From contig NZ_REFC01000014.1 of the NCBI RefSeq assembly GCF_003688405.1, forward strand, positions 62,001 through 126,000: DNA of 64,000 nucleotides, read 5' to 3'. How positions within the stretch are numbered: position 1 is the first letter of the stretch; every line of letters begins with the position of its first letter. The notes below the pieces were generated by a model. It saw nothing but the letters and a program-made list of their open reading frames with translations. It searched no databases and was not told where the DNA came from. A program made the translations under genes and the position numbers. Positions 1 through 64,000 of this stretch are shown here, one piece after another. Source of the stretch: Ulvibacter antarcticus (GTDB taxonomy: Bacteria; Bacteroidota; Bacteroidia; Flavobacteriales; Flavobacteriaceae).

Positions 1-76
1 ACGTAATTTAATAACATGAGTTTATAGTTTATTAGATTAAGTTCGAATAAATATTTTAATTATATCTAAAACAGAA

Positions 77-358
77 ATGAAATGGAGCGTATGAATAATT
101 ACAAACAAACCAGATGGAGTGCTGTACATCGGATCGACCAAAGATTTAAGAAGAAGAATAGATCAACATAAAAGGAAAGTCCATCCTTCAGCTTTTTCAG
201 CTCGTTATAATTTAGACAAATTAGTGTTTTTTGAAAATTTTGAAACTAAAGAAGAATCATTAAAAAGAGAAGCTCAATTAAAGAAATGGAATCGTGATTG
301 GAAAATTCGATTAATTGAAGAAATAAACCCAGAATGGAATGAATTACATTCAATATAA
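77..358 (+). pseudogene. GIY-YIG nuclease-like protein, interrupted by in-frame TGA
   Basis: From ATG 77 the frame reads MKWSV, then TGA at 92-94, then IITNKPDGVLYIGSTKDL and on to the stop at 356-358. The part after the stop is a typical small UPF0213-like GIY-YIG domain: the YIG half (LYIGSTKDLRRR), a basic helix, and the EAQLKKWNR stretch near the C-terminus. The codon that should give the tyrosine of the first (GIY-like, VYI) half is TGA. A GTG at 119 could start a 79-residue product, but it would lack the first core strand. Such short proteins are usually about 80-100 residues, so 77-358 fits the full gene (94 codons). The likely reading is a recently inactivated gene; a sequencing error at 92-94 is the alternative. 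The family cuts or binds DNA; no specific role can be assigned. Confidence 0.75.
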
Positions 359-380
359 ATTATTTAATCTGAATAATACT

Positions 381-470
381 AAATTCTAGTTTAACAATCA
401 AAAGATACCCGCCTGCGCGATAATTGAAATTTAGTTTATTAATCAAAAGATACCCGCCTGCGCGGGTAAT
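381..470. repeat. 45-bp tandem duplication with GC-rich palindrome
   Basis: Two adjacent 45-bp units (381-425 and 426-470) share TAGTTTA and AATCAAAAGATACCCGCC at the same register. Only the second keeps the full inverted repeat at 451-468 (TACCCGC, 4-nt loop, GCGGGTA). It lies directly upstream of the hydratase start at 475, in the leader. The open frame upstream of 475 is made of this repeat and is probably not coding. Confidence 0.8.
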
Positions 471-474
471 AAAT

Positions 475-1227
475 ATGACACAACCTTACGTAAAACAAAA
501 CATAGAAAAAGGAATTTCAACCATTGAATTCTTTCATCCGGCGCATAATAGTTTGCCAGGTGATATATTGGCTAAATTGGTGGATGAGATCAACAGTGCT
601 GGAGAGAATGACGAAGTAAAAGTAATCATTTTAAAAAGTGGTGGAGAGCGCACTTTTTGTGCAGGAGCCAGCTTTAGTGAGTTGATCAATATCAACGATG
701 CAGAAACAGGTCGCGTATTTTTTAGTGGCTTTGCCAATGTGATAAATGCGATGAGAAAATGCCCGAAATTCATAATCGGACGTATACAAGGAAAGACCGT
801 GGGAGGTGGTGTAGGAGTAGCTTCCGCAACCGATTATTGTATGGCTTCGAAGTTTGCTGCTATTAAATTAAGTGAGTTGAATGTAGGCATCGGACCTTTC
901 GTGGTTGGACCGGCTGTACAGAGAAAGTTAGGGTTAACAGGAATGTCGCAAATCGCGATTGACGCAAATACCTTCTATGATGCCGAATGGGCACGTCAGA
1001 AAGGATTATATGCGCAGGTTTTCGAATCGACCGAAGCGTTGGACGAAGGAGTTCAGGCTTTTGCAGAAAATTTATGCGATTATAACCCAGAAGCTATGAG
1101 AGAAATGAAAAAGATCATGTGGGAAGGCACTGAAGATTGGGATACCTTATTGGCTGAACGCGCCGTGATTAGTGGAAGATTGGTGCTTTCAGAATTTACG
1201 AAAGAAACACTGAAGAGATTTAAATAA
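475..1227 (+). CDS. enoyl-CoA hydratase/isomerase family protein
   Basis: A 250-residue crotonase-fold protein. The ATG at 475 is preferred because the upstream in-frame extension is the 45-bp repeat. Visible motifs are the first oxyanion-hole strand CAGASFSEL (about 62-70), the second oxyanion glycine run GGGVGVA (about 110-116), and SELNVGIGPFVVG (about 133-145). In the last, E134 matches the second catalytic glutamate of rat crotonase. The first catalytic glutamate (GGGxE in hydratases) is absent and replaced by glycine, so isomerase or atypical hydratase chemistry is possible. Genes downstream on the same strand encode a PaaY-like protein and a 2-oxoacid dehydrogenase, which suggests acyl-CoA catabolism, perhaps of branched-chain amino acids. 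The exact substrate is not visible. Cytoplasmic. Confidence 0.85.
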   Translation: MTQPYVKQNIEKGISTIEFFHPAHNSLPGDILAKLVDEINSAGENDEVKVIILKSGGERTFCAGASFSELININDAETGRVFFSGFANVINAMRKCPKFIIGRIQGKTVGGGVGVASATDYCMASKFAAIKLSELNVGIGPFVVGPAVQRKLGLTGMSQIAIDANTFYDAEWARQKGLYAQVFESTEALDEGVQAFAENLCDYNPEAMREMKKIMWEGTEDWDTLLAERAVISGRLVLSEFTKETLKRFK

Positions 1228-1337
1228 CATTTGGTATTTGGTAGATATAGTGAGTAGAAATAGAAAATGATATTTGTATCAATTTAATACTCACAAAATT
1301 AACTAACAACTATTAACTAGAGACTAACAATTAAAAA

Positions 1338-1943
1338 ATGATTTATTCATTCAAAGGACATATACCTGTAATACACGAATCTAGTTTCGTGCATCCATTG
1401 GCAGCAGTGACCGGGAATGTGATCATTGGTAAAAACTGTTATATCGGACCCGGTGCAGCCATTCGTGGGGATTGGGGTGAGATTATTTTGGAAGATGGCG
1501 TGAACGTTCAGGAGAACTGCACGGTACATATGTTTCCGGGAAAATCGATCGTTTTGAAGGAAGGTGCGCATGTTGGACATGGAGCAGTAATTCACGGTGC
1601 TAATCTAGGTCGGAATTGTCTCGTCGGAATGAATAGCGTGATCATGGATGATGCAGAAATTGGAGATGAGTGTATCGTAGGTGCCATGGCATTCGTAAAG
1701 GCAGAAACGGTATTTTCGAAGCGAACATTGATTGTTGGAAACCCTGCAAAAGTGGTCAAGGAAATTTCAGATGAAATGATAGCCTGGAAAACAGCGGGAA
1801 CAAGATTATATCAGCAATTACCAACTGATTGCCATGAAAGTTTGAGGGAAGTAGAGCCATTACGTGAGATTCCGAAGCACAGACCAATTCAAGAGGATTT
1901 TTATAAGACATTGGAAGAATTCAGAATTCAGAATAAAGAATAA
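1338..1943 (+). CDS. PaaY-like hexapeptide-repeat protein (gamma carbonic anhydrase family)
   Basis: A 201-residue left-handed beta-helix protein with hexapeptide periodicity from about residue 12 to 135 (for example GNVIIGKNCYIGPGA and GHGAVIHGANLGRNCLVG). Three histidines, H64, H81 and H86, sit where gamma-class carbonic anhydrases bind the metal; GHxxxxHG is clear. PaaY proteins are thioesterases or carbonic-anhydrase-like proteins associated with phenylacetate and other acyl-CoA pathways. Here it follows an enoyl-CoA hydratase by about 110 bases, which supports an acyl-CoA-related accessory role. Family is confident; the reaction is inferred. Confidence 0.85.
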   Translation: MIYSFKGHIPVIHESSFVHPLAAVTGNVIIGKNCYIGPGAAIRGDWGEIILEDGVNVQENCTVHMFPGKSIVLKEGAHVGHGAVIHGANLGRNCLVGMNSVIMDDAEIGDECIVGAMAFVKAETVFSKRTLIVGNPAKVVKEISDEMIAWKTAGTRLYQQLPTDCHESLREVEPLREIPKHRPIQEDFYKTLEEFRIQNKE

Positions 1944-1957
1944 AGAAGAAACACTAT

Positions 1958-2012
1958 CACTTCGAGTGATTTCAAAAGGACTAAAAGGAGTTTTGAAATA
2001 GTATCGAGAAGA
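1958..2012. repeat. dispersed repeat with CACTTCGAGTG / GTATCGAGAAG ends, copy 1
   Basis: Begins CACTTCGAGTGAT and ends TAGTATCGAGAAG. The middle carries an inverted repeat (TTTCAAAA ... TTTTGAAA) around a short loop. Related copies are at 41271-41324 and 50913-51050. It fills the gap between the PaaY-like gene and E2. Confidence 0.75.
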
Positions 2013-2034
2013 AGAATAAAGAAGAAAGACGACT

Positions 2035-3360
2035 ATGTCAGAAATTGCGTTTAAAATGCCCAAAATGGGTGAATCAATTACCGAAGGAACCATTATCAAT
2101 TGGTTGGTACAGGAAGGAGAATCTTTTGAGGAAGGTGATATTCTATGCGAAGTAGCGACCGATAAAGTTGATAATGAAATTCCTGCGCCAGCCGCTGGAA
2201 CAATGCGTCAACATAAATTCGGACCAAAAGCAGTCGTTCCTGTAGGGGAAGTGATTGCAATTTTGGAAATGTCTGATAAAAGTGCTGACTCAACTCAAAC
2301 TAATTCTCTCCCTCTGGGAGAGATGTCCGAAGGACAGAGAGGGAATTCGAGTAAAGAGCCTTCCATAAAAACGAAAGACCTTCCGAAGAAAAAAAAGGAG
2401 GTAAATATGAGATCCCTGCCTTCAAAGGAAAATAATGAGAATGTTTTCATTTCCCCTTTAGTAGATGCTGTTGCGAGAAAGCATCATATTAGTTACGAAG
2501 AATTAGCACGTATTACTGGGAGTGGAAAAGAGGGGCGTTTGCGAAAGAGCGATGTAACGAATTATTTGAATGAAGGACGTCCGTTTCAGTTTGCGCAGGC
2601 AGTTGCAAAGCCTTCCGGATTTCAGATTCCTGATTTGAAGTTTGATAAAGGAAAAGGGAAGATTGTAGAGATGGATCGCATGCGACAAATGATTGCAGAT
2701 CATATGGTTTTTAGTGCAACTACAGCACCACATGTTACTGCCTATGTGGAAGCAGATCTTACAAAAATGGTACAATGGCGGAACGCTAATAAAGTTGCAT
2801 TTCAGAAAAAAAATAACGAAAAACTCACGTTCACACCTCTTTTTATTGAAGCTGTTGCAAAGGCTGTGAAGGATTTTCCTATGATTAATTCTTCTTTGGA
2901 TGGAACAAACATTATTGTAAAAAAGGATATTAATATTGGCATGGCAACGGCACTACCAAGCGGAAATCTAATAGTTCCTGTGGTTCATAATGCCGATAAG
3001 AAAAATTTGCTTGAATTGGCAGTCAAAACGAATGAGCTGGTTGGAAAAGCACGCGATAATAAATTGAAAGCAGACGACACCAAAGGGAGTACTTTTACAA
3101 TTAGTAACGTAGGTACCTTTGGAAGTATTATGGGAACACCTATTATCAATCAGCCGGAAGCTGCTATTTTGGCAACCGGAATCATAAAAAAACGCGCAGA
3201 GGTAATCGAAAAACCTGAAGGTGATACCATAGAAATTAGAAGTATGATGTATCTATCATTATCATTCGATCATAGAATTGTTGACGGTTATTTAGCGGGT
3301 TCTTTTTTAAGAAGAATCGCCGATAATATGGAGCAGTTTGACTTTAAAAGAAAGTATTAA
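2035..3360 (+). CDS. 2-oxoacid dehydrogenase E2 (dihydrolipoyl acyltransferase)
   Basis: A 441-residue E2. The lipoyl domain is at residues 1-80 with the modified lysine K44 in ATDKVDNE; a linker spans about 81-135; the E3-binding domain about 138-180 (SPLVDAVARKH...GRLRKSDV); the catalytic domain about 205-441, with the active-site SFDHRIVDG (H413, D417). E2 transfers the acyl group from E1-bound thiamine to CoA. With the fused E1 at 3882-6035 it forms most of a complex; E3 is not in the window. The branched-chain type is suggested by the E1 sequence and the neighbouring hydratase. Residues 90-104 of the linker are encoded by an intergenic-type palindromic repeat (2302-2346). Confidence 0.93.
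   Translation: MSEIAFKMPKMGESITEGTIINWLVQEGESFEEGDILCEVATDKVDNEIPAPAAGTMRQHKFGPKAVVPVGEVIAILEMSDKSADSTQTNSLPLGEMSEGQRGNSSKEPSIKTKDLPKKKKEVNMRSLPSKENNENVFISPLVDAVARKHHISYEELARITGSGKEGRLRKSDVTNYLNEGRPFQFAQAVAKPSGFQIPDLKFDKGKGKIVEMDRMRQMIADHMVFSATTAPHVTAYVEADLTKMVQWRNANKVAFQKKNNEKLTFTPLFIEAVAKAVKDFPMINSSLDGTNIIVKKDINIGMATALPSGNLIVPVVHNADKKNLLELAVKTNELVGKARDNKLKADDTKGSTFTISNVGTFGSIMGTPIINQPEAAILATGIIKKRAEVIEKPEGDTIEIRSMMYLSLSFDHRIVDGYLAGSFLRRIADNMEQFDFKRKY
2302..2346. repeat. palindromic repeat translated inside the E2 linker
   Basis: Two adjacent hairpins: CTCTCCC-TCT-GGGAGAG (2306-2322) and TGTCC-GAA-GGACA (2324-2336), flanked by AATTC-like ends. This type resembles intergenic palindromes common in flavobacterial genomes. 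Here it lies in frame and encodes residues 90-104 of the flexible linker. Confidence 0.75.
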
Positions 3361-3465
3361 TACGACTGTTTGAGACACGATCGCTCTCTATGTTCACTCC
3401 AGGATACACGACGATTGTTATTTGTAGGTTGGAAAAAGAATATTGAGTCAGGAAATAATATTATT

Positions 3466-3831
3466 ATGAGAAGACATAATTTTAAAAAACTGCATATTTG
3501 GCAAGAAGCGATGGAATTGATTGATGAAAATTATTTGCTTACAGCAAATCTTCCAGATTATGAAAAATTTGGCTTGAGATCACAGATGAATCGATGTTCT
3601 GTTTCCATAGCGTCAAATATATCTGAAGGTTCAAGTAAGCGTACAAATAAACATTTTCTGAAATATTTAGAGGATAGTTTAGGGTCTGCTTTTGAATGGG
3701 AAACGCAGCTAAATGTATGTCGTCGTCAAAACTTCATTGGTGAGGATTTATTTGTTAAACTCGAAGAACAAGTTTTAAAAGTACAAAGCAAAATTTCAAA
3801 TTTTATGGACACATTCGACCTGAATAAATAA
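3466..3831 (+). CDS. four helix bundle protein (S23 / intervening-sequence type)
   Basis: A 121-residue protein from ATG 3466. It opens with NFKKLHIWQEAMELID and contains FGLRSQMNRCSVSIASNISEG and LEDSLGSAFEWETQL, the hallmarks of the S23/four helix bundle family first met in 23S rRNA intervening sequences. An upstream ATG-less extension to about 3370 is open but has no family similarity. It sits alone between the E2 and E1 genes, with no rRNA near. Function in this family is unknown; proteins are small cytoplasmic pentamer-forming helical bundles. The placement inside a metabolic gene pair looks like an insertion. Confidence 0.85.
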   Translation: MRRHNFKKLHIWQEAMELIDENYLLTANLPDYEKFGLRSQMNRCSVSIASNISEGSSKRTNKHFLKYLEDSLGSAFEWETQLNVCRRQNFIGEDLFVKLEEQVLKVQSKISNFMDTFDLNK

Positions 3832-3881
3832 CAGAGTCGTGAGTCAAAAAGTCGTGGGTCAAACCATCCAACAATAAAAAA

Positions 3882-6035
3882 ATGTCAAAAAAATCAATTC
3901 ATAAAAACATACTTAAAAAAGCATTTACAACGATGGTCACGGCTAAATCGATGACCGAATTGTATGAGGAAAACTTTAAGGTTGTTTCGAAATATGTGCA
4001 TGCTACTTCTCGTGGGCATGAGGCGATACAAATTGCCCTAGGATTGCAATTAAAACCTCAGGATTATGCTTTTCCATATTACAGAGATGACAGTATGTTG
4101 TTGTCCATTGGGATGACACCGTATGAATTGATGTTACAGGTCCTTGCCAAACGGAATGATCCATTTTCTGCTGGAAGAACTTATTATTGCCACCCTAGTT
4201 TAAAGGATGATGATAAACCGAAAATTCCGCATCAAAGTAGTGCAACGGGAATGCAGGCAATTCCGGCAACTGGAGTTGCAATGGGCTTTCATTACCGTGA
4301 AAGTGGTAATGTTTCTGAAACAGAAGGAGAATCGGCTGAACTAAACCTTTCAAATCTTAATTCATCGAACGATTGGTATGATGGAACAGTGCATTCGAAA
4401 GATTCACGATCGCAAGGGAATTGCCCGATTGTGGTATGTAGCTTAGGAGATGCCTCTGTCACGGAAGGCGAAATTGCTGAAGCTTTTCAAATGGCAGCGC
4501 TAAAGCAATTACCTATTTTGTATTTAGTGCAGGATAATGGTTGGGATATTAGTGCGAATGAAGCTGAAACTAGAGCGCAGAATGCCTACGAATATGCCAG
4601 GGGCTTTAATGGTTTAGAGGCTGTAACTATTGACGGTACCGATTTTGAAGAAAGCTATAATACGTTAAAAGAAGTAATCGAAAAAATACGAACCCAACGT
4701 CGTCCGTTTTTAGTACACGCAAAGGTTCCTTTATTAAATCATCATACTTCCGGAGTAAGAATGGAGTGGTATCGGGATGATTTGGAAGAAGCCCGAAGCC
4801 GTGATCCTTATCCGAAACTATGGAAATTATTGCTAGATAATGGCTTTAAAGAAGCAGAACTCGAATCGATTGTTGCTACAATTCAAAAAGAAGTTGCGAC
4901 GAGTCTTGAGGACGCTTTAAAAGAAGAAGATCCAAAACCTGAAGATTTATTTACCCACGATTTTGCGCCTACTTCCGTTACAGAGGAAGTTGGAGAACGA
5001 TCCCCAAAAGGCGCCGAAAAGGTAGTGATGGTAGATTGTGCTTTATTCGCCATTGAAGAATTAATGGCTAAGCATGAGGAGTGTTTGCTGTATGGGCAGG
5101 ATGTTGGTGGAAGATTGGGTGGTGTTTTTCGAGAAGCTGCAACATTGGCGCAGAAGTTTGGAGATAATAGGGTGTTTAATACACCAATTCAAGAAGCATT
5201 TATAGTTGGGTCGACGGTAGGAATGAGTGCTGTTGGTTTGAAACCTATAGTCGAAGTTCAGTTTGCCGATTATATCTGGCCCGGACTAAATCAGTTATTT
5301 ACTGAGGTAAGTCGGAGTTGTTATTTGTCGAACGGAAAATGGCCTGTATCTATGATATTGCGTGTTCCAATTGGTGCATATGGTAGTGGTGGTCCTTATC
5401 ATTCGTCATCTGTAGAAAGTGTCGTAACCAATATTCGCGGTTTAAAAATTGCGTATCCGAGTAACGGGGCCGATCTAAAGGGATTGATGAAAGCTGCTTA
5501 TTACGATCCCAATCCGGTGGTGATTTTTGAGCATAAAGGCTTGTATTGGAGTAAGGTGCCTGGTACTAAAGGAGCTACTTCTGTGGAGCCTTCAAGTGAT
5601 TATATGTTGCCCTTCGGAAAGGCTTGGGTGCTTCAGGAAATTTGGGAACAGGAGGAGGAAGAAACGGTTGCTATTATTACCTACGGAATGGGAGTTCATT
5701 GGGCAATGAATGCTTCCGAAGCATTAGGAATGAAGGATAAGGTTGAGGTTGTGGATTTAAGAACTTTACATCCTTTAGATTACGAAACTGTCTTTAAATC
5801 GGTGAAGAAATGTGGCAAATGTTTGGTGGTGACTGAAGAACCTTCAGAAAATAGTTTTTCAAGAGCCTTGCAAGGGAGAATACAAGAAGAATGTTTTCAG
5901 CAATTGGACGCACCGGTTATGATTATTGGTTCTGAAAATATGCCTGCCATTCCATTAAATTCAGTTTTGGAACAAACGATGATTCCTTCCGAAGAAAAAG
6001 TAAAGAATAAGATTCTTGAGTTGTTGGAATATTAA
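3882..6035 (+). CDS. 2-oxoacid dehydrogenase E1, fused alpha and beta subunits
   Basis: A 717-residue fusion. The alpha part is about residues 1-350 with the thiamine diphosphate motif GDA...QDN (189-219), and HHTSGVRMEWYRDDLEEARSRDPYPKL near its end. The beta part is about 375-717 (LLYGQDVGGRLGGVF, FNTPIQEAFIVG, the transketolase C-terminal half with EEPSENSF). E1 decarboxylates a 2-oxoacid and reductively acylates E2. Alpha/beta fusions of this type are common in Bacteroidetes and are usually annotated as 2-oxoisovalerate dehydrogenase. The motif has GDA rather than GDG. The segment at about 140-182 is a low-similarity insertion before the thiamine motif. A terminator candidate lies at 6295-6331. 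Confidence 0.93.
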   Translation: MSKKSIHKNILKKAFTTMVTAKSMTELYEENFKVVSKYVHATSRGHEAIQIALGLQLKPQDYAFPYYRDDSMLLSIGMTPYELMLQVLAKRNDPFSAGRTYYCHPSLKDDDKPKIPHQSSATGMQAIPATGVAMGFHYRESGNVSETEGESAELNLSNLNSSNDWYDGTVHSKDSRSQGNCPIVVCSLGDASVTEGEIAEAFQMAALKQLPILYLVQDNGWDISANEAETRAQNAYEYARGFNGLEAVTIDGTDFEESYNTLKEVIEKIRTQRRPFLVHAKVPLLNHHTSGVRMEWYRDDLEEARSRDPYPKLWKLLLDNGFKEAELESIVATIQKEVATSLEDALKEEDPKPEDLFTHDFAPTSVTEEVGERSPKGAEKVVMVDCALFAIEELMAKHEECLLYGQDVGGRLGGVFREAATLAQKFGDNRVFNTPIQEAFIVGSTVGMSAVGLKPIVEVQFADYIWPGLNQLFTEVSRSCYLSNGKWPVSMILRVPIGAYGSGGPYHSSSVESVVTNIRGLKIAYPSNGADLKGLMKAAYYDPNPVVIFEHKGLYWSKVPGTKGATSVEPSSDYMLPFGKAWVLQEIWEQEEEETVAIITYGMGVHWAMNASEALGMKDKVEVVDLRTLHPLDYETVFKSVKKCGKCLVVTEEPSENSFSRALQGRIQEECFQQLDAPVMIIGSENMPAIPLNSVLEQTMIPSEEKVKNKILELLEY

Positions 6036-6078
6036 CTTTCATCAATTTTAAACAAAAAGATAGCCTTACATTTTTAGT

Positions 6079-6296
6079 CTGAAGATTCTGAAGAGTACAT
6101 TTCTAATTGAAACAGTTTGGATTTATAATACTTTGGGACAGTTTGTTTTTCAGTAAACAGCATTCGGAAATGAAGAGATTACGATTTAAACTAACGGATG
6201 GAATTCCGGTGTTTATTTAATGACAATAAAACGAATACGGGTATTGCAAAAGGACTTAAGCTAATTAAGCATTACTACTATTTAATAATTTATTAA
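6079..6296 (+). pseudogene. decayed remnant of a T9SS type A C-terminal sorting domain
   Basis: From 6079 the frame reads LKILKSTFLIETVWIYNTLG, then QFVFQ-stop-TAFGNEEITI-stop-TNGWNSGVYLMTIK. A one-base loss in the A run near 6229-6231 then shifts to a frame giving TNTGIAKGLKLIKH. The order (IYNTLGQ, NGWNSGVYLMTIKTNTG, a basic LIK end) is that of type A sorting domains. Two stops (6154-6156, 6187-6189) and a frameshift show it is dead. The upstream part of the parent gene is missing, so a deletion is implied. This explains most of the gap after E1. Confidence 0.75.
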
Positions 6297-6331
6297 AGAC
6301 CTTCTTAAATGATTTTAAGAGGGTCTTTTTG
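6295..6331 (+). terminator. rho-independent terminator
   Basis: AAAGACCTTCTTAAA pairs imperfectly with TTTAAGAGGGTCTTT across a short loop and is followed by a T run. It probably ends transcription from the E1 operon and the gene remnant. Confidence 0.7.
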
Positions 6332-6802
6332 TATTGTGTGTTTTTCTTCGAAATAATATAACATTTTGATATTCAGAAATATACGTAAAACCACGTATAT
6401 AGAATTAGGATTAATACCGTATCTTGAAGATTCAAATACAAGTTTGTCTTAATTTGAGAATAATTTCATTTTTAGATTGAGAAATCATTCAATTCCAACA
6501 AACCACTTTCCATCCCCACATTAAAATAATTAGAGAAAACTGTTCTTAATTTTTAAAAGAATCGTGAATGTAAGTCTTGATCATGTTTCAATAATTTAAC
6601 TATTGATCAAAATGTTTTGAGTTATCTAATTACGATATAAGCCTACGGCTGGATATTAACTTCCCCACACCTTTAATTAAAACCTTCTGTAAGTATACAG
6701 GAGATTAGATGATCAACGAGTTCTTAAATTTTCTGATGCTTTAAAACGATACATAGAGATATATACATATTATTTTAACTATTAACCAAAACAATTACAA
6801 TT
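6332..6802. other. intergenic region and leader of the giant secreted protein
   Basis: No gene is seen in these 471 bases. The one distinct structure is the inverted repeat at 6379-6400, listed separately. TTAATACCGT (6411-6420) followed by ATCTTGAAG recurs near 33119. The last 60 bases are an AT-rich leader before ATG 6803. Confidence 0.6.
6379..6400. promoter_or_regulatory. inverted repeat ATATACGT-N6-ACGTATAT
   Basis: Perfect 8-bp arms separated by six bases (AAAACC). The size and symmetry suit a dimeric regulator. It lies about 400 bases upstream of the secreted protein at 6803, so a link to that gene is only inferred. Confidence 0.45.
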
Positions 6803-9800
6803 ATGAAAACATGTATTACTCCGATTGGAAATCGACATATTCGATTTCTGTCTAACTATCGAAAAGCGGTAAATCGCTTGATTGGCATTACAGTGCTAAT
6901 TTTATTTATGTTCATTAACCCTTTGGTTTTTGGACAAGAATCTAAAAATCTAACGAAAGAGGATCTTATCGGTAAAACGGTAAACGAGCTAACATCTTTA
7001 GGAATATTAGGAAGTTCGAATGTTGAATCTCGTTCAAATCCTATTGGGCAACAAACAATGCAGTATCGTACAGATTGTACAGATGCACTTATTCCAAGAG
7101 ATGCTTCTTATACGGCTGTTTCCAGGAACGATGACGGATTCACAGGGCCCATTACTATTCCATTTGATTTTGCCTTCTGTTCAACAACATATAATACAGT
7201 TTGGGTAAACACCAATGGTAATCTAACTTTTACACAGGGATTATCAATTTACAACGCTCAGGGCTTTCCATATACTGTGCCTATGGTGGCTGCTTTTTGG
7301 GCAGATGTAGACACGCGAAATTGTCCAGGACAGATTTATTATAAGATACTTCCCGATCATATGATCGTTACTTGGGATGAGGTGACTTATTTCCCAGCTA
7401 ACAATTGTCCAGTTACCAACACGTTTCAAATTATAATTAGCGATGGAAATGCACCTATTGTAGGTGTTGGAAATAATCTTCAATTTCGATACGGCGATAT
7501 GAATTGGACTACAGGATTGGCTTCTGGTGGTGGACCTTTTGGAGGAACTCCTGCAACTGTAGGTTGGAATAGTGGTAACAACACAAATTTTGAACAAGTT
7601 GGTCGTTTTAATGAGGATAGTGCTGCTTATGACGGACCTTTTGGAGCAAACGACGGCGTCCATTTCTTAGACAATAACTGTTTTTCTTTTGCTACACAAG
7701 GGGTAGGACCAAGTATTACTTGTAATGATATCACCAGATCTTTGGATGCTACCGGAAATGTTTCAATTACGGCTTCTGAAGTTGCGGTCGCTCAGGATGG
7801 ATGTTCAGGTGCTACTATAACGTTGAGTGATTATGACTTTGGTTGTTTCGATATTGGCGCTAACATCATCACTGCTACAGCAACAAGTGGCATAGGTCAG
7901 ACGGCGAGTTGCAATCTTACAGTAACAATTGTTGATGATTTAGCACCAAGCTTAAGCTGTCCAACAGACATGACACTAAACAACGATCCAGGAGATTGCG
8001 GGGCTATATTTACTTATAATATTACTGCTTCAGATAACTGTGGCTTTACACTCACACAAACTCAAGGATTAGCTTCCGGATCGACATTCCCATTAGGGAC
8101 AACAACAAATACGTTCATTGTTACAGACGATTCAGGATTATCTAATAGCTGTACTTTTAATATTACTGTTATTGATACAGAATTGCCAACAATTATGTGC
8201 CCGGCAGATATCTCTGTCGCAAATGACGAAGGGGAATGTAGTGCTATTGTAGAATATGATTTTCCTGTAGTCAGTGACAATTGTTCAGGAACGCCTGTAA
8301 ATAGTGTTCTTGTGAACGGTAGTTTTGAGACTGGAGACTATTCAGGATGGACAATAGATTCTGGTTCGAGTTCTTGCGGTATTTTTGGAATTATGTCCGA
8401 TGGACAAACTTTAAGTTCCGGTGACCCTATTTATAATTATTCAAGTAACTCAACCCAATCGGTAACATTTTCACAAGGTTTACCAATTACTTTTAATACT
8501 ACTGACGGCGATAAAATGATGGCATTCTTTCAGAATTGTGGGCCATTCGCTCATAAACTATATCAAGATGTAATCATGCCGGCCGGTGCCAGTCAATTGT
8601 GCTATGATTTGGAGTATAATAATTTTGCCGGATCTTTTAGTACAAATCAATATTTTGCGGTTGAAATTCGTGATTCGGGTACAGACGCACTGCTGGAGAC
8701 TTTATTTATAACTAATCCGGGTGACGCTCTTAATGTACCGATGACTCAATATTGTTTCGATACTTCAGCTTATGCCGGACAAGCGATTCGAGTTCAAATG
8801 ATAAATTCTCAGATCGATGTGAATCCATTAACGATTTTCATTGATAATATAGCACTTGGATCAGATTTGGAGCTTATGCAAACAGCAGGATTGGCTAGTG
8901 GGTCAGAATTTCCGTTGGGAACAACTACAAACACATTTGTAGTAACAGATGGTTCAGGAAACTCCGAAACTTGCAGTTTTGATGTCACTGTAAATGATAC
9001 AGAAGCACCAACAATTATGTGCCCTGCAGATATTTCTGTCGCAAATGACGAAGGAGAGTGTAGCGCTGTAATCGAATATGATCTTCCAATCGTTAGTGAT
9101 AATTGTTCAGGTACAATAATTGGAAATGTACTCGAAAATGGAAGTTTTGAAACCGGAGATTATTCTTCATGGAATATTGTAAGTGGTTCACCTAGTTGTG
9201 GTATTTGGGGAATTATGGACGATGGACAAACCCTTAGTTCGGGAGATCCTATTTATAATTATGCAAACAATACAACGCAGGCAGTGACCTTTCCACAAGG
9301 ATTGCCAATCACATTTAATACTACAGACGGCGATAAGATGATGGCATTTTTTCAGAATTGTGGGCCATTCGCTCATAAACTATATCAAGATGTAATAATG
9401 CCTGTTGGTACAAGTCAGTTGTGTTATGATTTGGAGTATAACAATTTTGCCGGATCATTTAGCACGAATCAGTATTTCGCAGTTGAAATCCGTGATTCGG
9501 GGACAGATGCCTTACTTGAGACATTATTTATCACCAATCCCGGTGATGCACTAAATGTGCCGATGACTCAGTATTGTTTCGATACTTCGGCGTATTCAGG
9601 ACAAGCTATTCGTGTTCAAATGATAAACTCACAGATCGATGTGAATCCGTTAACTATATTTATTGATAATATAGTTTTAGGTTCAGAATTGTCGCTTGTT
9701 CAAACAGCAGGATTTGCCAGTGGAGATGCATTTCCGGTGGGAACAACTATTAATACTTTTGTGGTAACTGATGCTTCAGGTAATTCTAACACTTGTAGTT

Positions 9801-11278
9801 TTGATGTAATTGTTGAAGATACTGAGCTACCTTTAGCTGTATGCCAGAATATCTCTGTTGATCTAGATGCCATGGGAGTGGCGACGATTACCGCAGATGA
9901 TATCGACGATGGTTCATCAGATAATTGTGAGATTGATACAATTACTGTTAGTCAAACAGAATTTGGATGTGATGATATTGGTTCCAATACTGTGACATTG
10001 ACGGTTACGGATATATATGGTAATGAATCTGAGTGTATGGCTGTTGTTACTGTGAATGGAATTATTCCTGAAGTGGAAATAACACAAAGTGAATTACCAG
10101 AATTTTGCCAGGGAGCTTTCTTGATATTAACAGCGAATAGTGATGATGCCATTTCGTACATGTGGGATACGGGTGAGATGACCTCATCAATAGAAGTTAT
10201 GGCAGATGGTGTTTATACGGTTACTGTTACTTCGGCAACGAATTGTACAGCTACCGCTTCTTATGAAGTAATTGGCTTCGATCCAACAATCTTGCTGTCA
10301 TCTTACATTATGATAGCAGAGAAAGAGGTTCATTTGCATAATGATAGTGATGTGCTTTCAGGAGCTATTGGGGTAACAGATAATAAAGGTAAGGTCAAAA
10401 TTCATGATAATACACACGTAGTGGATTTTGTTAAAGCCGATGATATCGATGTTCATTCTAACAGTTCTGTGGGTGCGGCAATTTACGCACCTGCAGTGGT
10501 TACTTTGCCACCGTTCTTGTTCAATACTTTATCTGATAATAGCAGTCCTGATGTAACGGTGAATAATAATCAATCGGTAACACTAACAGGTTCTGTTTAC
10601 GACAAGGTTGAAATTAAAGATGGAGCGACTGTATTGTTCACGAGTCCGGATATTTACATTGATGATTTGAAAACTAAAAAGGATATTACTATAGAGTTCG
10701 CAGGCTGCGCTAATCTCTATCTAAACAAAGATTTAAAGTTGGAAAAGAATTCAATTTTCAATTCCGCCGGAAATTATGTGGTTGTTTATATAGATAAAAA
10801 ACTTCATGTAAAAGAAGGTTCTAATGTAACCGGGCATTTCTACTCTTACGACAAGGATATTGAGGTAAAAGGGAAAGATGATAATCCAACCTATATGACA
10901 GGTTCTTTTATTGGTGAAAAGATAAAAGGAGATAAAAATGTGACTTGGCAAATTGATCCTTACTGCGCACCTTGTGCAAATTCAATAGTTGTTAGAGGTG
11001 AACACGCCAATACTACCGAGGGAAGTGAATTCGATTACAGTAGTATTTCTATTTATCCAAACCCTGGTAGAAATTATGTTATGCTAAGTAATCCTCATGG
11101 ATTAGATCTACAAACTGTTACTGTATATGATCTTACAGGAAGATTATTACAATCGGTTGATTTAACAGATATGGAAGCTGAGAAATCGGTTGATATATCG
11201 CAATTGTCTAGTGCGACTTACTTATTAGTAATAAAAGGAGCTCAAGGTGAAATTACTAAGCAATTAATTAAAGAGTAG
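6803..11278 (+). CDS. giant T9SS-secreted NIDO/HYR-repeat surface protein
   Basis: A 1491-residue protein. The signal segment is about residues 25-46 (hydrophobic, ending VFGQE). A NIDO-like domain spans about 100-295 (IPFDFAFCSTTYNTVWVNTN; FWADVD). HYR-type domains follow from about 300 (SCPTDMTLNNDPGDCGA; TTTNTFIVTDDSGLSNSCTF). Residues about 462-735 and 736-1009 are a near-identical tandem pair. In each, an approximately 200-residue module (GSFETGDYSGW ... FIDNIALGS) is inserted within a HYR domain, between DNCSG and QTAGLASG. A further HYR and an Ig-like strand region run to about 1160, then a beta-rich region with many short IKDG/LKLEKNS turns. The end (about 1410-1491) is a T9SS type A sorting domain: IYPNPGRNYVML, VYDLTGRLLQ, LIKE. 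Likely a large adhesin or matrix protein anchored at the cell surface. Confidence 0.88.
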   Translation: MKTCITPIGNRHIRFLSNYRKAVNRLIGITVLILFMFINPLVFGQESKNLTKEDLIGKTVNELTSLGILGSSNVESRSNPIGQQTMQYRTDCTDALIPRDASYTAVSRNDDGFTGPITIPFDFAFCSTTYNTVWVNTNGNLTFTQGLSIYNAQGFPYTVPMVAAFWADVDTRNCPGQIYYKILPDHMIVTWDEVTYFPANNCPVTNTFQIIISDGNAPIVGVGNNLQFRYGDMNWTTGLASGGGPFGGTPATVGWNSGNNTNFEQVGRFNEDSAAYDGPFGANDGVHFLDNNCFSFATQGVGPSITCNDITRSLDATGNVSITASEVAVAQDGCSGATITLSDYDFGCFDIGANIITATATSGIGQTASCNLTVTIVDDLAPSLSCPTDMTLNNDPGDCGAIFTYNITASDNCGFTLTQTQGLASGSTFPLGTTTNTFIVTDDSGLSNSCTFNITVIDTELPTIMCPADISVANDEGECSAIVEYDFPVVSDNCSGTPVNSVLVNGSFETGDYSGWTIDSGSSSCGIFGIMSDGQTLSSGDPIYNYSSNSTQSVTFSQGLPITFNTTDGDKMMAFFQNCGPFAHKLYQDVIMPAGASQLCYDLEYNNFAGSFSTNQYFAVEIRDSGTDALLETLFITNPGDALNVPMTQYCFDTSAYAGQAIRVQMINSQIDVNPLTIFIDNIALGSDLELMQTAGLASGSEFPLGTTTNTFVVTDGSGNSETCSFDVTVNDTEAPTIMCPADISVANDEGECSAVIEYDLPIVSDNCSGTIIGNVLENGSFETGDYSSWNIVSGSPSCGIWGIMDDGQTLSSGDPIYNYANNTTQAVTFPQGLPITFNTTDGDKMMAFFQNCGPFAHKLYQDVIMPVGTSQLCYDLEYNNFAGSFSTNQYFAVEIRDSGTDALLETLFITNPGDALNVPMTQYCFDTSAYSGQAIRVQMINSQIDVNPLTIFIDNIVLGSELSLVQTAGFASGDAFPVGTTINTFVVTDASGNSNTCSFDVIVEDTELPLAVCQNISVDLDAMGVATITADDIDDGSSDNCEIDTITVSQTEFGCDDIGSNTVTLTVTDIYGNESECMAVVTVNGIIPEVEITQSELPEFCQGAFLILTANSDDAISYMWDTGEMTSSIEVMADGVYTVTVTSATNCTATASYEVIGFDPTILLSSYIMIAEKEVHLHNDSDVLSGAIGVTDNKGKVKIHDNTHVVDFVKADDIDVHSNSSVGAAIYAPAVVTLPPFLFNTLSDNSSPDVTVNNNQSVTLTGSVYDKVEIKDGATVLFTSPDIYIDDLKTKKDITIEFAGCANLYLNKDLKLEKNSIFNSAGNYVVVYIDKKLHVKEGSNVTGHFYSYDKDIEVKGKDDNPTYMTGSFIGEKIKGDKNVTWQIDPYCAPCANSIVVRGEHANTTEGSEFDYSSISIYPNPGRNYVMLSNPHGLDLQTVTVYDLTGRLLQSVDLTDMEAEKSVDISQLSSATYLLVIKGAQGEITKQLIKE
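8186..9829 (+). repeat. 822-bp in-frame tandem duplication
   Basis: Unit 1 (8186-9007) and unit 2 (9008-9829) are each 274 codons and are very similar, with long runs of identical bases (for example the stretch coding MMAFFQNCGPFAHKLYQDVI). Each unit starts at PTIMCPADISVANDEGECSA. Synonymous differences are scattered, so the duplication is not brand new. Confidence 0.9.
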
Positions 11279-11298
11279 TATTAATTTAAACTAATGTG

Positions 11299-11333
11299 AA
11301 AAAGCCTTTCTTCTTCTGAAGAGAGGCTTTTTT
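11299..11333 (+). terminator. rho-independent terminator
   Basis: AAAAAGCCT...AGGCTTTTTT with a paired TTCTTC/GAAGAG core lies 20 bases after the stop of the giant secreted protein. Confidence 0.85.
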
Positions 11334-11657
11334 AATGTAAAATAAACAATGATTTATAAGATAGATACACCTTCAAAGTATGATTGTTGTGTCTTTGCTG
11401 CTATCAATGAGCATATAAGTCTGTTGTTCTATTGAAGAAGTGTAAGCTATATTGTTTTTAATTAAGACTCCAGCTTTATGTAATTAAGAATCTGATGCTA
11501 TGATTGTACTTCGGAAACGTTTATCTTCAGTAGTAGGAGTGAGGCATAAGTAAATTGAGGTGGGGTATATTTCTATATTACTTTGAAGTATTGAACATGG
11601 ATAATTCGATGTGCTCTTCCGAAGAAAAATGAATTCAGAATAACTTAAAACAAATTA
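11334..11657. other. intergenic, no gene seen
   Basis: AT-rich DNA between two converging secreted-protein genes. No open frame of family-like composition, tRNA or strong hairpin was found on either strand. Confidence 0.5.
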
Positions 11658-11694
11658 CAAAAAAACGGGATGTCTCGTTTAAAACATCCCGTTA
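11658..11694 (-). terminator. rho-independent terminator
   Basis: Read on the minus strand: AACGGGATGTTTT, loop, ACATCCCGTT, then a T run. It lies just after the stop of the gene at 11717-12793. Confidence 0.85.
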
Positions 11695-11716
11695 ATAATA
11701 AACTAATATTAAACAA

Positions 11717-12793
11717 TTATTCTTTAATTACTTTAATGGCTTTAGTAGCATCACCGGCTTGTACTTTGGCTATATATTGACCACTTGCCAAATTAGCAAT
11801 ATCTAAAGTTACACTAGTATTACTAGAAGAAACATTTCTTACTTCTTGTCCAAGAATATTATAAAGTGCAACATTGTTTATCTCTTGCTTAGCTAAAAAT
11901 GTTACTTCGTTATTTGCTGGATTTGGGAAAGTACTTACGTCTAAGGCAACATTATCTGAAACGCCTAATCCAGGATTTGCTACATATACATTATATCTTG
12001 TGTCTACAGGCATAACCGAAGTATCTTCTGTGTAAATCGTCCAGTTAGTTCCATTATACCAAACTCCTAATACTACATCCATTATGATATTAGAAGGATC
12101 TCCGCTAGATCCCCAATTATGTGTTACCACAGGATAGGCATCCGGCAATCCATCAAGGTCCGGGTGACTCATAACGGTATAATTACCCCCCGATGTTGTT
12201 ACCGCATCATAAACAAAGGAACTTCCACCTCCAGCGCCATCATCTATAAGTACATTAAAGGCTGCGTTTGCGGGTATATTTGTTACTGTTGCTTCATTAT
12301 ATAGATGCCATCTGTCCGAAACTGTATCATACCAAAATCCATAATTAAAGATGTTATAAACCCCACTAGGGTTGTAAATATGGCTAGAAACAATAGCAGC
12401 ATTTGGATTTCCATTTATTGCTGCGTTGTCGATTTCAAAGTCATAGCTTGTACCGTCAGCTTGTATTGTAAACATATTTCCGCCATCCGGTACGTAAATA
12501 TTGAAAGCGGCACCAATGGTCATTGGAGATATGTCTTCGTTATAAATTGTCCAGTTTGAACCATCATACCAAGTACCATCTATATTGTTGTTGTACTGTA
12601 CCCCGGATGCCGGGCCATCAAGATTGTGTGTAAAAATAAAGATAGCTCCAGGATTACCATTTAAGACTGGATGATCGATCGTGGTTATGTGTCCGGAAGT
12701 ATTAGCGCCCGTGGTTGTATGCACAAACACAATGTCTGAAGCATAAGCTCCAACAAAGAAAAGAGTTAATAAAAGTGTAAAGATAGTTTTCAT
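11717..12793 (-). CDS. T9SS-secreted protein with three DUF7452-like repeats
   Basis: A 358-residue protein. The signal peptide is residues 1-18 (MKTIFTLLLTLFFVGAYAS). Three repeats of about 85-90 residues follow (roughly 19-100, 105-190, 195-275). Each contains an IDHPxLNGNPxAIFIFTHN-like line, a GxWYDGSNWTIYNED-like line and an AAFNVYV-like end. A type A sorting domain covers about 285-358 (TFPNPANNEVTF, LYNILGQEV, LASGQYIAKV, IKVIKE). The repeats match a domain seen in secreted Bacteroidetes proteins; its ligand is unknown to me. A GC-rich pair of hairpins lies upstream at 12864-12903. Confidence 0.85.
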   Translation of the reverse strand: MKTIFTLLLTLFFVGAYASDIVFVHTTTGANTSGHITTIDHPVLNGNPGAIFIFTHNLDGPASGVQYNNNIDGTWYDGSNWTIYNEDISPMTIGAAFNIYVPDGGNMFTIQADGTSYDFEIDNAAINGNPNAAIVSSHIYNPSGVYNIFNYGFWYDTVSDRWHLYNEATVTNIPANAAFNVLIDDGAGGGSSFVYDAVTTSGGNYTVMSHPDLDGLPDAYPVVTHNWGSSGDPSNIIMDVVLGVWYNGTNWTIYTEDTSVMPVDTRYNVYVANPGLGVSDNVALDVSTFPNPANNEVTFLAKQEINNVALYNILGQEVRNVSSSNTSVTLDIANLASGQYIAKVQAGDATKAIKVIKE

Positions 12794-12863
12794 AATATTT
12801 GGTTTTAGGTTACTAATAGTTTTTAGTTATTGTTAAAATTAGAAAATAAATAATTGTATATCA

Positions 12864-12903
12864 GGGGGTTATAGCCCCGATTTGCAAAAGGGGTTTTCCC
12901 CTT
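12864..12903. promoter_or_regulatory. paired GC-rich hairpins upstream of a secreted-protein gene
   Basis: GGGG-TTATA-GCCCC (12864-12878) and AAGGGG-TTTT-CCCCTT (12888-12903) stand out in an AT-rich region, 71-110 bases before the minus-strand start at 12793. There is no T run, so a terminator is unlikely. An operator or leader structure is possible. The rest of 12794-13069 holds nothing recognisable. Confidence 0.4.
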
Positions 12904-13069
12904 ATTTCTCTAATTTAAAGTTAGGAAGAGTGTTATGTCATGGCTATTACTATTGTAACAAAGACTTTAATTTATGTAACAGCTAAACTAATGGATAATA
13001 TGAGGATTCGCAGTTAAGTTGGTTGATAGAAATCGTGGTTCAAAATTGATATTTGAAACAATGATGCAT

Positions 13070-13098
13070 AAAAAAACCCTCTTTTTCAAGAGGGTTTC
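13070..13098 (-). terminator. rho-independent terminator
   Basis: On the minus strand GAAACCCTCTTG is followed by AAAAAGAGGGTTTTTTT. It lies directly after the stop of the DUF4136 gene. Confidence 0.85.
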
Positions 13099-13114
13099 AT
13101 TAACAGAATTAATT

Positions 13115-13651
13115 TTACTTTTTCATAGTTCCCGGAGGATATTCTGCTAATATTTCCTGTACGATTTCTCGAATTCGTTCTTCTTTCTTTTCCATATTAT
13201 TTGTCACAAGATTCGCTGTACCTACTCCTTGCCAAACTAATTCATTACTTTTTGCATCGATGAGGTCTATATATAAAGAACCTTCTGTGGAACGAGATAC
13301 CGAGTTTCCTCCATATCCACCATACCAATAAGGGTTCCAGCCCCAACCATATCCAAAATTATTATTGTAAACGTCTACACGTTCGCGTTCTTTGGTAAAA
13401 ATACTAACAAGAAGAGTAGGTGTTTCCGATTTTGTCATGGATTTGGAAGACATCTCCGAATCAATCGCTCGCAGTATTCTCTTTTTGTCTAAATCTGAAA
13501 TTTTTGCTTTGTCAATTCCAGGCTTAAAAAAAGCATACGAATTATAAGCATTAAAGTTGGCATCCTTATCATAATCTGCCACTACCCGAACCGTGCTACA
13601 GGAAGCAAATACGAAAAAAGCAACCAAGGGAATAAATTTAAAAATTTTCAT
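13115..13651 (-). CDS. DUF4136 lipoprotein
   Basis: A 178-residue protein with a lipoprotein signal peptide and lipobox FASC (C18), followed by the DUF4136 pattern: VVADYDKDANFNAYNSYAFF at the start and SLYIDLIDAKSNELVWQGVG near residues 128-150. A Gly/Tyr/Trp-rich insert (YGWGWNPYWYGGYGG) sits in the middle. Family members are outer-membrane or periplasmic lipoproteins of unknown function. It lies 11 bases downstream of hutU on the same strand and is probably cotranscribed. Confidence 0.85.
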   Translation of the reverse strand: MKIFKFIPLVAFFVFASCSTVRVVADYDKDANFNAYNSYAFFKPGIDKAKISDLDKKRILRAIDSEMSSKSMTKSETPTLLVSIFTKERERVDVYNNNFGYGWGWNPYWYGGYGGNSVSRSTEGSLYIDLIDAKSNELVWQGVGTANLVTNNMEKKEERIREIVQEILAEYPPGTMKK

Positions 13652-13662
13652 AGTGTCTTTTT

Positions 13663-15642
13663 TTAATTAAACAAATCGTCATCTACGAAATTCGGAAGCG
13701 TAACTTTTAGTTCAGGATTCTTTTTCATTTCCCTTTTAATTGCAAAAATTGCTTCTTTATTTCGCGCCCAACCTCTTCTTGCAATCCCGTTATTCACATC
13801 CCAGAAAAGCATTGATTCTAAGCGACGTTGTGCGTCTTTAGTGCCATCAAGAACCATACCAAATCCGCCGTTTATAACCTCTCCCCAGCCAACTCCACCA
13901 CCATTATGTATGCTCACCCAGGTAGCTCCTCTAAAACTATCGCCTATTACATTTTGAATTGCCATATCGGCTGTAAAACGACTACCGTCATATATGTTCG
14001 AGGTTTCTCTAAAAGGTGAATCGGTACCCGAAACATCGTGATGATCTCTCCCCAAAATCACGGTTCCTATTTTCCCTTCGGAAATTGCTTTGTTAAAGGC
14101 TGACGCAATTTTCACTCTCCCTTCGGCATCGGCATATAAAATTCGAGCCTGCGATCCCACTACTAACTTGTTTTCCTGTGCACCCTTAATCCATTGAATG
14201 TTATCGGACATCTGCTGCTGAATTTCTTCCGGTGAGTGTTTTTTAATTTCTTCCAATACTTCACAAGCAATGGCGTCGGTTTTTGCTAAATCTTCAGACT
14301 TACCCGAAGCACAAACCCATCTAAACGGGCCGAAACCGTAATCGAAACACATAGGTCCCATAATATCCTGTACATAGGAAGAGTATCTAAAATCTATCCC
14401 ATTTTCGGCCATAATATCAGCCCCGGCTCGCGACGCTTCTAGTAAGAAGGCATTTCCGTAGTCGAAAAAATAAGTGCCATTTGCCGTATGTTTATTAATT
14501 GCTTCCGTATGACGTCTTAAGCTTTTTTGCACTTCCTTTTTAAACGCATCAGGATTATTAGCCATCATTTCGTTGGCGACCTCATAATTCATTCCGACGG
14601 GATAATAACCTCCTGCCCATGGATTGTGAAGTGATGTTTGATCACTACCCAAATCGATTTTTATATTCGCTTCGGAAAAGTGCTCCCATACATCTACAAT
14701 GTTTCCGTCGTAGGCAATAGACACTACTTCTTTATTTGAAATCGCACTTTTAACCCGTGTCCCTAATTCTGAAACATCCGATATAACTTCGTCAACCCAC
14801 CCCTGACTATGACGCGTTTGGGTAGCCTTTTGATTTACTTCAGCACAGACAGTAACACATCCTGCGATATTTCCTGCCTTTGGTTGTGCGCCGCTCATTC
14901 CACCCAAACCGGAAGTCACAAAAAGTCCGCCTTTAGGAGATTTCTTAATTTTTCTGAAGCCATTAAGAACTGTGATTGTTGTTCCGTGAACAATACCCTG
15001 AGGACCTATATACATATAACTTCCCGCTGTCATTTGTCCGTATTGTGAAACTCCTAATGCGTTGAATTTTTCCCAATCATCGGGCTTAGAGTAATTAGGA
15101 ATCATCATTCCATTGGTAACAACCACGCGTGGGGCGTCTTTGTGTGAAGGAAATAAACCAAGTGGATGACCAGAGTACATTGCTAATGTTTGTTCCATGG
15201 TCATTTCAGAAAGATATTGCATTACCAAGCGATATTGTGCCCAGTTTTGAAAAACGGCACCATTTCCTCCATAAGTAATTAGTTCGTGAGGATGCTGAGC
15301 TACGGCATGATCCAGGTTATTTTGGATCATAAGCATAAGCGCTTTCGCCTGCTCACATTTGCCTGGATACTCATCTATAGGACGAGCATAAATTTTGTAG
15401 TCTGGACGCAAACGATACATATAAATCCGTCCATATTTTTCCAGTTCTTCTCTAAATTCGGGAAGTAGCGTAGGGTGGTGTTCGGGGTCAAAATATCGTA
15501 AAGCATTCTGAAGTGCGAGTTTTGTTTCTTCCTTTGAAAGAATCTTTTTACGCTTTGGAGCATGATTTATTGAAGGGTCGTACTTTTTTAAAGCAGGTAA
15601 TTGGTTTGGAATTCCGGCTTGAATTTCTTCTTTAAAAGTCAT
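13663..15642 (-). CDS. hutU: urocanate hydratase
   Basis: A 659-residue urocanase, which converts urocanate to imidazolonepropionate in histidine degradation. Visible motifs are VTNGMMIPNY, GPQGIVHGTT, GLGGMSGAQPKA (NAD-binding), SDQTSLHNPWAGGYYP, GPFRWVCASG (active cysteine at about 440) and GGVGWGEVINGG near the C-terminus. The length exceeds the 550-560 residues of the common type and fits the longer form seen in Bacteroidetes. No other hut gene is in the window. The gap immediately upstream of its ATG is an 11-unit heptamer repeat (15649-15725), leaving no ordinary ribosome-binding region. A DUF5522 gene lies just beyond. Confidence 0.95.
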   Translation of the reverse strand: MTFKEEIQAGIPNQLPALKKYDPSINHAPKRKKILSKEETKLALQNALRYFDPEHHPTLLPEFREELEKYGRIYMYRLRPDYKIYARPIDEYPGKCEQAKALMLMIQNNLDHAVAQHPHELITYGGNGAVFQNWAQYRLVMQYLSEMTMEQTLAMYSGHPLGLFPSHKDAPRVVVTNGMMIPNYSKPDDWEKFNALGVSQYGQMTAGSYMYIGPQGIVHGTTITVLNGFRKIKKSPKGGLFVTSGLGGMSGAQPKAGNIAGCVTVCAEVNQKATQTRHSQGWVDEVISDVSELGTRVKSAISNKEVVSIAYDGNIVDVWEHFSEANIKIDLGSDQTSLHNPWAGGYYPVGMNYEVANEMMANNPDAFKKEVQKSLRRHTEAINKHTANGTYFFDYGNAFLLEASRAGADIMAENGIDFRYSSYVQDIMGPMCFDYGFGPFRWVCASGKSEDLAKTDAIACEVLEEIKKHSPEEIQQQMSDNIQWIKGAQENKLVVGSQARILYADAEGRVKIASAFNKAISEGKIGTVILGRDHHDVSGTDSPFRETSNIYDGSRFTADMAIQNVIGDSFRGATWVSIHNGGGVGWGEVINGGFGMVLDGTKDAQRRLESMLFWDVNNGIARRGWARNKEAIFAIKREMKKNPELKVTLPNFVDDDLFN

Positions 15643-15648
15643 ATTTTT

Positions 15649-15725
15649 CAGTATTCAGTATTCAGTATTCAGTATTCAGTATTCAGTATTCAGTGTTCAG
15701 TGTTCAGTGTTCAGTGTTCAGTGTT
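15649..15725. repeat. heptamer tandem repeat: 6 x CAGTATT then 5 x CAGTGTT
   Basis: Eleven perfect 7-bp units, six of one type and five of a one-base variant, begin six bases upstream of the hutU start codon. The tract fills the leader between hutU and the DUF5522 gene. Such tracts change length by slippage. Confidence 0.95.
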
Positions 15726-15758
15726 TTGTTGGCGCTAACTATAAAATAGACTAACTGC

Positions 15759-15923
15759 TCACTTATTTGTTTTTTTGTTATATCCGTACGGGCAATGACG
15801 ACAGTTACTTTCACAACAATAACCACGTTTTAGATGGTACTGTTCTGTGAAACATTTATAGCCTTCCGGAGTGAGATAAAAATCTCCTTCTTCCAGCTCT
15901 ATTTTTTTCTTCGGAAATAGCAT
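15759..15923 (-). CDS. DUF5522 small cysteine-rich protein
   Basis: A 54-residue protein: MLFPKKKIELEEGDFYLTPE then GYKCFTEQYHLKRGYCCESN and CRHCPYGYNKK. The cysteines C24, C36, C37, C41 and C44, and the LKRGYCCxxxCRHCPYG signature, match the small DUF5522 family. The cysteine spacing suggests metal or cluster binding; no function is established that I know of. It lies upstream of hutU on the same strand, separated by the heptamer tract, and may share its transcript. Confidence 0.85.
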   Translation of the reverse strand: MLFPKKKIELEEGDFYLTPEGYKCFTEQYHLKRGYCCESNCRHCPYGYNKKTNK

Positions 15924-16033
15924 ACTACAAAAATAGCGAATTCAAGAATCAAAACGATTAATTACAATCATAGTTGTCTCAATTTGTTAATGCCCAATAA
16001 AATGAGGTATTTTTACTTTATCAATTAGATTAA

Positions 16034-16360
16034 ATGTTCGTAATAGTTAGTCGTTTTTTTCTTCGGAAGCGTTTTACAGGGATGGCCATCTGGCCCTTTG
16101 TATTTGTGCGAACGGCCCAAATGAAAAGGGATACGGTATTTATGAATCATGAAAAAATTCACTTAAGACAGCAACTAGAGCTTTTAATTGTTCCATTTTT
16201 TATTTGGTATATCATCGAATTCCTAGTTCATTGGATTCGATACAAAAACCGTTATGATGCTTACCGAAGCATAAGCTTTGAAAAAGAAGCCTATGAAAAC
16301 GAGAAAGACCTCGATTATTTAAAAAAGAGGTCTTTTTTGGCTTTTATTAAATATGTCTAG
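16034..16360 (+). CDS. small membrane protein with an HExxH motif
   Basis: A 108-residue protein I do not assign to a named family. It contains HEKIHLRQQ (H43-H47 region), a hydrophobic segment LLIVPFFIWYIIEFLVHW (about 54-71), and FEKEAYENE (about 86-94). HExxH followed by a downstream ExxA...E resembles the zinc site of gluzincin peptidases such as M48, but the protein is far shorter than those enzymes. It is flanked by opposing genes and shares its 3' boundary with the minus-strand gene ending at 16361. Coding is supported by clean composition; the metalloprotease idea is inference. Confidence 0.7.
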   Translation: MFVIVSRFFLRKRFTGMAIWPFVFVRTAQMKRDTVFMNHEKIHLRQQLELLIVPFFIWYIIEFLVHWIRYKNRYDAYRSISFEKEAYENEKDLDYLKKRSFLAFIKYV

Positions 16361-16723
16361 TTACTGTTTTCTATTAGTAGGAGCAGCAGTAATTACACTA
16401 TTTTGCGGTTTTGATGAGAGAGTTGCGACAACAGTTCGTGTTTCTATAGAACGAGCGTCTGCATTAGAATTGACTCTTTCTACAATGATTTGAACGTTTT
16501 CTGGCAGTTCATTACTGAAAGTTGCAGAAATTGTTTTCGATTCCAGAGAATTGTTTATTGAAGATTTTATATTTTTTGATTGAGTTGCAACAACTACACT
16601 AATTACTGGAACATCTAATATCTCAATTACCATAGGTTCTCCTGGCATTGGCGTTATTTTCGATTCTTGAGAAAAAGACACAATACTAGTAAAAAGAAAT
16701 AAAGCAAATATAATACGTTTCAT
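16361..16723 (-). CDS. hypothetical exported protein
   Basis: A 120-residue protein. It has a clear signal peptide (MKRIIFALFLFTSIVSFSQE, cleavage about residue 18-19) followed by a beta-rich, Ser/Val/Asn-rich region without cysteines. No family recognised. It follows the GIxTxxP gene at 16735-17256 by 11 bases on the same strand, so the two are likely an operon. Probably periplasmic or surface. Confidence 0.7.
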   Translation of the reverse strand: MKRIIFALFLFTSIVSFSQESKITPMPGEPMVIEILDVPVISVVVATQSKNIKSSINNSLESKTISATFSNELPENVQIIVERVNSNADARSIETRTVVATLSSKPQNSVITAAPTNRKQ

Positions 16724-16734
16724 GGTATCTTGAA

Positions 16735-17256
16735 TTAATTGTAATAAATTATAAATGAAAAGGATAAGCCCGTAATGTCAAATCCAGACACGTTGGTTAT
16801 ATGAAGGACTAACTGGCCATTTTGAGGTTCTGGTAAAATAGTAAAGTCATATCCCCATGCTGGACCAGCTGGCAATGCACCAATAACGTTAACTTCAACC
16901 GTTGAGTTTGCCGTCATTGCAGGATCTGGGATAGGAATCGCATAATAGAATCCTGATGTAATAGTGCCCAAAGGGCCAGCGTAAAACTTCGCAATAGAAG
17001 TAATCTGACTCGAATTAATAAATCCAGGTCCCCAAACTGGCGGTACGCCGGTTCCTTGTGATAATAAGATTTGGTCTACTCCACCAACGGCATTTCCGGG
17101 TCTAAAATCTCCGTCGATTCTAACATTTCCGTTAACGTGTAACATTTCAGTTGGATTGGTAGTATTTACACCAACTTGAGCTTCTATTGATGTTGAAAAT
17201 AACAGTAATGCAAAGAGTACTGTTAAAGAAAACATAAGTGAGGTATTTTTCTTCAT
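16735..17256 (-). CDS. exported protein with GVNTTNP N-terminal module
   Basis: A 173-residue protein from ATG 17256, chosen because it gives a good signal peptide (KKNTSLMFSLTVLFALLLFS...EAQ). An earlier start at 17331 adds an unlikely prefix. After the signal comes QVGVNTTNPTEMLHVNGNVRIDG, the same module type as in the genes at 17448-26658. The rest is a small beta-rich domain ending FSFIIYYN. It is the shortest and most divergent of the group. No T9SS sorting domain; the surface route is not known. Confidence 0.75.
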   Translation of the reverse strand: MKKNTSLMFSLTVLFALLLFSTSIEAQVGVNTTNPTEMLHVNGNVRIDGDFRPGNAVGGVDQILLSQGTGVPPVWGPGFINSSQITSIAKFYAGPLGTITSGFYYAIPIPDPAMTANSTVEVNVIGALPAGPAWGYDFTILPEPQNGQLVLHITNVSGFDITGLSFSFIIYYN

Positions 17257-17447
17257 GATAACAATTATTTGAATAATTGTAGGAAAGTTACTTAAAATGA
17301 GATATGTAGTTTCATTTTTTCGATTAAGCACAGATAAAACTATACAAAGCGTAACGAATGCTTTATAGGAATAATAATATCACTTTAAATGCGTTAAAAT
17401 TGTAAGAATTTTGTAAGAAAAACCCTTCAGATTGAGATTTTTGGGAA

Positions 17448-18896
17448 TTATTGATTCTTTTTGAATCCGGATGGAAATAAGTAGGTGCCTTTTAAATGTT
17501 CTTCCTTTTCAACTTCTACTTTTACTCTATTTTTTTGAGCATAGGCATCATTTCTAATCCCTGTGACTTGCCAGCTAATTTTCACGTTAGGTACTTCAGA
17601 TTTAATTACAAAAGTTCCGTCGGTAATCTCTTCAGAAATCATAACTTTTGAAAAAGATCCAATGGAAGTAAGTTGGTATCTGAAATCAACATTTAAAGCA
17701 TTGAAATATTTTGGCATTTTTACAATAGCCGTTCCGGAAGCATCGGTTATAACGTTTCCATTGTAGATATTCATCATGTCTGGACTTTCGACAAAGCTGT
17801 GGTATAGATATTTATTTTCGGGATCCAAAGGATGATCAATTTTAAAAGTACCTCCTGCTTTAGAAATAGTGCCTGTTACAGATAAATTTCCGTCTACTTT
17901 TAAATTGTTAACCACTTTTACATCTCCTTGATTATCTAAGATCATGGCTATAGCACTGGGATTTGAACTAGCCGATCCATTTCCGGAGTAGAAATTGAAA
18001 GTACCATTTCCTTGGTTATGACCAATATCAAGAATATTCGATTTGTTATTATGTCTAAAAAATCCTTTCAAAAATGTGTTTCCATCCCATAATTCGTAAG
18101 AGGTATGAGGGATATTATAAATTGAACTAGTATTATCAAGTCTAAGGGTAGTAGCCTTATTATGTTGATCATTTGCAATGTGAAAATCTGATAAAGGCTT
18201 TACGTCTCCACTTTTCCCTGCCTTAATGTAACCATTATTTGCAATCATTAATCCGGCATCGTTAGCTCCTTTGCCTGTGCCAATATAAAAATGTGACTCA
18301 TTGGGAAGGGCTGCGTTTTTCACGTTAATATTCCATATTTCTGATTTTGCTGAAATCTGAATATTTTCTGAAACTGAGTCATAACGATTATTACCTCCAC
18401 CTATTTCTATGTCTCCAGCAACCTGAAGAAGATTTCCAGAAGTTAAAGAATTAGGACTTGAAATTCCAACAAGAAGTTGTCCGGAAGAATTTATCCGCAT
18501 TGCTTCTTCGTTATGTGTTTTAAATATTAGATCGCTTTCATCAGTAGTACCTAGAAACTTGACTTCATCCTGAGCATTACCTGTAGTTTTCCAGTCATTA
18601 TCTAAAGAAATCCATTGAACACCTGACCAGAAGTAAAATCCCTTGCCAAGTTCAGTATTGGTATTATAAACCAATAGACCTTCTGGGCTTCCTCCAGTAA
18701 TAGGTTCAATGGAAGTTGAGGTAATTAAACTTATTCTAGGAACTAATAACCCCTTATCATTGCTATTTATATCTAGTATGCTAGCAGCATCTGGGAATTC
18801 TGTATTAATACCTATTTGGGCTTTAATACTGCTATGAGAAAACAGTAAGAAAGACGTAAGTAAAAGCTGAATTAATACTTTGGTAGGTGATTTCAT
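17448..18896 (-). CDS. tail-fibre-like exported protein (GINTEFP family)
   Basis: A 482-residue protein. Signal peptide about 1-26, then QIGINTEFPDAASILDINS and the GLLVPRISL line of the N-terminal module. The middle (about 110-340) has repeated short beta elements like phage tail fibres (MRINSSGQLLVGI, LLQVAGDIEIGG, VVNNLKVDGNLSVTGTI). The end (about 345-470) starts FKIDHPLDPENKYLYHSFVE and continues MNIYNGNVITDASGTAIVKM, a domain I have met in Bacteroidetes and phage-like fibre proteins. No sorting domain. It has its own upstream motif at 18941-18972. Confidence 0.8.
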   Translation of the reverse strand: MKSPTKVLIQLLLTSFLLFSHSSIKAQIGINTEFPDAASILDINSNDKGLLVPRISLITSTSIEPITGGSPEGLLVYNTNTELGKGFYFWSGVQWISLDNDWKTTGNAQDEVKFLGTTDESDLIFKTHNEEAMRINSSGQLLVGISSPNSLTSGNLLQVAGDIEIGGGNNRYDSVSENIQISAKSEIWNINVKNAALPNESHFYIGTGKGANDAGLMIANNGYIKAGKSGDVKPLSDFHIANDQHNKATTLRLDNTSSIYNIPHTSYELWDGNTFLKGFFRHNNKSNILDIGHNQGNGTFNFYSGNGSASSNPSAIAMILDNQGDVKVVNNLKVDGNLSVTGTISKAGGTFKIDHPLDPENKYLYHSFVESPDMMNIYNGNVITDASGTAIVKMPKYFNALNVDFRYQLTSIGSFSKVMISEEITDGTFVIKSEVPNVKISWQVTGIRNDAYAQKNRVKVEVEKEEHLKGTYLFPSGFKKNQ

Positions 18897-18940
18897 TGAA
18901 AAGGGGCTAGTTCAAATTTATCAATGTAAAAATAGAGATT

Positions 18941-18972
18941 TTATCGTTTAAATTCAAAAATAATCGATGAAA
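18941..18972 (-). promoter_or_regulatory. TTCATCGAT-type upstream motif, copy A
   Basis: Minus strand: TTTCATCGAT, then TATTTTTG, two bases, TTTAAACG. It starts 45 bases before ATG 18896. It aligns without gaps to copies at 25064-25097 and 26701-26733. TATTTTTG fits the TAnnTTTG -7 element. Confidence 0.65.
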
Positions 18973-19116
18973 TGCTAGTTGTTTACATGTAAATAGAATA
19001 TTCCTACAAAATATAGCATCGAATCGCGTTGTTTAATATTTGTAAAATTGGGGTTCTATACAAATCGTCATTAACTTACATTCAGACCAGAGATAAAACT
19101 GAAAAATTATCTAAAT

Positions 19117-19152
19117 AAAAAAATGCCTTCAGATTTCTCTAAAGGCATTTTA
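19117..19152 (-). terminator. rho-independent terminator
   Basis: Minus strand AAATGCCTTTAGAGA, loop, TCTGAAGGCATTT followed by a T run. It ends the operon whose last gene is at 19174. Confidence 0.85.
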
Positions 19153-19173
19153 TAAATGTAATGGTTAATTTTA

Positions 19174-22100
19174 CTATTCTTTTATAATCTGTCTATTTAC
19201 AGTTCCATTTGAAGTTTGTAAAGACATAAAATAAACCGCAGGATTAAATCCAGAAATGTTTATTTCATCAAAATCATTTGCTTGATTTTGTTGTTTGTTG
19301 AAATTAGTATTAGTTGCTTTTATTACTTTTTCTAATAGAATTCTTCCTTGTGCATCATAAATTGTAACCTTTTCCAAAGTACTGTCTGGCGATTGTATGT
19401 TTACAATACCTGTCGTTGGATTTGGAAATACAACTAAACTATCTACTACACTATCTGTATCTCCCGAAAGTAATGTCTGGAAACGAAGTGTAAATCTGTT
19501 ATTATAGGTTCCTGCTTCAGAAGTAAACTCATAATTAGCGTTACTTAAATTTGTGACAGTGTTCGCTACATGATCTTCAAGAAAGACGCTTACAGCTTCA
19601 AGATTCACACCTCTAAGATCGGAAATAGATATAACGTAAGCTAATCCTCCGTCTACATCTATTAGCGTCGAGAATCCCATTGGAATTCTCATTCCAGCGT
19701 CGAATGCTTCTCTTCCCTGGATTCCTAAATGCTGACTTCCATCATCAAGATGAGAATACAAAGAAACAACTGTACCTAACTTTTCTGTGTCAAATCCTTG
19801 ATCAAGATCGGCAGTTGCACTTTCCAAAAATCCTATTCCGGCAGTACTTCCCATATGATATTGACCTTCACGGACGGTTAACCATATTAAGTCTTTTTCG
19901 GTAGTTTTTCTAAGCGTTGTATTGCCACTTGTTAATCGTATTGCATTATTAAAAGTAACATCTCCTGCTGCATTAGCCTTAATTCCGAAGCCCTGACCTG
20001 TTGAAATAATACCATTAGGAGTCGTTCCTCCAGTAGCCGAAGGAATTCCCATCGTACCATTGTAAGTAGAAATATCTTCCATGTTGAAGTTTTCACTTTG
20101 AGGACCTGGTATTCCAGTACCCGGAGTCGTGTTGTGTTCCCAGAAATATACTTCATCTAAAATAGCATTATTTTCGATAAGCATGGCAGCATCTATAGCG
20201 GAAGCATATGGATTGGAAAGAACATTTGCACTTGATTCTTTACTTGTATTATATCCAGCTGCATAAGTGATCTCTCCACTGTTAAGGGTACCTTGATTGT
20301 ATTCGTAATTGTAAGTCCCATTTTGTGTGTACGATGGACGTACAAGATATCCTTCACTAGGCGCTAAAGTTCCACTAAAGTTTGTCCAGTCATTTTGTTC
20401 CTGATCGTAAAAATTAACTCCAACAATTGGAGGTGTTCCACTATAAGGTTGAAAATTCGCTGTTGTATGATTTAAAACCTGATAAGCTGGCAATCCATCT
20501 GCAAATGCTGATATTCCATCGGAAGTCATTGGACTACCTAATAATAGGAAATCACGAGCATTCATGGCTGGTGTTGTTAGTTTTACATTGATTGAACCAT
20601 TATTTGTAACAATGGCATCATCGTTTTCCTGTACAAAGTTAGCTTGATGTTCTACGATTAATTGAGACCCGGCATCAACTATAACGTTACCGCCAACCTT
20701 CATATATTCTCCGGAATCTACTGTAACAATTGCATTGTTTTTAATTTCACAAGAACAAGCTTCAATGCTTGACTTTCCAAGGTCTGAAGTTTTATAGTTT
20801 GCATTAAAAACTACGTTCTTACCGGCATCTGGTTGCCCATTACTCCAAAAAGCACTAAAAGTAGTGGTTTCTGCCACTACAGTTACAATAGCCGTAGTGG
20901 TTGAGACGTTTTCATTTCCATCGTAAATAGAAAGTGTCACAACATTTGTTCCAACATCTGCACAAGTAAAGGTGTCTTGGTCTAGTCTTTTTGCCCATAC
21001 GACAACGTTGTCGGTTGAACCATTATCTATTTGATCTGGTGTGATTTTAACTGTACCATCTACACCTAGTGAAACAGAAATGTTCTGTGCAATAGCAACT
21101 GGATTAACCGCATCGTAGTTAGGATCTTTTACTATAAAGACTCCTCCGTCTCCGTTCGTATTGGCATTTCCAAAGCCAGAAATAACAATGTTTCCACTTT
21201 TAAAATATGGGTATACATTCCAAGTTCCGTGAAAAGCAGCGGAATTGTTAGGTACAAAAGTATCAAAATATTTTATTTCAGACATGGAAGCAGATGCGGA
21301 AGAATTATAGATCGAGGTAATATCGAACATTCTCATTCCTGCAGAGTAATTGGCCAAATAGAATCGATTTCCTTTTACATATCCATTATGATCAATTGCA
21401 CCAACAGTAGATGAAGTATGTGTAAAATGTAATTTAGGGTCTTCTAAATCATTAAAATCGAAAATAAAGGTTCTTGTTCCACCTCCAATATTTTCTTCAT
21501 CAACTTCATCACCAAGTATAAAGAAACGTTTGTCGAATGTAAACCAACCTTGATGGGTATAATGAACGTTCGTGTAAGATATAGTAGATAAATTCACAGG
21601 GTTATTTTTATCGGTGACATCTACAATAACCACTTCGTCTTCATTTGCACCAATCATAATTTCTCTTCCATGGTATCTTGTATCGGGTCCGTCATATATT
21701 ACTACCTGGGCGTCATGAAAATAATCACTGCTTCCATACTCACCTACAATTGTAGGATTCTTAGGGTCTGGAAAAAGTTTTACAAAAATAGGACCTCCAT
21801 TATTGTTTGAGGCTCTGTTTACTCCTACAACATAGCCATATCCAGAATCTTCGTTGATTACTATATTATGAGCTCGGTTGTTTTGAGAACCACCATCTCC
21901 AAAAGATAAAAACCCATCTTCTGAAAAGGTTGCCACTGGTGATCCAGTCAATCCTCGTAAATTGGTTAAGTCAAAAATTTGCAGTCCGTCGTTTGTTACC
22001 TCACTTACAATATAAGCATGGTTATTATACACTTTTACATCCCGCCATAAATTAGAGCCTCCTGAATGAGAATTAAGTCTCCCTAAGTAAACAGGTCCGC

Positions 22101-22368
22101 CTGAAGCCGATATATTTACAAAGGCCGTTCCATTATCTAAAGCAACAATTGCGTATTCATCGCCATTGCCATCTACATCTGTCCAGCCCCATGAATCCTG
22201 AGCTTCGTCTGCGCCCATAGCGCTGGCAGAAATATATTTTACAAGGTCTATTCCGTTACATGGGTAATCATTTTGATTTCCTGGGTTGTTAATCTTACCG
22301 CCGCTACAAGGTTGTGCGATTGCCGAAAAAAGCGGCAGTATAAGTAAGCTAAATAAAATTTTTTTCAT
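19174..22368 (-). CDS. choice-of-anchor B family protein with T9SS sorting domain
   Basis: A 1064-residue protein. Signal peptide 1-18. The choice-of-anchor B beta-propeller-like region covers about 25-420 (DSWGWTDVDGNGDEYAIVAL, HSGGSNLWRDVKVYNNHAYI, HDAQVVIYDGPD, DHNGYVKGNRFYLANYSAG). A HYR-like segment spans about 425-505 (VTLSIYDGNENVSTTTAIVTV), then a beta-solenoid-like patch, and a region common in T9SS cargo (VLSNPYASAIDAAMLI...). The type A sorting domain is about 985-1064 (FPNPTTGIVNIQ, IYDAQGRILLEK, RQIIKE). It is the last gene of a putative four-gene operon beginning at 25023, whose other members carry the GIxTxxP module. Likely a cell-surface protein. Confidence 0.88.
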   Translation of the reverse strand: MKKILFSLLILPLFSAIAQPCSGGKINNPGNQNDYPCNGIDLVKYISASAMGADEAQDSWGWTDVDGNGDEYAIVALDNGTAFVNISASGGPVYLGRLNSHSGGSNLWRDVKVYNNHAYIVSEVTNDGLQIFDLTNLRGLTGSPVATFSEDGFLSFGDGGSQNNRAHNIVINEDSGYGYVVGVNRASNNNGGPIFVKLFPDPKNPTIVGEYGSSDYFHDAQVVIYDGPDTRYHGREIMIGANEDEVVIVDVTDKNNPVNLSTISYTNVHYTHQGWFTFDKRFFILGDEVDEENIGGGTRTFIFDFNDLEDPKLHFTHTSSTVGAIDHNGYVKGNRFYLANYSAGMRMFDITSIYNSSASASMSEIKYFDTFVPNNSAAFHGTWNVYPYFKSGNIVISGFGNANTNGDGGVFIVKDPNYDAVNPVAIAQNISVSLGVDGTVKITPDQIDNGSTDNVVVWAKRLDQDTFTCADVGTNVVTLSIYDGNENVSTTTAIVTVVAETTTFSAFWSNGQPDAGKNVVFNANYKTSDLGKSSIEACSCEIKNNAIVTVDSGEYMKVGGNVIVDAGSQLIVEHQANFVQENDDAIVTNNGSINVKLTTPAMNARDFLLLGSPMTSDGISAFADGLPAYQVLNHTTANFQPYSGTPPIVGVNFYDQEQNDWTNFSGTLAPSEGYLVRPSYTQNGTYNYEYNQGTLNSGEITYAAGYNTSKESSANVLSNPYASAIDAAMLIENNAILDEVYFWEHNTTPGTGIPGPQSENFNMEDISTYNGTMGIPSATGGTTPNGIISTGQGFGIKANAAGDVTFNNAIRLTSGNTTLRKTTEKDLIWLTVREGQYHMGSTAGIGFLESATADLDQGFDTEKLGTVVSLYSHLDDGSQHLGIQGREAFDAGMRIPMGFSTLIDVDGGLAYVISISDLRGVNLEAVSVFLEDHVANTVTNLSNANYEFTSEAGTYNNRFTLRFQTLLSGDTDSVVDSLVVFPNPTTGIVNIQSPDSTLEKVTIYDAQGRILLEKVIKATNTNFNKQQNQANDFDEINISGFNPAVYFMSLQTSNGTVNRQIIKE

Positions 22369-22395
22369 AATAATTACGGGGTTTTGTTAATTGTT

Positions 22396-23277
22396 TTATT
22401 TTACAAATTCGAATTCTACACTACAAGGAATAGAGTGCCCAATGTGTCCTTGTCCATTTCCACTATCACCGTTATTTACGAAATATGCGTGTCCGGTATT
22501 AATACAGTTGCTTAAATTAAAAGTATATGTATTATTCGCCAACAAGTATTGGTAATATAATAATGATGCGAAATGTGCGGTCTTATCATCTACAAGGGTT
22601 GGCGACTCGATAGTATTGTCTGAGGCATATGAATGTGTATATAACCAGCCTTCACTGTAATCATAATATGTGCTTGCAGGATCGATATCAACGCCTGTTC
22701 CAGAGAGTTTAAAAAAGAAAGACCCTTCAGAGGTTGCTAAAGAAATTTTGTCAGAACTAGTAAATGGATCTATTTCTCCGGCTGCAAAATTTGTCTTCAC
22801 TTCAATTCTGTAAATACCTGAATATTTGGGTGTAAATGTTTGACTATTGAGCCCGGCTACGTCGTCTGAATCTGTTGGCTCCGGATTACCATGACTCTCT
22901 CTAATGGTTGTTCGTTGACATCCACTCGTTTGTTCGTATTTTTTACGATCTGTTAGCGTAAATTGGGGCAGCCAAATTGCTCCACTCCAAGCATATACTC
23001 CTGGGGACACATCATTAGCTCCGTTAGTGGTTAAGTTGGTATTAAACACAACGGTCCCTGACACAATACTACCGCCATTGGGATTTGTAACCGGTGCAGA
23101 AACATTTGAAGCCGTTAATGCAATCCGTGGATACACTAAACCTTGAGTTGATGACTCTAAGTCAAGAGCTCCTTCCGGTGTTGATGTCCCGATACCGATT
23201 TGTGCGTAATTGATATATGTAAAAAGAGTGCAAACTAGCAAAGTCACACTTATTTTTTTAAAGTTCAACATAATCAT
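22396..23277 (-). CDS. GIGTSTP-family exported protein, paralog 1
   Basis: A 293-residue protein. Signal peptide about 1-25, then QIGIGTSTPEGALDLESSTQ and GLVYPRIALTA, the PVTNPNGGSIVSGTVVFNT line and PGVYAWSGAIWLPQF. The C-terminal domain begins LNSQTFTPKYSGIYRIEVKT and ends GHIGHSIPCSVEFEF. The same two domains occur in the next two genes and at 25195. The spacings (23 bases upstream, 27 downstream) suggest one transcript. The C-terminal half could be a C1q-like beta sandwich; this is only a guess from the FTPxYSGxYKLEV strand. Confidence 0.8.
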   Translation of the reverse strand: MIMLNFKKISVTLLVCTLFTYINYAQIGIGTSTPEGALDLESSTQGLVYPRIALTASNVSAPVTNPNGGSIVSGTVVFNTNLTTNGANDVSPGVYAWSGAIWLPQFTLTDRKKYEQTSGCQRTTIRESHGNPEPTDSDDVAGLNSQTFTPKYSGIYRIEVKTNFAAGEIDPFTSSDKISLATSEGSFFFKLSGTGVDIDPASTYYDYSEGWLYTHSYASDNTIESPTLVDDKTAHFASLLYYQYLLANNTYTFNLSNCINTGHAYFVNNGDSGNGQGHIGHSIPCSVEFEFVK

Positions 23278-23300
23278 TTTTCTTTTGGTTAATTAAGCTT

Positions 23301-24164
23301 CTATTGTTGTCCCAGATAATTAAATTCAAGGGAACATTTCATATTCCCATTAATCGTTATGTAGCCTCTTCCGTCTCCAGCTGGTACAATAGAGATATCT
23401 CCATTACCTTCAAATCCATCTGCATCATCTTGATTAAATGTTAATACAAATGTATAGTTGGTTCCAGCCGTTAAGACTTCTTCAATTTCAATAGAATTTT
23501 GATTAACGTTATTTTCATAACGTCTTAAAGTACCGCCCTTAAATAGTTTATCATTGTTACTACCTGCAAATGAATTTAATCTGTAAGTATGCGTAACGCT
23601 ATTAAATGTGAAATTGAACTCTCCACCTTGTTTCGCAAAATTCACAAACTGAGGCGATGATGTTGCGTTGGTTCTACCTGCTCCGAAATGAGTAGTAAGG
23701 GTTAGTTTATACTTGCCATTAAACTTTGGGGTGAATGTGTTTGCATTAAAAGTGATGACTTGATTTCCTAAAACGGGATTTATAATGTCTGAAGACCCCG
23801 TTCTTCGAGAGGTCGATTGTAAAAATAGTTTATTGTCTTTTTTATCCCCTTGTGGAATCCATTGTGTTCCTGACCAGAAATAAAACCCAGGGTCTAAACT
23901 ATATTCTCCATTATTTACTGTACTCATATTGTAAACAGTAGTACCGGCAACCAGAGGATCCCCTTTAGGATTGATTACAGTTGGGGTATTCACATCAACC
24001 AGGGTAACAGTTGGGAATATTACTCCTTGTGTAGTCGAATTAATTTCAAGTGCTCCATTTGGAGTGGAGGTGTTTATACCTACTTGAGCATTTGCAGTCG
24101 AAACAAAGATTAAACTCACTATTAATACTAGTCTAGAAAGATATTTGTTTTGCATTTTTTTCAT
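23301..24164 (-). CDS. GINTSTP-family exported protein, paralog 2
   Basis: A 287-residue protein from ATG 24164, which gives the signal peptide KKMQNKYLSRLVLIVSLIFV...ANAQ. A GTG at 24179 overlapping the previous stop is possible. N-terminal module: VGINTSTPNGALEINSTTQG, then VYNMSTVNNGEYSLDPGFYF. C-terminal domain: NTFTPKFNGKYKLTLTTHFG to MKCSLEFNYLG. It is the most divergent of the four in the C-terminal half, lacking the GHIG line (GRGYITINGNMKC instead). Confidence 0.8.
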   Translation of the reverse strand: MKKMQNKYLSRLVLIVSLIFVSTANAQVGINTSTPNGALEINSTTQGVIFPTVTLVDVNTPTVINPKGDPLVAGTTVYNMSTVNNGEYSLDPGFYFWSGTQWIPQGDKKDNKLFLQSTSRRTGSSDIINPVLGNQVITFNANTFTPKFNGKYKLTLTTHFGAGRTNATSSPQFVNFAKQGGEFNFTFNSVTHTYRLNSFAGSNNDKLFKGGTLRRYENNVNQNSIEIEEVLTAGTNYTFVLTFNQDDADGFEGNGDISIVPAGDGRGYITINGNMKCSLEFNYLGQQ

Positions 24165-24171
24165 TTTAGAA

Positions 24172-25023
24172 TTATTCACCTACATAAGTAATTTCAACGG
24201 TACAAGGAATATCGTATCCTATATGCCCTCTTCCTGAACTACTATTACCATCATTAAGAAATTCTGGAGCATCATGTTGATCGAAAGACAAAGTAAAGGA
24301 CTTAGAACTGCCGGCTATACATGGCAAATAAATAACCGTAGAAAATTCCTGCCAGATAGCAAAGTAATTTGTTGCACTTTCGCTTGGTTCGTAAGCAGTT
24401 GAATAACTATTCACAGGAATATCATAATTGGTACCCGCGAGATTTAATCTGAATGTTCCGCTGGCACGCGCAATATTTAAGTATCCGTTTGATCTAGTAC
24501 TTGGATTTCCTCCTGAAATTTTCGGAACTTTCGCATTACCACCAGCGAAGTTTACATTTACAGATACTTTGTAAAATCCCGTATAATCGGGTGTGAAAGT
24601 TTTACTTGAAAGACCGGTAACATTTGTAAAACTCGAAGAGGCAGAAGTTAACATGTCTAAAGAGCTTTGCTCATAAAGCAAGCGTTGTTTTTTTTCGAAT
24701 TGTGATTGCCATTGCGTACCACTCCATACATACATGCCCGGGAAAACGTCATTAGCTCCTGTTGAGGTAGTGCTGGTGTTGTAAACTGTTGTGCCTTGTG
24801 GGATGTTTCCTCCTTGGGGATTAACAATCGGTGCTTGTAATACTGTTGAGGTAAGCACAACTCTCGGTAATACAAAACCTGAGTTTGCGCTATTAATATC
24901 TAGCACACCATTTGGCGTTGTCGTATTTATTCCTACACTCTGTGCGCTTCCCACAAAGCAGATAAATAATATGGGAACTATAAGAAATAGTCTTGACTGA
25001 TTTAAAGTAAGTTTTACTAACAT
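24172..25023 (-). CDS. GINTTTP-family exported protein, paralog 3
   Basis: A 283-residue protein from ATG 25023. The longer frame to 25116 runs through the upstream motif and is rejected. Signal peptide about 1-29 (LFLIVPILFICFVGSAQ), module VGINTTTPNGVLDINSANSG, then FPGMYVWSGTQWQSQF. The C-terminal domain runs from SSKTFTPDYTGFYKVSVNVN to GHIGYDIPCTVEITYVG. It is the first gene of the operon 25023 to 19174 and overlaps or nearly touches the next start. Confidence 0.82.
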   Translation of the reverse strand: MLVKLTLNQSRLFLIVPILFICFVGSAQSVGINTTTPNGVLDINSANSGFVLPRVVLTSTVLQAPIVNPQGGNIPQGTTVYNTSTTSTGANDVFPGMYVWSGTQWQSQFEKKQRLLYEQSSLDMLTSASSSFTNVTGLSSKTFTPDYTGFYKVSVNVNFAGGNAKVPKISGGNPSTRSNGYLNIARASGTFRLNLAGTNYDIPVNSYSTAYEPSESATNYFAIWQEFSTVIYLPCIAGSSKSFTLSFDQHDAPEFLNDGNSSSGRGHIGYDIPCTVEITYVGE

Positions 25024-25063
25024 AGAAATTGGGGGTTTCTGATATCTAGCACGAATGTAGGAA

Positions 25064-25097
25064 AAATATACGCTTAAATGCAAATAAAATCGATGAA
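25064..25097 (-). promoter_or_regulatory. TTCATCGAT-type upstream motif, copy C
   Basis: Minus strand: TTTCATCGAT, then TTTATTTG, two bases, TTTAAGCG, ending about 45 bases before ATG 25023. Same layout as copies A and B. Confidence 0.65.
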
Positions 25098-25194
25098 ACA
25101 CATAATACTTTAACATTTGTAAGAATAAACGTGCTTAAGAAATGCTTTTACGATTTAATAACCGTCGACTTTTGCTTATTCTCTTCTTAGTTGA

Positions 25195-26658
25195 CTAATT
25201 ATCACCTAAGAAGGTAAATTCAGTATAACATGGAATATCTACACCCACATGTCCCATACCTGTACCACTATTTCCATTGTCTACAAATCCAGGAGAATCG
25301 AATTGGTCAAATGCTAAATTAAAATTGTAGGTGGTGCCTCCAACAACTTGTAGATATAGGATCAAAGATGATTGATACCATATAGCGTAATAATTCGTAC
25401 CTCCACTACCACCAATCAATTTGTTGTGAACAGAGTATGAATTTGAATATATCATATGATCATTTCCATCAAAGGTAAATTTGAATTCACCTTCTTGAGA
25501 GGCAATATTTATTTTGTCTTTATTATCACTAGCTGGTTCCATATAACCACCTCCAAAATTTGTAGTTACTTCTAGTTTATAAGTTCCGGAATACTTTGCT
25601 GTGAAACTTTGATTTGTTAAGCCAGGAATATCTTGCCAGCCCGAAGTACTAATAGTTCTAAAACCTAATGGAGGAGCAGCATCCTGTTGGTAAACCTTAG
25701 AATGCATTTTTGGAAATTGAGCGATCCAATTACTTCCGTCCCACATATAAAAACCTTTATAAACATCGTTTGCGCCTGTCGCCGTATTATTTGTGTTGTA
25801 TACCATTAAACCTTCGGCCGGTGATGTGATTGGAGAAGATACGTTTGTTGCAGTAAGTCCAACGCGATTCATAAGAAAGCCTTTATCGGTTGCTGTCATT
25901 TCCATTTGGGAACTAGGATCGGGTGTTCCGGTCCCTAGACCTATATTATCATGTTCGCCATCGACAAACAAAGTATTTTCATTATTGCTAGTTTCCACTC
26001 TTAAATTTATATTTTCTCCTTCAGGATTAATGGAGAGTTCAATGTCTGATCCGCCGCTGGTATTTGCACTGGCGTTAAAAAAGACAGATCCATTGATCGC
26101 CATTCCCATTTTTTGATGCCCTGATTTCCAAAAACCCATAGTCTTGTCTTGATTCCATGAATAAAATGGCGCATTAGGAGATCCGTTTCCCATTGCTAGT
26201 ACTTGATAGCCGTTTGCAACCTTAAACCTTTCGATATGGTGAGTTCTAAACATTAAGGACTGGGCATCATTAGTTCCTAAATAATCTGAGTCTTCATCTG
26301 TATTCCAATTACCAGATAGATCCCATTTATCATTATTTTGCATTATATCCATCCATTCTGTACCACTCCAAAAGTGATAACCCGGAATTACTGCTGTACC
26401 ACCCGAGCCGGCCGTAGCTGTATTATATACAAGTAATCCAACTGCTGGCGCAGGAGTAATGGGACTTCCAATATTGCTGGCCGATAGCGCAACTTGAGGG
26501 ATTAAAATTCCTTTATTACCTTCTCCATTGTCAATATGTAGCATACTTGATGGGTCGGGCGTTAATGTACCAATCCCAACCTGAGCATTCAAATTGGTAA
26601 TTGTAGTGATCATTAAAATAAGGTAGGAAACTCTTCGTATACGGAGATAAGTTTTCAT
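25195..26658 (-). CDS. two-module GIGTLTP-family exported protein
   Basis: A 487-residue protein with two N-terminal-type modules: QVGIGTLTPDPSSMLHIDNG (about 26-45) and GLGTGTPDPSSQMEMTATDK (about 240-260). Each is followed by a VYNT...GYHFWSG or GFYMWDG line. The C-terminal domain (about 355-487) goes from TNQSFTAKYSGTYKLEVTTN to GHVGVDIPCYTEFTFLG and matches paralogs 1-3. It has its own leader (motif at 26701-26733) and is separated from paralog 3 by about 170 bases. The architecture looks like a fusion of two family members. Confidence 0.82.
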   Translation of the reverse strand: MKTYLRIRRVSYLILMITTITNLNAQVGIGTLTPDPSSMLHIDNGEGNKGILIPQVALSASNIGSPITPAPAVGLLVYNTATAGSGGTAVIPGYHFWSGTEWMDIMQNNDKWDLSGNWNTDEDSDYLGTNDAQSLMFRTHHIERFKVANGYQVLAMGNGSPNAPFYSWNQDKTMGFWKSGHQKMGMAINGSVFFNASANTSGGSDIELSINPEGENINLRVETSNNENTLFVDGEHDNIGLGTGTPDPSSQMEMTATDKGFLMNRVGLTATNVSSPITSPAEGLMVYNTNNTATGANDVYKGFYMWDGSNWIAQFPKMHSKVYQQDAAPPLGFRTISTSGWQDIPGLTNQSFTAKYSGTYKLEVTTNFGGGYMEPASDNKDKINIASQEGEFKFTFDGNDHMIYSNSYSVHNKLIGGSGGTNYYAIWYQSSLILYLQVVGGTTYNFNLAFDQFDSPGFVDNGNSGTGMGHVGVDIPCYTEFTFLGDN

Positions 26659-26700
26659 TATTGAGGAGATTTGGGGGGTTTGCTATGACAATTTTAGTTA

Positions 26701-26733
26701 TAAATACGATAAAAAACAAATATTATCGATGAA
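26701..26733 (-). promoter_or_regulatory. TTCATCGAT-type upstream motif, copy B
   Basis: Minus strand: GTTCATCGAT, then AATATTTG, two bases, TTTTATCG, starting about 47 bases before ATG 26658. Ungapped match to copies A and C. Confidence 0.65.
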
Positions 26734-26949
26734 CGGTAGTTTATTGGAAAAAACAAACTGTTTAAATGTTAAAATTTTGAAGATTGAGTGATGTTTTTCT
26801 TTAGAGATTTCTTAAAAATTAATACTTTGATTCATAGATTTTTACGATATTTTCAATGATTTTTGCGAAAGAAAGGGAATCCTCTAATTTGCTCTGTATA
26901 GTTTCGCAATCGAAACTTAGAATCTTGTTTTGCTTTAAATAATTTAAAA

Positions 26950-27870
26950 TTGTTTGAAAATCAGTTACATATCGTCAACGAAACAATCGTTTTTTCACCT
27001 TTTTCTTCTGAAAACATTCAGGTTGTTATAAAAAGGGAGGATAAAATACATCCTTTTATATCTGGTAATAAATTTAGAAAGCTCAAGTATAACGTTGGAA
27101 GCGCTATTGAATCTAATAAAGCAAGTATGCTCACATTTGGAGGGGCATATTCAAATCATATCGCAGCGGTTGCCTCGGCAGGAAGACTTGCCGGACTTAA
27201 AACTATTGGAATTATAAGAGGTGAGGAGTTGGCGAATAATTACTTCGATAACGCTACTTTATGTTTTGCAGAAGAAAACGGAATGGAATTGCACTTTATT
27301 TCCAGAGAAGCTTATAGAGAAAAGGAAGACCAGGCTTTTATTAAACAACTGAAGCAGTCTTACGGCGATTTTTATCTAATCCCGGAAGGTGGCACTAACG
27401 AATTGGCGATTAAAGGCTGTGCCGAAATATTAACTGAAGCCGATAAAGAATTCGACTATATCTGTACCGCTGTTGGAACCGGAGGCACCTTGGCTGGATT
27501 GGTTAAAGCTTCAGAAGAACATCAACATATTCTGGGATTTTCGGCCTTAAAAGGAAACTTTCAGAAGAAAATAGTAAACAAATTCAGCTCCAAAACGAAC
27601 TTTGCGATTACAGATGATTACTGTTTTGGAGGCTATGCAAAAATAGATTCAGAATTAATTCGTTTCATAAATACTTTCCGAAGAGAAACAACAATTCCTT
27701 TGGATCCGGTCTATACTGCAAAGATGATGTTTGGAATTTCCGATCTTATAAAAAGTGGATATTTCAAGGAAAATAGCCGTATTTTAGCCATCCATACAGG
27801 AGGTCTTCAAGGCATAGCCGGTATGAACCAAATGTTGAAAAAGAAACAAATGCAACAAATTGATATATAG
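26950..27870 (+). CDS. PLP-dependent deaminase/desulfhydrase (ACC deaminase/D-cysteine desulfhydrase family)
   Basis: A 306-residue fold type II PLP enzyme. KREDKIHPFISGNKFRKLKY contains the PLP lysine in the GNKxRKL motif. GGAYSNHIAAVASAG is the substrate loop, AVGTGGTLAG binds the phosphate, and AIHTGGLQG is near the end. The start is TTG at 26950, since no ATG occurs until well inside the conserved fold and a TAG lies at 26899. Members release ammonia and a 2-oxoacid from ACC, D-cysteine or similar amino acids; the substrate cannot be told from sequence. Two bases separate it from the next gene. Confidence 0.88.
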   Translation: MFENQLHIVNETIVFSPFSSENIQVVIKREDKIHPFISGNKFRKLKYNVGSAIESNKASMLTFGGAYSNHIAAVASAGRLAGLKTIGIIRGEELANNYFDNATLCFAEENGMELHFISREAYREKEDQAFIKQLKQSYGDFYLIPEGGTNELAIKGCAEILTEADKEFDYICTAVGTGGTLAGLVKASEEHQHILGFSALKGNFQKKIVNKFSSKTNFAITDDYCFGGYAKIDSELIRFINTFRRETTIPLDPVYTAKMMFGISDLIKSGYFKENSRILAIHTGGLQGIAGMNQMLKKKQMQQIDI

Positions 27871-27871
27871 T

Positions 27872-28708
27872 ATGTTTTTAAGAAGTTTAGCGTGTATAAT
27901 TATCCTTGTGATGGTGCTAAGTGGTTGTAAATCGCATAAAAAAACAACCACTTATAAGAAAAAAACGAGAACCGAACGAACCACTACTCCGGTTATTAAT
28001 AACACCTCTAATCCTAAAGATGAAGAGACGGTTACCATAGTTACGCCCCCTAAGACTAATGCTTCTTATGCCGAAATTGTTTCAAACTATATAAATAATT
28101 ATAGTGGTATCGCTATGGAGGAGATGCTTCAGTATGGTATTCCAGCGAGTATTACTTTAGCACAAGGAATCTTGGAAAGTGGTGCTGGAAGAGGTGAACT
28201 TACGAGTAAAGCTAATAATCACTTCGGAATTAAATGCCATCGTGAATGGTCGGGTGATCGTGTATATCATGATGATGATGAAGCACAAGAATGTTTCAGA
28301 AAATATGCAGATCCAAAATATTCTTTTCGGGATCATTCTTTATTTCTTACCTCCCGATCTAGATATGCCGATTTATTTAAATTGAGAAAAGACGATTACA
28401 AAGCTTGGTCAAAGGGTTTAAAAAAGGCAGGTTACGCTACAGATCCAAAATATCCTGACAAACTAATTGGTATTATTGAACGGTATAATTTAACATCCTA
28501 CGATGATGAAGTGTTAGGAGGTAAAGTCAACACTGTGCGTCTCGACGATACTAAAATAAGCACTTACCAAGTACAAAAAGGGGATACTTTATATAATATT
28601 GCCCGCAGACATAATATTACTGTGGAGACTTTAAAAGAGTACAACGGATTAAGATCTAATGATATTTCAATAGGACAGGAACTGTATCTGCATCCTGTAA
28701 AAAATTAA
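27872..28708 (+). CDS. glucosaminidase-LysM lipoprotein
   Basis: A 278-residue protein from ATG 27872 (an ATA/ATG a few codons earlier overlaps the previous gene). Lipobox LSGC with C19, a Thr/Lys-rich linker, then a mannosyl-glycoprotein endo-beta-N-acetylglucosaminidase-like domain (about 65-215; [20 protein letters not shown] with the catalytic glutamate, [11 protein letters not shown]). A LysM domain closes the protein (about 228-275; [20 protein letters not shown]). It cuts the glycan strands of peptidoglycan. Packed between its neighbours with gaps of 2 and 7 bases, it belongs to an operon with hemL. Confidence 0.93.
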
Positions 28709-28715
28709 TTTTAAT

Positions 28716-30002
28716 ATGATATATAAAAGAAGCAGTGCACTTTTTGCTGAAGCGCAGCGCGTAATTCCCGGAGGCGTTAATTCTCCTGTTCGTGCATTTA
28801 CAGCTGTTGGAGGAGATCCGGTTTTTGTTGAAAAGGCAGAAGGAGCGTATCTCTACGATGTTGACGGTAATAAACTTATCGATTATATTGGTTCCTGGGG
28901 CCCCATGATTTTAGGTCATGCTCATAAACCTGTTATTGATGCTGTAATAGAAAAGGCTAAAAAAGGTACATCTTTTGGTATGCCTACGAAAATTGAAACC
29001 GACATAGCTTCACTGGCTGTATCTATGGTGCCGAATATAGATAAGATTCGATTTGTGAATAGTGGAACTGAAGCGTGTATGAGTGCTGTAAGATTAGCAC
29101 GTGGATTTAAAGGTCGGGATAAAATTATAAAGTTTGCAGGTTGCTACCACGGTCATAGTGATTCATTTTTAATTCAGGCTGGTAGTGGTGCGATAACTTT
29201 TGGAACTCCTAATAGTCCAGGGGTTACCAAAGGAACTGCAAAAGATACTTTATTAGCTAGATTCAATGATTTGGATAATGTAGCTGAAATCATTTCAGAA
29301 AATAAAAACGAAATTGCCTGTATCATCCTTGAACCCGTTGCGGGAAATATGGGATGCATACCTCCAGCTGAAGGGTTTTTACAAGGTCTGCGATCATTAT
29401 GTGACACTCATGACATCTTACTTATTTTTGATGAGGTAATGACCGGCTTTCGACTTGCAAAAGGTGGCGTGCAAGAATTGTATGGGGTTGCAGCCGATAT
29501 TGTTTGCTTCGGAAAAGTAATAGGTGGCGGGTTGCCTGTTGGTGCTTTTGCCGCAAGAGAAGAAATTATGAATTACCTCGCACCTCTTGGACCAGTGTAT
29601 CAGGCGGGAACATTAAGCGGGAATCCATTGGCGATGGCGGCTGGTTTTGCCATGCTCACTGAACTCAATGAAAATCCTGAAATTTTTAAATCATTGGCAA
29701 AAAAGACAGCCTATCTTCATAAAGGATTAGTAGTTGCCTTGGATGAAAGTAATCTTACCTACACTATAAATAGGACTGGATCGATGATTTCTGTGCATTT
29801 TTCTGAAACGCCAGTGGTAGATTTTGAAACTGCGGCAAAAGGAAATAACAATACGTTTAAGAAGTTTTTCCACGGTCTGTTAGCTGAAGGGATTTACATT
29901 GCTCCGAGTGCTTTTGAAACCTGGTTTTTAAGCGAGGCCCTAAGCTATGAGGATCTTGATAAAACTATTGAAGCTTGTAGGAAGGTTGCTAAAACCTTAT
30001 AA
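28716..30002 (+). CDS. hemL: glutamate-1-semialdehyde 2,1-aminomutase
   Basis: A 428-residue class III aminotransferase. [11 protein letters not shown] at the start, [13 protein letters not shown]-like line, [38 protein letters not shown], and the PLP lysine in [15 protein letters not shown] (about 262-276) are all typical. It makes 5-aminolevulinate from glutamate-1-semialdehyde for haem synthesis. Length matches the family. It ends a three-gene set with the PLP enzyme and the glucosaminidase; a strong terminator follows. Confidence 0.96.
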
Positions 30003-30003
30003 T

Positions 30004-30049
30004 AAAACACCCTCCATAACAATTAGCTATGAAGGGTGTTTTGTTTTTT
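30004..30049 (+). terminator. rho-independent (bidirectional) terminator
   Basis: AAAACACCCTCCATA pairs with TATGAAGGGTGTTTT around a 9-base loop, with T-rich sequence after it and A-rich before. It separates hemL from the convergent gene at 30073. Confidence 0.88.
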
Positions 30050-30072
30050 ATAATTCCGAGGAACTACTTAGC

Positions 30073-30414
30073 TTAAAGTGCTTTCCATTTTTTGTATTGG
30101 GCTTCATTCAATGTCTTCTTCATCGCTGCGTCAAGACCTGAATCGAATTTTTTCTTATTAGCAATTACTGAAGCATTCGAGGCATCTTGCCCATTGATAT
30201 GCTTTCTGTAATTCATTTCGTTCGAAACCAAAGCTCTAAAAACAGTACGTTCCTGATCATCGGTAAGATCTAAAGTTTTATCCAATTCCTGAGATTGCTT
30301 TTTAGCAACAACTTCAGGTCTGTCGTTATCTTGTTTTAATTCTTGCGCGACTGCAGAGTTTATTCCGAACATCATAACAAAAGCCAAAACACCTATTGAT
30401 AAAAGATTTTTCAT
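30073..30414 (-). CDS. Spy/CpxP-like small periplasmic protein
   Basis: A 113-residue protein from ATG 30414. Signal peptide KNLLSIGVLAFVMMFGINSA with cleavage after VAQ, then a helical charged body containing LDLTDDQERTVFRAL and LNEAQYKKWKAL. The same LTxxQ and LNExQYxKW pattern occurs in the next gene, so the two are paralogs. The pattern recalls the LTxxQ motif of Spy/CpxP periplasmic chaperones, but family assignment is moderate. Confidence 0.75.
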   Translation of the reverse strand: MKNLLSIGVLAFVMMFGINSAVAQELKQDNDRPEVVAKKQSQELDKTLDLTDDQERTVFRALVSNEMNYRKHINGQDASNASVIANKKKFDSGLDAAMKKTLNEAQYKKWKAL

Positions 30415-30493
30415 TTTTCTAAATTTAAGGTTACTAATGTAACTATTTATGATGCAAATAACCAAAAATTAAGCCAAAAATCAAATTTTTATA

Positions 30494-30940
30494 TTAGCCT
30501 CGCGAAGCTTTGTCTTTACTGGCCTTACGCATCTTCCCTTTTCTTCTGTTCTGCTTGCTTTTTTCCCATTTTTGGTATTGTTCATCGTTAAGAACCGATT
30601 TCATCTCCTTTTTAAAGGCAATTTTTTCATCCATTAATTTCGATTTCAGCTCAAAGCGCTCGGCATCTGTCATATCTTTTCTCTTTTCTCTATTTTCCGC
30701 ATGGGAACCTCGATTCTTTGCTTGATCTAACATCAACTTATTTACAGTGACTTGCTGTGATTCGGTGAGATCGAGATGTAGCGTCATTTTTTTTGTAGCC
30801 AATTCTGCTTTTTGTTCTGGAGTAAAATCCGGTCTATTATCCTGCATTTCGCTTTTATTCTCTTTTTTATCTGCTCTTCTTTCTTGTGCATACGTACCGA
30901 TAAATAACAGTAATAATGCGACGGTCATTAATTTTTTCAT
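30494..30940 (-). CDS. Spy/CpxP-like periplasmic protein, basic C-terminus
   Basis: A 148-residue protein. Signal peptide MKKLMTVALLLLFIGTYAQE, then LHLDLTESQQVTVNKLMLDQ, a DMTDAERFELKSKLM segment and LNDEQYQKWEKSK. The last 20 residues are very basic. Helical, highly charged, no cysteine. Upstream partner of the paralog at 30073 on the same strand (79-base gap). A periplasmic chaperone or stress role is inferred from the family motif. Confidence 0.78.
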   Translation of the reverse strand: MKKLMTVALLLLFIGTYAQERRADKKENKSEMQDNRPDFTPEQKAELATKKMTLHLDLTESQQVTVNKLMLDQAKNRGSHAENREKRKDMTDAERFELKSKLMDEKIAFKKEMKSVLNDEQYQKWEKSKQNRRKGKMRKASKDKASRG

Positions 30941-31085
30941 TTCTAATAATTTTTATTGTTCAACATATCTATGACACTTTATTGAGATGATAGTTTAATG
31001 ATTATTAAAAAAATTAAGTTGAATTAGATAGCATACACGTTTAAAGTAGTTATTACTAATCAGATTTAACTATTTTTGAAAACGA

Positions 31086-32063
31086 ATGAAGATCGTCTCT
31101 CAAATAAAACTTCCCATCGAAAAGGAGATGGAGCTTTTTGAAAAAAAGTTCACTAATTCTATGTCTTCAAATGTCTCCCTCCTAAACCGTATTACTCACT
31201 ATGTTGTAAACCGTAAAGGAAAACAGATGCGACCGATGTTTGTTTTTCTAATTGCAAAAATGGTGAACGAGGGTGAAGTGAACGAACGTACCTACAGAGG
31301 TGCTTCGGTGATAGAGCTTATACATACCGCAACGCTTGTTCATGATGATGTAGTAGATGATAGCAATAGACGTAGAGGTTTCTTCTCTATAAACGCTCTG
31401 TGGAAGAATAAAATCGCTGTACTCGTAGGGGATTATTTGCTCTCAAAAGGACTTTTGCTTTCTATTGATAATGATGATTTCGATTTACTGAAAATTATAT
31501 CGGTAGCGGTACGGGAAATGAGTGAAGGGGAATTACTGCAAATTGAAAAGGCAAGAAGTCTCGATATCACCGAAGAAGTGTATTTTGAAATCATTCGGCA
31601 GAAAACAGCCACACTTATTGCTGCTTGCTGTGCAATGGGAGCACAATCTGTAAACGCAAGCTCTGAAAAGGTTGAACAAATGCGGAATTTTGGGGAGCTT
31701 ATCGGAATCGCTTTTCAAATAAAAGATGATCTCTTCGACTATGGAAATGAACAAATTGGAAAACCTACCGGCATCGACATTAAAGAGCAAAAAATGACCT
31801 TGCCTTTAATATATGCACTAAACAATGCTTCTCACAGCGACAAGAAATGGCTTATAAATTCTGTGAAAAACCATAACAAGGACGCTAAAAGAGTAAAGGA
31901 AGTAATTCATTTTGTTAGAGATAATGGTGGACTCGATTATGCAGTTGTACAAATGAAAGCGTATCAACAGAAAGCAATGCAGTTGTTACAAGAATTTCCG
32001 GCTTCCCCTTATAAAGATTCTTTGGAGTTAATGGTGAACTATGTGATCGATCGGAAAAAGTAG
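31086..32063 (+). CDS. trans-polyprenyl diphosphate synthase
   Basis: A 325-residue all-helical prenyltransferase. First aspartate motif DDVVDD (87-92) in ELIHTATLVHDDVVDDSNRR; second, DDLFDYGNEQIGKPTGID at about 212-230; KGKQMRP binds the diphosphate. It condenses IPP to a long-chain (octaprenyl-type) diphosphate, here probably the menaquinone side chain. TATTTTTG just before the ATG fits a -7 element but lies very close to the start. Length fits the IspB type. Confidence 0.92.
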   Translation: MKIVSQIKLPIEKEMELFEKKFTNSMSSNVSLLNRITHYVVNRKGKQMRPMFVFLIAKMVNEGEVNERTYRGASVIELIHTATLVHDDVVDDSNRRRGFFSINALWKNKIAVLVGDYLLSKGLLLSIDNDDFDLLKIISVAVREMSEGELLQIEKARSLDITEEVYFEIIRQKTATLIAACCAMGAQSVNASSEKVEQMRNFGELIGIAFQIKDDLFDYGNEQIGKPTGIDIKEQKMTLPLIYALNNASHSDKKWLINSVKNHNKDAKRVKEVIHFVRDNGGLDYAVVQMKAYQQKAMQLLQEFPASPYKDSLELMVNYVIDRKK

Positions 32064-32071
32064 TTGTTTGC

Positions 32072-32188
32072 AGAGTTCCAGAGTTCCAGAGTTCCAAAGA
32101 CTCAAAGTTTCAGAGTTTTCGTAGTTTTAAACATCCAACATCCAACATCCAACATCCAACATCCAACATCCAACAATCCAACAATCCA
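32072..32188. repeat. short tandem repeats (nonamer and heptamer)
   Basis: Three copies of an AGAGTTCCA-like nonamer (32072-32097) and, after a spacer, six perfect ACATCCA heptamers (32131-32172) followed by two ACAATCCA octamers (to 32188). The tract fills the gap before the CPBP gene. Confidence 0.92.
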
Positions 32189-32279
32189 ATAACTTTTCCC
32201 CTCAGACAACTAAAACTAGTTTTTAACCGTCTATAGATAAATGCCCAAACCTAATTGCGGCTTTGCTAATCAAATTTCG

Positions 32280-33089
32280 ATGAACAAAACATTATTAAAA
32301 AGCGACTTTACAGTTTTCATTATTTTATTCTTATTTGTTGTTCTTCTTAGACAATTCACGGTATCTCAAATGCTCGCTGCAGGGATCGATAGCTACTATG
32401 TTCACTCTGGTTTTAAAATTTGTGTAAATATCTTACTCGCTGCTATTTCGATATATTTTATACGGAAGAACAACCTACAGGAATTAGCCGGCTTATCAAA
32501 GGTTAAGGTTAAAAGAGCGTATTTATTGTTATTCCCGCTGTTATACCTCACAATTATTAACGCATTATTTCTTGATGATATTTCGGAAGAAAATCTCTGG
32601 TTGAATTTGTTTGTCTCCGGAATCTATTGCTTGAGTGTCGGTTTATCTGAAGAATTAACGTTGAGAGGGTTTATTCAGTCCTTTTTAATAAATCGATTTG
32701 GAAGCAGTAAAAAAAATATTGTAATCGTAATTTTTGCTTCTGCAGCTTTTTTTGGAATCCTTCATTTGGTGAAATTCGACAAAGGCTTATATGGTGAGAT
32801 TTCGCAGCTATTCTTCGCTACTTTCATTGGTGTGATGTTTGGCGTGGTATTGCTAATTACCAAAAGAATCTATCCACTTATTATCATACATGCAGCCATC
32901 GATTTTGTGGCCAAATTGGATTCGATGGGTAATCCGGCTGCTGCTCAAATATCTAATCCAACATCTTTGACTAACAGCATCGCAACTTCCTTGATCGTTT
33001 TACCATGTTTGTTGTATGCCATCTATTATATTTGGAAAACAGACCTGCTAAAAATTGTAAAAAATAATACGTCAGGCAACCCTTTATAA
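32280..33089 (+). CDS. CPBP family intramembrane protease-like protein
   Basis: A 269-residue membrane protein with about seven to eight hydrophobic segments. The CPBP (Abi) motifs are all present: SEELTLRGFIQ (motif 1, EExxxR), FFGILHL (motif 2), and HAAIDF (motif 3), in the order of Rce1-type glutamic proteases. The start is ATG 32280; an ATG at 32241 adds 13 residues. Substrate unknown. It sits after a heptamer tract. Confidence 0.85.
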   Translation: MNKTLLKSDFTVFIILFLFVVLLRQFTVSQMLAAGIDSYYVHSGFKICVNILLAAISIYFIRKNNLQELAGLSKVKVKRAYLLLFPLLYLTIINALFLDDISEENLWLNLFVSGIYCLSVGLSEELTLRGFIQSFLINRFGSSKKNIVIVIFASAAFFGILHLVKFDKGLYGEISQLFFATFIGVMFGVVLLITKRIYPLIIIHAAIDFVAKLDSMGNPAAAQISNPTSLTNSIATSLIVLPCLLYAIYYIWKTDLLKIVKNNTSGNPL

Positions 33090-33134
33090 AAATTTCACGT
33101 CTATTTAAATAGAGTCTGTTAATACCGTCAAATC

Positions 33135-33701
33135 TTGAAGTTAATTTCATTACATAAAAATTATACAAAGCTGATCGAGAGATCGGTTAAGGGAAACAGA
33201 AGAGCGCAACAGGAGCTGTTCGAGCTTTTCTCTCCTAAGATGCTAAGTGTTTGCAGACAGTATATGAAAAATAATGATGCGGCCGAAGAGGTGATGTTAA
33301 CAGGGTTTTTAAAGGTCTTTACCCACCTTGAAAGTTTTAAAGCCGAAGGAAGTTTCGAAGGATGGATTCGTAGAATCATGGTAAACGAATCTATCTCACA
33401 ATTACGAAAAAACAAAAAGCTGTTCTTTAAGGATGAAACAGAAATTGAAAATTCTATTGAGCACGTAGCCTATATTGAAAGTGCGTTGGAAGTAGCTGAA
33501 ATTCAAAAATTAATCGATTCACTACCCGACGGATATAGAACTGTATTTGTAATGTATGCGGTGGAGGGCTATAAGCACGGGGAAATTGCAGAGATGCTTC
33601 ATATAAGCGAAAGTACCTCCAAAACGCAGTTGTTTAAAGCAAGGAAGCTTTTACAGCAAAAATTTAATAATGAAAATAAAATGAGTTATGGCACCCGTTA
33701 A
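33135..33701 (+). CDS. ECF-type RNA polymerase sigma factor
   Basis: A 188-residue sigma-70 family factor. Region 2: RRAQQELFELFSPKMLSVCR to FEGWIRRIMVNESISQLRK; region 4: LPDGYRTVFVMYAVEGYKHG-EIAEMLHISESTSKTQL. Start is TTG 33135 (LKLISLHK is the usual flavobacterial opening; no ATG near). The next gene begins inside its last 14 bases, which implies translational coupling. The partner at 33688 is a membrane protein and could be its regulator. Confidence 0.9.
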   Translation: MKLISLHKNYTKLIERSVKGNRRAQQELFELFSPKMLSVCRQYMKNNDAAEEVMLTGFLKVFTHLESFKAEGSFEGWIRRIMVNESISQLRKNKKLFFKDETEIENSIEHVAYIESALEVAEIQKLIDSLPDGYRTVFVMYAVEGYKHGEIAEMLHISESTSKTQLFKARKLLQQKFNNENKMSYGTR

Positions 33702-34494
33702 ATTTGAAGAAAACATACGCGAGAAGCTTGAAGAAAGAGAAATTAAACCTTCAAAAGACGCTTGGAAAAAACTAAGTACGCAACTAGATGCACTTCCAAA
33801 AAAGTCGAATAATCGAACTATTTGGTATGCAATTGCTGCCAGCTTAATAGGTGTATTGATAGTTGTTTCGGTGGTAAGAAATATTTCTTCAAATGCTTCG
33901 GAAGAAATTAATAAGGAGCTGGTTAATGTAGATGCTTCGGAAGAAACTCCAATGGAAACAAGTCCGAAAATAAAGCTTAACGAGCAAATATTGAAAGAAG
34001 AGTCAAAAGAAATGGTTGCCTCTGAAACTGTTTCCGAAGAGAAAAAAATTGAAAAAATTGTTGAAACACCTCAAAAAACTTTTCAGAAAAAAGATAGAAT
34101 CGCAGTACAAAAAACAGCTAAAAAGAATAATTCTGATGAGCCCATTAAAGCGAATAATTCTGTAAAAATTGAACCGATTGAAGCAGTAGCTGTAAATCAG
34201 TTGAATTCTGAAGAAAAAATTCTAAATGATAAAATACAAAAAGTAGTAGCTCAAGTTGAGCAATTACAAAAAGAGAATACGGTTGTTACCGCCGAGGAAA
34301 TCGATGCGCTCCTGATCAACGCGCAACGTGAAATCCGAACTCAGCAAATTCTAAGTTCTAATAAAGTTGACGCGGCGTCCTTGCTGGATGATGTAGAAAC
34401 GGAATTGGAACGTAGCTTTAGAGATAAGGTTTATGATGCGTTGGGTGAAGGATTTACAAAAATTAGAACGGCAGTAATTGAACGTAATAATTAA
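33688..34494 (+). CDS. single-pass membrane protein, probable sigma partner
   Basis: A 268-residue protein with ATG 33688 overlapping the sigma stop. Layout: a short N-terminal charged helix (FEENIREKLEEREIKPSKDA-WKKL), one membrane segment at about 46-62 (WYAIAASLIGVLIVVSVV), and a long Glu/Lys-rich coiled-coil-like outer part. The helix-membrane-outer part arrangement is typical of anti-sigma factors in Bacteroidetes, but there is no clear FecR or zinc-binding anti-sigma domain. Function inferred from context. Confidence 0.72.
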   Translation: MAPVKFEENIREKLEEREIKPSKDAWKKLSTQLDALPKKSNNRTIWYAIAASLIGVLIVVSVVRNISSNASEEINKELVNVDASEETPMETSPKIKLNEQILKEESKEMVASETVSEEKKIEKIVETPQKTFQKKDRIAVQKTAKKNNSDEPIKANNSVKIEPIEAVAVNQLNSEEKILNDKIQKVVAQVEQLQKENTVVTAEEIDALLINAQREIRTQQILSSNKVDAASLLDDVETELERSFRDKVYDALGEGFTKIRTAVIERNN

Positions 34495-34541
34495 GTATTC
34501 ATCAATCGATCCGCCATTGGTGGATAAAAATCACGAACACT

Positions 34542-35615
34542 ATGAAAATCGTTACATATTGCATCACATTAACTATGTGGGTACTTGCGCTTACTTATGC
34601 AAATGCTCAAGAAACACAGGAAGAAAATGTCAAAATTTCTATTTTAAAAAATAAGAAAGAAGACATCATCAACGCAGAGAAAGAAGCGTTAAAAAATGAA
34701 GTTCTTGTTATAAATGGGGCTTTGGACCAAGGAGCCATTACTGCTTCAGAAGCCGAAAACAAGAAAAAACTAGCCGCCGAGAAACATGCCTTGAATATTG
34801 AAAATAAAATTGCTATTATCGATAATCATATTGCACTCTTAGAGCGCAACGGTGAAGTGGGTCTCAATACTGAAAGTGGTAAGATCTCTATTGGTATTGG
34901 GGACTTAGGGGATGACGGGGATTTTATTCTAGGAATAAAAATCAACGATGGACAACAAAAAGAAAGAGCCTATGATAAGCGTACTTTTTCAGATATTGTT
35001 GTTGCTTTTGGGTTAAATAATGCAATTGCCGATGGGCAATCCATTGATGATTCGCCTTATAAAATTGGCGGAAGTCGCTTTGCAGAATTTGGTATTTCGT
35101 GGAATACCCGCGTTTTTAAAGAAAGCAATTGGCTTCGATTTAAGTACGGACTTTCATTCCAATTCAACGGGCTGAAACCTGAAGACAATCGTTATTTTGT
35201 GGATAATGGAGCTACTACTCAATTGGAAGAGTTTGCAATAGATCTTGATAAATCGAAATTCAGAATGGATAACCTTGTGGTGCCAGTGTTTTTTGAAATC
35301 GGACCTTCGAAAAAAAGAGAATACGATGATTATTTCAGATACGATACCGATAATAGTTTTAAAATAGGATTTGGTGGCTATGCAGGTATCAATTTAAGTA
35401 CGAGACAAAAACTTAAATTTTCTGATGATGGGGAAGACGTAAAACAAAAACTGAAAGCCAATTATAACACTAATAATTTTATATATGGTTTGGCCGCTTA
35501 TGTAGGTTACGGAGATACTTCCTTGTACCTAAAATACGATCTTAATCCAATCTTTAAAGACAATCTAATTGAGGAACGCAATGTATCCCTCGGTTTGCGA
35601 TTCGATTTAGATTAA
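34542..35615 (+). CDS. outer membrane beta-barrel-like protein
   Basis: A 357-residue protein. Signal peptide about 1-22 (...TYANAQ), a charged helical region (about 25-100), then alternating strands such as FAEFGISWNTRVFKESNWLR, FKYGLSFQFNGL and IYGLAAYVGYGDTSLYLKYD, ending in aromatic/charged LGLRFDLD. This looks like an outer-membrane barrel. It follows the sigma/partner pair by 47 bases on the same strand, suggesting a common unit. No specific family name is secure. Confidence 0.7.
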   Translation: MKIVTYCITLTMWVLALTYANAQETQEENVKISILKNKKEDIINAEKEALKNEVLVINGALDQGAITASEAENKKKLAAEKHALNIENKIAIIDNHIALLERNGEVGLNTESGKISIGIGDLGDDGDFILGIKINDGQQKERAYDKRTFSDIVVAFGLNNAIADGQSIDDSPYKIGGSRFAEFGISWNTRVFKESNWLRFKYGLSFQFNGLKPEDNRYFVDNGATTQLEEFAIDLDKSKFRMDNLVVPVFFEIGPSKKREYDDYFRYDTDNSFKIGFGGYAGINLSTRQKLKFSDDGEDVKQKLKANYNTNNFIYGLAAYVGYGDTSLYLKYDLNPIFKDNLIEERNVSLGLRFDLD

Positions 35616-35638
35616 GTTGAACTAGCCAATCAATTTTA

Positions 35639-35673
35639 ATAAAAGACTTCTTTGTAAAAAGAGGTCTTTTTTA
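35639..35673 (+). terminator. rho-independent terminator
   Basis: AAAAGACTTCTTT, short A-rich loop, AAAGAGGTCTTTTTT, after the outer-membrane protein gene. Confidence 0.85.
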
Positions 35674-35746
35674 TTTAGGATACTTATATTTAGAGTTAAA
35701 ATAAGAGTTGGTGTATTTTTACGTTTTTAAAGCCCAATAATAAACA

Positions 35747-37708
35747 TTGATAAGTAGAACTACCATAGATAATGTCTTTGAGAGCGCCCGCGTAGAGGAG
35801 GTGATAGGCGATTTTGTGCAGTTAAAAAAATCGGGAAGTAACTTCAAAGGACTTAGTCCGTTTTCGGATGAGCGTACGCCTAGTTTTATGGTTTCTCCTG
35901 TAAAACAGATTTGGAAAGATTTTTCGAGCGGAAAAGGTGGGAATGTAGTCGCATTTTTAATGGAGCACGAACATTTCACCTATCCTGAAGCGATTAAATA
36001 TCTTGCTAAGAAGTATGGTGTCGAGATTGAAGAAACTGAGCAAACCAATGAGCAAAAAGAGCAGGCAGATGAAAGGGAAAGTCTCTATCTAGTTAGTGAG
36101 TTTGCGAAGAACTACTTTCATAACACCTTATTAAAGACCGAACCAGGGAAGGCAATTGGACTATCTTATTTTAAAGAAAGAGGTTTTACAGACGAAACCA
36201 TAAAGAAATTTGAATTAGGATATTCACTGGATCAATGGGAAGCATTTACAGCTCATGCCATTCAGAAGGGATATAAATTGGAATATCTTGAAAAGACAGG
36301 ATTGTCAATTGTCAAGGAGGAAAAACAATTTGATCGCTTTAAGGGAAGAGTAATGTTTCCAATTTTAAGTATGAGCGGTCGTACTTTAGGATTTGGTGGA
36401 AGAATTCTTACTAGTGATAAAAAAGCAGCCAAATACTTAAACTCTCCTGAAAGTGATATTTACCATAAAAGTAAGGTGCTTTACGGTATTTATCAGGCAA
36501 AACAAAGCATTGCCAAAGAAGATAATTGCTATTTGGTAGAAGGTTATACCGATGTAATACAGTTTAATCAAACTGGAATACACAATGTGGTTTCTTCATC
36601 TGGAACGGCTTTAACATCAGAGCAGATAAGACTTGTTAATCGTTTAACCAAAAACATAACAGTGCTATTCGATGGGGATGCTGCTGGTTTAAGAGCTTCC
36701 TTACGAGGTGTGGACCTCATCCTGGAACAGGGAATGAATGTAAAAATATGCACCTTTCCGGAAGGTGAGGATCCCGATAGTTTTGCCAAGAATAACTCTC
36801 TGGAAGAACTGACCATTTATCTGGAAGAAAAGGCACAGGATTTTATAAGTTTTAAAGCTTCCTTACTAGCTTCAGATGCGAAGAATGATCCTATAAAAAA
36901 AGCGGATACCATTCGTGAAATAATGGTGAGTATTTCTAAAATACCAGACGTTATTAAAAGGGAGGTCTACATAAAGGAATGTTCGCGCATTATGGATATT
37001 TCTGAAGAAGTGCTCTTTAATTCACTGGCGCAGATGCTTCAGAAGGATAAAAAAGACGCTTCCCGTAAAACCACGACAAAGCAAGAAGCCTTTCAGGTTA
37101 TACCTTCAGAAAAACAAAATGTAAAGAAAGTTGATGCTCTTTACGAATTAGAGCGTAAGATTATCGAATTACTGCTATTGTATGGAAAGGAAGAGGAAGA
37201 GTTTGAAGATCTTATTTTAGAGACCAATGAGAAAGGAGAGATTGCCTTTAAGCCTGAAACAGTAAAAGCAAAAGTTTTTGAAAAAGTATATCTCGATCTT
37301 CAGGATGACGAGATCGAATTTGCAAACGACGACTTTAAGGCGCTATACTTCGAAATAATAAACAAACTCAATGCCGAAGAACCTTTCCAGATTGAGACTT
37401 TTATAAATGAACTTCAATCGGATAAGGCGTCGTCTGTAACCGACATTTTAATGGATGAAGAGCGCTACGTACTGCATGACTGGGAAGGGAAAGAAATTTA
37501 CGTAAAAGAAAAGAAACATACTATTTCGCAGATGGTGAGCGAAACGATTCTTAATTTAAGACGTTATTTAGTGGCTCAGAAAATTAATGAGCTTTCGGAA
37601 GAGATTAAAAAACAAGATGCGGACAAAAGGGAGCATAGCCTACAAGACATTGTGGACTATATTACTTTAAAAAAAGTGCTTTCAGAAAAACTAAACAGGG
37701 TTTTATAA
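35747..37708 (+). CDS. dnaG: DNA primase lacking the zinc ligands
   Basis: A 653-residue primase that makes RNA primers at the replication fork. TTG start at 35747 (MISRTTIDNVFESARVEEVI is the family N-terminus). The zinc-ribbon region (about 25-75) keeps the fold (LKKSGSNFKGLSPFSDERTP; SFMVSPVKQIWKDFSSGKGG), but all four ligands are replaced: S37, S40, D58, S61. The catalytic core with TOPRIM is about 255-345 (LVEGYTDVIQ, LFDGDAAG). A divergent C-terminal helicase-binding region follows. I believe loss of the ligands is widespread in flavobacterial DnaG. The gene ends one base from the opposing response regulator. Confidence 0.95.
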   Translation: MISRTTIDNVFESARVEEVIGDFVQLKKSGSNFKGLSPFSDERTPSFMVSPVKQIWKDFSSGKGGNVVAFLMEHEHFTYPEAIKYLAKKYGVEIEETEQTNEQKEQADERESLYLVSEFAKNYFHNTLLKTEPGKAIGLSYFKERGFTDETIKKFELGYSLDQWEAFTAHAIQKGYKLEYLEKTGLSIVKEEKQFDRFKGRVMFPILSMSGRTLGFGGRILTSDKKAAKYLNSPESDIYHKSKVLYGIYQAKQSIAKEDNCYLVEGYTDVIQFNQTGIHNVVSSSGTALTSEQIRLVNRLTKNITVLFDGDAAGLRASLRGVDLILEQGMNVKICTFPEGEDPDSFAKNNSLEELTIYLEEKAQDFISFKASLLASDAKNDPIKKADTIREIMVSISKIPDVIKREVYIKECSRIMDISEEVLFNSLAQMLQKDKKDASRKTTTKQEAFQVIPSEKQNVKKVDALYELERKIIELLLLYGKEEEEFEDLILETNEKGEIAFKPETVKAKVFEKVYLDLQDDEIEFANDDFKALYFEIINKLNAEEPFQIETFINELQSDKASSVTDILMDEERYVLHDWEGKEIYVKEKKHTISQMVSETILNLRRYLVAQKINELSEEIKKQDADKREHSLQDIVDYITLKKVLSEKLNRVL

Positions 37709-37709
37709 A

Positions 37710-38342
37710 TTATCCAAATTGAAACATTCTGGACTGATGGATAAGATCTGCCAGATTATCTACTTTCAATTTTTTCAACAAACGCGTTTTGTAAGTACTT
37801 ACCGTCTTTTCGTTGATGTTTAATGCGTTTGCAATATCCTTATTTCGTTTACCGCTTGATAGTAAATTTAAAACTTCCACTTCTCTGGAAGATAATTTTT
37901 TATAACGGCTAATTGCACTGCTCTCACCCACATTTCTACTGGTGAATGTAGAAGTCAATTCTTCATTGAGGAAGATACCTCCTTTAGCGATTTGCTTTAA
38001 TGCTTTTAAGAATAATTTTGTTGATGCGGTTTTTGGAACATATCCAGCAGCTCCCGATTTAATAGATCGAAGCGCATAAATTTCTTCAGGATGTGTTGAG
38101 TAGATTAAAACTCTCATTTCAGGAAATTCGGTTTTAATGCTTCGAAGTGCATTAATTCCGTTTATGTCCGGCATATCGATTTCCATAATTAAGATATCCG
38201 GTTTGGTTTCGCGTAGATTTTTATATAATTCACCACCACTACTCGCTTTTCCTACTATCTCAAAATTCTTTGATTTTTTGAGCATACAGGAAATCCCTTT
38301 TCTTGTCACCGGATGATGATCTGCAATAAAAATTGATTTCAT
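37710..38342 (-). CDS. LuxR/NarL-type response regulator
   Basis: A 210-residue regulator from ATG 38342. Receiver domain about 1-118 with MKSIFIADHH, the phospho-acceptor D (LIMEIDMP) and AAGYVPKTAS near its end. The HTH domain is about 145-208 (YKKLSSREVEVLNLLSSGKR-NKDIANALNINEKTVSTYKT). The acidic pocket has AD near the N-terminus, as in other NarL-type receivers. No histidine kinase lies nearby. Target genes are unknown. Confidence 0.9.
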   Translation of the reverse strand: MKSIFIADHHPVTRKGISCMLKKSKNFEIVGKASSGGELYKNLRETKPDILIMEIDMPDINGINALRSIKTEFPEMRVLIYSTHPEEIYALRSIKSGAAGYVPKTASTKLFLKALKQIAKGGIFLNEELTSTFTSRNVGESSAISRYKKLSSREVEVLNLLSSGKRNKDIANALNINEKTVSTYKTRLLKKLKVDNLADLIHQSRMFQFG

Positions 38343-38501
38343 TCTTTTTAGTCTTTTTCTTACATACAATCATCATTAAAACGATGAATGAATCGCAAGT
38401 ATGAGGTTTTGTAATATTTATACTACAAATCAAAACTAATTAAAAGTTTAATCTCTTGAATTTCTTTTCGTTCAAACTCACGAAAACTCGATAAAATCCG
38501 C

Positions 38502-39293
38502 TTAATCTTTCAAATGAGGAGGAATTTCACAGACAGGTATCGGGTTCATCTTATGTTTATTGGCTTTATTAAGGCGATTATAGATCTCGAAAACCACTTT
38601 TTCACGACCCAAAAAGTCATTACTTTGTTTGTCTAACTCCTTCATTTTCATAGCCCATTCCAATTCATCATAACTCGCTCCAATTTGATCTTCATCGGTG
38701 CGACTATCGCCAAATAATCCATCTGTTGGAGCAGCTTGTAAAATAGACTTTGGCACCTCCAATATACGTCCAATTTCATACACTTCACTTTTCATAAGAT
38801 CTGCTATCGGACTTAAATCTACACCGCCATCTCCGTATTTGGTGTAAAATCCTACGCCGAAATCTTCCACTTTGTTTCCGGTTCCAGCGACCAAATATCT
38901 ATGTAGACCTGCAAAATAGTATAAATTTGTCATGCGCAATCGAGCTCTGGTATTGGCTAGAGCAAGGTCTAAGTTAGTGTAATTGCCAGATTGAGGAACT
39001 TGTTTCTTGAACTCTTCAAAAACATTGGTGAGATCAACACGGACATCTGTGACATTGGCGAAGCGTTTCTTTAGCTGTTTTATATGCTCAACACCTCTAG
39101 AAACCTGACTTTCCGCCTGATGAATAGGCATTTCGACACAAAGTGTTCTAAGCCCTGTTTTTGCGCATAGAGAGGAGGTAACGGCAGAATCAATTCCTCC
39201 GCTAACACCTACAACAAAACCTTCCATTTTGGCATTAGTTGCATATTCTTTAAGCCAATTGACGATATGATTTGTTACTTTTTCCGTTTTCAT
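38502..39293 (-). CDS. nadE: NAD synthetase (ammonia-dependent)
   Basis: A 263-residue NadE that amidates deamido-NAD using ATP and ammonia. P-loop SGGIDSAV (31-38); AGTGNKVEDFGVGFYTKYGDGG with SPIADLMKSEVY; the ATP/AMP handling region TDGLFGDSRTDEDQIGASYDEL. No glutaminase domain, so the ammonia type. Divergent from gldB, as in other flavobacteria. The shared 150-base region holds promoters for both. Confidence 0.95.
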   Translation of the reverse strand: MKTEKVTNHIVNWLKEYATNAKMEGFVVGVSGGIDSAVTSSLCAKTGLRTLCVEMPIHQAESQVSRGVEHIKQLKKRFANVTDVRVDLTNVFEEFKKQVPQSGNYTNLDLALANTRARLRMTNLYYFAGLHRYLVAGTGNKVEDFGVGFYTKYGDGGVDLSPIADLMKSEVYEIGRILEVPKSILQAAPTDGLFGDSRTDEDQIGASYDELEWAMKMKELDKQSNDFLGREKVVFEIYNRLNKANKHKMNPIPVCEIPPHLKD

Positions 39294-39382
39294 CCTGTGT
39301 TGATTGAGATTTATAGTTGAGAATAATTAAACCCCAGCTTAAAACTGAGACCTTAAAATTTAATACTCTGAACTAAAAAAAA

Positions 39383-39390
39383 TACCTTTG
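39383..39390 (+). promoter_or_regulatory. TAnnTTTG -7 promoter element for gldB
   Basis: TACCTTTG followed by CAGCAC is a good match to the Bacteroidetes -7 consensus. It places a start site near 39396, about 50 bases before gldB. The -33 element is weak. Confidence 0.6.
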
Positions 39391-39448
39391 CAGCACAAAA
39401 GTAAGGAAAAGTTTACACGAGATCTTATTCAATTTCAATTTGTATTGT

Positions 39449-40405
39449 ATGAAGTATTATTTGTATTTATTTATTAGTGTTTTATTTCTGAATTGTTCCA
39501 ATAAGGACCAATTGGAAGAGACTATAGCGGCTATTCCCATGGAATTCGAAATTCTTCGATTTGATAAAGAATTCGCAGCAGCGAAACCTTCAGATTTGCA
39601 GGATTTAAAACTGAAATACCCTGTTTTCTTTCCGAAGCAATTCAACGACACGATCTGGGAACAAAAAATGACAGACACACTTCAGGTTGAACTCAATCAA
39701 GAAGTTGCTAGGCAGTTTCCTTCCGAGGAAAAAATGGAGCAGGAAATTCTTTCTCTTTTTCAACATATAAAATATTACTTCCCTGAATTTAGACCACCAA
39801 CTGTAGTGACTACCACTTCAGACGTGGACTATCAGAATAAAGTGATAGTTGCGGACAGCTTGATGGTGATCGCATTGGATACCTATTTGGGTAGCGATCA
39901 TAAATTTTATGGTGGAATTAAAAAGTACATTGCACAAAACATGAAAGAATCTCAGTTAGGTCCAGATATTGCCTCAGCCTACGCTAAGCAGCTAATTGCA
40001 AGACCTCAGAAAAGAACTTTGTTGACTCAAATGATTTTTTACGGTAAAGAATTATATTTAAAAGATCTTTGGTTGCCTGAAACTTCAGACGCAGAAAAGA
40101 TTGGTTATACAGAAGAACAGTTGAAATGGGCGCAGGAGAACGAAACCTATATGTGGCGTTATTTTGTGGAAAAAGAAATTCTTTATAGTACGAGTGCAAC
40201 ACTTCCAGGTCAGTTTATAATCCCGGCTCCATTTTCAAAATTTTATCTGGAAATCGACAATGAATCTCCCGGAATGGTGGGAAGATTTCTTGGTTGGCAA
40301 ATTGTGCGATCTTATATGGAAAATACTAATACCAGCATAAGTCAATTGATGATGAAAGACACTGATCAGTTATTTAATGAATCCAAATACAAACCTGCAA
40401 AATAA
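39449..40405 (+). CDS. gldB: gliding motility lipoprotein GldB
   Basis: A 318-residue protein from ATG 39449 (an ATG at 39440 adds three residues). Lipobox LNC with C16 (YLFISVLFLNCSNKD). The typical GldB body follows: FDKEFAAAKPSDLQDLKLKY-P, LFQHIKYYFPEF, DTYLGSDHKFY, and WRYFVEKEILYSTSATLPGQ-FI. GldB is needed for gliding in Flavobacterium johnsoniae and is an inner- or periplasm-facing lipoprotein. Its stop overlaps the start of gldC by one base. Confidence 0.93.
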   Translation: MKYYLYLFISVLFLNCSNKDQLEETIAAIPMEFEILRFDKEFAAAKPSDLQDLKLKYPVFFPKQFNDTIWEQKMTDTLQVELNQEVARQFPSEEKMEQEILSLFQHIKYYFPEFRPPTVVTTTSDVDYQNKVIVADSLMVIALDTYLGSDHKFYGGIKKYIAQNMKESQLGPDIASAYAKQLIARPQKRTLLTQMIFYGKELYLKDLWLPETSDAEKIGYTEEQLKWAQENETYMWRYFVEKEILYSTSATLPGQFIIPAPFSKFYLEIDNESPGMVGRFLGWQIVRSYMENTNTSISQLMMKDTDQLFNESKYKPAK

Positions 40406-40743
40406 TGGCAAAACAACATACTTCAGAAATAAAGATAAACGTAACCTTGGACGAGAATAAAGTTCCTGAAGCCCTTCACTGGTCTGCTGAGGATGGAGGT
40501 ATAGAAAATGCAGCTTCAAAGGCTGTTATGTTATCGGTTTGGGATCATAAAACCAAAGAAGCACTGCGTATTGACCTTTGGACAAAAGACATGCCCTTGG
40601 ATGAAATGAAGGTGTTTTTTCATCAAACTTTAAGTGCGATGACCGATACTTTTCAGCGTGCTACCAACGATGAAAAAATGAGCGCTACCATGCGTGATTT
40701 TTGCGATTATTTTGCAGAAAAGTTAGAGTTGAAGAAGAAGTAA
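40405..40743 (+). CDS. gldC: gliding motility protein GldC
   Basis: A 112-residue GldC: SEIKINVTLDENKVPEALHW, ASKAVMLSVWDHKTKEALRI-DLWTKDMPLDEMK. Cytoplasmic partner gene always found with gldB in this group; it is reported to affect gliding efficiency. TAATG coupling to gldB indicates an operon. Confidence 0.95.
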   Translation: MAKQHTSEIKINVTLDENKVPEALHWSAEDGGIENAASKAVMLSVWDHKTKEALRIDLWTKDMPLDEMKVFFHQTLSAMTDTFQRATNDEKMSATMRDFCDYFAEKLELKKK

Positions 40744-40786
40744 TTTAAGTCAGTTATTCTCTTTTAACAAAGATAAAATTAGTTTT

Positions 40787-40828
40787 ACTGACCACTGACC
40801 ACTGACCACTGACCACTGACCACTGACT
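40787..40828. repeat. heptamer tandem repeat, 5 x ACTGACC plus variant
   Basis: Five perfect ACTGACC units and a sixth ACTGACT, between gldC and the next gene (22 bases before its ATG). Confidence 0.92.
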
Positions 40829-40849
40829 ACTTATAGAATTTATTCTAAT

Positions 40850-41218
40850 ATGAAGCTGCTTTTTGTGTATAATGCTAACTCCGGATTTATCAACGCGGCT
40901 ATGGATAGCATGCATAAGATTGCTAGTCCGGAGACTTACAATTGTAAGTTGTGTGCTCTTACCTTCGGAAACTTTTCTGAAAACAAGGAATGGAAGGCTT
41001 TTCGAGAAACTTCAGATATAGAGATGGTGTTTTTGCACAAAGATGAATTTCTGAAACAGTATCGTTCAAAATGGCTTCCCAAATATGATTTTCCCGTTGT
41101 GCTTTCAGAAGAAAATGGAGAACTGCAAGTTTTTATGACTTCGGAAGTGATGGAAGGGCTTGAGAATATTTCAGACCTGATCGTAGAAATAAATAATCGG
41201 CATGAGGATTGGGTTTGA
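40850..41218 (+). CDS. conserved hypothetical protein with CxxC
   Basis: A 122-residue protein (MKLLFVYNANSGFINAAMDS; NCKLCALTFG with C32 and C35; LKQYRSKWLPKYDFPVVLSE). Related flavobacterial proteins are often labelled GTPase, but no P-loop or G motifs are present. The start recalls a thioredoxin- or glycosyltransferase-like strand, with a CxxC close by. Function not assigned. Downstream of gldBC on the same strand, separated by the heptamer tract. Confidence 0.75.
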   Translation: MKLLFVYNANSGFINAAMDSMHKIASPETYNCKLCALTFGNFSENKEWKAFRETSDIEMVFLHKDEFLKQYRSKWLPKYDFPVVLSEENGELQVFMTSEVMEGLENISDLIVEINNRHEDWV

Positions 41219-41270
41219 GAAAGTAGAACTTGATGGTCAACCTAACTACAATACTCTCGATGATTTCGAT

Positions 41271-41324
41271 TGTCACTTCGAGTGATTTTAAAATGCGTAG
41301 CAATTTTAAAATAGTATCGAGAAA
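41271..41324. repeat. dispersed repeat with CACTTCGAGTG / GTATCGAGAA ends, copy 2
   Basis: TGTCACTTCGAGTGATTTTA then an A/T-rich inverted repeat around GCGTAGC and TAGTATCGAGAA. Same ends as copy 1, different centre. Confidence 0.8.
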
Positions 41325-41377
41325 TTCTAGACACCCCCAAAGTTGCAGAGTTGCTAAGTACTATCAACTATTAAAAT

Positions 41378-41406
41378 ATCCCCCTAGCCCCCTTCGAAGG
41401 GGGAGT
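41378..41406. repeat. CCCCCTAGCCCCC palindromic repeat
   Basis: CCCCCTAG, then CCCCCTTCGAAGGGGG as a perfect inverted repeat. Short GC-rich element of a type common in flavobacterial intergenic DNA; here between the convergent genes ending at 41218 and 41457. Confidence 0.8.
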
Positions 41407-41456
41407 TGAGCAAATCTCAATAAATTCTGAATTCTGAATTGATTGTTGAGAATTGA

Positions 41457-42056
41457 TCATTGAATATTAGCATTTACACTCCCAATATATCCCAGCAATT
41501 CATCTCGCCCTTCGTTACTACTTGATGAGGTGACAAAATGTTGTGGCATTTCTTCCCAGGTTTCCAGCATTTTTTGTTGGTAAGCTTCAACATTGCGTTT
41601 TAGTGCATTGGGTTTTAGCTTATCGGCCTTAGTAAAAATAATAGAGAAAGGAACGCCATTTTCGCCCATCCACTGCATGAATTCCAAGTCTATAGGTTGA
41701 GGTTCGTGGCGACAATCTACTAAGACAAAAGCCAACAGCATCTGTTCTCTTTTCTGAAAATATTTGGTTATGAACTTTTGAAATACCTTTTTCGAGCTTT
41801 TTGAAACTCTAGCATACCCATAACCAGGTAAATCAACCAGATACCAGTTTTTATTGATCAAAAAATGATTGATCAACTGTGTTTTTCCTGGTCTACCACT
41901 AGTTTTAGCTAAACTTTTTCGCTGCATCAACATATTGATGAGCGATGATTTTCCAACATTAGAACGGCCAATAAAAGCGTATTCCGGAAGACGGTCTTTT
42001 GGACATTTAGCAACATCACTGTTACTCATTACGAATTCTGCCGATTTTATCTGCAT
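41457..42056 (-). CDS. engB: GTP-binding protein EngB (YsxC)
   Basis: A 199-residue TrmE-Era-EngA-EngB-type GTPase needed for ribosome assembly in other bacteria. G1 [12 protein letters not shown] (31-42), G3 DLPGYGYA, G4 TKAD, plus the SGRPGKTQ switch stretch. It follows the alpha/beta hydrolase on the minus strand with a 57-base gap, so they probably share a transcript. Confidence 0.95.
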
Positions 42057-42113
42057 TGGAAATTTATTGAAGAATTATTATAAAAGCTGCTATGACAATG
42101 GTTGGGGCAATTG

Positions 42114-42878
42114 TTAAAACCCTCTTTTTTGAAGCCATTCGTTTAACAGTTCATTGAATTTGTCGGGATGTTCCATCATGGCCGCATGACCACATTCGTC
42201 GATCCAATAAAGGTCTGAATCAGGAAGTAGTTTGTCGAAATCTTCAGCAACCGATGGTGGTGTCACGTTATCGTTTTTACCCCAAATGATGCAGGTAGGC
42301 GTGTTCATTTTAGGAAGATCTTTCGCCATATTATGCCTAATCGCACTTTTTGCAATGGCAAGGGTGCGAATCAGCTTATTACGATCATTTACAGTTTCGT
42401 AAACTTCATCCACAATTTCCTTAGTTGCAATTTTAGGGTCGAAAAATACGTTTTCGGCCTTTTTACGAATGTAATCCCTATCACCACGCTTTGGGTAACT
42501 CTCTCCCATGGCGCTTTCATATAAGCCGGAACTTCCAGTTATTACAAGTGCTTTTACTTTTGCTGGATATAATTTAGTACAGAGTAATCCAATATGACCT
42601 CCCAATGAATTCCCGAGCAGGATTACGTCTTTATATCCTTTGTGATCGATAAAATCTGAAACGTATTTTGCAAATTTCTTTACGTTGGTATTTAGTAAAG
42701 ACATGGTGTAAATAGGTAGCTCAGGGATAACAAGTTTATATCCTTTTTCAGGGAAATAATTAGAAACACCATCAAAGTTGCTAAGGCCTCCCATAAGTCC
42801 GTGAAGGACTATGATAGGTGTTCCTTCACCAACTTCAAAATATGAGAATTTACCTTCTTTTTTTAAGTTATGCGTCAT
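42114..42878 (-). CDS. alpha/beta hydrolase
   Basis: A 254-residue hydrolase from ATG 42878. Oxyanion region HGLMGG, nucleophile elbow GNSLGGH, acid in GKNDNVTPP, catalytic histidine in DECGHAAMMEHP. Soluble, no signal peptide. Substrate unknown. It faces away from mraZ, an arrangement often seen upstream of the flavobacterial dcw cluster. Confidence 0.88.
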   Translation of the reverse strand: MTHNLKKEGKFSYFEVGEGTPIIVLHGLMGGLSNFDGVSNYFPEKGYKLVIPELPIYTMSLLNTNVKKFAKYVSDFIDHKGYKDVILLGNSLGGHIGLLCTKLYPAKVKALVITGSSGLYESAMGESYPKRGDRDYIRKKAENVFFDPKIATKEIVDEVYETVNDRNKLIRTLAIAKSAIRHNMAKDLPKMNTPTCIIWGKNDNVTPPSVAEDFDKLLPDSDLYWIDECGHAAMMEHPDKFNELLNEWLQKRGF

Positions 42879-42902
42879 TCTGGATGCTACAATTAATAGA
42901 AG

Positions 42903-42910
42903 CAAAAGTA
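42903..42910 (-). promoter_or_regulatory. TAnnTTTG -7 element for the hydrolase/engB unit
   Basis: TACTTTTG on the minus strand, 25 bases upstream of ATG 42878. Confidence 0.5.
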
Positions 42911-42991
42911 AACAAATTTCTCTGAATCACGATTTTAAAATTCTAAGCCTATTTAAATGCTTTTTTCTGAAGTTAATGAGATCATTTGGAG

Positions 42992-43040
42992 GTGGTAAAA
43001 CTTATCAACAAAGTGGTAAATTGTGGTAAAAAGTGGTAAA
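42992..43040. promoter_or_regulatory. putative MraZ operator: four GTGGTAAA boxes
   Basis: GTGGTAAA occurs at 42992, 43013, 43023 and 43033. The last three are exactly 10 bp apart, and the first is 21 bp before them. MraZ of other phyla binds TGGG-type direct repeats with a 10-bp period upstream of its own gene, so this array is the likely flavobacterial version. It overlaps the expected -33 position of the mraZ promoter. Confidence 0.8.
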
Positions 43041-43047
43041 AGTTATT

Positions 43048-43055
43048 TATATTTG
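43048..43055 (+). promoter_or_regulatory. TAnnTTTG -7 promoter element for the dcw operon
   Basis: TATATTTG, 31 bases upstream of the mraZ ATG and just after the box array. A TTG at 43021-43023 could be the -33 element. Confidence 0.65.
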
Positions 43056-43085
43056 GAGCTATTATCGATAATAATCAACCGTCTA

Positions 43086-43559
43086 ATGCTCAATTTAATA
43101 GGGACATACGAGTGCAAAGCAGACGTCAAAGGAAGGGTCATGGTGCCGTCTCCTTTGAAGAAACAGCTGACTCCTGTAATGACCAATGGCTTTGTAATTA
43201 AGCGGGCGGTATTTCAGGCATGTCTTGAATTGTACCCTATGGCAGAGTGGAATGCGTTGATGCAAAAAATGGGACAGTTGAATCGATTTAACCGCAAAAA
43301 CAACGATTTCATACGTCGTTTTACGGCAGGTGTAAAAACGGTAGAATTGGATGCGACGGGAAGATTGCTAATCCCGAAAGATTTGATGTCGTTTGCGGGA
43401 ATTCAAAAAGAAATTGTGATCTCATCGGCAATTAATATTGTCGAAATATGGGATAAAGATAAATATGAACAGGCCATTGACGATGCTGCCAGTGATTTTG
43501 CGGATCTGGCGGAAGAGGTAATGGGAGATGAAAGTGACGCAGCAAATGGAATATCATAA
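43086..43559 (+). CDS. mraZ: transcriptional regulator MraZ
   Basis: A 157-residue protein from ATG 43086. The longer frame from 43023 covers the operator boxes and promoter and is not used. Two AbrB-like SpoVT/MraZ repeats: GTYECKADVKGRVMVPSPLK and VKTVELDATGRLLIPKDLM. It is the first gene of the dcw operon and a probable autorepressor via the upstream boxes. The rsmH start lies inside its last codons. Confidence 0.93.
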   Translation: MLNLIGTYECKADVKGRVMVPSPLKKQLTPVMTNGFVIKRAVFQACLELYPMAEWNALMQKMGQLNRFNRKNNDFIRRFTAGVKTVELDATGRLLIPKDLMSFAGIQKEIVISSAINIVEIWDKDKYEQAIDDAASDFADLAEEVMGDESDAANGIS

Positions 43560-44442
43560 TCCGGTTTTATTAACCGAAACTGTAGATGGGCTTAACATCC
43601 AACCCGACGGGGTTTATGTGGATGTCACTTTTGGCGGCGGGGGTCATTCCAGAGAAATTTTAAACAGACTTGGTCCAAAAGGAAGATTGCTAGCTTTCGA
43701 TCAGGATAAAGATGCTCTTGAAAATACAATCGACGACCCAAGATTTACACTTATCAACGAAAACTTCAGATTTATAAAAAGATTTTTACGCTTCCATGGA
43801 CAGCTAGAAGTCGATGGAATTCTAGCCGATTTTGGTGTTTCTTCTCATCAATTTGACGTGGCAGAACGTGGTTTTTCAACGCGTTTTGAAGCCGATCTGG
43901 ATATGCGTATGAATCAGGACACAGACTTTTCTGCCTATCACGTTGTTAACAAATACGAAGAAGTAAAGCTGAAAAATGTGCTGCAGCAGTATGGAGAATT
44001 ACGTTCGGCGCCTGGCATGGCGAGAGTGATCGTTGAAGCCAGGGGACAAACCCCGATTAAATCTAGTGACCAATTAAAACTCGCTTTAAAGCGCTTTTTG
44101 CCTCAACATAAAGAGAATAAAATTCTTGCTCAGATATACCAGGCGATTCGCATTGAGGTAAATCAGGAGTTGGATGTTTTGAAGGAGTTTCTAATCCAAA
44201 CTCTTGAAGTGTTGAAGCCCAATGGGAGACTGAGTGTGATTTCCTACCATTCATTGGAAGACCGTTTGGTGAAACGCTTTATGAGGAATGGTTTGTTTGA
44301 AGGAGAGCCGGAGAAAGATGTCTTCGGAAGAGTTGAAGTGCCAATGAAACCGGTTGGAAAATTTATAATTCCTTCCGAAGCAGAAATAAAAGAAAATAAT
44401 AGGGCAAGAAGCGCAAAACTTCGAATCGCCAGAAAATTATAA
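43546..44442 (+). CDS. rsmH: 16S rRNA (cytosine1402-N4)-methyltransferase
   Basis: A 298-residue RsmH/MraW. MEYHNPVLL is the family start (an ATG at 43528 adds six residues). SAM-binding GVYVDVTFGGGGHSREIL; ILADFGVSSHQFD; GRLSVISYHSLEDRLVKRFM; ends ENNRARSAKLRIARKL. Methylates 16S rRNA. Overlaps mraZ and abuts ftsL. Confidence 0.96.
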   Translation: MEYHNPVLLTETVDGLNIQPDGVYVDVTFGGGGHSREILNRLGPKGRLLAFDQDKDALENTIDDPRFTLINENFRFIKRFLRFHGQLEVDGILADFGVSSHQFDVAERGFSTRFEADLDMRMNQDTDFSAYHVVNKYEEVKLKNVLQQYGELRSAPGMARVIVEARGQTPIKSSDQLKLALKRFLPQHKENKILAQIYQAIRIEVNQELDVLKEFLIQTLEVLKPNGRLSVISYHSLEDRLVKRFMRNGLFEGEPEKDVFGRVEVPMKPVGKFIIPSEAEIKENNRARSAKLRIARKL

Positions 44443-44763
44443 ATGAAGCAGAACTTTTACAACATAATTAAAGGAAAGTTTTTGGTAAATGATGATGCCC
44501 TAAAAAACTGGCGCTTTATCATTTTCCTATCGGCTTTGGCTTTGGTTATGATCGCAAGTTCGCATACAGCCGATAAAAAGGTGCACCGCATTGCGCAATT
44601 AAGTAATGAAGTAAAAGAATTGAAAAGTGAATATGTGGATGTGCGCATGAAACTGATGCAATCCAGAATGGAAAGCAAAGTGATAAAAGCCATGGCAGGT
44701 AGGGGTTTAGAGCCTTCAGAAACGCCACCGCAAAAAATAAAAATTAAAACTAAAAAGAAGTAG
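44443..44763 (+). CDS. ftsL: FtsL-like division protein
   Basis: A 106-residue bitopic protein. Cytoplasmic segment about 1-25, membrane segment about 26-40 (FIIFLSALALVMIAS), then a coiled-coil region (about 45-85; LSNEVKELKSEYVDVRMKLM). Position between rsmH and ftsI identifies it; sequence similarity to FtsL of other phyla is low, as usual. Confidence 0.85.
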   Translation: MKQNFYNIIKGKFLVNDDALKNWRFIIFLSALALVMIASSHTADKKVHRIAQLSNEVKELKSEYVDVRMKLMQSRMESKVIKAMAGRGLEPSETPPQKIKIKTKKK

Positions 44764-44767
44764 CGAG

Positions 44768-46768
44768 TTGCCAGTAGAAGATAAAAACATATTGAATCGC
44801 TTATATATCATCGCCGGAGGTATGTTTCTCTTTGCGCTTCTAATTGCCGTGAAACTGATCGATATTCAGTTTGTTGACGGTGATAAGTATCGTGAGATGG
44901 CACACAAAAATACCACCAAGAATTTTGTAATTACCGCCAATAGGGGGAATGTGTATGCCGATGATGGTAGTTTGCTTGCGACTTCGGTGCCTAAGTATGA
45001 TATCCGTTTCGATGCGGTTACGGTTTCTTCAGAGAACTTTAAAGAGAATATGGTGCCACTTTCACAGGAATTGGGGAAGATGTTTGGAAAACCTGCTTCC
45101 TATTATCAGAATGTTTTCAGAAAAGCACGTGCCAACAAAAATCGCTACCTGGCAGTCGCCAAAAATCTAGGATATTCAGAATATATTAAGGTAAAGAGTA
45201 TGCCACTCTTCAGATTAGGCCCTTATAAAGGGGGAATAATTGTCGAGCAGCGAACGGTTCGGGAACATCCTATTGGAAAGATTGCCGAGCGAATGGTGGG
45301 TAGTGAAAGTAGTCAGAAACCCGGTTATTATGCAGTGGGCCTGGAAGGTGCATTTAATGATTATTTACACGGAAAAGAAGGCAGGAGATTAAAACAAAAA
45401 ATTGCGAAAGGCCAATGGAAGCCTGTTTATGATGATAATGAGATCGAGCCACAGGATGGTTACGATATAGTTTCTACGCTTAATATAAACATCCAGGATA
45501 TTGCACATCATGCCCTCCTAAAACAATTAGAATATTACGAAGCCGAGCATGGTACGGTAATCGTTATGGAGGTAAAAACCGGTGAGATTAAGGCGGTTTC
45601 TAATCTGGGCCGCACCAAAGATGGTACTTATTATGAAAAATTGAATTATGCTATTGGTGAATCTCATGAGCCTGGATCAACCTTTAAAGTAATGGCTATG
45701 ATGGCCGCTTTGGAAGATAAGGTAATTGATACTTCTACGGTTGTGGATACAAAAGCAGGTTCGAAGTCATTTTATGGGCGTCGTATTAATGATTCTCATC
45801 ATGGTGGCTACGGAAAGATTTCGGCAGCCAAAGCATTGGAAGTTTCGTCTAATATTGGTTTAGCCACAATCATTGATGAGGGCTATTCTAAAAATCCTGA
45901 AAAATTTATCAATCATTTAAAAGATTGGGGGCTTGATACACCTATTGGGATTCCAATTAAAGGAGAAGGAAAACCCATGATTCCGGAACCCGGACACAGT
46001 AAATGGAGTAGAAATGCCTTGCCATCTATGGCGTACGGATATAATTTGAGTCTTACACCACTTCAAACCCTCACTTTTTATAATGCAGTGGCTAACGATG
46101 GTGTTATGGTAAAGCCTTTGTTTATTAAAGAGATAAAATCATGGAATCGGGAAGTGGAGCATTTCGATACCGAAGTGATGAATGATAAAATAGCTTCGGA
46201 AGAAACCATTAATGAGATTCGTGAAATTCTGAAAAACATTGTAAAACGAGGAACGGGTAAGTCATTGTATTCTGAAAACTTTTCAATGGCGGGAAAAACA
46301 GGGACCGCGCAAACTGAATACTGGATGAAAGATTGGGCGAGCAATCGCAGATACGTTTCTTCATTTGCGGGTTATTTCCCGGCCGAGAATCCGAAGTATT
46401 CGTGCATTGTTGTCATTCATAAACCAAGTATTAAGAAGGGATTCTATGGTGCCGACGTATCTGGTCCAGTGTTTAAACGTATCGCTCAAAAGATATTTAC
46501 AGACTCGCCGCTGGTTGCTGAGGTGGCCAATTTAGATGCATCCGATAAGCGAATTGAAACGGATTTTGAAAGTTACTACCCAAAGGCTCAAAAGAAATAT
46601 ACTCTTATGCCAAACCTACAAGGAATGGCAGGAATGGATGCTGTATCGCTATTGGAAAATTTAGGCTTAAAAGTGAAAACACAGGGAATTGGATCTGTGT
46701 CGCAACAATCGATAAAATCTGGAGAGAATATTAAAAAAGGAACTCAAATTGTTTTAAAACTATCGTGA
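44768..46768 (+). CDS. ftsI: peptidoglycan transpeptidase FtsI (PBP3) with PASTA domain
   Basis: A 666-residue class B penicillin-binding protein. TTG start at 44768. Membrane anchor about 11-31. Catalytic serine in GSTFKVM (about S304, SxxK), SSN motif in EVSSNIGLA, KTGT at about 511 in MAGKTGTAQTEY. One PASTA domain about 610-666. Cross-links septal peptidoglycan. Its stop overlaps the murE GTG by four bases. Confidence 0.95.
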   Translation: MPVEDKNILNRLYIIAGGMFLFALLIAVKLIDIQFVDGDKYREMAHKNTTKNFVITANRGNVYADDGSLLATSVPKYDIRFDAVTVSSENFKENMVPLSQELGKMFGKPASYYQNVFRKARANKNRYLAVAKNLGYSEYIKVKSMPLFRLGPYKGGIIVEQRTVREHPIGKIAERMVGSESSQKPGYYAVGLEGAFNDYLHGKEGRRLKQKIAKGQWKPVYDDNEIEPQDGYDIVSTLNINIQDIAHHALLKQLEYYEAEHGTVIVMEVKTGEIKAVSNLGRTKDGTYYEKLNYAIGESHEPGSTFKVMAMMAALEDKVIDTSTVVDTKAGSKSFYGRRINDSHHGGYGKISAAKALEVSSNIGLATIIDEGYSKNPEKFINHLKDWGLDTPIGIPIKGEGKPMIPEPGHSKWSRNALPSMAYGYNLSLTPLQTLTFYNAVANDGVMVKPLFIKEIKSWNREVEHFDTEVMNDKIASEETINEIREILKNIVKRGTGKSLYSENFSMAGKTGTAQTEYWMKDWASNRRYVSSFAGYFPAENPKYSCIVVIHKPSIKKGFYGADVSGPVFKRIAQKIFTDSPLVAEVANLDASDKRIETDFESYYPKAQKKYTLMPNLQGMAGMDAVSLLENLGLKVKTQGIGSVSQQSIKSGENIKKGTQIVLKLS

Positions 46769-48228
46769 TCTTATTAAGAGACATATTGTATAAGGTAACC
46801 CTCGAGAAAGTCGTAGGAAATACAGCTGTGGCAGTTCGCGATCTCCATTTCGATTCTCGTAAAGTAGCGTTGGATGATGTGTTTATTGCTATAAAGGGTT
46901 CGCTATCTAATGGGCACGATTATATTAAAACCGCCTGCGATAAAGGTGCTGTGGCTATAATTTGTGAAGCAATGCCAGAAGAGTTTGTCAATGGAATTAC
47001 CTTTGTTCAAGTTGCTGACTCCCATCAGGCATTGGCGTTAATGGCAGCTAATTTTTATGATAACCCTTCAGAAAATTTAAAGCTGATAGGAGTGACGGGA
47101 ACGAATGGTAAAACAACCATCGCAACTTTGTTGTACAATCTTTTTAAGCAGACGGGCTATGAAGCCGGTTTACTTTCTACAGTAAAAATATTGGTTGGAG
47201 AAGTGGAGTACAAAGCCACTCATACCACCCCAGATTCGTTGACGATTAACCGGTATTTAAGGGAAATGGTGGACGCCGGTGTGGAATTCTGTTTTATGGA
47301 AGTAAGTTCACATGGTATTCACCAAAAACGTACGGAAGGGTTGCATTTTACCGGAGGAATCTTCACTAACCTATCTCATGATCACCTCGATTATCACAAA
47401 GATTTTAAAGAATACCGAGATGTAAAAAAGTTATTTTTTGATCAATTACCCAAAACGGCCTTCGCGTTGATAAATGGAGATGATAAGAATGGTGCGGTGA
47501 TGGTTCAAAATACAAAGGCTAAGAAATATACCTATGCCTTAAAATCGTATGCTGATTATAAAGCTCAGATTTTGGAAAATCAATTTACGGGGCTTTTACT
47601 TAAAATTAACAATCACGAATTATGGGTAAAGCTTATAGGTAGCTTTAATGCCTATAATATGCTCGCTATTTATGCTGCTTCAGATTTGTTAGAATTGGAA
47701 AATATGGAGGTGCTTCAAGCAATGAGTCTATTGGAGAGTGTTGACGGCAGATTTCAGTATTTAGTTTCAGAAAAAAATATTACAGCTATAGTCGATTATG
47801 CACATACTCCCGATGCTCTTAAAAATGTGCTTGAGACAATAAATAGCATCAGAACTGGTAACGAGGAAATTATCACTGTGGTGGGATGTGGAGGCGACAG
47901 AGATGCTCAAAAGAGACCAGTGATGGGAAATATTGCGGCAAGTCTAAGTACCAAAGTGATTTTTACAAGTGACAATCCCAGAAGTGAAGATCCTGAAACA
48001 ATTATTGAAGAAATCGAAGCAGGAGTTCCTTCCGAACATTATAAAAAGACCTTGTCAATAACCGATCGCAAACAGGCTATTAAAACTGCCTGTCAGTTAG
48101 CCAATGAGAATGATATTATTCTAGTGGCGGGAAAAGGTCATGAGACCTATCAGGAGATTAAAGGAGAACGTTTTGATTTCGATGATTTTAAGATGGTAAA
48201 TCAATTATTAACAGCCCTAAATAAATAA
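46765..48228 (+). CDS. murE: UDP-MurNAc-tripeptide ligase
   Basis: A 487-residue Mur ligase. ATP loop GVTGTNGKTTIATLLY (about 110-125), THTTPDSLTINRYL, HDHLDYHKDF, and the DNPRSEDP motif near residue 410, which is the mark of meso-diaminopimelate-adding MurE. GTG start overlaps ftsI. Adds the third residue of the peptidoglycan stem. Confidence 0.95.
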   Translation: MILLRDILYKVTLEKVVGNTAVAVRDLHFDSRKVALDDVFIAIKGSLSNGHDYIKTACDKGAVAIICEAMPEEFVNGITFVQVADSHQALALMAANFYDNPSENLKLIGVTGTNGKTTIATLLYNLFKQTGYEAGLLSTVKILVGEVEYKATHTTPDSLTINRYLREMVDAGVEFCFMEVSSHGIHQKRTEGLHFTGGIFTNLSHDHLDYHKDFKEYRDVKKLFFDQLPKTAFALINGDDKNGAVMVQNTKAKKYTYALKSYADYKAQILENQFTGLLLKINNHELWVKLIGSFNAYNMLAIYAASDLLELENMEVLQAMSLLESVDGRFQYLVSEKNITAIVDYAHTPDALKNVLETINSIRTGNEEIITVVGCGGDRDAQKRPVMGNIAASLSTKVIFTSDNPRSEDPETIIEEIEAGVPSEHYKKTLSITDRKQAIKTACQLANENDIILVAGKGHETYQEIKGERFDFDDFKMVNQLLTALNK

Positions 48229-48231
48229 ACT

Positions 48232-49464
48232 ATGTTGTACTATTTGTTTGATTATTTAGAAAAAACCTACCAGCTACCAGGGGCGAGTCTCTTTCAGTTT
48301 ATCACATTCCGTGCGTCACTGGCAGTAATTTTGTCACTCTTTATTGCAACTGTTTATGGGAAGAAGATAATAGCTTATTTACAGAAAAAACAAGTTGGTG
48401 AAACTGTTCGTGATTTAGGATTAGAAGGACAAAGTGAAAAAGCAGGAACACCTACTATGGGTGGGATCATAATAATTCTTGCAACAATTATCCCTGTGTT
48501 GCTATTCGCTAAACTGGAGAATATTTATGTGATCCTACTACTCGTAACCACGGTTTGGATGGGGATAATTGGATTTGTAGATGATTATATAAAGAAATTC
48601 AGAAAAAATAAAGAAGGCCTTGCCGGACGCTACAAAGTTGTTGGACAGGTTGGTCTCGGAATCATTGTAGGCGCTACTATGTTCTTTCATCCCGATATTA
48701 CAGTAAAACGTCAAAAGATGAATCCGGTGACGGGTACTGAAATCGTGGCGCAAAATTCGGCCAGAGAATTTTATCCGGCGGAGAAGACCTTATTAACAAC
48801 AATTCCATTTGTAAAGAAGAACGAATTCAACTACGAAAATCTAATCAAATGGGTTGGAGATGATTATAAGAAATACGCCTGGCTAGTTTTTATACCTATT
48901 GTCATTTTTATCATCACAGCAGTTTCGAACGGAGCAAACCTCACCGATGGTATAGACGGTTTGGCGGCAGGAACATCAGCGATTATCGCAGTTACTTTGG
49001 CAATTTTTGCATGGGTTTCAGGAAATGTAGTGTTCTCAGATTACCTAAACATCATGTACATCCCGAACACTGGAGAAATGACCATTTTTATCATGGCATT
49101 TACAGGAGCGCTTATCGGATTTCTATGGTATAATACCTATCCGGCTCAAGTGTTTATGGGAGACACGGGTAGTTTGACGATTGGTGGAATTATCGCTGTT
49201 ATTGCAATTGCTATTCGAAAAGAATGGTTGATCCCAATTCTCTGCGGAATCTTTTTGGTAGAAAATCTATCTGTGGTGCTACAGGTGAGTTGGTTTAAAT
49301 ACACCAGAAAGAAATTTGGTGAAGGAAGGCGAATCTTTAGAATGTCGCCCTTGCATCATCATTATCAAATAAAGGGTTTTCACGAAAGTAAGATAGTAAC
49401 ACGGTTTTGGATTGTTGGAATTTTTCTAGCAATCATTACTATCGTGACATTGAAGATAAGATAG
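48232..49464 (+). CDS. mraY: phospho-MurNAc-pentapeptide transferase
   Basis: A 410-residue polytopic membrane enzyme that makes lipid [16 protein letters not shown] (Mg2+ site), [14 protein letters not shown], and FMGDTGSL and SPLHHHYQ near the end are present. It has an extra 50-60-residue loop (about 160-215) compared with the E. coli protein, a feature I expect in Bacteroidetes. Three bases after murE. Confidence 0.96.
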
Positions 49465-49525
49465 AAAACAGAGGTAAGACGTGAGATATGAGATATGAGA
49501 AAAACAAATATAAAATACAGTCAAG

Positions 49526-50899
49526 GTGAATTCTCAAGTCTCAGGTTTTAAAGCTAAGATCTCGAAACAACGATTGGTTGTTTTAGGAGGAGGAGAAAGC
49601 GGAGTGGGGACGGCTATTTTAGGAAAAAAGAAGGAGTTTGAAGTGTTTGTGTCAGACTTCGGAAAAATAAAAGAATCATACAAACAAGTTCTGTTACATC
49701 ATGAGATTGAATGGGAAGAAGGAGGTCATTCTGAAGCAAAAATACTTTCAGCAGACATAGTAATGAAAAGTCCGGGAATTCCTGATAATGCACCAATTGT
49801 CATCAAGTTGATTGCTAAAGGTGTGAAGGTGGTTTCTGAAATTGAATTCGCTTCAAAATTCACTGAGGCAACCATAGTAGGAATCACGGGCAGCAATGGA
49901 AAAACAACCACTGCGACGCTCACTTACGAATTGCTAAAACAAGGCGGATTAAATGTTGCCTTAGGAGGTAATATTGGAAAGAGCTTCGCCGAACAGGTTG
50001 CTGATGGAAGATATCAGAATTACGTTCTGGAACTCAGTAGTTTTCAATTGGACGGAATCGATTCGTTTGCACCACATATTGCAGTGCTATTGAATCTAAG
50101 TCCGGATCATTTGGATCGATACGATTACAAATATGAAAATTATATCGCTTCGAAATTCAGGATAGCAATGAATCAGACTAAGGATGATTATTTCATCTAT
50201 GATGCAGACGATATAGAAATAAATAAATGGCTTACGCAAAACCCAATACAATCTCAATTATTGCCTTTTTCAGTAACAAAACAATTGAAACAAGGCGCAT
50301 GTATAATAAACAACGAAATAGTAATAACAATAGACAATAACAATCTCACTATGCCGATCGGAACATTAGGATTACAAGGAAAACACAATCAAAAAAATGC
50401 AATGGCAGCTTCTACGGTAGCTAATTTGTTGAAAATTCGTAAAACAACCATCAGGGAATGTTTAGAGAGCTTTCAGGGCGTTGAACACCGTTTGGAAAAA
50501 GTACTAAAAATCAACAATGTGATGTACGTCAACGATTCAAAAGCGACCAATGTAAACGCTACATTTTACGCTTTAGATAGTATGTCTACCCCAACCGTTT
50601 GGATTGTTGGCGGTGTCGATAAAGGAAATGATTATACAGAGCTACTGCCTCTGGTAAATGAAAAGGTGAAAGGGATTATTTGCCTGGGTGTTGATAATGA
50701 AAAGATTATCGAAGCCTTCGGAAACGTTGCCGAGACTTTAATTGAAACTCATTCAATGGAACAAGCTGTAAAACAGGCGTATCGATTGGCAGAAAGAGGC
50801 GATACAGTGCTACTTTCTCCCGCCTGTGCAAGTTTTGATCTATTTGAAAATTACGAAGACCGAGGGAGACAATTTAAAGAAGCAGTGAGACATCTTTAA
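49526..50899 (+). CDS. murD: UDP-MurNAc-alanine-D-glutamate ligase
   Basis: A 457-residue Mur ligase. Start GTG 49526; the family core begins RLVVLGGGESGVGTAILG. ATP loop GITGSNGKTTTATL, NLSPDHLDRYDY, LSPACASFDLFENYEDRG at the end. The 60-base gap from mraY holds a short GAGATAT repeat. After murD comes a 155-base repeat-filled gap, the only large gap in the operon before ftsZ. Confidence 0.95.
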   Translation: MNSQVSGFKAKISKQRLVVLGGGESGVGTAILGKKKEFEVFVSDFGKIKESYKQVLLHHEIEWEEGGHSEAKILSADIVMKSPGIPDNAPIVIKLIAKGVKVVSEIEFASKFTEATIVGITGSNGKTTTATLTYELLKQGGLNVALGGNIGKSFAEQVADGRYQNYVLELSSFQLDGIDSFAPHIAVLLNLSPDHLDRYDYKYENYIASKFRIAMNQTKDDYFIYDADDIEINKWLTQNPIQSQLLPFSVTKQLKQGACIINNEIVITIDNNNLTMPIGTLGLQGKHNQKNAMAASTVANLLKIRKTTIRECLESFQGVEHRLEKVLKINNVMYVNDSKATNVNATFYALDSMSTPTVWIVGGVDKGNDYTELLPLVNEKVKGIICLGVDNEKIIEAFGNVAETLIETHSMEQAVKQAYRLAERGDTVLLSPACASFDLFENYEDRGRQFKEAVRHL

Positions 50900-50912
50900 A
50901 TTAAGAATTAAG

Positions 50913-51050
50913 TTGTCACTTCGAGTGGTCCCGATAGCTATCGGGATTGTATCGAGAAGGAGTGATTTTTGATGACCAGCGGGAATAAAAAATAGTATCG
51001 AGAAGGAGTGATTTTTGATGACCAGCGGGAATAAAAATAGTATCGAGAAG
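50913..51050. repeat. composite repeat inside the dcw operon (copy 3 of CACTTCGAGTG element)
   Basis: TGTCACTTCGAGTGG is followed by a perfect palindrome TCCCGATAGCTATCGGGA (50929-50946). Then come two 45-46-bp tandem units starting GTATCGAGAAGGAGTG (50949-50994, 50995-51039) and a third partial GTATCGAGAAG (51040-51050), which ends four bases before the ftsW ATG. AAGGAGTG resembles a Shine-Dalgarno sequence but lies in the repeat. Confidence 0.88.
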
Positions 51051-51054
51051 AAGA

Positions 51055-52245
51055 ATGAAAAACATATTTCAATACATACAAGGTGATAAAGCGATTTGGG
51101 CAGTAGTTGCCCTTTTGGCGTTATTTTCTTTCTTGCCGGTCTATAGCGCCAGTAGCAATTTGGCCTATTTATATGGAGATGGGAGCACCTTGCCATTTTT
51201 GCTAAAACACTTTGCACACTTGGTATTGGGATTTGCAATTCTTTATGGAGTTCATAAAATACCCTTTCATTATTTTAGAGGCTTATCAATTATTGCTTTG
51301 CCGGTTGTTGTGTTGCTTCTCATAATTACTATTTCTGAAGGTACAACCATCGAAGGGGCGAATGCAAGTAGATGGATTCGGGTTCCGTTTGTAGGAGTGA
51401 CCTTTCAAACTTCTGCCTTAGCTGCAGTTGTACTAATGGCGTATGTGGCCAGGTATCTCTCTAAGATAAAAGACAAAGTAATTACTTTTAAAGAATCTTT
51501 ACTGCCATTGTGGTTGCCGGTTTTTGTGGTTTTAGGTTTAATTCTTCCCGCAAATTTTTCTACCACAGCAATAATTTTTGCGATGGTGGTTATTTTGGTT
51601 TTCGTAGGCGGTTATCCCATCAAGTATTTAGGAATCATCTTAGGTGCCGGACTGTTAATGTTAACATTGTTTGTACTCACAGCAAAGGCATTCCCTGAGG
51701 TGTTTCCAAATCGTGTTGATACCTGGATAAGCCGTGTCGACAGCTTTGTAGATAATGAAGATACCGAAGCCGATTACCAAATAGAAAAGGCAAAAATAGC
51801 GATCGCATCCGGTGGTGTTACGGGCTTAGGTCCGGGTAAGAGTGTGCAGAAAAACTTCTTGCCTCAATCATCATCCGATTTTATCTACGCCATTATTGTG
51901 GAAGAGTTTGGTTTGGTTGGTGCGTTTTTCCTATTGTTTATGTACCTGTTATTATTGTTCCGAATAGTGATTGTTGCTCACAAGGCAAGCTCTTTCTTCG
52001 GAAAATTACTCGTTATCGGGGTGGGACTACCTATTGTATTTCAGGCCTTAATAAATATGGGCGTAGCTGTAGAATTGTTTCCCGTAACCGGAAAAACATT
52101 GCCACTAATAAGTAGTGGGGGTAGCGCCATTTGGATGACCTGTCTTGCATTAGGAATGATATTAAGCGTAAGTGCAAAAAGAGAACCTGTAATTATAGAA
52201 GATAAAGAACAAAACCCTTTAGATATTTTAAGTGAAGCCCTATAA
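51055..52245 (+). CDS. ftsW: septal peptidoglycan polymerase FtsW
   Basis: A 396-residue SEDS-family glycosyltransferase with about ten membrane segments. [35 protein letters not shown] (the conserved D), and [14 protein letters not shown] are typical. Works with FtsI. Its end overlaps the murG start by 14 bases. Confidence 0.95.
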
Positions 52246-53323
52246 ATTCATCATAAGTGGAGGAGGAACCGGAGGTCATATATACCCGGCAGTTGCGATT
52301 GCGAATGAACTAAAATTCCGCTATCCAGATGCCGAATTTCTGTTTGTAGGAGCACAGGATCGCATGGAAATGGAGAAGGTGCCGCAGGCTGGGTACAAAA
52401 TAGAAGGGCTATGGATTTCGGGGATTCAGCGAAAATTGACTTTACAAAATGCTCAGTTTCCTTTAAAACTGGCTTCTAGCTTAATAAGATCGAAGGCGAT
52501 TATTAGAAAATTTCGTCCTGACGCTGTGGTAGGGACCGGCGGATTTGCAAGCGGACCCTTATTAAGAGTAGCTTCTAATAAAGGTATTCCTTGTCTTATT
52601 CAGGAGCAGAATAGTCATGCGGGGATTACCAATAAATGGTTGGCGAAGAAGGCGAAGAAGATTTGCGTTGCTTATGAAGGGATGGAAAAGTTCTTCCCTT
52701 CGGAAAAGATTGTACTAACGGGTAATCCTGTTCGCCAAGATCTTTTGGAAGTATCCGGAAAAAGAGCAGAATCGCTTTCGTTTTTCAATCTGAAGCCAAA
52801 TCTGAAGACAGTATTAGTGCTGGGGGGAAGTCTTGGAGCGAGAAAAATTAATCAGTTGATTGATGAATCATTGTCCTTTTTTGCTGAAAATAAAGTACAG
52901 CTCATTTGGCAATGCGGAAAATATTACGAGAACGATTACAAAGGAAAAGCTTCTGAAAATGTACAAGTACATACCTTCTTAAACAGGATGGATCTGGCCT
53001 ATGCAGCAGCCGATATTATTGTGTCCCGCGCCGGTGCATTATCGGTTTCTGAATTGTGCCTTGTGGGTAAGCCGGTCATTTTTATTCCGTCGCCCAATGT
53101 AGCAGAAGATCATCAAACGAAGAATGCTATGGCAATTTCAGAAAAAAATGCAGCGTTATTAATAAAGGAAAGTGAATTGTCTGAGAAGTTTCAATCGGAA
53201 TTTATAGCCTTAATGGCTTCAGAAAAAAGACAGAAAGAACTTTCAGAAAACATAAAGAAGTTGGCAAAACCAAATGCAACTAATGAAATCGTTGATGAAA
53301 TTGAGAAAATTATTGAACATTGA
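52232..53323 (+). CDS. murG: UDP-GlcNAc transferase MurG (lipid II synthase)
   Basis: A 363-residue GT28 enzyme. [19 protein letters not shown] (about 9-27), [33 protein letters not shown], and [11 protein letters not shown] with [17 protein letters not shown] start at 52232 within ftsW. Short gap to murC contains an ATTGAAC repeat. Confidence 0.96.
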
Positions 53324-53333
53324 ACATTGAGAG

Positions 53334-54689
53334 TTGATTAATTTAGAAAACATACAAACATTTTACTTTGTCGGCATTGGCGGTATAGGCATGAGTGCGT
53401 TAGCTCGTTATTTCAAGTTAAAGGGCAATGCGGTATATGGCTATGATAAAACACCATCTGCTCTTACTAGTTCGTTAGCTTCGGAAGAAATTGAAGTTGG
53501 ATTTGTAGATGATATATCTAATATTCCCACTCAGGTTCTCGACAAGGAACATACGCTAATCGTTTACACGCCTGCCATTCCGAAGCACAACAAATTATTA
53601 CAATATTTCACTGCGGAAGGTTTTTCTACCATAAAAAGAGCAGCATTATTAGGAGAAATAACCAAGGATTCTATATGTCTTGCAGTAGCTGGAACGCACG
53701 GAAAAACAACAACATCTGCTATTTTAGGGCATTTACTGGCTGAATGTAATATGCCTGTCACAGCTTTTTTAGGGGGAATTGCAGAAAATTATAATTCGAA
53801 TTTCATTTATCGGGGACATGAGATCACGGTTGTAGAAGCCGATGAATTTGATCGTTCCTTCTTACAATTACAACCCGATATCGCTTGTGTGACTTCGATG
53901 GATGCCGATCATTTGGATATTTATGGAGATGCTTCAGCTATTGAGGATGCTTTTAGAGATTTTTCTAAATTACTTCCGAAGAGGGAAAACTTTTTATACA
54001 AAAAAGGTCTTCCGTTAGATGGACGAACTGTTGCTGTTGGAGAAGCAGCCGATTTTGAAGCTCAAAATATTCGAATTGAAGATGGCAGTTATGTTTTCGA
54101 TTTAAAAACCCCGCTTACAACCCTAAAAGATCTACAATTTTCTTTACCCGGTCACCATAATCTATTTAATGCTATTACTGCTTTGGGTATGGCAATTTTA
54201 GCAGGTTCCCCAACCGATTGCCTATCCAAAGCTTTATTAAGTTTTAAAGGAGTTCAAAGAAGATTTTCTTACAAAATTAAATCGGATGATTTAGTACTCA
54301 TCGATGATTACGCACATCACCCTACAGAGATTGATGCCTTGTATCAAGCAGTGAGTGAAATGTATCCGGAGGATCGCAAATTAGTCGTCTTTCAGCCACA
54401 TTTATTTAGTAGAACTCGAGACTTTGTTGAGGGTTTTGCACAAAGTCTTTCCAGATTTGACGAGATCGTGTTGCTAGATATTTATCCAGCTAGAGAAGAA
54501 CCTATTGAAGGAATATCGTCTGATTGGTTGTTAGAAAAAATAAAAAATAAAAACAAAAAAATACTTTCAAAAGAAGCGTTAGGAAAAGAAATGATGGCAT
54601 CAAATTGTAGGGTGCAATTGCTTGTAGGTGCCGGAGATATTGGTGCGGAGGTAGATGCGTTAACTCAAAAACTGAAAGATGAAAACTAG
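53334..54689 (+). CDS. murC: UDP-MurNAc-alanine ligase
   Basis: A 451-residue Mur ligase. TTG start at 53334. FVGIGGIGMSALA, AGTHGKTTTSAILG, DEFDRSFLQL, and DDYAHHPTEIDALY. Adds L-alanine to UDP-MurNAc, the first amino acid. Overlaps ftsQ by 11 bases. Confidence 0.96.
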   Translation: MINLENIQTFYFVGIGGIGMSALARYFKLKGNAVYGYDKTPSALTSSLASEEIEVGFVDDISNIPTQVLDKEHTLIVYTPAIPKHNKLLQYFTAEGFSTIKRAALLGEITKDSICLAVAGTHGKTTTSAILGHLLAECNMPVTAFLGGIAENYNSNFIYRGHEITVVEADEFDRSFLQLQPDIACVTSMDADHLDIYGDASAIEDAFRDFSKLLPKRENFLYKKGLPLDGRTVAVGEAADFEAQNIRIEDGSYVFDLKTPLTTLKDLQFSLPGHHNLFNAITALGMAILAGSPTDCLSKALLSFKGVQRRFSYKIKSDDLVLIDDYAHHPTEIDALYQAVSEMYPEDRKLVVFQPHLFSRTRDFVEGFAQSLSRFDEIVLLDIYPAREEPIEGISSDWLLEKIKNKNKKILSKEALGKEMMASNCRVQLLVGAGDIGAEVDALTQKLKDEN

Positions 54690-55395
54690 TTTAATTATAC
54701 TAAAATTCGCGCTTTTAACGATAGCGATAGTTTTGCTTTTCAGTTTTACAAAACGTAGAAATGAGGGTCGAAATTTAACTCATATTGATGTCAGTTTTGT
54801 CGATGAAAACAGTCCTTTTATCACAATTAACACAGTTAATAAATTGTTGATACAAAGTCAAGAGAAAGTTACGAACGTCAATAAAGAAACTTTAGTTTTG
54901 AATGAAATGGAGCAGAGACTCATGGAAAACCCTATGATTCGTGATGCTCAGGTCTTTATCACCGTAGATGGTACACTGGGCGCGAAGATTGAACAACGTA
55001 CGCCCATTGGAAGAGTTATAGGGACTCCCGATTTTTATCTGGATGCGGATGGAAAAAAGATGCCATTGTCGTCTGTGTATTCGGCAAGAGTGCCGTTAAT
55101 CGATGGAAATTCTAAAATGGATTTTGAAAAAGTAACTGAATTACTTTTAAAAATTAATAAAGATCCGTTTATGAAAAAAAGTGTAGTTGGATTGAATGTA
55201 ACAAAAGATGGTTCTATTGAAATGCAATTGAGAAAACAAAATTTTAAAGTGCTGCTTGGGAAACCGGAGGCTATAGAGAAGAAGTTTCAGAATTTTAAAG
55301 CTTTTTATCAGAAAACAAAACAAGATAGTACCCTTACCGAGTATCGCCTTGTGAATTTACAATATGAAAGTCAGGTAGTAGCCACAAAACGATAA
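54679..55395 (+). CDS. ftsQ: division protein FtsQ
   Basis: A 238-residue bitopic protein: short cytoplasmic end, membrane segment about 5-22 (IILKFALLTIAIVLLFSF), then a POTRA-like and beta domain (ENPMIRDAQVFITVDGTLGA-KIEQRTPIGRV). Assigned from position between murC and ftsA and this architecture. Confidence 0.9.
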   Translation: MKTSLIILKFALLTIAIVLLFSFTKRRNEGRNLTHIDVSFVDENSPFITINTVNKLLIQSQEKVTNVNKETLVLNEMEQRLMENPMIRDAQVFITVDGTLGAKIEQRTPIGRVIGTPDFYLDADGKKMPLSSVYSARVPLIDGNSKMDFEKVTELLLKINKDPFMKKSVVGLNVTKDGSIEMQLRKQNFKVLLGKPEAIEKKFQNFKAFYQKTKQDSTLTEYRLVNLQYESQVVATKR

Positions 55396-55400
55396 AGGCA

Positions 55401-56735
55401 ATGGAAAACAATAACATAGCTGTAGGATTAGATATTGGGACCACAAAGATTGTTGCCATGATTGGTAAAACAAACGATTATGGTAAAGTTGAGATCTTGG
55501 GAATTGGGAAATCCAAGAGCCTAGGTGTTCATAGAGGGGTGGTTAATAATATTACTCAGACAATTCAGTCTATCCAGCAAGCTGTTCAGGATGCAGAAAC
55601 GTCTTCAGGAATGAAGATTAAGGATGTCGTGGTAGGAATTGCAGGGCAGCATATAAGAAGCCTTCAGCATAGTGATTATATCACACGAAATAATAGCGAT
55701 GAAGTAATTGATGAAGAAGATATAGATCGCTTATGTAACCAGGTGCATAAATTAGTTATGTTGCCAGGAGAAGAAATATTGCACGTTTTGCCTCAGGATT
55801 TTAAAGTCGATGGACAGGCAGAAGTGAAAGAGCCGATAGGAATGTACGGTGGAAGATTGGAAGCTAATTTCCATGTAGTTGTAGGGCAGGTTTCTTCTAT
55901 TAGAAACGTAGGAAGATGTATTAAAAGTGCAGGTTTAGAGCTTTCAGGAATTACACTTGAACCACTAGCTTCGGCACAAGCAGTTTTAAGTCAGGAAGAA
56001 AAGGAAGCCGGAGTTGCACTAATCGACATAGGTGGTGGAACCTCAGATCTAGCCATTTTTAAAGATGGAATTATTCGTCATACGGCAGTGATTCCTTTTG
56101 GCGGAAATGTAATTACAGAAGATATTAAAGAAGGCTGCTCAATTATAGAAAAGCAGGCGGAATTATTGAAGATAAAGTTTGGATCCGCTTGGCCGGGAGA
56201 GAATAAGGATAACGAGATCGTTTCCATACCCGGCTTAAGAGGCAGGGAGCCTAAAGAGATCACTTTAAAGAACCTGTCAAAAATTATCCATGCCAGAGTA
56301 GTGGAAATCATTGAACAGATCTATTTGGAGATCAAGAATTACGGTCATGAAGAACAAAAGAAAAAATTAATTGCAGGTATTGTACTTACTGGAGGTGGTG
56401 CTCAATTACAGCACTTAAAGCAGTTGGTAGAATACATCACGGGCATGGATACTCGAATTGGATATCCAAACGAACACCTTGCGGGAGATAGTGATAGTGA
56501 AACTACAAGTCCGTTGTACGCCACTGCGGTTGGTTTGGTCTTGAATAGTCTTCAAAGCAAAGAAAAATTCGCAGGGAATAAGCGTTTCGAGGCAAAGGAA
56601 AGCAAGGAAGAAAGGGTGGAAGATGTAAATGAGCCTGAAAAAAATGAAGTAATTAAAGAAGAACCTAAAGAGCGAAAACGCTTTTTTGATAAATGGGCCG
56701 AAAAGTTCAAAGAGTTTTTAGATAATGCCGAGTAA
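55401..56735 (+). CDS. ftsA: division protein FtsA
   Basis: A 444-residue actin-fold protein. VGLDIGTTKIVAMIG (phosphate 1), the 1C SHS2 subdomain (about 85-165), LIDIGGGTSDLAIF (phosphate 2), GIVLTGGGAQLQHL (adenosine motif), and a C-terminal amphipathic helix (RFFDKWAEKFKEFLDN) for membrane attachment after a charged linker. Tethers FtsZ to the membrane. Confidence 0.96.
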   Translation: MENNNIAVGLDIGTTKIVAMIGKTNDYGKVEILGIGKSKSLGVHRGVVNNITQTIQSIQQAVQDAETSSGMKIKDVVVGIAGQHIRSLQHSDYITRNNSDEVIDEEDIDRLCNQVHKLVMLPGEEILHVLPQDFKVDGQAEVKEPIGMYGGRLEANFHVVVGQVSSIRNVGRCIKSAGLELSGITLEPLASAQAVLSQEEKEAGVALIDIGGGTSDLAIFKDGIIRHTAVIPFGGNVITEDIKEGCSIIEKQAELLKIKFGSAWPGENKDNEIVSIPGLRGREPKEITLKNLSKIIHARVVEIIEQIYLEIKNYGHEEQKKKLIAGIVLTGGGAQLQHLKQLVEYITGMDTRIGYPNEHLAGDSDSETTSPLYATAVGLVLNSLQSKEKFAGNKRFEAKESKEERVEDVNEPEKNEVIKEEPKERKRFFDKWAEKFKEFLDNAE

Positions 56736-56835
56736 GAAAGAAAGTCGATACAGTTAGCAATGTATCGAAGACTATAAAAATAAATTAAAAACGATTCTGT
56801 GTAAATAGCAGAATAAACCTCACAAAATTAAAAAT

Positions 56836-58869
56836 ATGAGCAGCGAAAAAGAATTTGATAACATCTCGTTTGATCTGCCAAAGAACCAGTCCAATGTAAT
56901 TAAAGTGATTGGTGTTGGAGGTGGTGGTAGTAATGCCATTAACCACATGTTTAGTCAGGGAATTAAAGGTGTGGATTTTGTTATTTGCAATACAGATTCA
57001 CAAGCTTTGGAAAACAGTCCCGTTCCTATTAAAATTCAGTTGGGTATGTCCCTTACTGAAGGTTTAGGTGCCGGTGCGAATCCTAAAGTAGGTGAAGAAG
57101 CAGCCGTTGAAAGTTTCGATGAACTTGCTTCCATGCTTACTTCCAATACTAAGATGATCTTTATCACTGCCGGAATGGGTGGAGGTACCGGAACAGGTGC
57201 AGCTCCTATCATTGCCAAAATGGCGAAGGATATGGATATTCTTACGGTGGGTATCGTGACAATTCCTTTTCAGTTTGAAGGTAAAATGCGTTGTGAACAG
57301 GCGCACATTGGAGTGGAGAATTTGCGAAACAATGTAGATTCTTTAATTGTTATCAATAATAATAAATTACGTGAAGTATATGGGAACCTTGGATTTAAAG
57401 CAGGGTTTTCGAAGGCAGATGAGGTTTTAGCCACGGCAGCGAGAGGTATTGCCGAGGTAATTACACATCACTATACTCAAAATATTGACTTGCGTGATGC
57501 TAAAACAGTATTAGCTAATAGCGGTACTGCCATTATGGGAAGTGCAAGTGCAGTTGGAGCTAATCGCGCACAAGAAGCGATCTCAAAATCACTGGATTCT
57601 CCTTTATTGAACGACAATAAAATTAAAGGTGCTAAAAATGTACTGTTATTGATTGTTTCGGGGAATGAGGAGATTACTATTGACGAGATTGGTGCTATAA
57701 GTGATTACATTCAAACTGAAGCGGGACATAGCGCAAATATCATTATGGGTGTTGGTGAAGATGAGGCATTGGAAGGAGCCATTGCAATTACTGTAATAGC
57801 TACCGGATTTAATGTTGAGCAGCAAAATGAGATTGTAAATACTGAGGCAAAAAAGATTATACATACCCTGGAAGAAGAGCAAAAAGCGGAGCACAATCTT
57901 ACACCAAAAGATTCCCCTAGGCTAATAGGTGAGAAATCTGGTCCTGTAATTCCTTCTGAAACTCCTAAGGTAATAAAGCATTCTTTGTTTGACGAGGATG
58001 AAGCTAAGGCTGTTAAGGAAATTCCGTTTGAGGGTTATATAGAAACTTCAGAGTTGATCAAGAATATCAAGGTTGTTCATGAGAACATCGACATTCATCA
58101 TTTGGCTGAATTTGAGCAGTTATTAATTAATGAAATCGACGTAAATGATTTTGTTATTGTTTCTCCTGAAGAGAAAGCTGTTTCACAAAAGAAGGTGGAA
58201 AAGACGGAAGAATTTATTATTTCGGAAGTGAATAAAAAGGCTTCAGAAGAAATCGTTACGACTGAAGCTTCAGAAAGTGAAGAGCAGATTTTAATGTTCG
58301 ATCTTCCAATGAATCCTTCTTCAGAAAAAAGTATTCCGAAGAAAATAGAAGAGAAGCCTGAAATTATTACATCCAGAATTGAAGAGATTGAAGTAAAGGA
58401 CCATGTGGAAATAGTCCCTGTAACTGAAATTAGTGATGCGGGAATTAAACGCTACAGTCTTGACGATTATCAAGAAGTAGAAAATCATTTAACTAAGGCT
58501 AAACCTGCGAAAAAACAACTAGCCGCCGAAGAAGAGATCGTTTTTGAAACAAAAACAGTTGATGCTCCTGAAACGAAAGAAATAATTCCTAACGAACAAG
58601 CAGATCCATTAAACACACCTATTTCAAAGCTTTTAAGTGACCGTACAGAAGAGCGTAGAAAGAAAATGAAGGAGTTTAATTATAAGTTTAGAAACAGCGC
58701 CTCTAAGATCGATGAGATTGAGAAGCAACCAGCTTATAAGCGCATGGGTATTGAGTTGGATGATGAGAATAGCTCAGATTCGAATATATCTAGAACTTCG
58801 GTACATACCGATGATGATGATATTGATCTAAGGAAAAATAATTCATTTTTACACGATAATGTCGATTAA
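56836..58869 (+). CDS. ftsZ: division GTPase FtsZ with long C-terminal extension
   Basis: A 677-residue FtsZ, compared with about 380-400 in most bacteria. GTPase core about 20-330 with GVGGGGSNAI, CNTDSQAL and the tubulin signature GGGTGTG (115-121). The extension (about 345-640) is acidic, Glu/Lys-rich and probably disordered, with a charged motif near the end (LSDRTEERRKKMKEFNYKF). It ends in KRMGIELDDENS and an acidic tail; a PAYKRMGIEL stretch could be the FtsA-binding peptide. Forms the division ring. 100-base gap from ftsA with no evident promoter. Confidence 0.96.
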   Translation: MSSEKEFDNISFDLPKNQSNVIKVIGVGGGGSNAINHMFSQGIKGVDFVICNTDSQALENSPVPIKIQLGMSLTEGLGAGANPKVGEEAAVESFDELASMLTSNTKMIFITAGMGGGTGTGAAPIIAKMAKDMDILTVGIVTIPFQFEGKMRCEQAHIGVENLRNNVDSLIVINNNKLREVYGNLGFKAGFSKADEVLATAARGIAEVITHHYTQNIDLRDAKTVLANSGTAIMGSASAVGANRAQEAISKSLDSPLLNDNKIKGAKNVLLLIVSGNEEITIDEIGAISDYIQTEAGHSANIIMGVGEDEALEGAIAITVIATGFNVEQQNEIVNTEAKKIIHTLEEEQKAEHNLTPKDSPRLIGEKSGPVIPSETPKVIKHSLFDEDEAKAVKEIPFEGYIETSELIKNIKVVHENIDIHHLAEFEQLLINEIDVNDFVIVSPEEKAVSQKKVEKTEEFIISEVNKKASEEIVTTEASESEEQILMFDLPMNPSSEKSIPKKIEEKPEIITSRIEEIEVKDHVEIVPVTEISDAGIKRYSLDDYQEVENHLTKAKPAKKQLAAEEEIVFETKTVDAPETKEIIPNEQADPLNTPISKLLSDRTEERRKKMKEFNYKFRNSASKIDEIEKQPAYKRMGIELDDENSSDSNISRTSVHTDDDDIDLRKNNSFLHDNVD

Positions 58870-58890
58870 TAAATAACACTTATTGTCGTT

Positions 58891-58923
58891 AAAACGGATG
58901 CTGTAAAAGGCATCCGTTTTTTT
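58891..58923 (+). terminator. rho-independent terminator of the dcw operon
   Basis: AAAACGGATGC, short loop, GCATCCGTTTTTTT, 22 bases after the ftsZ stop. Confidence 0.9.
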
Positions 58924-58957
58924 GTATTTTGACTTTTTCCAATAGCGTATTAATGTG

Positions 58958-58965
58958 TATCTTCG
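58958..58965 (+). promoter_or_regulatory. possible -7 element (TATCTTCG) before yqeY
   Basis: TATCTTCG matches TAnnTTTG at all but one position; TTGAC at 58929-58933 may be the -33 element, with slightly long spacing. Confidence 0.4.
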
Positions 58966-58985
58966 CAGTCTTAAAACACTAAAAA

Positions 58986-59435
58986 ATGAGCTTACAAACG
59001 CAAGTAATGGACGCAATGAAAACGGCGATGAAATCTAAGGATGTTCAGGCGTTAGAAGCGTTGCGCGCAGTAAAATCTGCCTTGTTATTGGCGCAAACGG
59101 CGACAGGATCTAAGGAAGAAATTAGTGAAGAAGAAGAGATAAAAATTTTACAAAAGCAGGTTAAGCAGCGCAAGGACAGTGCAGCGATTTATAAGCAGCA
59201 AGAACGTGAAGATTTAGCCGCTCCGGAGTTGGCTCAGGCTGCTATCATTGAGCAGTTCTTACCAAAGCAATTAAGTGCAGAAGAAGTTGCAAAAGTTGTG
59301 GATGCTATTATTGCTGAAACTGGAGCCGATTCTATGAAAGATATGGGAAAGGTAATGGGAATGGCAAATGGAAAATTGGCTGGTAAAGCTGATGGAAAGA
59401 CGATTTCTTCAGTGGTAAAAGATAGATTATCTTAA
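58986..59435 (+). CDS. GatB/YqeY domain protein
   Basis: A 149-residue YqeY-type protein (SLQTQVMDAMKTAMKSKDVQ-ALEALRAVKSAL; LPKQLSAEEVAKVV; the GKVMGMANGKLAGKADGKTI C-terminal motif). The domain is shared with the GatB subunit of tRNA amidotransferase and is proposed to bind tRNA. The stand-alone protein has an unclear role. Own promoter likely. Confidence 0.93.
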   Translation: MSLQTQVMDAMKTAMKSKDVQALEALRAVKSALLLAQTATGSKEEISEEEEIKILQKQVKQRKDSAAIYKQQEREDLAAPELAQAAIIEQFLPKQLSAEEVAKVVDAIIAETGADSMKDMGKVMGMANGKLAGKADGKTISSVVKDRLS

Positions 59436-59496
59436 TAAGAAATATTCAACAATCAATTCTCAATTTTGAAGTTGATTTTTTAAATTGAACATTGAG

Positions 59497-59516
59497 ATTC
59501 CTGCCTTCGCAGGAAT
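59497..59516. repeat. short palindrome ATTCCTGC-CTTC-GCAGGAAT
   Basis: Perfect 8-bp arms around CTTC, three bases before the tRNA. Same style as the palindrome at 451-468 near the hydratase gene, so probably one family of small dispersed hairpins. Confidence 0.75.
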
Positions 59517-59518
59517 AT

Positions 59519-59592
59519 GGCCGCGTGGCGCAACTGAATAGCGCATCAGATTTCGGCTCTGAGGGTTGGGGGTTTGAATCCCTTCGCGGTCA
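59519..59592 (+). tRNA. tRNA-Arg (anticodon TCG)
   Basis: 74 nt. Acceptor GGCCGCG pairs with CGCGGTC (one G-T), discriminator A, no encoded CCA. The D-arm is GCGC/GCGC, the anticodon stem TCAGA/TCTGA with a 7-nt loop TTTCGGC giving anticodon TCG, and the T-loop TTTGAAT with a stem containing two G-T pairs. Reads CGA-type arginine codons. Folded by hand. Confidence 0.9.
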
Positions 59593-59816
59593 CGAATAAA
59601 TGGAAAACTCGTACGTTAAATCAAGCTCGCTTGAATTTATAAGTACGGGTTTTTCATTTTCAAAGCGGAGCTTTGAGGTATGCGCGTAGCGAATCCCTTC
59701 GCGGTCACGAATAAATGGAAAACTCGTACTTTAAATCAAGCTCGCTTGAATTTGAAAGTGAAGCTTTTTTATTTTCAAAGCGGAGCTTTTAGAGATCTGG
59801 AATCCCTTTACGTTCA
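59576..59816 (+). repeat. tandem copies of the tRNA-Arg 3' end plus flanking hairpins
   Basis: Unit 1 starts inside the tRNA at GAATCCCTTCGCGGTCACGA (59576-59595) and runs to 59690. Unit 2 (59691-59799) repeats those 20 bases exactly and then the downstream sequence, including a TCAAGCTCGCTTGA hairpin and CAAAGCGGAGCTTTG. A third, degenerate GAATCCCTTTACGTTCA starts at 59800. The hairpin with following T-rich sequence may be the tRNA terminator, copied along with the tRNA end. Confidence 0.88.
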
Positions 59817-60053
59817 TAACAAAGAGTTTTGCAATTGTGAGGCACTATACTTTAAACATGTTTTTTATTTATGTTAATCAATGATTAACAATAGTTTAAG
59901 CATTAATAAAAAACCATAAACAATAATGTTAAAGTCCGATGAACTATATATTGCATTGTAATACATTTACATAGTGTTGGAATGAATTTTGATAAGAATG
60001 CCAGCAGTAAATATACATTCAACAAACATTGTAAAAATATCTAGCGACCGAAC
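59817..60053. other. intergenic, no gene seen
   Basis: AT-rich DNA between the tRNA repeats and the TamB-like gene. A TAG at 60042-60044, in frame with the next gene, limits its start. Confidence 0.5.
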
Positions 60054-63000
60054 GTGGAAGAGGCCCCAAAGAAAAATACAAAAAAGAAAAAACGCTTTAG
60101 AGCACTACGTATTTTTGGAAGAATAATGGCTACGTTGCTAGTCATACTAATTCTGTTAGTCCTCTTTGTTCGAAGTCCGTGGGGACAGGATTTTATTATT
60201 AAAAAAGCTACAAATTTTGTCTCTAATAAAACAAATACTAAAGTTGAGATCGATAAATTTTATCTCACTTTTGATGGCGATTTATTATTAAAGGGTCTTT
60301 ATCTTGAAGACATTAAAGGTGATACTTTAGTATATTCCAAATCTTTAGAAGCCGATATCGCCCTATGGCCATTAATAAAGGGCGAAAGTATTGGTATTGA
60401 TGCATTGGATTGGAATGGCCTTCGAGCCAAAATAATTCGTAAAGACACAGTCTCCGGATATAACTTTCAATTTCTCGTAGATGCATTTGCACCTTCCGAT
60501 AGTTCTGTTGCTGCAGATTCAACGACAGCCGCTACAAATGTCTATTTAGGACGAATTTCATTGGAAGATGTTGATGTTGATTACGCCGACGAAGTTTTGG
60601 GTATTGATAGTAAATTCGTTGTCGGTAAGGCGCTATTAGAAATAGACGAAGTAGATCTTGCCAATATGAGTTTTAAGGCTTCGGAAGGGCATGTAGAAAA
60701 TTCTCGAATTAAATTTCATCAAAGCCCGGTTCCAATCGATCCAAATGCTAAAGCGGTTCCGTTGCCCTTGCTCGTAATTGAAGATCTTAGTTTAAAAACA
60801 GTTTATGTCGATTATGTTTCCTTAGGGGATGGCTTAACAGCCCTTATGGATATTGATGAACTTACTGTAAAAATTCCGAAGGCAAACTTAAGAGAGAACG
60901 ATATAGAACTTAAGGATGTGTTTTTAAGTAATTCGAAAATTACAATTAATTCAATTACTCCAACCAATGTTATTACCGAAAATGTAAATGAAGTAGCTAA
61001 GAAAGTTAAAGAAGATGTTCAGAAGTTCGATTGGCCTGCCTATCGAATTGATATTGGAGCGATCAATTTATCTCAAAATGAATTTAGCTATCAGGTTGGA
61101 AATGCCAAGCCGAAAAAAGGTGTGTTCGATCCTAATGCTATTTTTCTTCGGAACGTCTCTTTGCAAGGTGACAATGTTTTTCTTAAAGATAAGCTTGCCG
61201 GTATAAACCTGAATCAATTGAGTTTTGCAGAAGCTTCAGGCTTTAATCTACATAATTTAGGTTTTAAGTTAAGTATCACAGATAATCTTTTAAATGCTGA
61301 AGAGATTTCAATGGCATTGAATAATAACAAGTTAAAAGGAAGATTAAAATTTGAATATAAGTCTTTATCCGATTTAGTTATTACTCCCGAAACATCCAAG
61401 ATTGCTTTAAATATTTCTTCTTTTCAAGCAGATTTAAAAGATGTCTTTCAGTTTCAACCGTCCTTACGTCAAAATGAATATATAGAAACATTAAGTACAA
61501 AATATATTTCAGGAAATCTAATTGCTAATGGTTATCTGTCATCTGTTCAAATTGCTAGGGCAAATGTGCAATGGGGAAATTCAACTAAAATAACCACCAG
61601 TGGAACAATTACTAATGCAACAGACCCTAATAATCTTAGTTTCAGACTTAAGCCATTACGTGCTTCTACTACCAGGAATGATATTTTAAATTTTGTTGAT
61701 GAGAAAGAACTAAATATCACACTGCCCGAAACTATCGCTATCAATGGGCTATTAAGTGGTTCTGTAGACGATATTACAACAGACTTAAACATTACGACCT
61801 CTCAGGGAATCGCTACTATAAAAGGAAATTTCAGAAATACCAACACCATATCATTCGATGCAAGTATTGCCATAGAAGAATATCGCCTAGACCAATTAAT
61901 GCAAAATGAGCAGTTAGGTCCTATAAGTCTTACTATTAATGGAAATGGAAGTGGCACGACAATTAATTCATTAGATGCAACGATAGCGGCTAATATTTCA
62001 AGTTTCAATTTGAATAATTACGCAATCAAAGACCTTGCTATTGATGGTAACATAAAAAATGGTAGGGGGAAGGTAATTTCTAAATATAAAGATGAAAATC
62101 TAAATGTCGCTCTGGACGCAATTGTTGTTTTAGATTCAATCGCTTCCGAAGCTATAATTGATCTTAATATAATTGGTGCCGATCTTCAAGCCTTGGGACT
62201 TATACAGCGCGATGTTAGAACGGGTCTAAAATTAAGTGCCAATTTTAAAGGCAACACAACGGCCTATGATGTAACTGGAAGTATTGACGACGGGGTTGTG
62301 GTCTATGATAATAAAACATACTTATTGGGAAGCTTTAATGCCGGAGCACATGTTAGAAAGGATACCACGGCATTATTTGTAAAAAACAAAATGCTAGATC
62401 TGGAATTGGAATCCAACACAGACCCCCTTACTTTTAGCAAGGCTTTGCAACGACATGTGGCTAGTTACTTTTATAGAGATGCAAAGTTGCCAGATTCAGT
62501 AGTAAATCCCGTAAATCTAAGGTTGAAGGGAACGGTTAGTCAGGCACCGCTTTTAAAAGAGGTTTTCTTAGTAAATATTCAAGACCTTGATACAATCTCA
62601 GTTGCGATCGATTTTAAGGAAAAAACAAGACAATTGAAAGCGAAAATCGCAGCGCCTCATATTGACTATGCGGGTAATCAAATTGATAGTTTGGCGTTCA
62701 CGATGGATACAGACAGGGATAATTTTAATTTCAATCTAGGATTTCGAGAAATCAATGCCGGACCGTTTGCAATTAAAAGCACCACAATAACTGGTAATCA
62801 GGTGAACAATGAGATGAACTTAGAGTTCTTATCGTATGATGGCGATGAGAAATTGATGCATGTGCAATCACAAATCACAGGTGAAAGAGACCGATTGGTT
62901 TTTAAAGTACTACCAAAAGATTTATTGTTGAATAAAAACGCCTGGACTATTCCTGCCACCAATGAGGTGATCTTCACTGAGAAGAATTTGGAATTTGTGG

Positions 63001-64000
63001 ATTTTAAAATTAACAGAAATGGTCAATCCATAGCAATCACAGACAAATTACCAAACATCAACAAAGAACATATTGCAATTGCATACAATAATTTTAATTT
63101 AAGCGAAGTACTAGATTATTTAAATCCCGAAGAACGTTTTGCTGAAGGTATTTTAAACGGTGACCTTATTATTGAAAACCCTTTTAGTGATACTGGTATT
63201 CTTGCCGACCTATCCATAAACCAATTCAAAATAATGGATGTTGATATAGGCAATCTTACTTTGGATGCAAAAGGTCTGGGTGGGTCACAATATGATATTA
63301 ATCTCGAAATTCAGGGTGGGGATGTTAGTCTGAAATTAGATGGGGGCTATCTCGCTAATGCTGAAGGAGCCAATTTAGATTTGAATCTTGATATATCACA
63401 ATTCAAAATGAAGGCATTAGAAGGGTTTTCTCAAGGTGAAGTAAGTAATGCTGAAGGTGTGTTTACTGGTAATTTTGAGGTAAACGGTCCTATATCAGAA
63501 CCAAAATATAACGGAGCACTTAATTTTAAGGGTGCAACTTTTGAAATAACTAAGTTTAATGCAGCTTTCACCCTTGCTGATGAAAAATTGAAAATAGACA
63601 ATCAAGGACTTACAATGGATCGCTTTACTGTTTTGGATGAAAATGGAAATACGTTGGTAATTGCAGGTGCAGTAGGCACCAATAATTTTCTAAATCCAAC
63701 CTTCGATCTTTCAATCAAGGCAACTAATTTTCAAGTATTGAACGCTACAGAAGAAGATAATGATTTTCTCTACGGAAAAGCTGTTTTTGACGCAAATGCA
63801 AAATTGACTGGCGATCTTCTAATCCCGAAGCTCGATGTGAAAGCCACAGTAAATAATACAACGGATATTACATATATAATGCCTTCTGCTACTGTAAACA
63901 TTGAAGATAGAAATGGGGTGGTGGTTTTTGTGAACCGAGAAAATCCCGATGCGATCCTCACCCGAGCTGAAGAACAAACAGCAACAGTAACAGGTTTTGA
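60054..64000 (+). CDS. TamB-like translocation/assembly protein (partial, 3' end outside window)
   Basis: GTG start at 60054, the first possible start after the in-frame TAG at 60042. The frame is open to the window edge (at least 1315 residues). A basic N-terminus (KKNTKKKKRFRALRIFG), one membrane segment about 24-42 (MATLLVILILLVLFV), then RSPWGQDFIIKKATNFVSNK-TNTKVEID, the classic AsmA/TamB opening, and a very long beta-rich body. TamB spans the periplasm and moves lipids or helps outer-membrane protein assembly; flavobacterial members are 1500-1700 residues, so the DUF490 C-terminus should lie beyond 64000. Confidence 0.92.
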   Translation, partial: MEEAPKKNTKKKKRFRALRIFGRIMATLLVILILLVLFVRSPWGQDFIIKKATNFVSNKTNTKVEIDKFYLTFDGDLLLKGLYLEDIKGDTLVYSKSLEADIALWPLIKGESIGIDALDWNGLRAKIIRKDTVSGYNFQFLVDAFAPSDSSVAADSTTAATNVYLGRISLEDVDVDYADEVLGIDSKFVVGKALLEIDEVDLANMSFKASEGHVENSRIKFHQSPVPIDPNAKAVPLPLLVIEDLSLKTVYVDYVSLGDGLTALMDIDELTVKIPKANLRENDIELKDVFLSNSKITINSITPTNVITENVNEVAKKVKEDVQKFDWPAYRIDIGAINLSQNEFSYQVGNAKPKKGVFDPNAIFLRNVSLQGDNVFLKDKLAGINLNQLSFAEASGFNLHNLGFKLSITDNLLNAEEISMALNNNKLKGRLKFEYKSLSDLVITPETSKIALNISSFQADLKDVFQFQPSLRQNEYIETLSTKYISGNLIANGYLSSVQIARANVQWGNSTKITTSGTITNATDPNNLSFRLKPLRASTTRNDILNFVDEKELNITLPETIAINGLLSGSVDDITTDLNITTSQGIATIKGNFRNTNTISFDASIAIEEYRLDQLMQNEQLGPISLTINGNGSGTTINSLDATIAANISSFNLNNYAIKDLAIDGNIKNGRGKVISKYKDENLNVALDAIVVLDSIASEAIIDLNIIGADLQALGLIQRDVRTGLKLSANFKGNTTAYDVTGSIDDGVVVYDNKTYLLGSFNAGAHVRKDTTALFVKNKMLDLELESNTDPLTFSKALQRHVASYFYRDAKLPDSVVNPVNLRLKGTVSQAPLLKEVFLVNIQDLDTISVAIDFKEKTRQLKAKIAAPHIDYAGNQIDSLAFTMDTDRDNFNFNLGFREINAGPFAIKSTTITGNQVNNEMNLEFLSYDGDEKLMHVQSQITGERDRLVFKVLPKDLLLNKNAWTIPATNEVIFTEKNLEFVDFKINRNGQSIAITDKLPNINKEHIAIAYNNFNLSEVLDYLNPEERFAEGILNGDLIIENPFSDTGILADLSINQFKIMDVDIGNLTLDAKGLGGSQYDINLEIQGGDVSLKLDGGYLANAEGANLDLNLDISQFKMKALEGFSQGEVSNAEGVFTGNFEVNGPISEPKYNGALNFKGATFEITKFNAAFTLADEKLKIDNQGLTMDRFTVLDENGNTLVIAGAVGTNNFLNPTFDLSIKATNFQVLNATEEDNDFLYGKAVFDANAKLTGDLLIPKLDVKATVNNTTDITYIMPSATVNIEDRNGVVVFVNRENPDAILTRAEEQTATVTGF

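Follow-up and report, generated by a model that had tools for sequence, protein, structure and literature searches.

A tandem direct repeat upstream of surface-protein genes in Ulvibacter antarcticus and other Flavobacteriaceae, and its candidate LytTR regulator

Three leaders in a cluster of exported proteins

We focus here on a group of minus-strand genes for exported proteins in Ulvibacter antarcticus, which lie in a window of 64,000 nucleotides (the whole stretch of DNA that was analysed). The first target gene (17448–18896) encodes an exported protein of 482 residues with a GIxTxxPxxxLDI module, and downstream of it lies a GIxTxxP-like gene without a site of its own (16735–17331). The second (24172–25023; an exported GIxTxxP protein of 283 residues) is the first of a tightly packed run, in which neighbours overlap or stand at most 30 bp apart and which continues with two more GIxTxxP genes (23301–24179 and 22396–23277) and, as its probable last gene, starting 27 bp behind the preceding one, a gene for a choice-of-anchor-B protein with a T9SS type A sorting domain (19174–22368; TIGR04312, E = 2.5e-129; TIGR04183, E = 2.1e-10). 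None of these three has its own site, and the tight packing indicates that the run is probably one operon. Its start at 25023 is plausible, though the longest open reading frame begins at 25116. The third target gene (25195–26658) encodes an exported GIxTxxP protein of 487 residues, for which the search for related loci found no relatives. Pfam placed no family above cut-off on the GIxTxxP proteins of the window, and the structure model of the protein encoded at 24172–25023 is poor (mean pLDDT 51). Of two further GIxTxxP proteins, L050 matches C1q above cut-off (E = 4.5e-6) and BclA_C below it (E = 2.2e-5), and in L046 both matches fall below cut-off (E about 2e-4).

The leaders of the three target genes contain, on the minus strand, a common 27-mer of the form TTCATCGAT-N4-TTTG-N2-TTTNANCG, which bears out the ungapped match described in an earlier note on this DNA. 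Site 1 (TTCATCGATTATTTTTGAATTTAAACG) occupies 18945–18971, with box 1 at about 18964–18975 and box 2 at about 18944–18955; site 2 (TTCATCGATTTTATTTGCATTTAAGCG) occupies 25071–25097, with the boxes at about 25090–25101 and 25070–25081; and site 3 (TTCATCGATAATATTTGTTTTTTATCG) occupies 26707–26733, with the boxes at about 26726–26737 and 26706–26717. That note had the sites end 43–47 bases before the ATG; measured from the 3′ end of the 27-mer, the distances are 48, 47 and 48. When the window was scanned with a weight matrix from relatives (127,930 positions scored), the three sites scored 37.5, 37.5 and 34.6 and the next-best position, 38469–38495 (minus strand), only 15.1; the claim that no other gene of the window carries the motif thus holds, that weak candidate aside. 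The training alignment, A1, excludes two odd-looking sites (in L051 and L073) of the 62 from relatives, and the weight matrix, from which the regulator-promoter type was also excluded, comprises 58.

A direct repeat that recurs in the family

The site shared by the three surface-protein genes is a genuine regulatory one, and it is found again in the majority of the genomes sampled from one family, the Flavobacteriaceae. The genome-wide search that the earlier note called for, made with a slightly longer pattern and up to three mismatches, gave seven matches in the own genome, against none for a reversed control. A profile made from 60 sites of relatives, none of them from the own genome, ranks sites 1, 3 and 2 first, third and fourth in its 3.84 Mb (E = 1.6e-7, 1.6e-6 and 2.3e-6). 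At least 13 sites reach E ≤ 0.01 there, among the 150 of 5578 first-look candidates that were scored, and 198 of 249 family genomes, own genome included, have a match at that threshold, with 27 first-look candidates scored per genome; these site numbers are lower bounds because only part of the candidates was scored. What had been proposed as a small regulon for a surface assembly is thus upheld as a regulon of exported surface proteins, but not as a locally confined one.

The motif consists of (T)GCATTTNATCGA repeated directly in tandem, with a period of 20, sometimes 21 bp. The column correlation is 0.86 at a shift of 20 and does not exceed 0.13 at the remaining shifts between 14 and 26, and the best inverted-repeat correlation is 0.49. 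Columns that the search pattern left free agree as well (66 of 70 sites have R at −3, and as many have Y at −2), and CG is followed by A in 43 of the 70, by G in 14 and by T in 13; these statistics rest on stretches picked by eye among the search matches, those that looked coding or came from outside the family being mostly left aside. In the R1 loci of the own genome and the loci of relatives, half-sites pair at 20 and 21 but in no case at 19 or 22, the peak at 20 being partly due to selection. A 9-nt word, whose best-scoring form on the half-site matrix is GCATTTCAT (among 262,144 9-mers), is therefore followed by 11 nt (period 20) or 12 nt (period 21) before the next word, in agreement with the rule for LytTR regulator sites given in a passage of PMC4847170, namely two repeats of 9–11 nt each, 11–13 nt apart.

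Among the genes behind the sites are those for GIxTxxP proteins that are exported, for adhesin-like proteins and for ECF sigma factors, as well as a kinase-like gene. No open reading frame was called downstream of 18 of the 70 sites; among relatives 45 were called, of which 39 were scanned for domains and six doubtful ones left out. Of the 25 GIxTxxP genes in the own genome, 10 have an upstream site scoring at least 10, 14 have no tandem site at that score and one is unplaced. A conserved RNA candidate of 144–149 nt lies behind sites in five relatives; Rfam gave no family for it at gathering score (the best weak match, with E = 0.032, has 20.8 bits, the cut-off being 114).

A candidate regulator and the promoter layout

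Outside the window, at G000:C2:533084-533794, lies the gene for a response regulator (L111) with REC and LytTR domains. Its neighbours are the rpsF operon and priA, and it is an orphan, with no partner kinase gene adjoining. Many response regulators are orphans, and an adjoining partner kinase is not obligatory. The protein carries FLRIHKS, which is the conserved FhRhHRS motif of LytTR domains with K for R, a position at which AgrA has N according to a passage of PMC4227749. Across the 249 family genomes, own genome included, the motif (E ≤ 0.01) occurs in 187 of the 188 with this regulator and in 11 of the 61 without it (Fisher 1.9e-40, phi 0.868, on counts uncorrected for shared ancestry), and phi is 0.866 when the count is confined to the 235 genomes from which no training site came. 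The exceptions run in both directions. G079 has the regulator and no motif match; one of the 11 genomes that have the motif and are counted as lacking the regulator, G219, has a 94%-identical fragment of it at a contig end; outside the family, a 50% relative of the regulator is present in G037 and G052, which show no motif match, and G039 and G048 have matches and no close ortholog. Among the listed regulator-free genomes with a size of 2.5 Mb or more and a completeness of 90% or more (n = 13, G219 aside), three have a match at E ≤ 0.01 and one at E ≤ 0.001, so that genome size alone does not explain the co-occurrence. Furthermore, the regulator's own promoter bears a tandem site that exceeds the 99% shuffle level in 32 of the 63 named loci of relatives (80 were scanned, of which 17 were not placed by the start-site rule); in the own genome this promoter has one half-site and no tandem.

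We thus consider the repeat, with a probability of somewhat under three in four, to be a tandem LytTR-type operator that is most likely read by this orphan REC-LytTR regulator, which would control exported surface proteins. It is unlikely that another regulator reads it, be it one of the other LytTR paralogs in the genome or a protein from a different class, such as a LacI-type one on the ATCGAT core. The genome has 11 LytTR matches, co-occurrence was run for two of them, and L107 is closer to E. coli YpdB than the candidate is; the closest paralog, L109, however, reaches a phi of only 0.246, and the tandem sites at the candidate's own promoter in relatives also speak for the candidate. Ten genomes without a detected ortholog do show a motif match (for example G271, 99% complete, best E = 2.7e-5). 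The ATCGAT palindrome lies within box 1 and presumably resembles a LacI-type operator, but what is conserved is a direct repeat and no palindrome, which leaves a LacI-type operator unsupported.

The downstream promoter elements bear on a second alternative. The earlier note took TTTG for the −7 element and TTCATCGAT for a regulator or sigma site. TTTG belongs to the second copy of the repeat, as the correlation at a shift of 20 shows, and boxes of the form TAnnTTTG lie downstream, so that TTTG is rejected as a −7 element; the repeat structure and these boxes also tell against a sigma site, and a regulator reading the site upstream of the promoter core is supported. Among 109 sites, a perfect TAnnTTTG starts 9–11 nt past the site 14 times (0.29 expected) and 19–21 nt past it eight times (0.27 expected), far above shuffles, the two distances having first been noticed on the 70 sites. 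The window sites have candidate boxes at 10–11 bp, each with one mismatch, and in other cases the distance is 20–21 bp. All on the minus strand, these are TATTTTTA (18927–18934, 10 nt past the 27-mer of site 1), TACATTCG (25052–25059, 11 nt past that of site 2 in direct reading) and TAAAATTG (26689–26696, 10 nt past that of site 3). A perfect TAAATTTG at 18913–18920 (+24 from site 1) makes the start site of the first target gene ambiguous.

An ECF-type sigma promoter, with TTCATCGAT as −35 and CGTAT or CGATA as −10, would combine two unlike elements and have no housekeeping −7 box at a fixed distance. Here the supposed −35 and −10 repeat each other, housekeeping-type TAnnTTTG boxes follow at +10 or +20, a period of 21 occurs too and CGT is the minority form; the reading is thus quite improbable, even with 16 nt separating TTCATCGAT and CG, with some sites standing before ECF sigma genes and with a class of Flavobacterium psychrophilum promoters described in part of PMC9723704, which have a CGT box in the −10 region, are ascribed to an ECF sigma factor and precede T9SS genes. 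That the three leaders are recent duplicates with the motif as residual paralogy is very improbable, since likeness is concentrated in the motif (21–23 of 27 positions, 78–85%, ungapped) and does not spread evenly beyond it, ungapped flanks being near background (15–20 of 55 upstream and 14–18 of 44 downstream, 27–41% overall), and since the same motif precedes unrelated genes in other genera, even though the downstream proteins are paralogs (35–40% identity to the one used as reference) and two of six gapped local comparisons between the flanks reach p of about 0.04 against shuffles, the other four not.

The proposed LytTR-type operator would work as follows. Two like-oriented copies of (T)GCATTTNATCGA, set 20 (or 21) bp and thus about two helical turns apart, would place two protomers of the regulator, phosphorylated by some kinase, on one face of the DNA, its target being GCATTTNATCG pairs at a period of 20–21. 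The protomers would cover the −33 region of a standard Bacteroidetes promoter (TAnnTTTG) or sit immediately upstream of it. The regulator would in this way govern the exported surface proteins of its regulon and also, in many relatives, its own gene. We infer activation as somewhat the more probable effect; the window promoters are of the +10 class, where box 2 lies over the expected −33 position, which also allows repression. The LytTR feature of boxes upstream of −35/−33 is absent from this class; a passage of PMC4227749 describes AgrA binding downstream of the bsaA promoter, and we thus do not treat an upstream position as obligatory for LytTR regulons. More tentatively, and on balance doubtfully, this one orphan regulator, found in most sampled Flavobacteriaceae, could be a master switch of the cell surface. 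Its targets would then be exported proteins of adhesin-like and C1q/BclA-like type, the genes for ECF sigma factors, a gene resembling PAS kinases and, in certain genera, a small RNA that is conserved. Promoters of the +20 class, which would lack a −33 element in the normal position, would be activated, and those of the +10 class, where box 2 would cover −33, repressed or competed for, so that one helical turn would set the sign. The two preferred positions, one helical turn apart, make activation versus repression directly testable.

Relation to known systems

In our judgement, little is known of how surface-protein transcription is controlled in Flavobacteriaceae, and the present data offer a concrete site, a candidate regulator with family-wide support and a list of targets that can be read from genomes. 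The open-licence literature searched gave no description of this regulon, which is apparently undescribed. The F. psychrophilum motifs SM1–SM6, as presented in part of PMC9723704, have the same TAnnTTTG −7 box; they are sigma-type motifs, however, and the terms 'LytTR' and 'direct repeat' occur zero times in the main text of that paper. The boxes of VirR, HdrR and BrsR are likewise tandem direct repeats about two turns apart, and helical phasing with the promoter (VirR) and autoregulation (HdrR) are described as well (passages of PMC2838878 and PMC6193735). These boxes lie upstream of −35, whereas in the present +10 class box 2 lies over the expected −33 and the spacer, and the word differs; AgrA-, VirR- and LRS-like words tried on the half-site matrix gave no match.

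The closest parallel is E. coli YpdB (PyrR, b2381), which is likewise described as of REC and LytTR type and binds a tandem direct repeat of GGCATTTCAT at the yhjX promoter, with a 21-bp period in the oligonucleotide printed in PMC4847170. The core word is the same as in the present half-site: GCATTTCAT falls within the word that YpdB binds, and the YpdB 10-mer beats all but 428 of 200,000 shuffles on the half-site matrix, a likeness in which TT, A and part of the remaining letters were fixed by the search pattern. Protein sequence similarity to YpdB fails to single out the regulator, L107 scoring best and the candidate sharing 23 of 102 positions in the LytTR domain. Unlike the YpdB site, the present one has a conserved CGA after the word and mostly a 20-bp period; and for YpdB one target and a partner kinase are described in the material cited, whereas the present system has many candidate targets and an orphan gene. 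Taken together, the shared word suggests that one LytTR word is used in both E. coli and Bacteroidota.

Tandem repeat and its recurrence

The earlier note had claimed a common upstream motif for three minus-strand leaders, and a 27-mer is indeed present in all of them, at 18945-18971 (leader of the gene starting at 18896), 25071-25097 (leader of the 25023 gene) and 26707-26733 (leader of the 26658 gene), each on the minus strand. The likeness lies mainly within the motif, where 21-23 of 27 positions are identical, against 15-20 of 55 in the upstream and 14-18 of 44 in the downstream flanks, rather than extending evenly outside it; gapped comparisons of the flanks gave p ~0.04 in two of six cases. 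That the motif occurs nowhere else in the window (G000:C4:62001-126000; 37% G+C) holds except for one position among 127,930, the only other place where a score of at least 10 is reached. This weak site (38469-38495, minus strand, score 15.1) precedes, by ~100 nt, a gene for a REC+GerE response regulator (37710-38369).

A search of the whole 3.84-Mb genome and of relatives shows that the motif recurs. A related pattern, allowing up to three mismatches, has seven matches in the own genome and none for its reversed control, and a looser pattern, allowing up to two, has matches in 39 of 60 genomes (own included). From stretches picked by eye among the latter we gathered 70 sites, 62 of them from relatives, and a profile built from 60 of these 62, with no own-genome site in training, ranks the three window sites first, third and fourth in the own genome, where 13 sites reach E ≤ 0.01. 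We regard the site and its regulon as very probably real.

The motif columns correlate at 0.86 at a shift of 20 and at no more than 0.13 at other shifts from 14 to 26, and columns -3 to 0, which lie outside the search pattern, read R-Y-A-T, resembling the G-Y-A-T ahead of the second TTNANCG. The unit is thus (T)RYATTTNATCGA, present as two like-oriented copies with a period of 20 bp; the best inverted alignment of the columns reaches 0.49. Half-site pairs at 21 bp also occur among the own R1 loci (six) and the relatives' loci (five), and none in either set is spaced by 19 or 22 bp.

Promoter layout and downstream genes

The TTTG of the motif had been tentatively proposed as a -7 element, but it belongs to the second copy of the repeat. 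The -7/-33 consensus is TAnnTTTG/TTTG (PMC2483708). Perfect TAnnTTTG boxes cluster downstream of the site, with 12 against 0.24 expected at 9-12 nt (70 sites) and, over 109 sites, 14 against 0.29 at 9-11 nt and 8 against 0.27 at 19-21 nt; at the remaining sites the box at those distances is imperfect or missing. Where the box follows at ~10 nt, the TTTG of box 2 coincides, by arithmetic, with the expected -33 position. The window promoters have -7 boxes with one mismatch at +10, +11 and +10, and the 18896 leader has an additional perfect one at +24. Orientation relative to genes is a tendency only, an ATG ORF of at least 60 aa starting 40-260 nt downstream of 62 of 104 sites against 35 in the mirror image. 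Of 45 regulon leaders, 22 contain CCC within the 45 nt that precede the ATG; the corresponding count for ORFs of the same sequences is 59 of 286, a control that may still include regulon genes and spurious ORFs.

A regulon for surface proteins had also been suggested, which the targets support. Exported proteins with the GIxTxxP module follow five of the 13 own-genome sites (three in the window, two on contig C6), and a further five sites precede different proteins in which export or lipoprotein signals were recognised by eye; one site precedes a multi-PAS histidine-kinase-like protein, one a SpoIIAA-like protein, and one has no downstream ORF. Weaker matches precede five further GIxTxxP genes. 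The module is found in 25 own genes at E < 1e-5, of which 10 have a site scoring at least 10 in the 400 nt before the start, 14 have none and one was not placed; one more, L209, shows a period-21 pair by eye. Among 39 downstream proteins of relatives we found Laminin_G_3 in eight, MAM in four, GEVED, Por_Secre_tail and Sigma70 region 2 in three each, and Response_reg and LytTR in two. Housekeeping proteins such as release factor 3 and Sua5 also appear there, one each, and some sites may therefore occur by chance or serve a neighbour.

In three genera (L018; L066, the same site as L022; L079) a conserved small protein of ~42 aa ending LTKKIFML follows the site. In five genera a conserved intergenic stretch of 144-149 nt, a candidate RNA, lies directly 3' of it (L055:1044-1191; L059:4875-5018, minus strand; L067:1045-1193; L080:1062-1206; L099:1025-1173). 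The copies are ~80-85% identical, with an invariant core, and end in a hairpin and T run (terminator), two pairs of the hairpin being changed on both sides. No Rfam family matches at gathering score, and none of the own-genome loci examined showed the stretch.

An orphan response regulator

At two of the relatives' loci (L074, L085) the site begins 76 nt ahead of a gene for a REC+LytTR response regulator, whose own ortholog (G000:C2:533084-533794; 68% identical; Pfam Response_reg and LytTR) stands alone between the rpsF operon and priA. Its closest named carriers are Ulvibacter, Aureisphaera, Marinirhabdus and Aequorivita, by which the own genome would fall within the Flavobacteriaceae or close beside them; contig L254, titled Candidatus Rokubacteria, has it at 80% identity, as if the assembly were mislabelled or contaminated. 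The regulator is present in 27 of 36 family relatives. The best profile E is ≤ 5.9e-4 in all 27, 12 of which contributed no training site, and 0.007 or worse, or without a match, in the nine that lack it. Untrained pattern counts average 4.4 with the regulator and 0.78 without (p 5.8e-4), those of the reversed control 0.67 and 0.89 (p 0.44).

Of 249 family genomes (own included), 188 have the regulator, and 187 of these have a match at E ≤ 0.01; of the 61 that lack it, 11 have one (phi 0.868, Fisher 1.9e-40; this and the other co-occurrence figures take no account of shared ancestry). Tightening the cut-off to E ≤ 0.001 leaves 181 of the 188 and five of the 61, one of these five, G219, holding a cut fragment of the regulator. 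For L109, its closest own paralog, the motif is found in 90 of 98 genomes with it and 108 of 151 without (phi 0.246), the comparison covering these two of the own genome's 11 LytTR proteins. Among 63 named loci, 32 have in the regulator's own promoter a tandem site that scores above the 99% shuffle level, and these belong mainly to the Winogradskyella-Bizionia-Algibacter side; promoters of the own clade mostly have a single half-site, that of the own genome being GCAGTTCATCG, with a TATAATTG box 10 nt further on. Judged from these sequence patterns, this regulator probably reads the site, with odds overall of roughly three in four. The multi-PAS histidine-kinase-like gene (760 aa; L044:2355-4634, minus strand) is preceded by a site (G000:C1:615742-615773) in which TTAATCGAT occurs twice without mismatch, and its product is a candidate partner kinase for the orphan regulator.

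Comparison with known LytTR systems

LytTR sites generally comprise two 9-11-nt repeats with 11-13 nt between, and YpdB of E. coli binds a direct repeat of GGCATTTCAT (PMC4847170); in VirR and the LytTR regulatory systems, tandem repeats are phased with the promoter (PMC2838878, PMC6193735). No account of the present site or its regulon was found in the open-licence PMC papers searched, nor by the word GGCATTTCAT. In the half-site matrix, GCATTTCAT is top of all 262,144 9-mers, its letters TT and A being set by the search pattern, itself derived from the window sites. The YpdB 10-mer is beaten there by only 428 of 200,000 shuffles of itself, and none of the AgrA-, VirR- or LRS-like words stands out. 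LytTR-type recognition of the site is likely. YpdB resembles the present system in that its word matches the half-site matrix, but the proposed regulator is not especially like it in protein (LytTR domain 23/102), the own LytTR protein L107 scoring best; the word match therefore backs the regulator class more than this particular protein.
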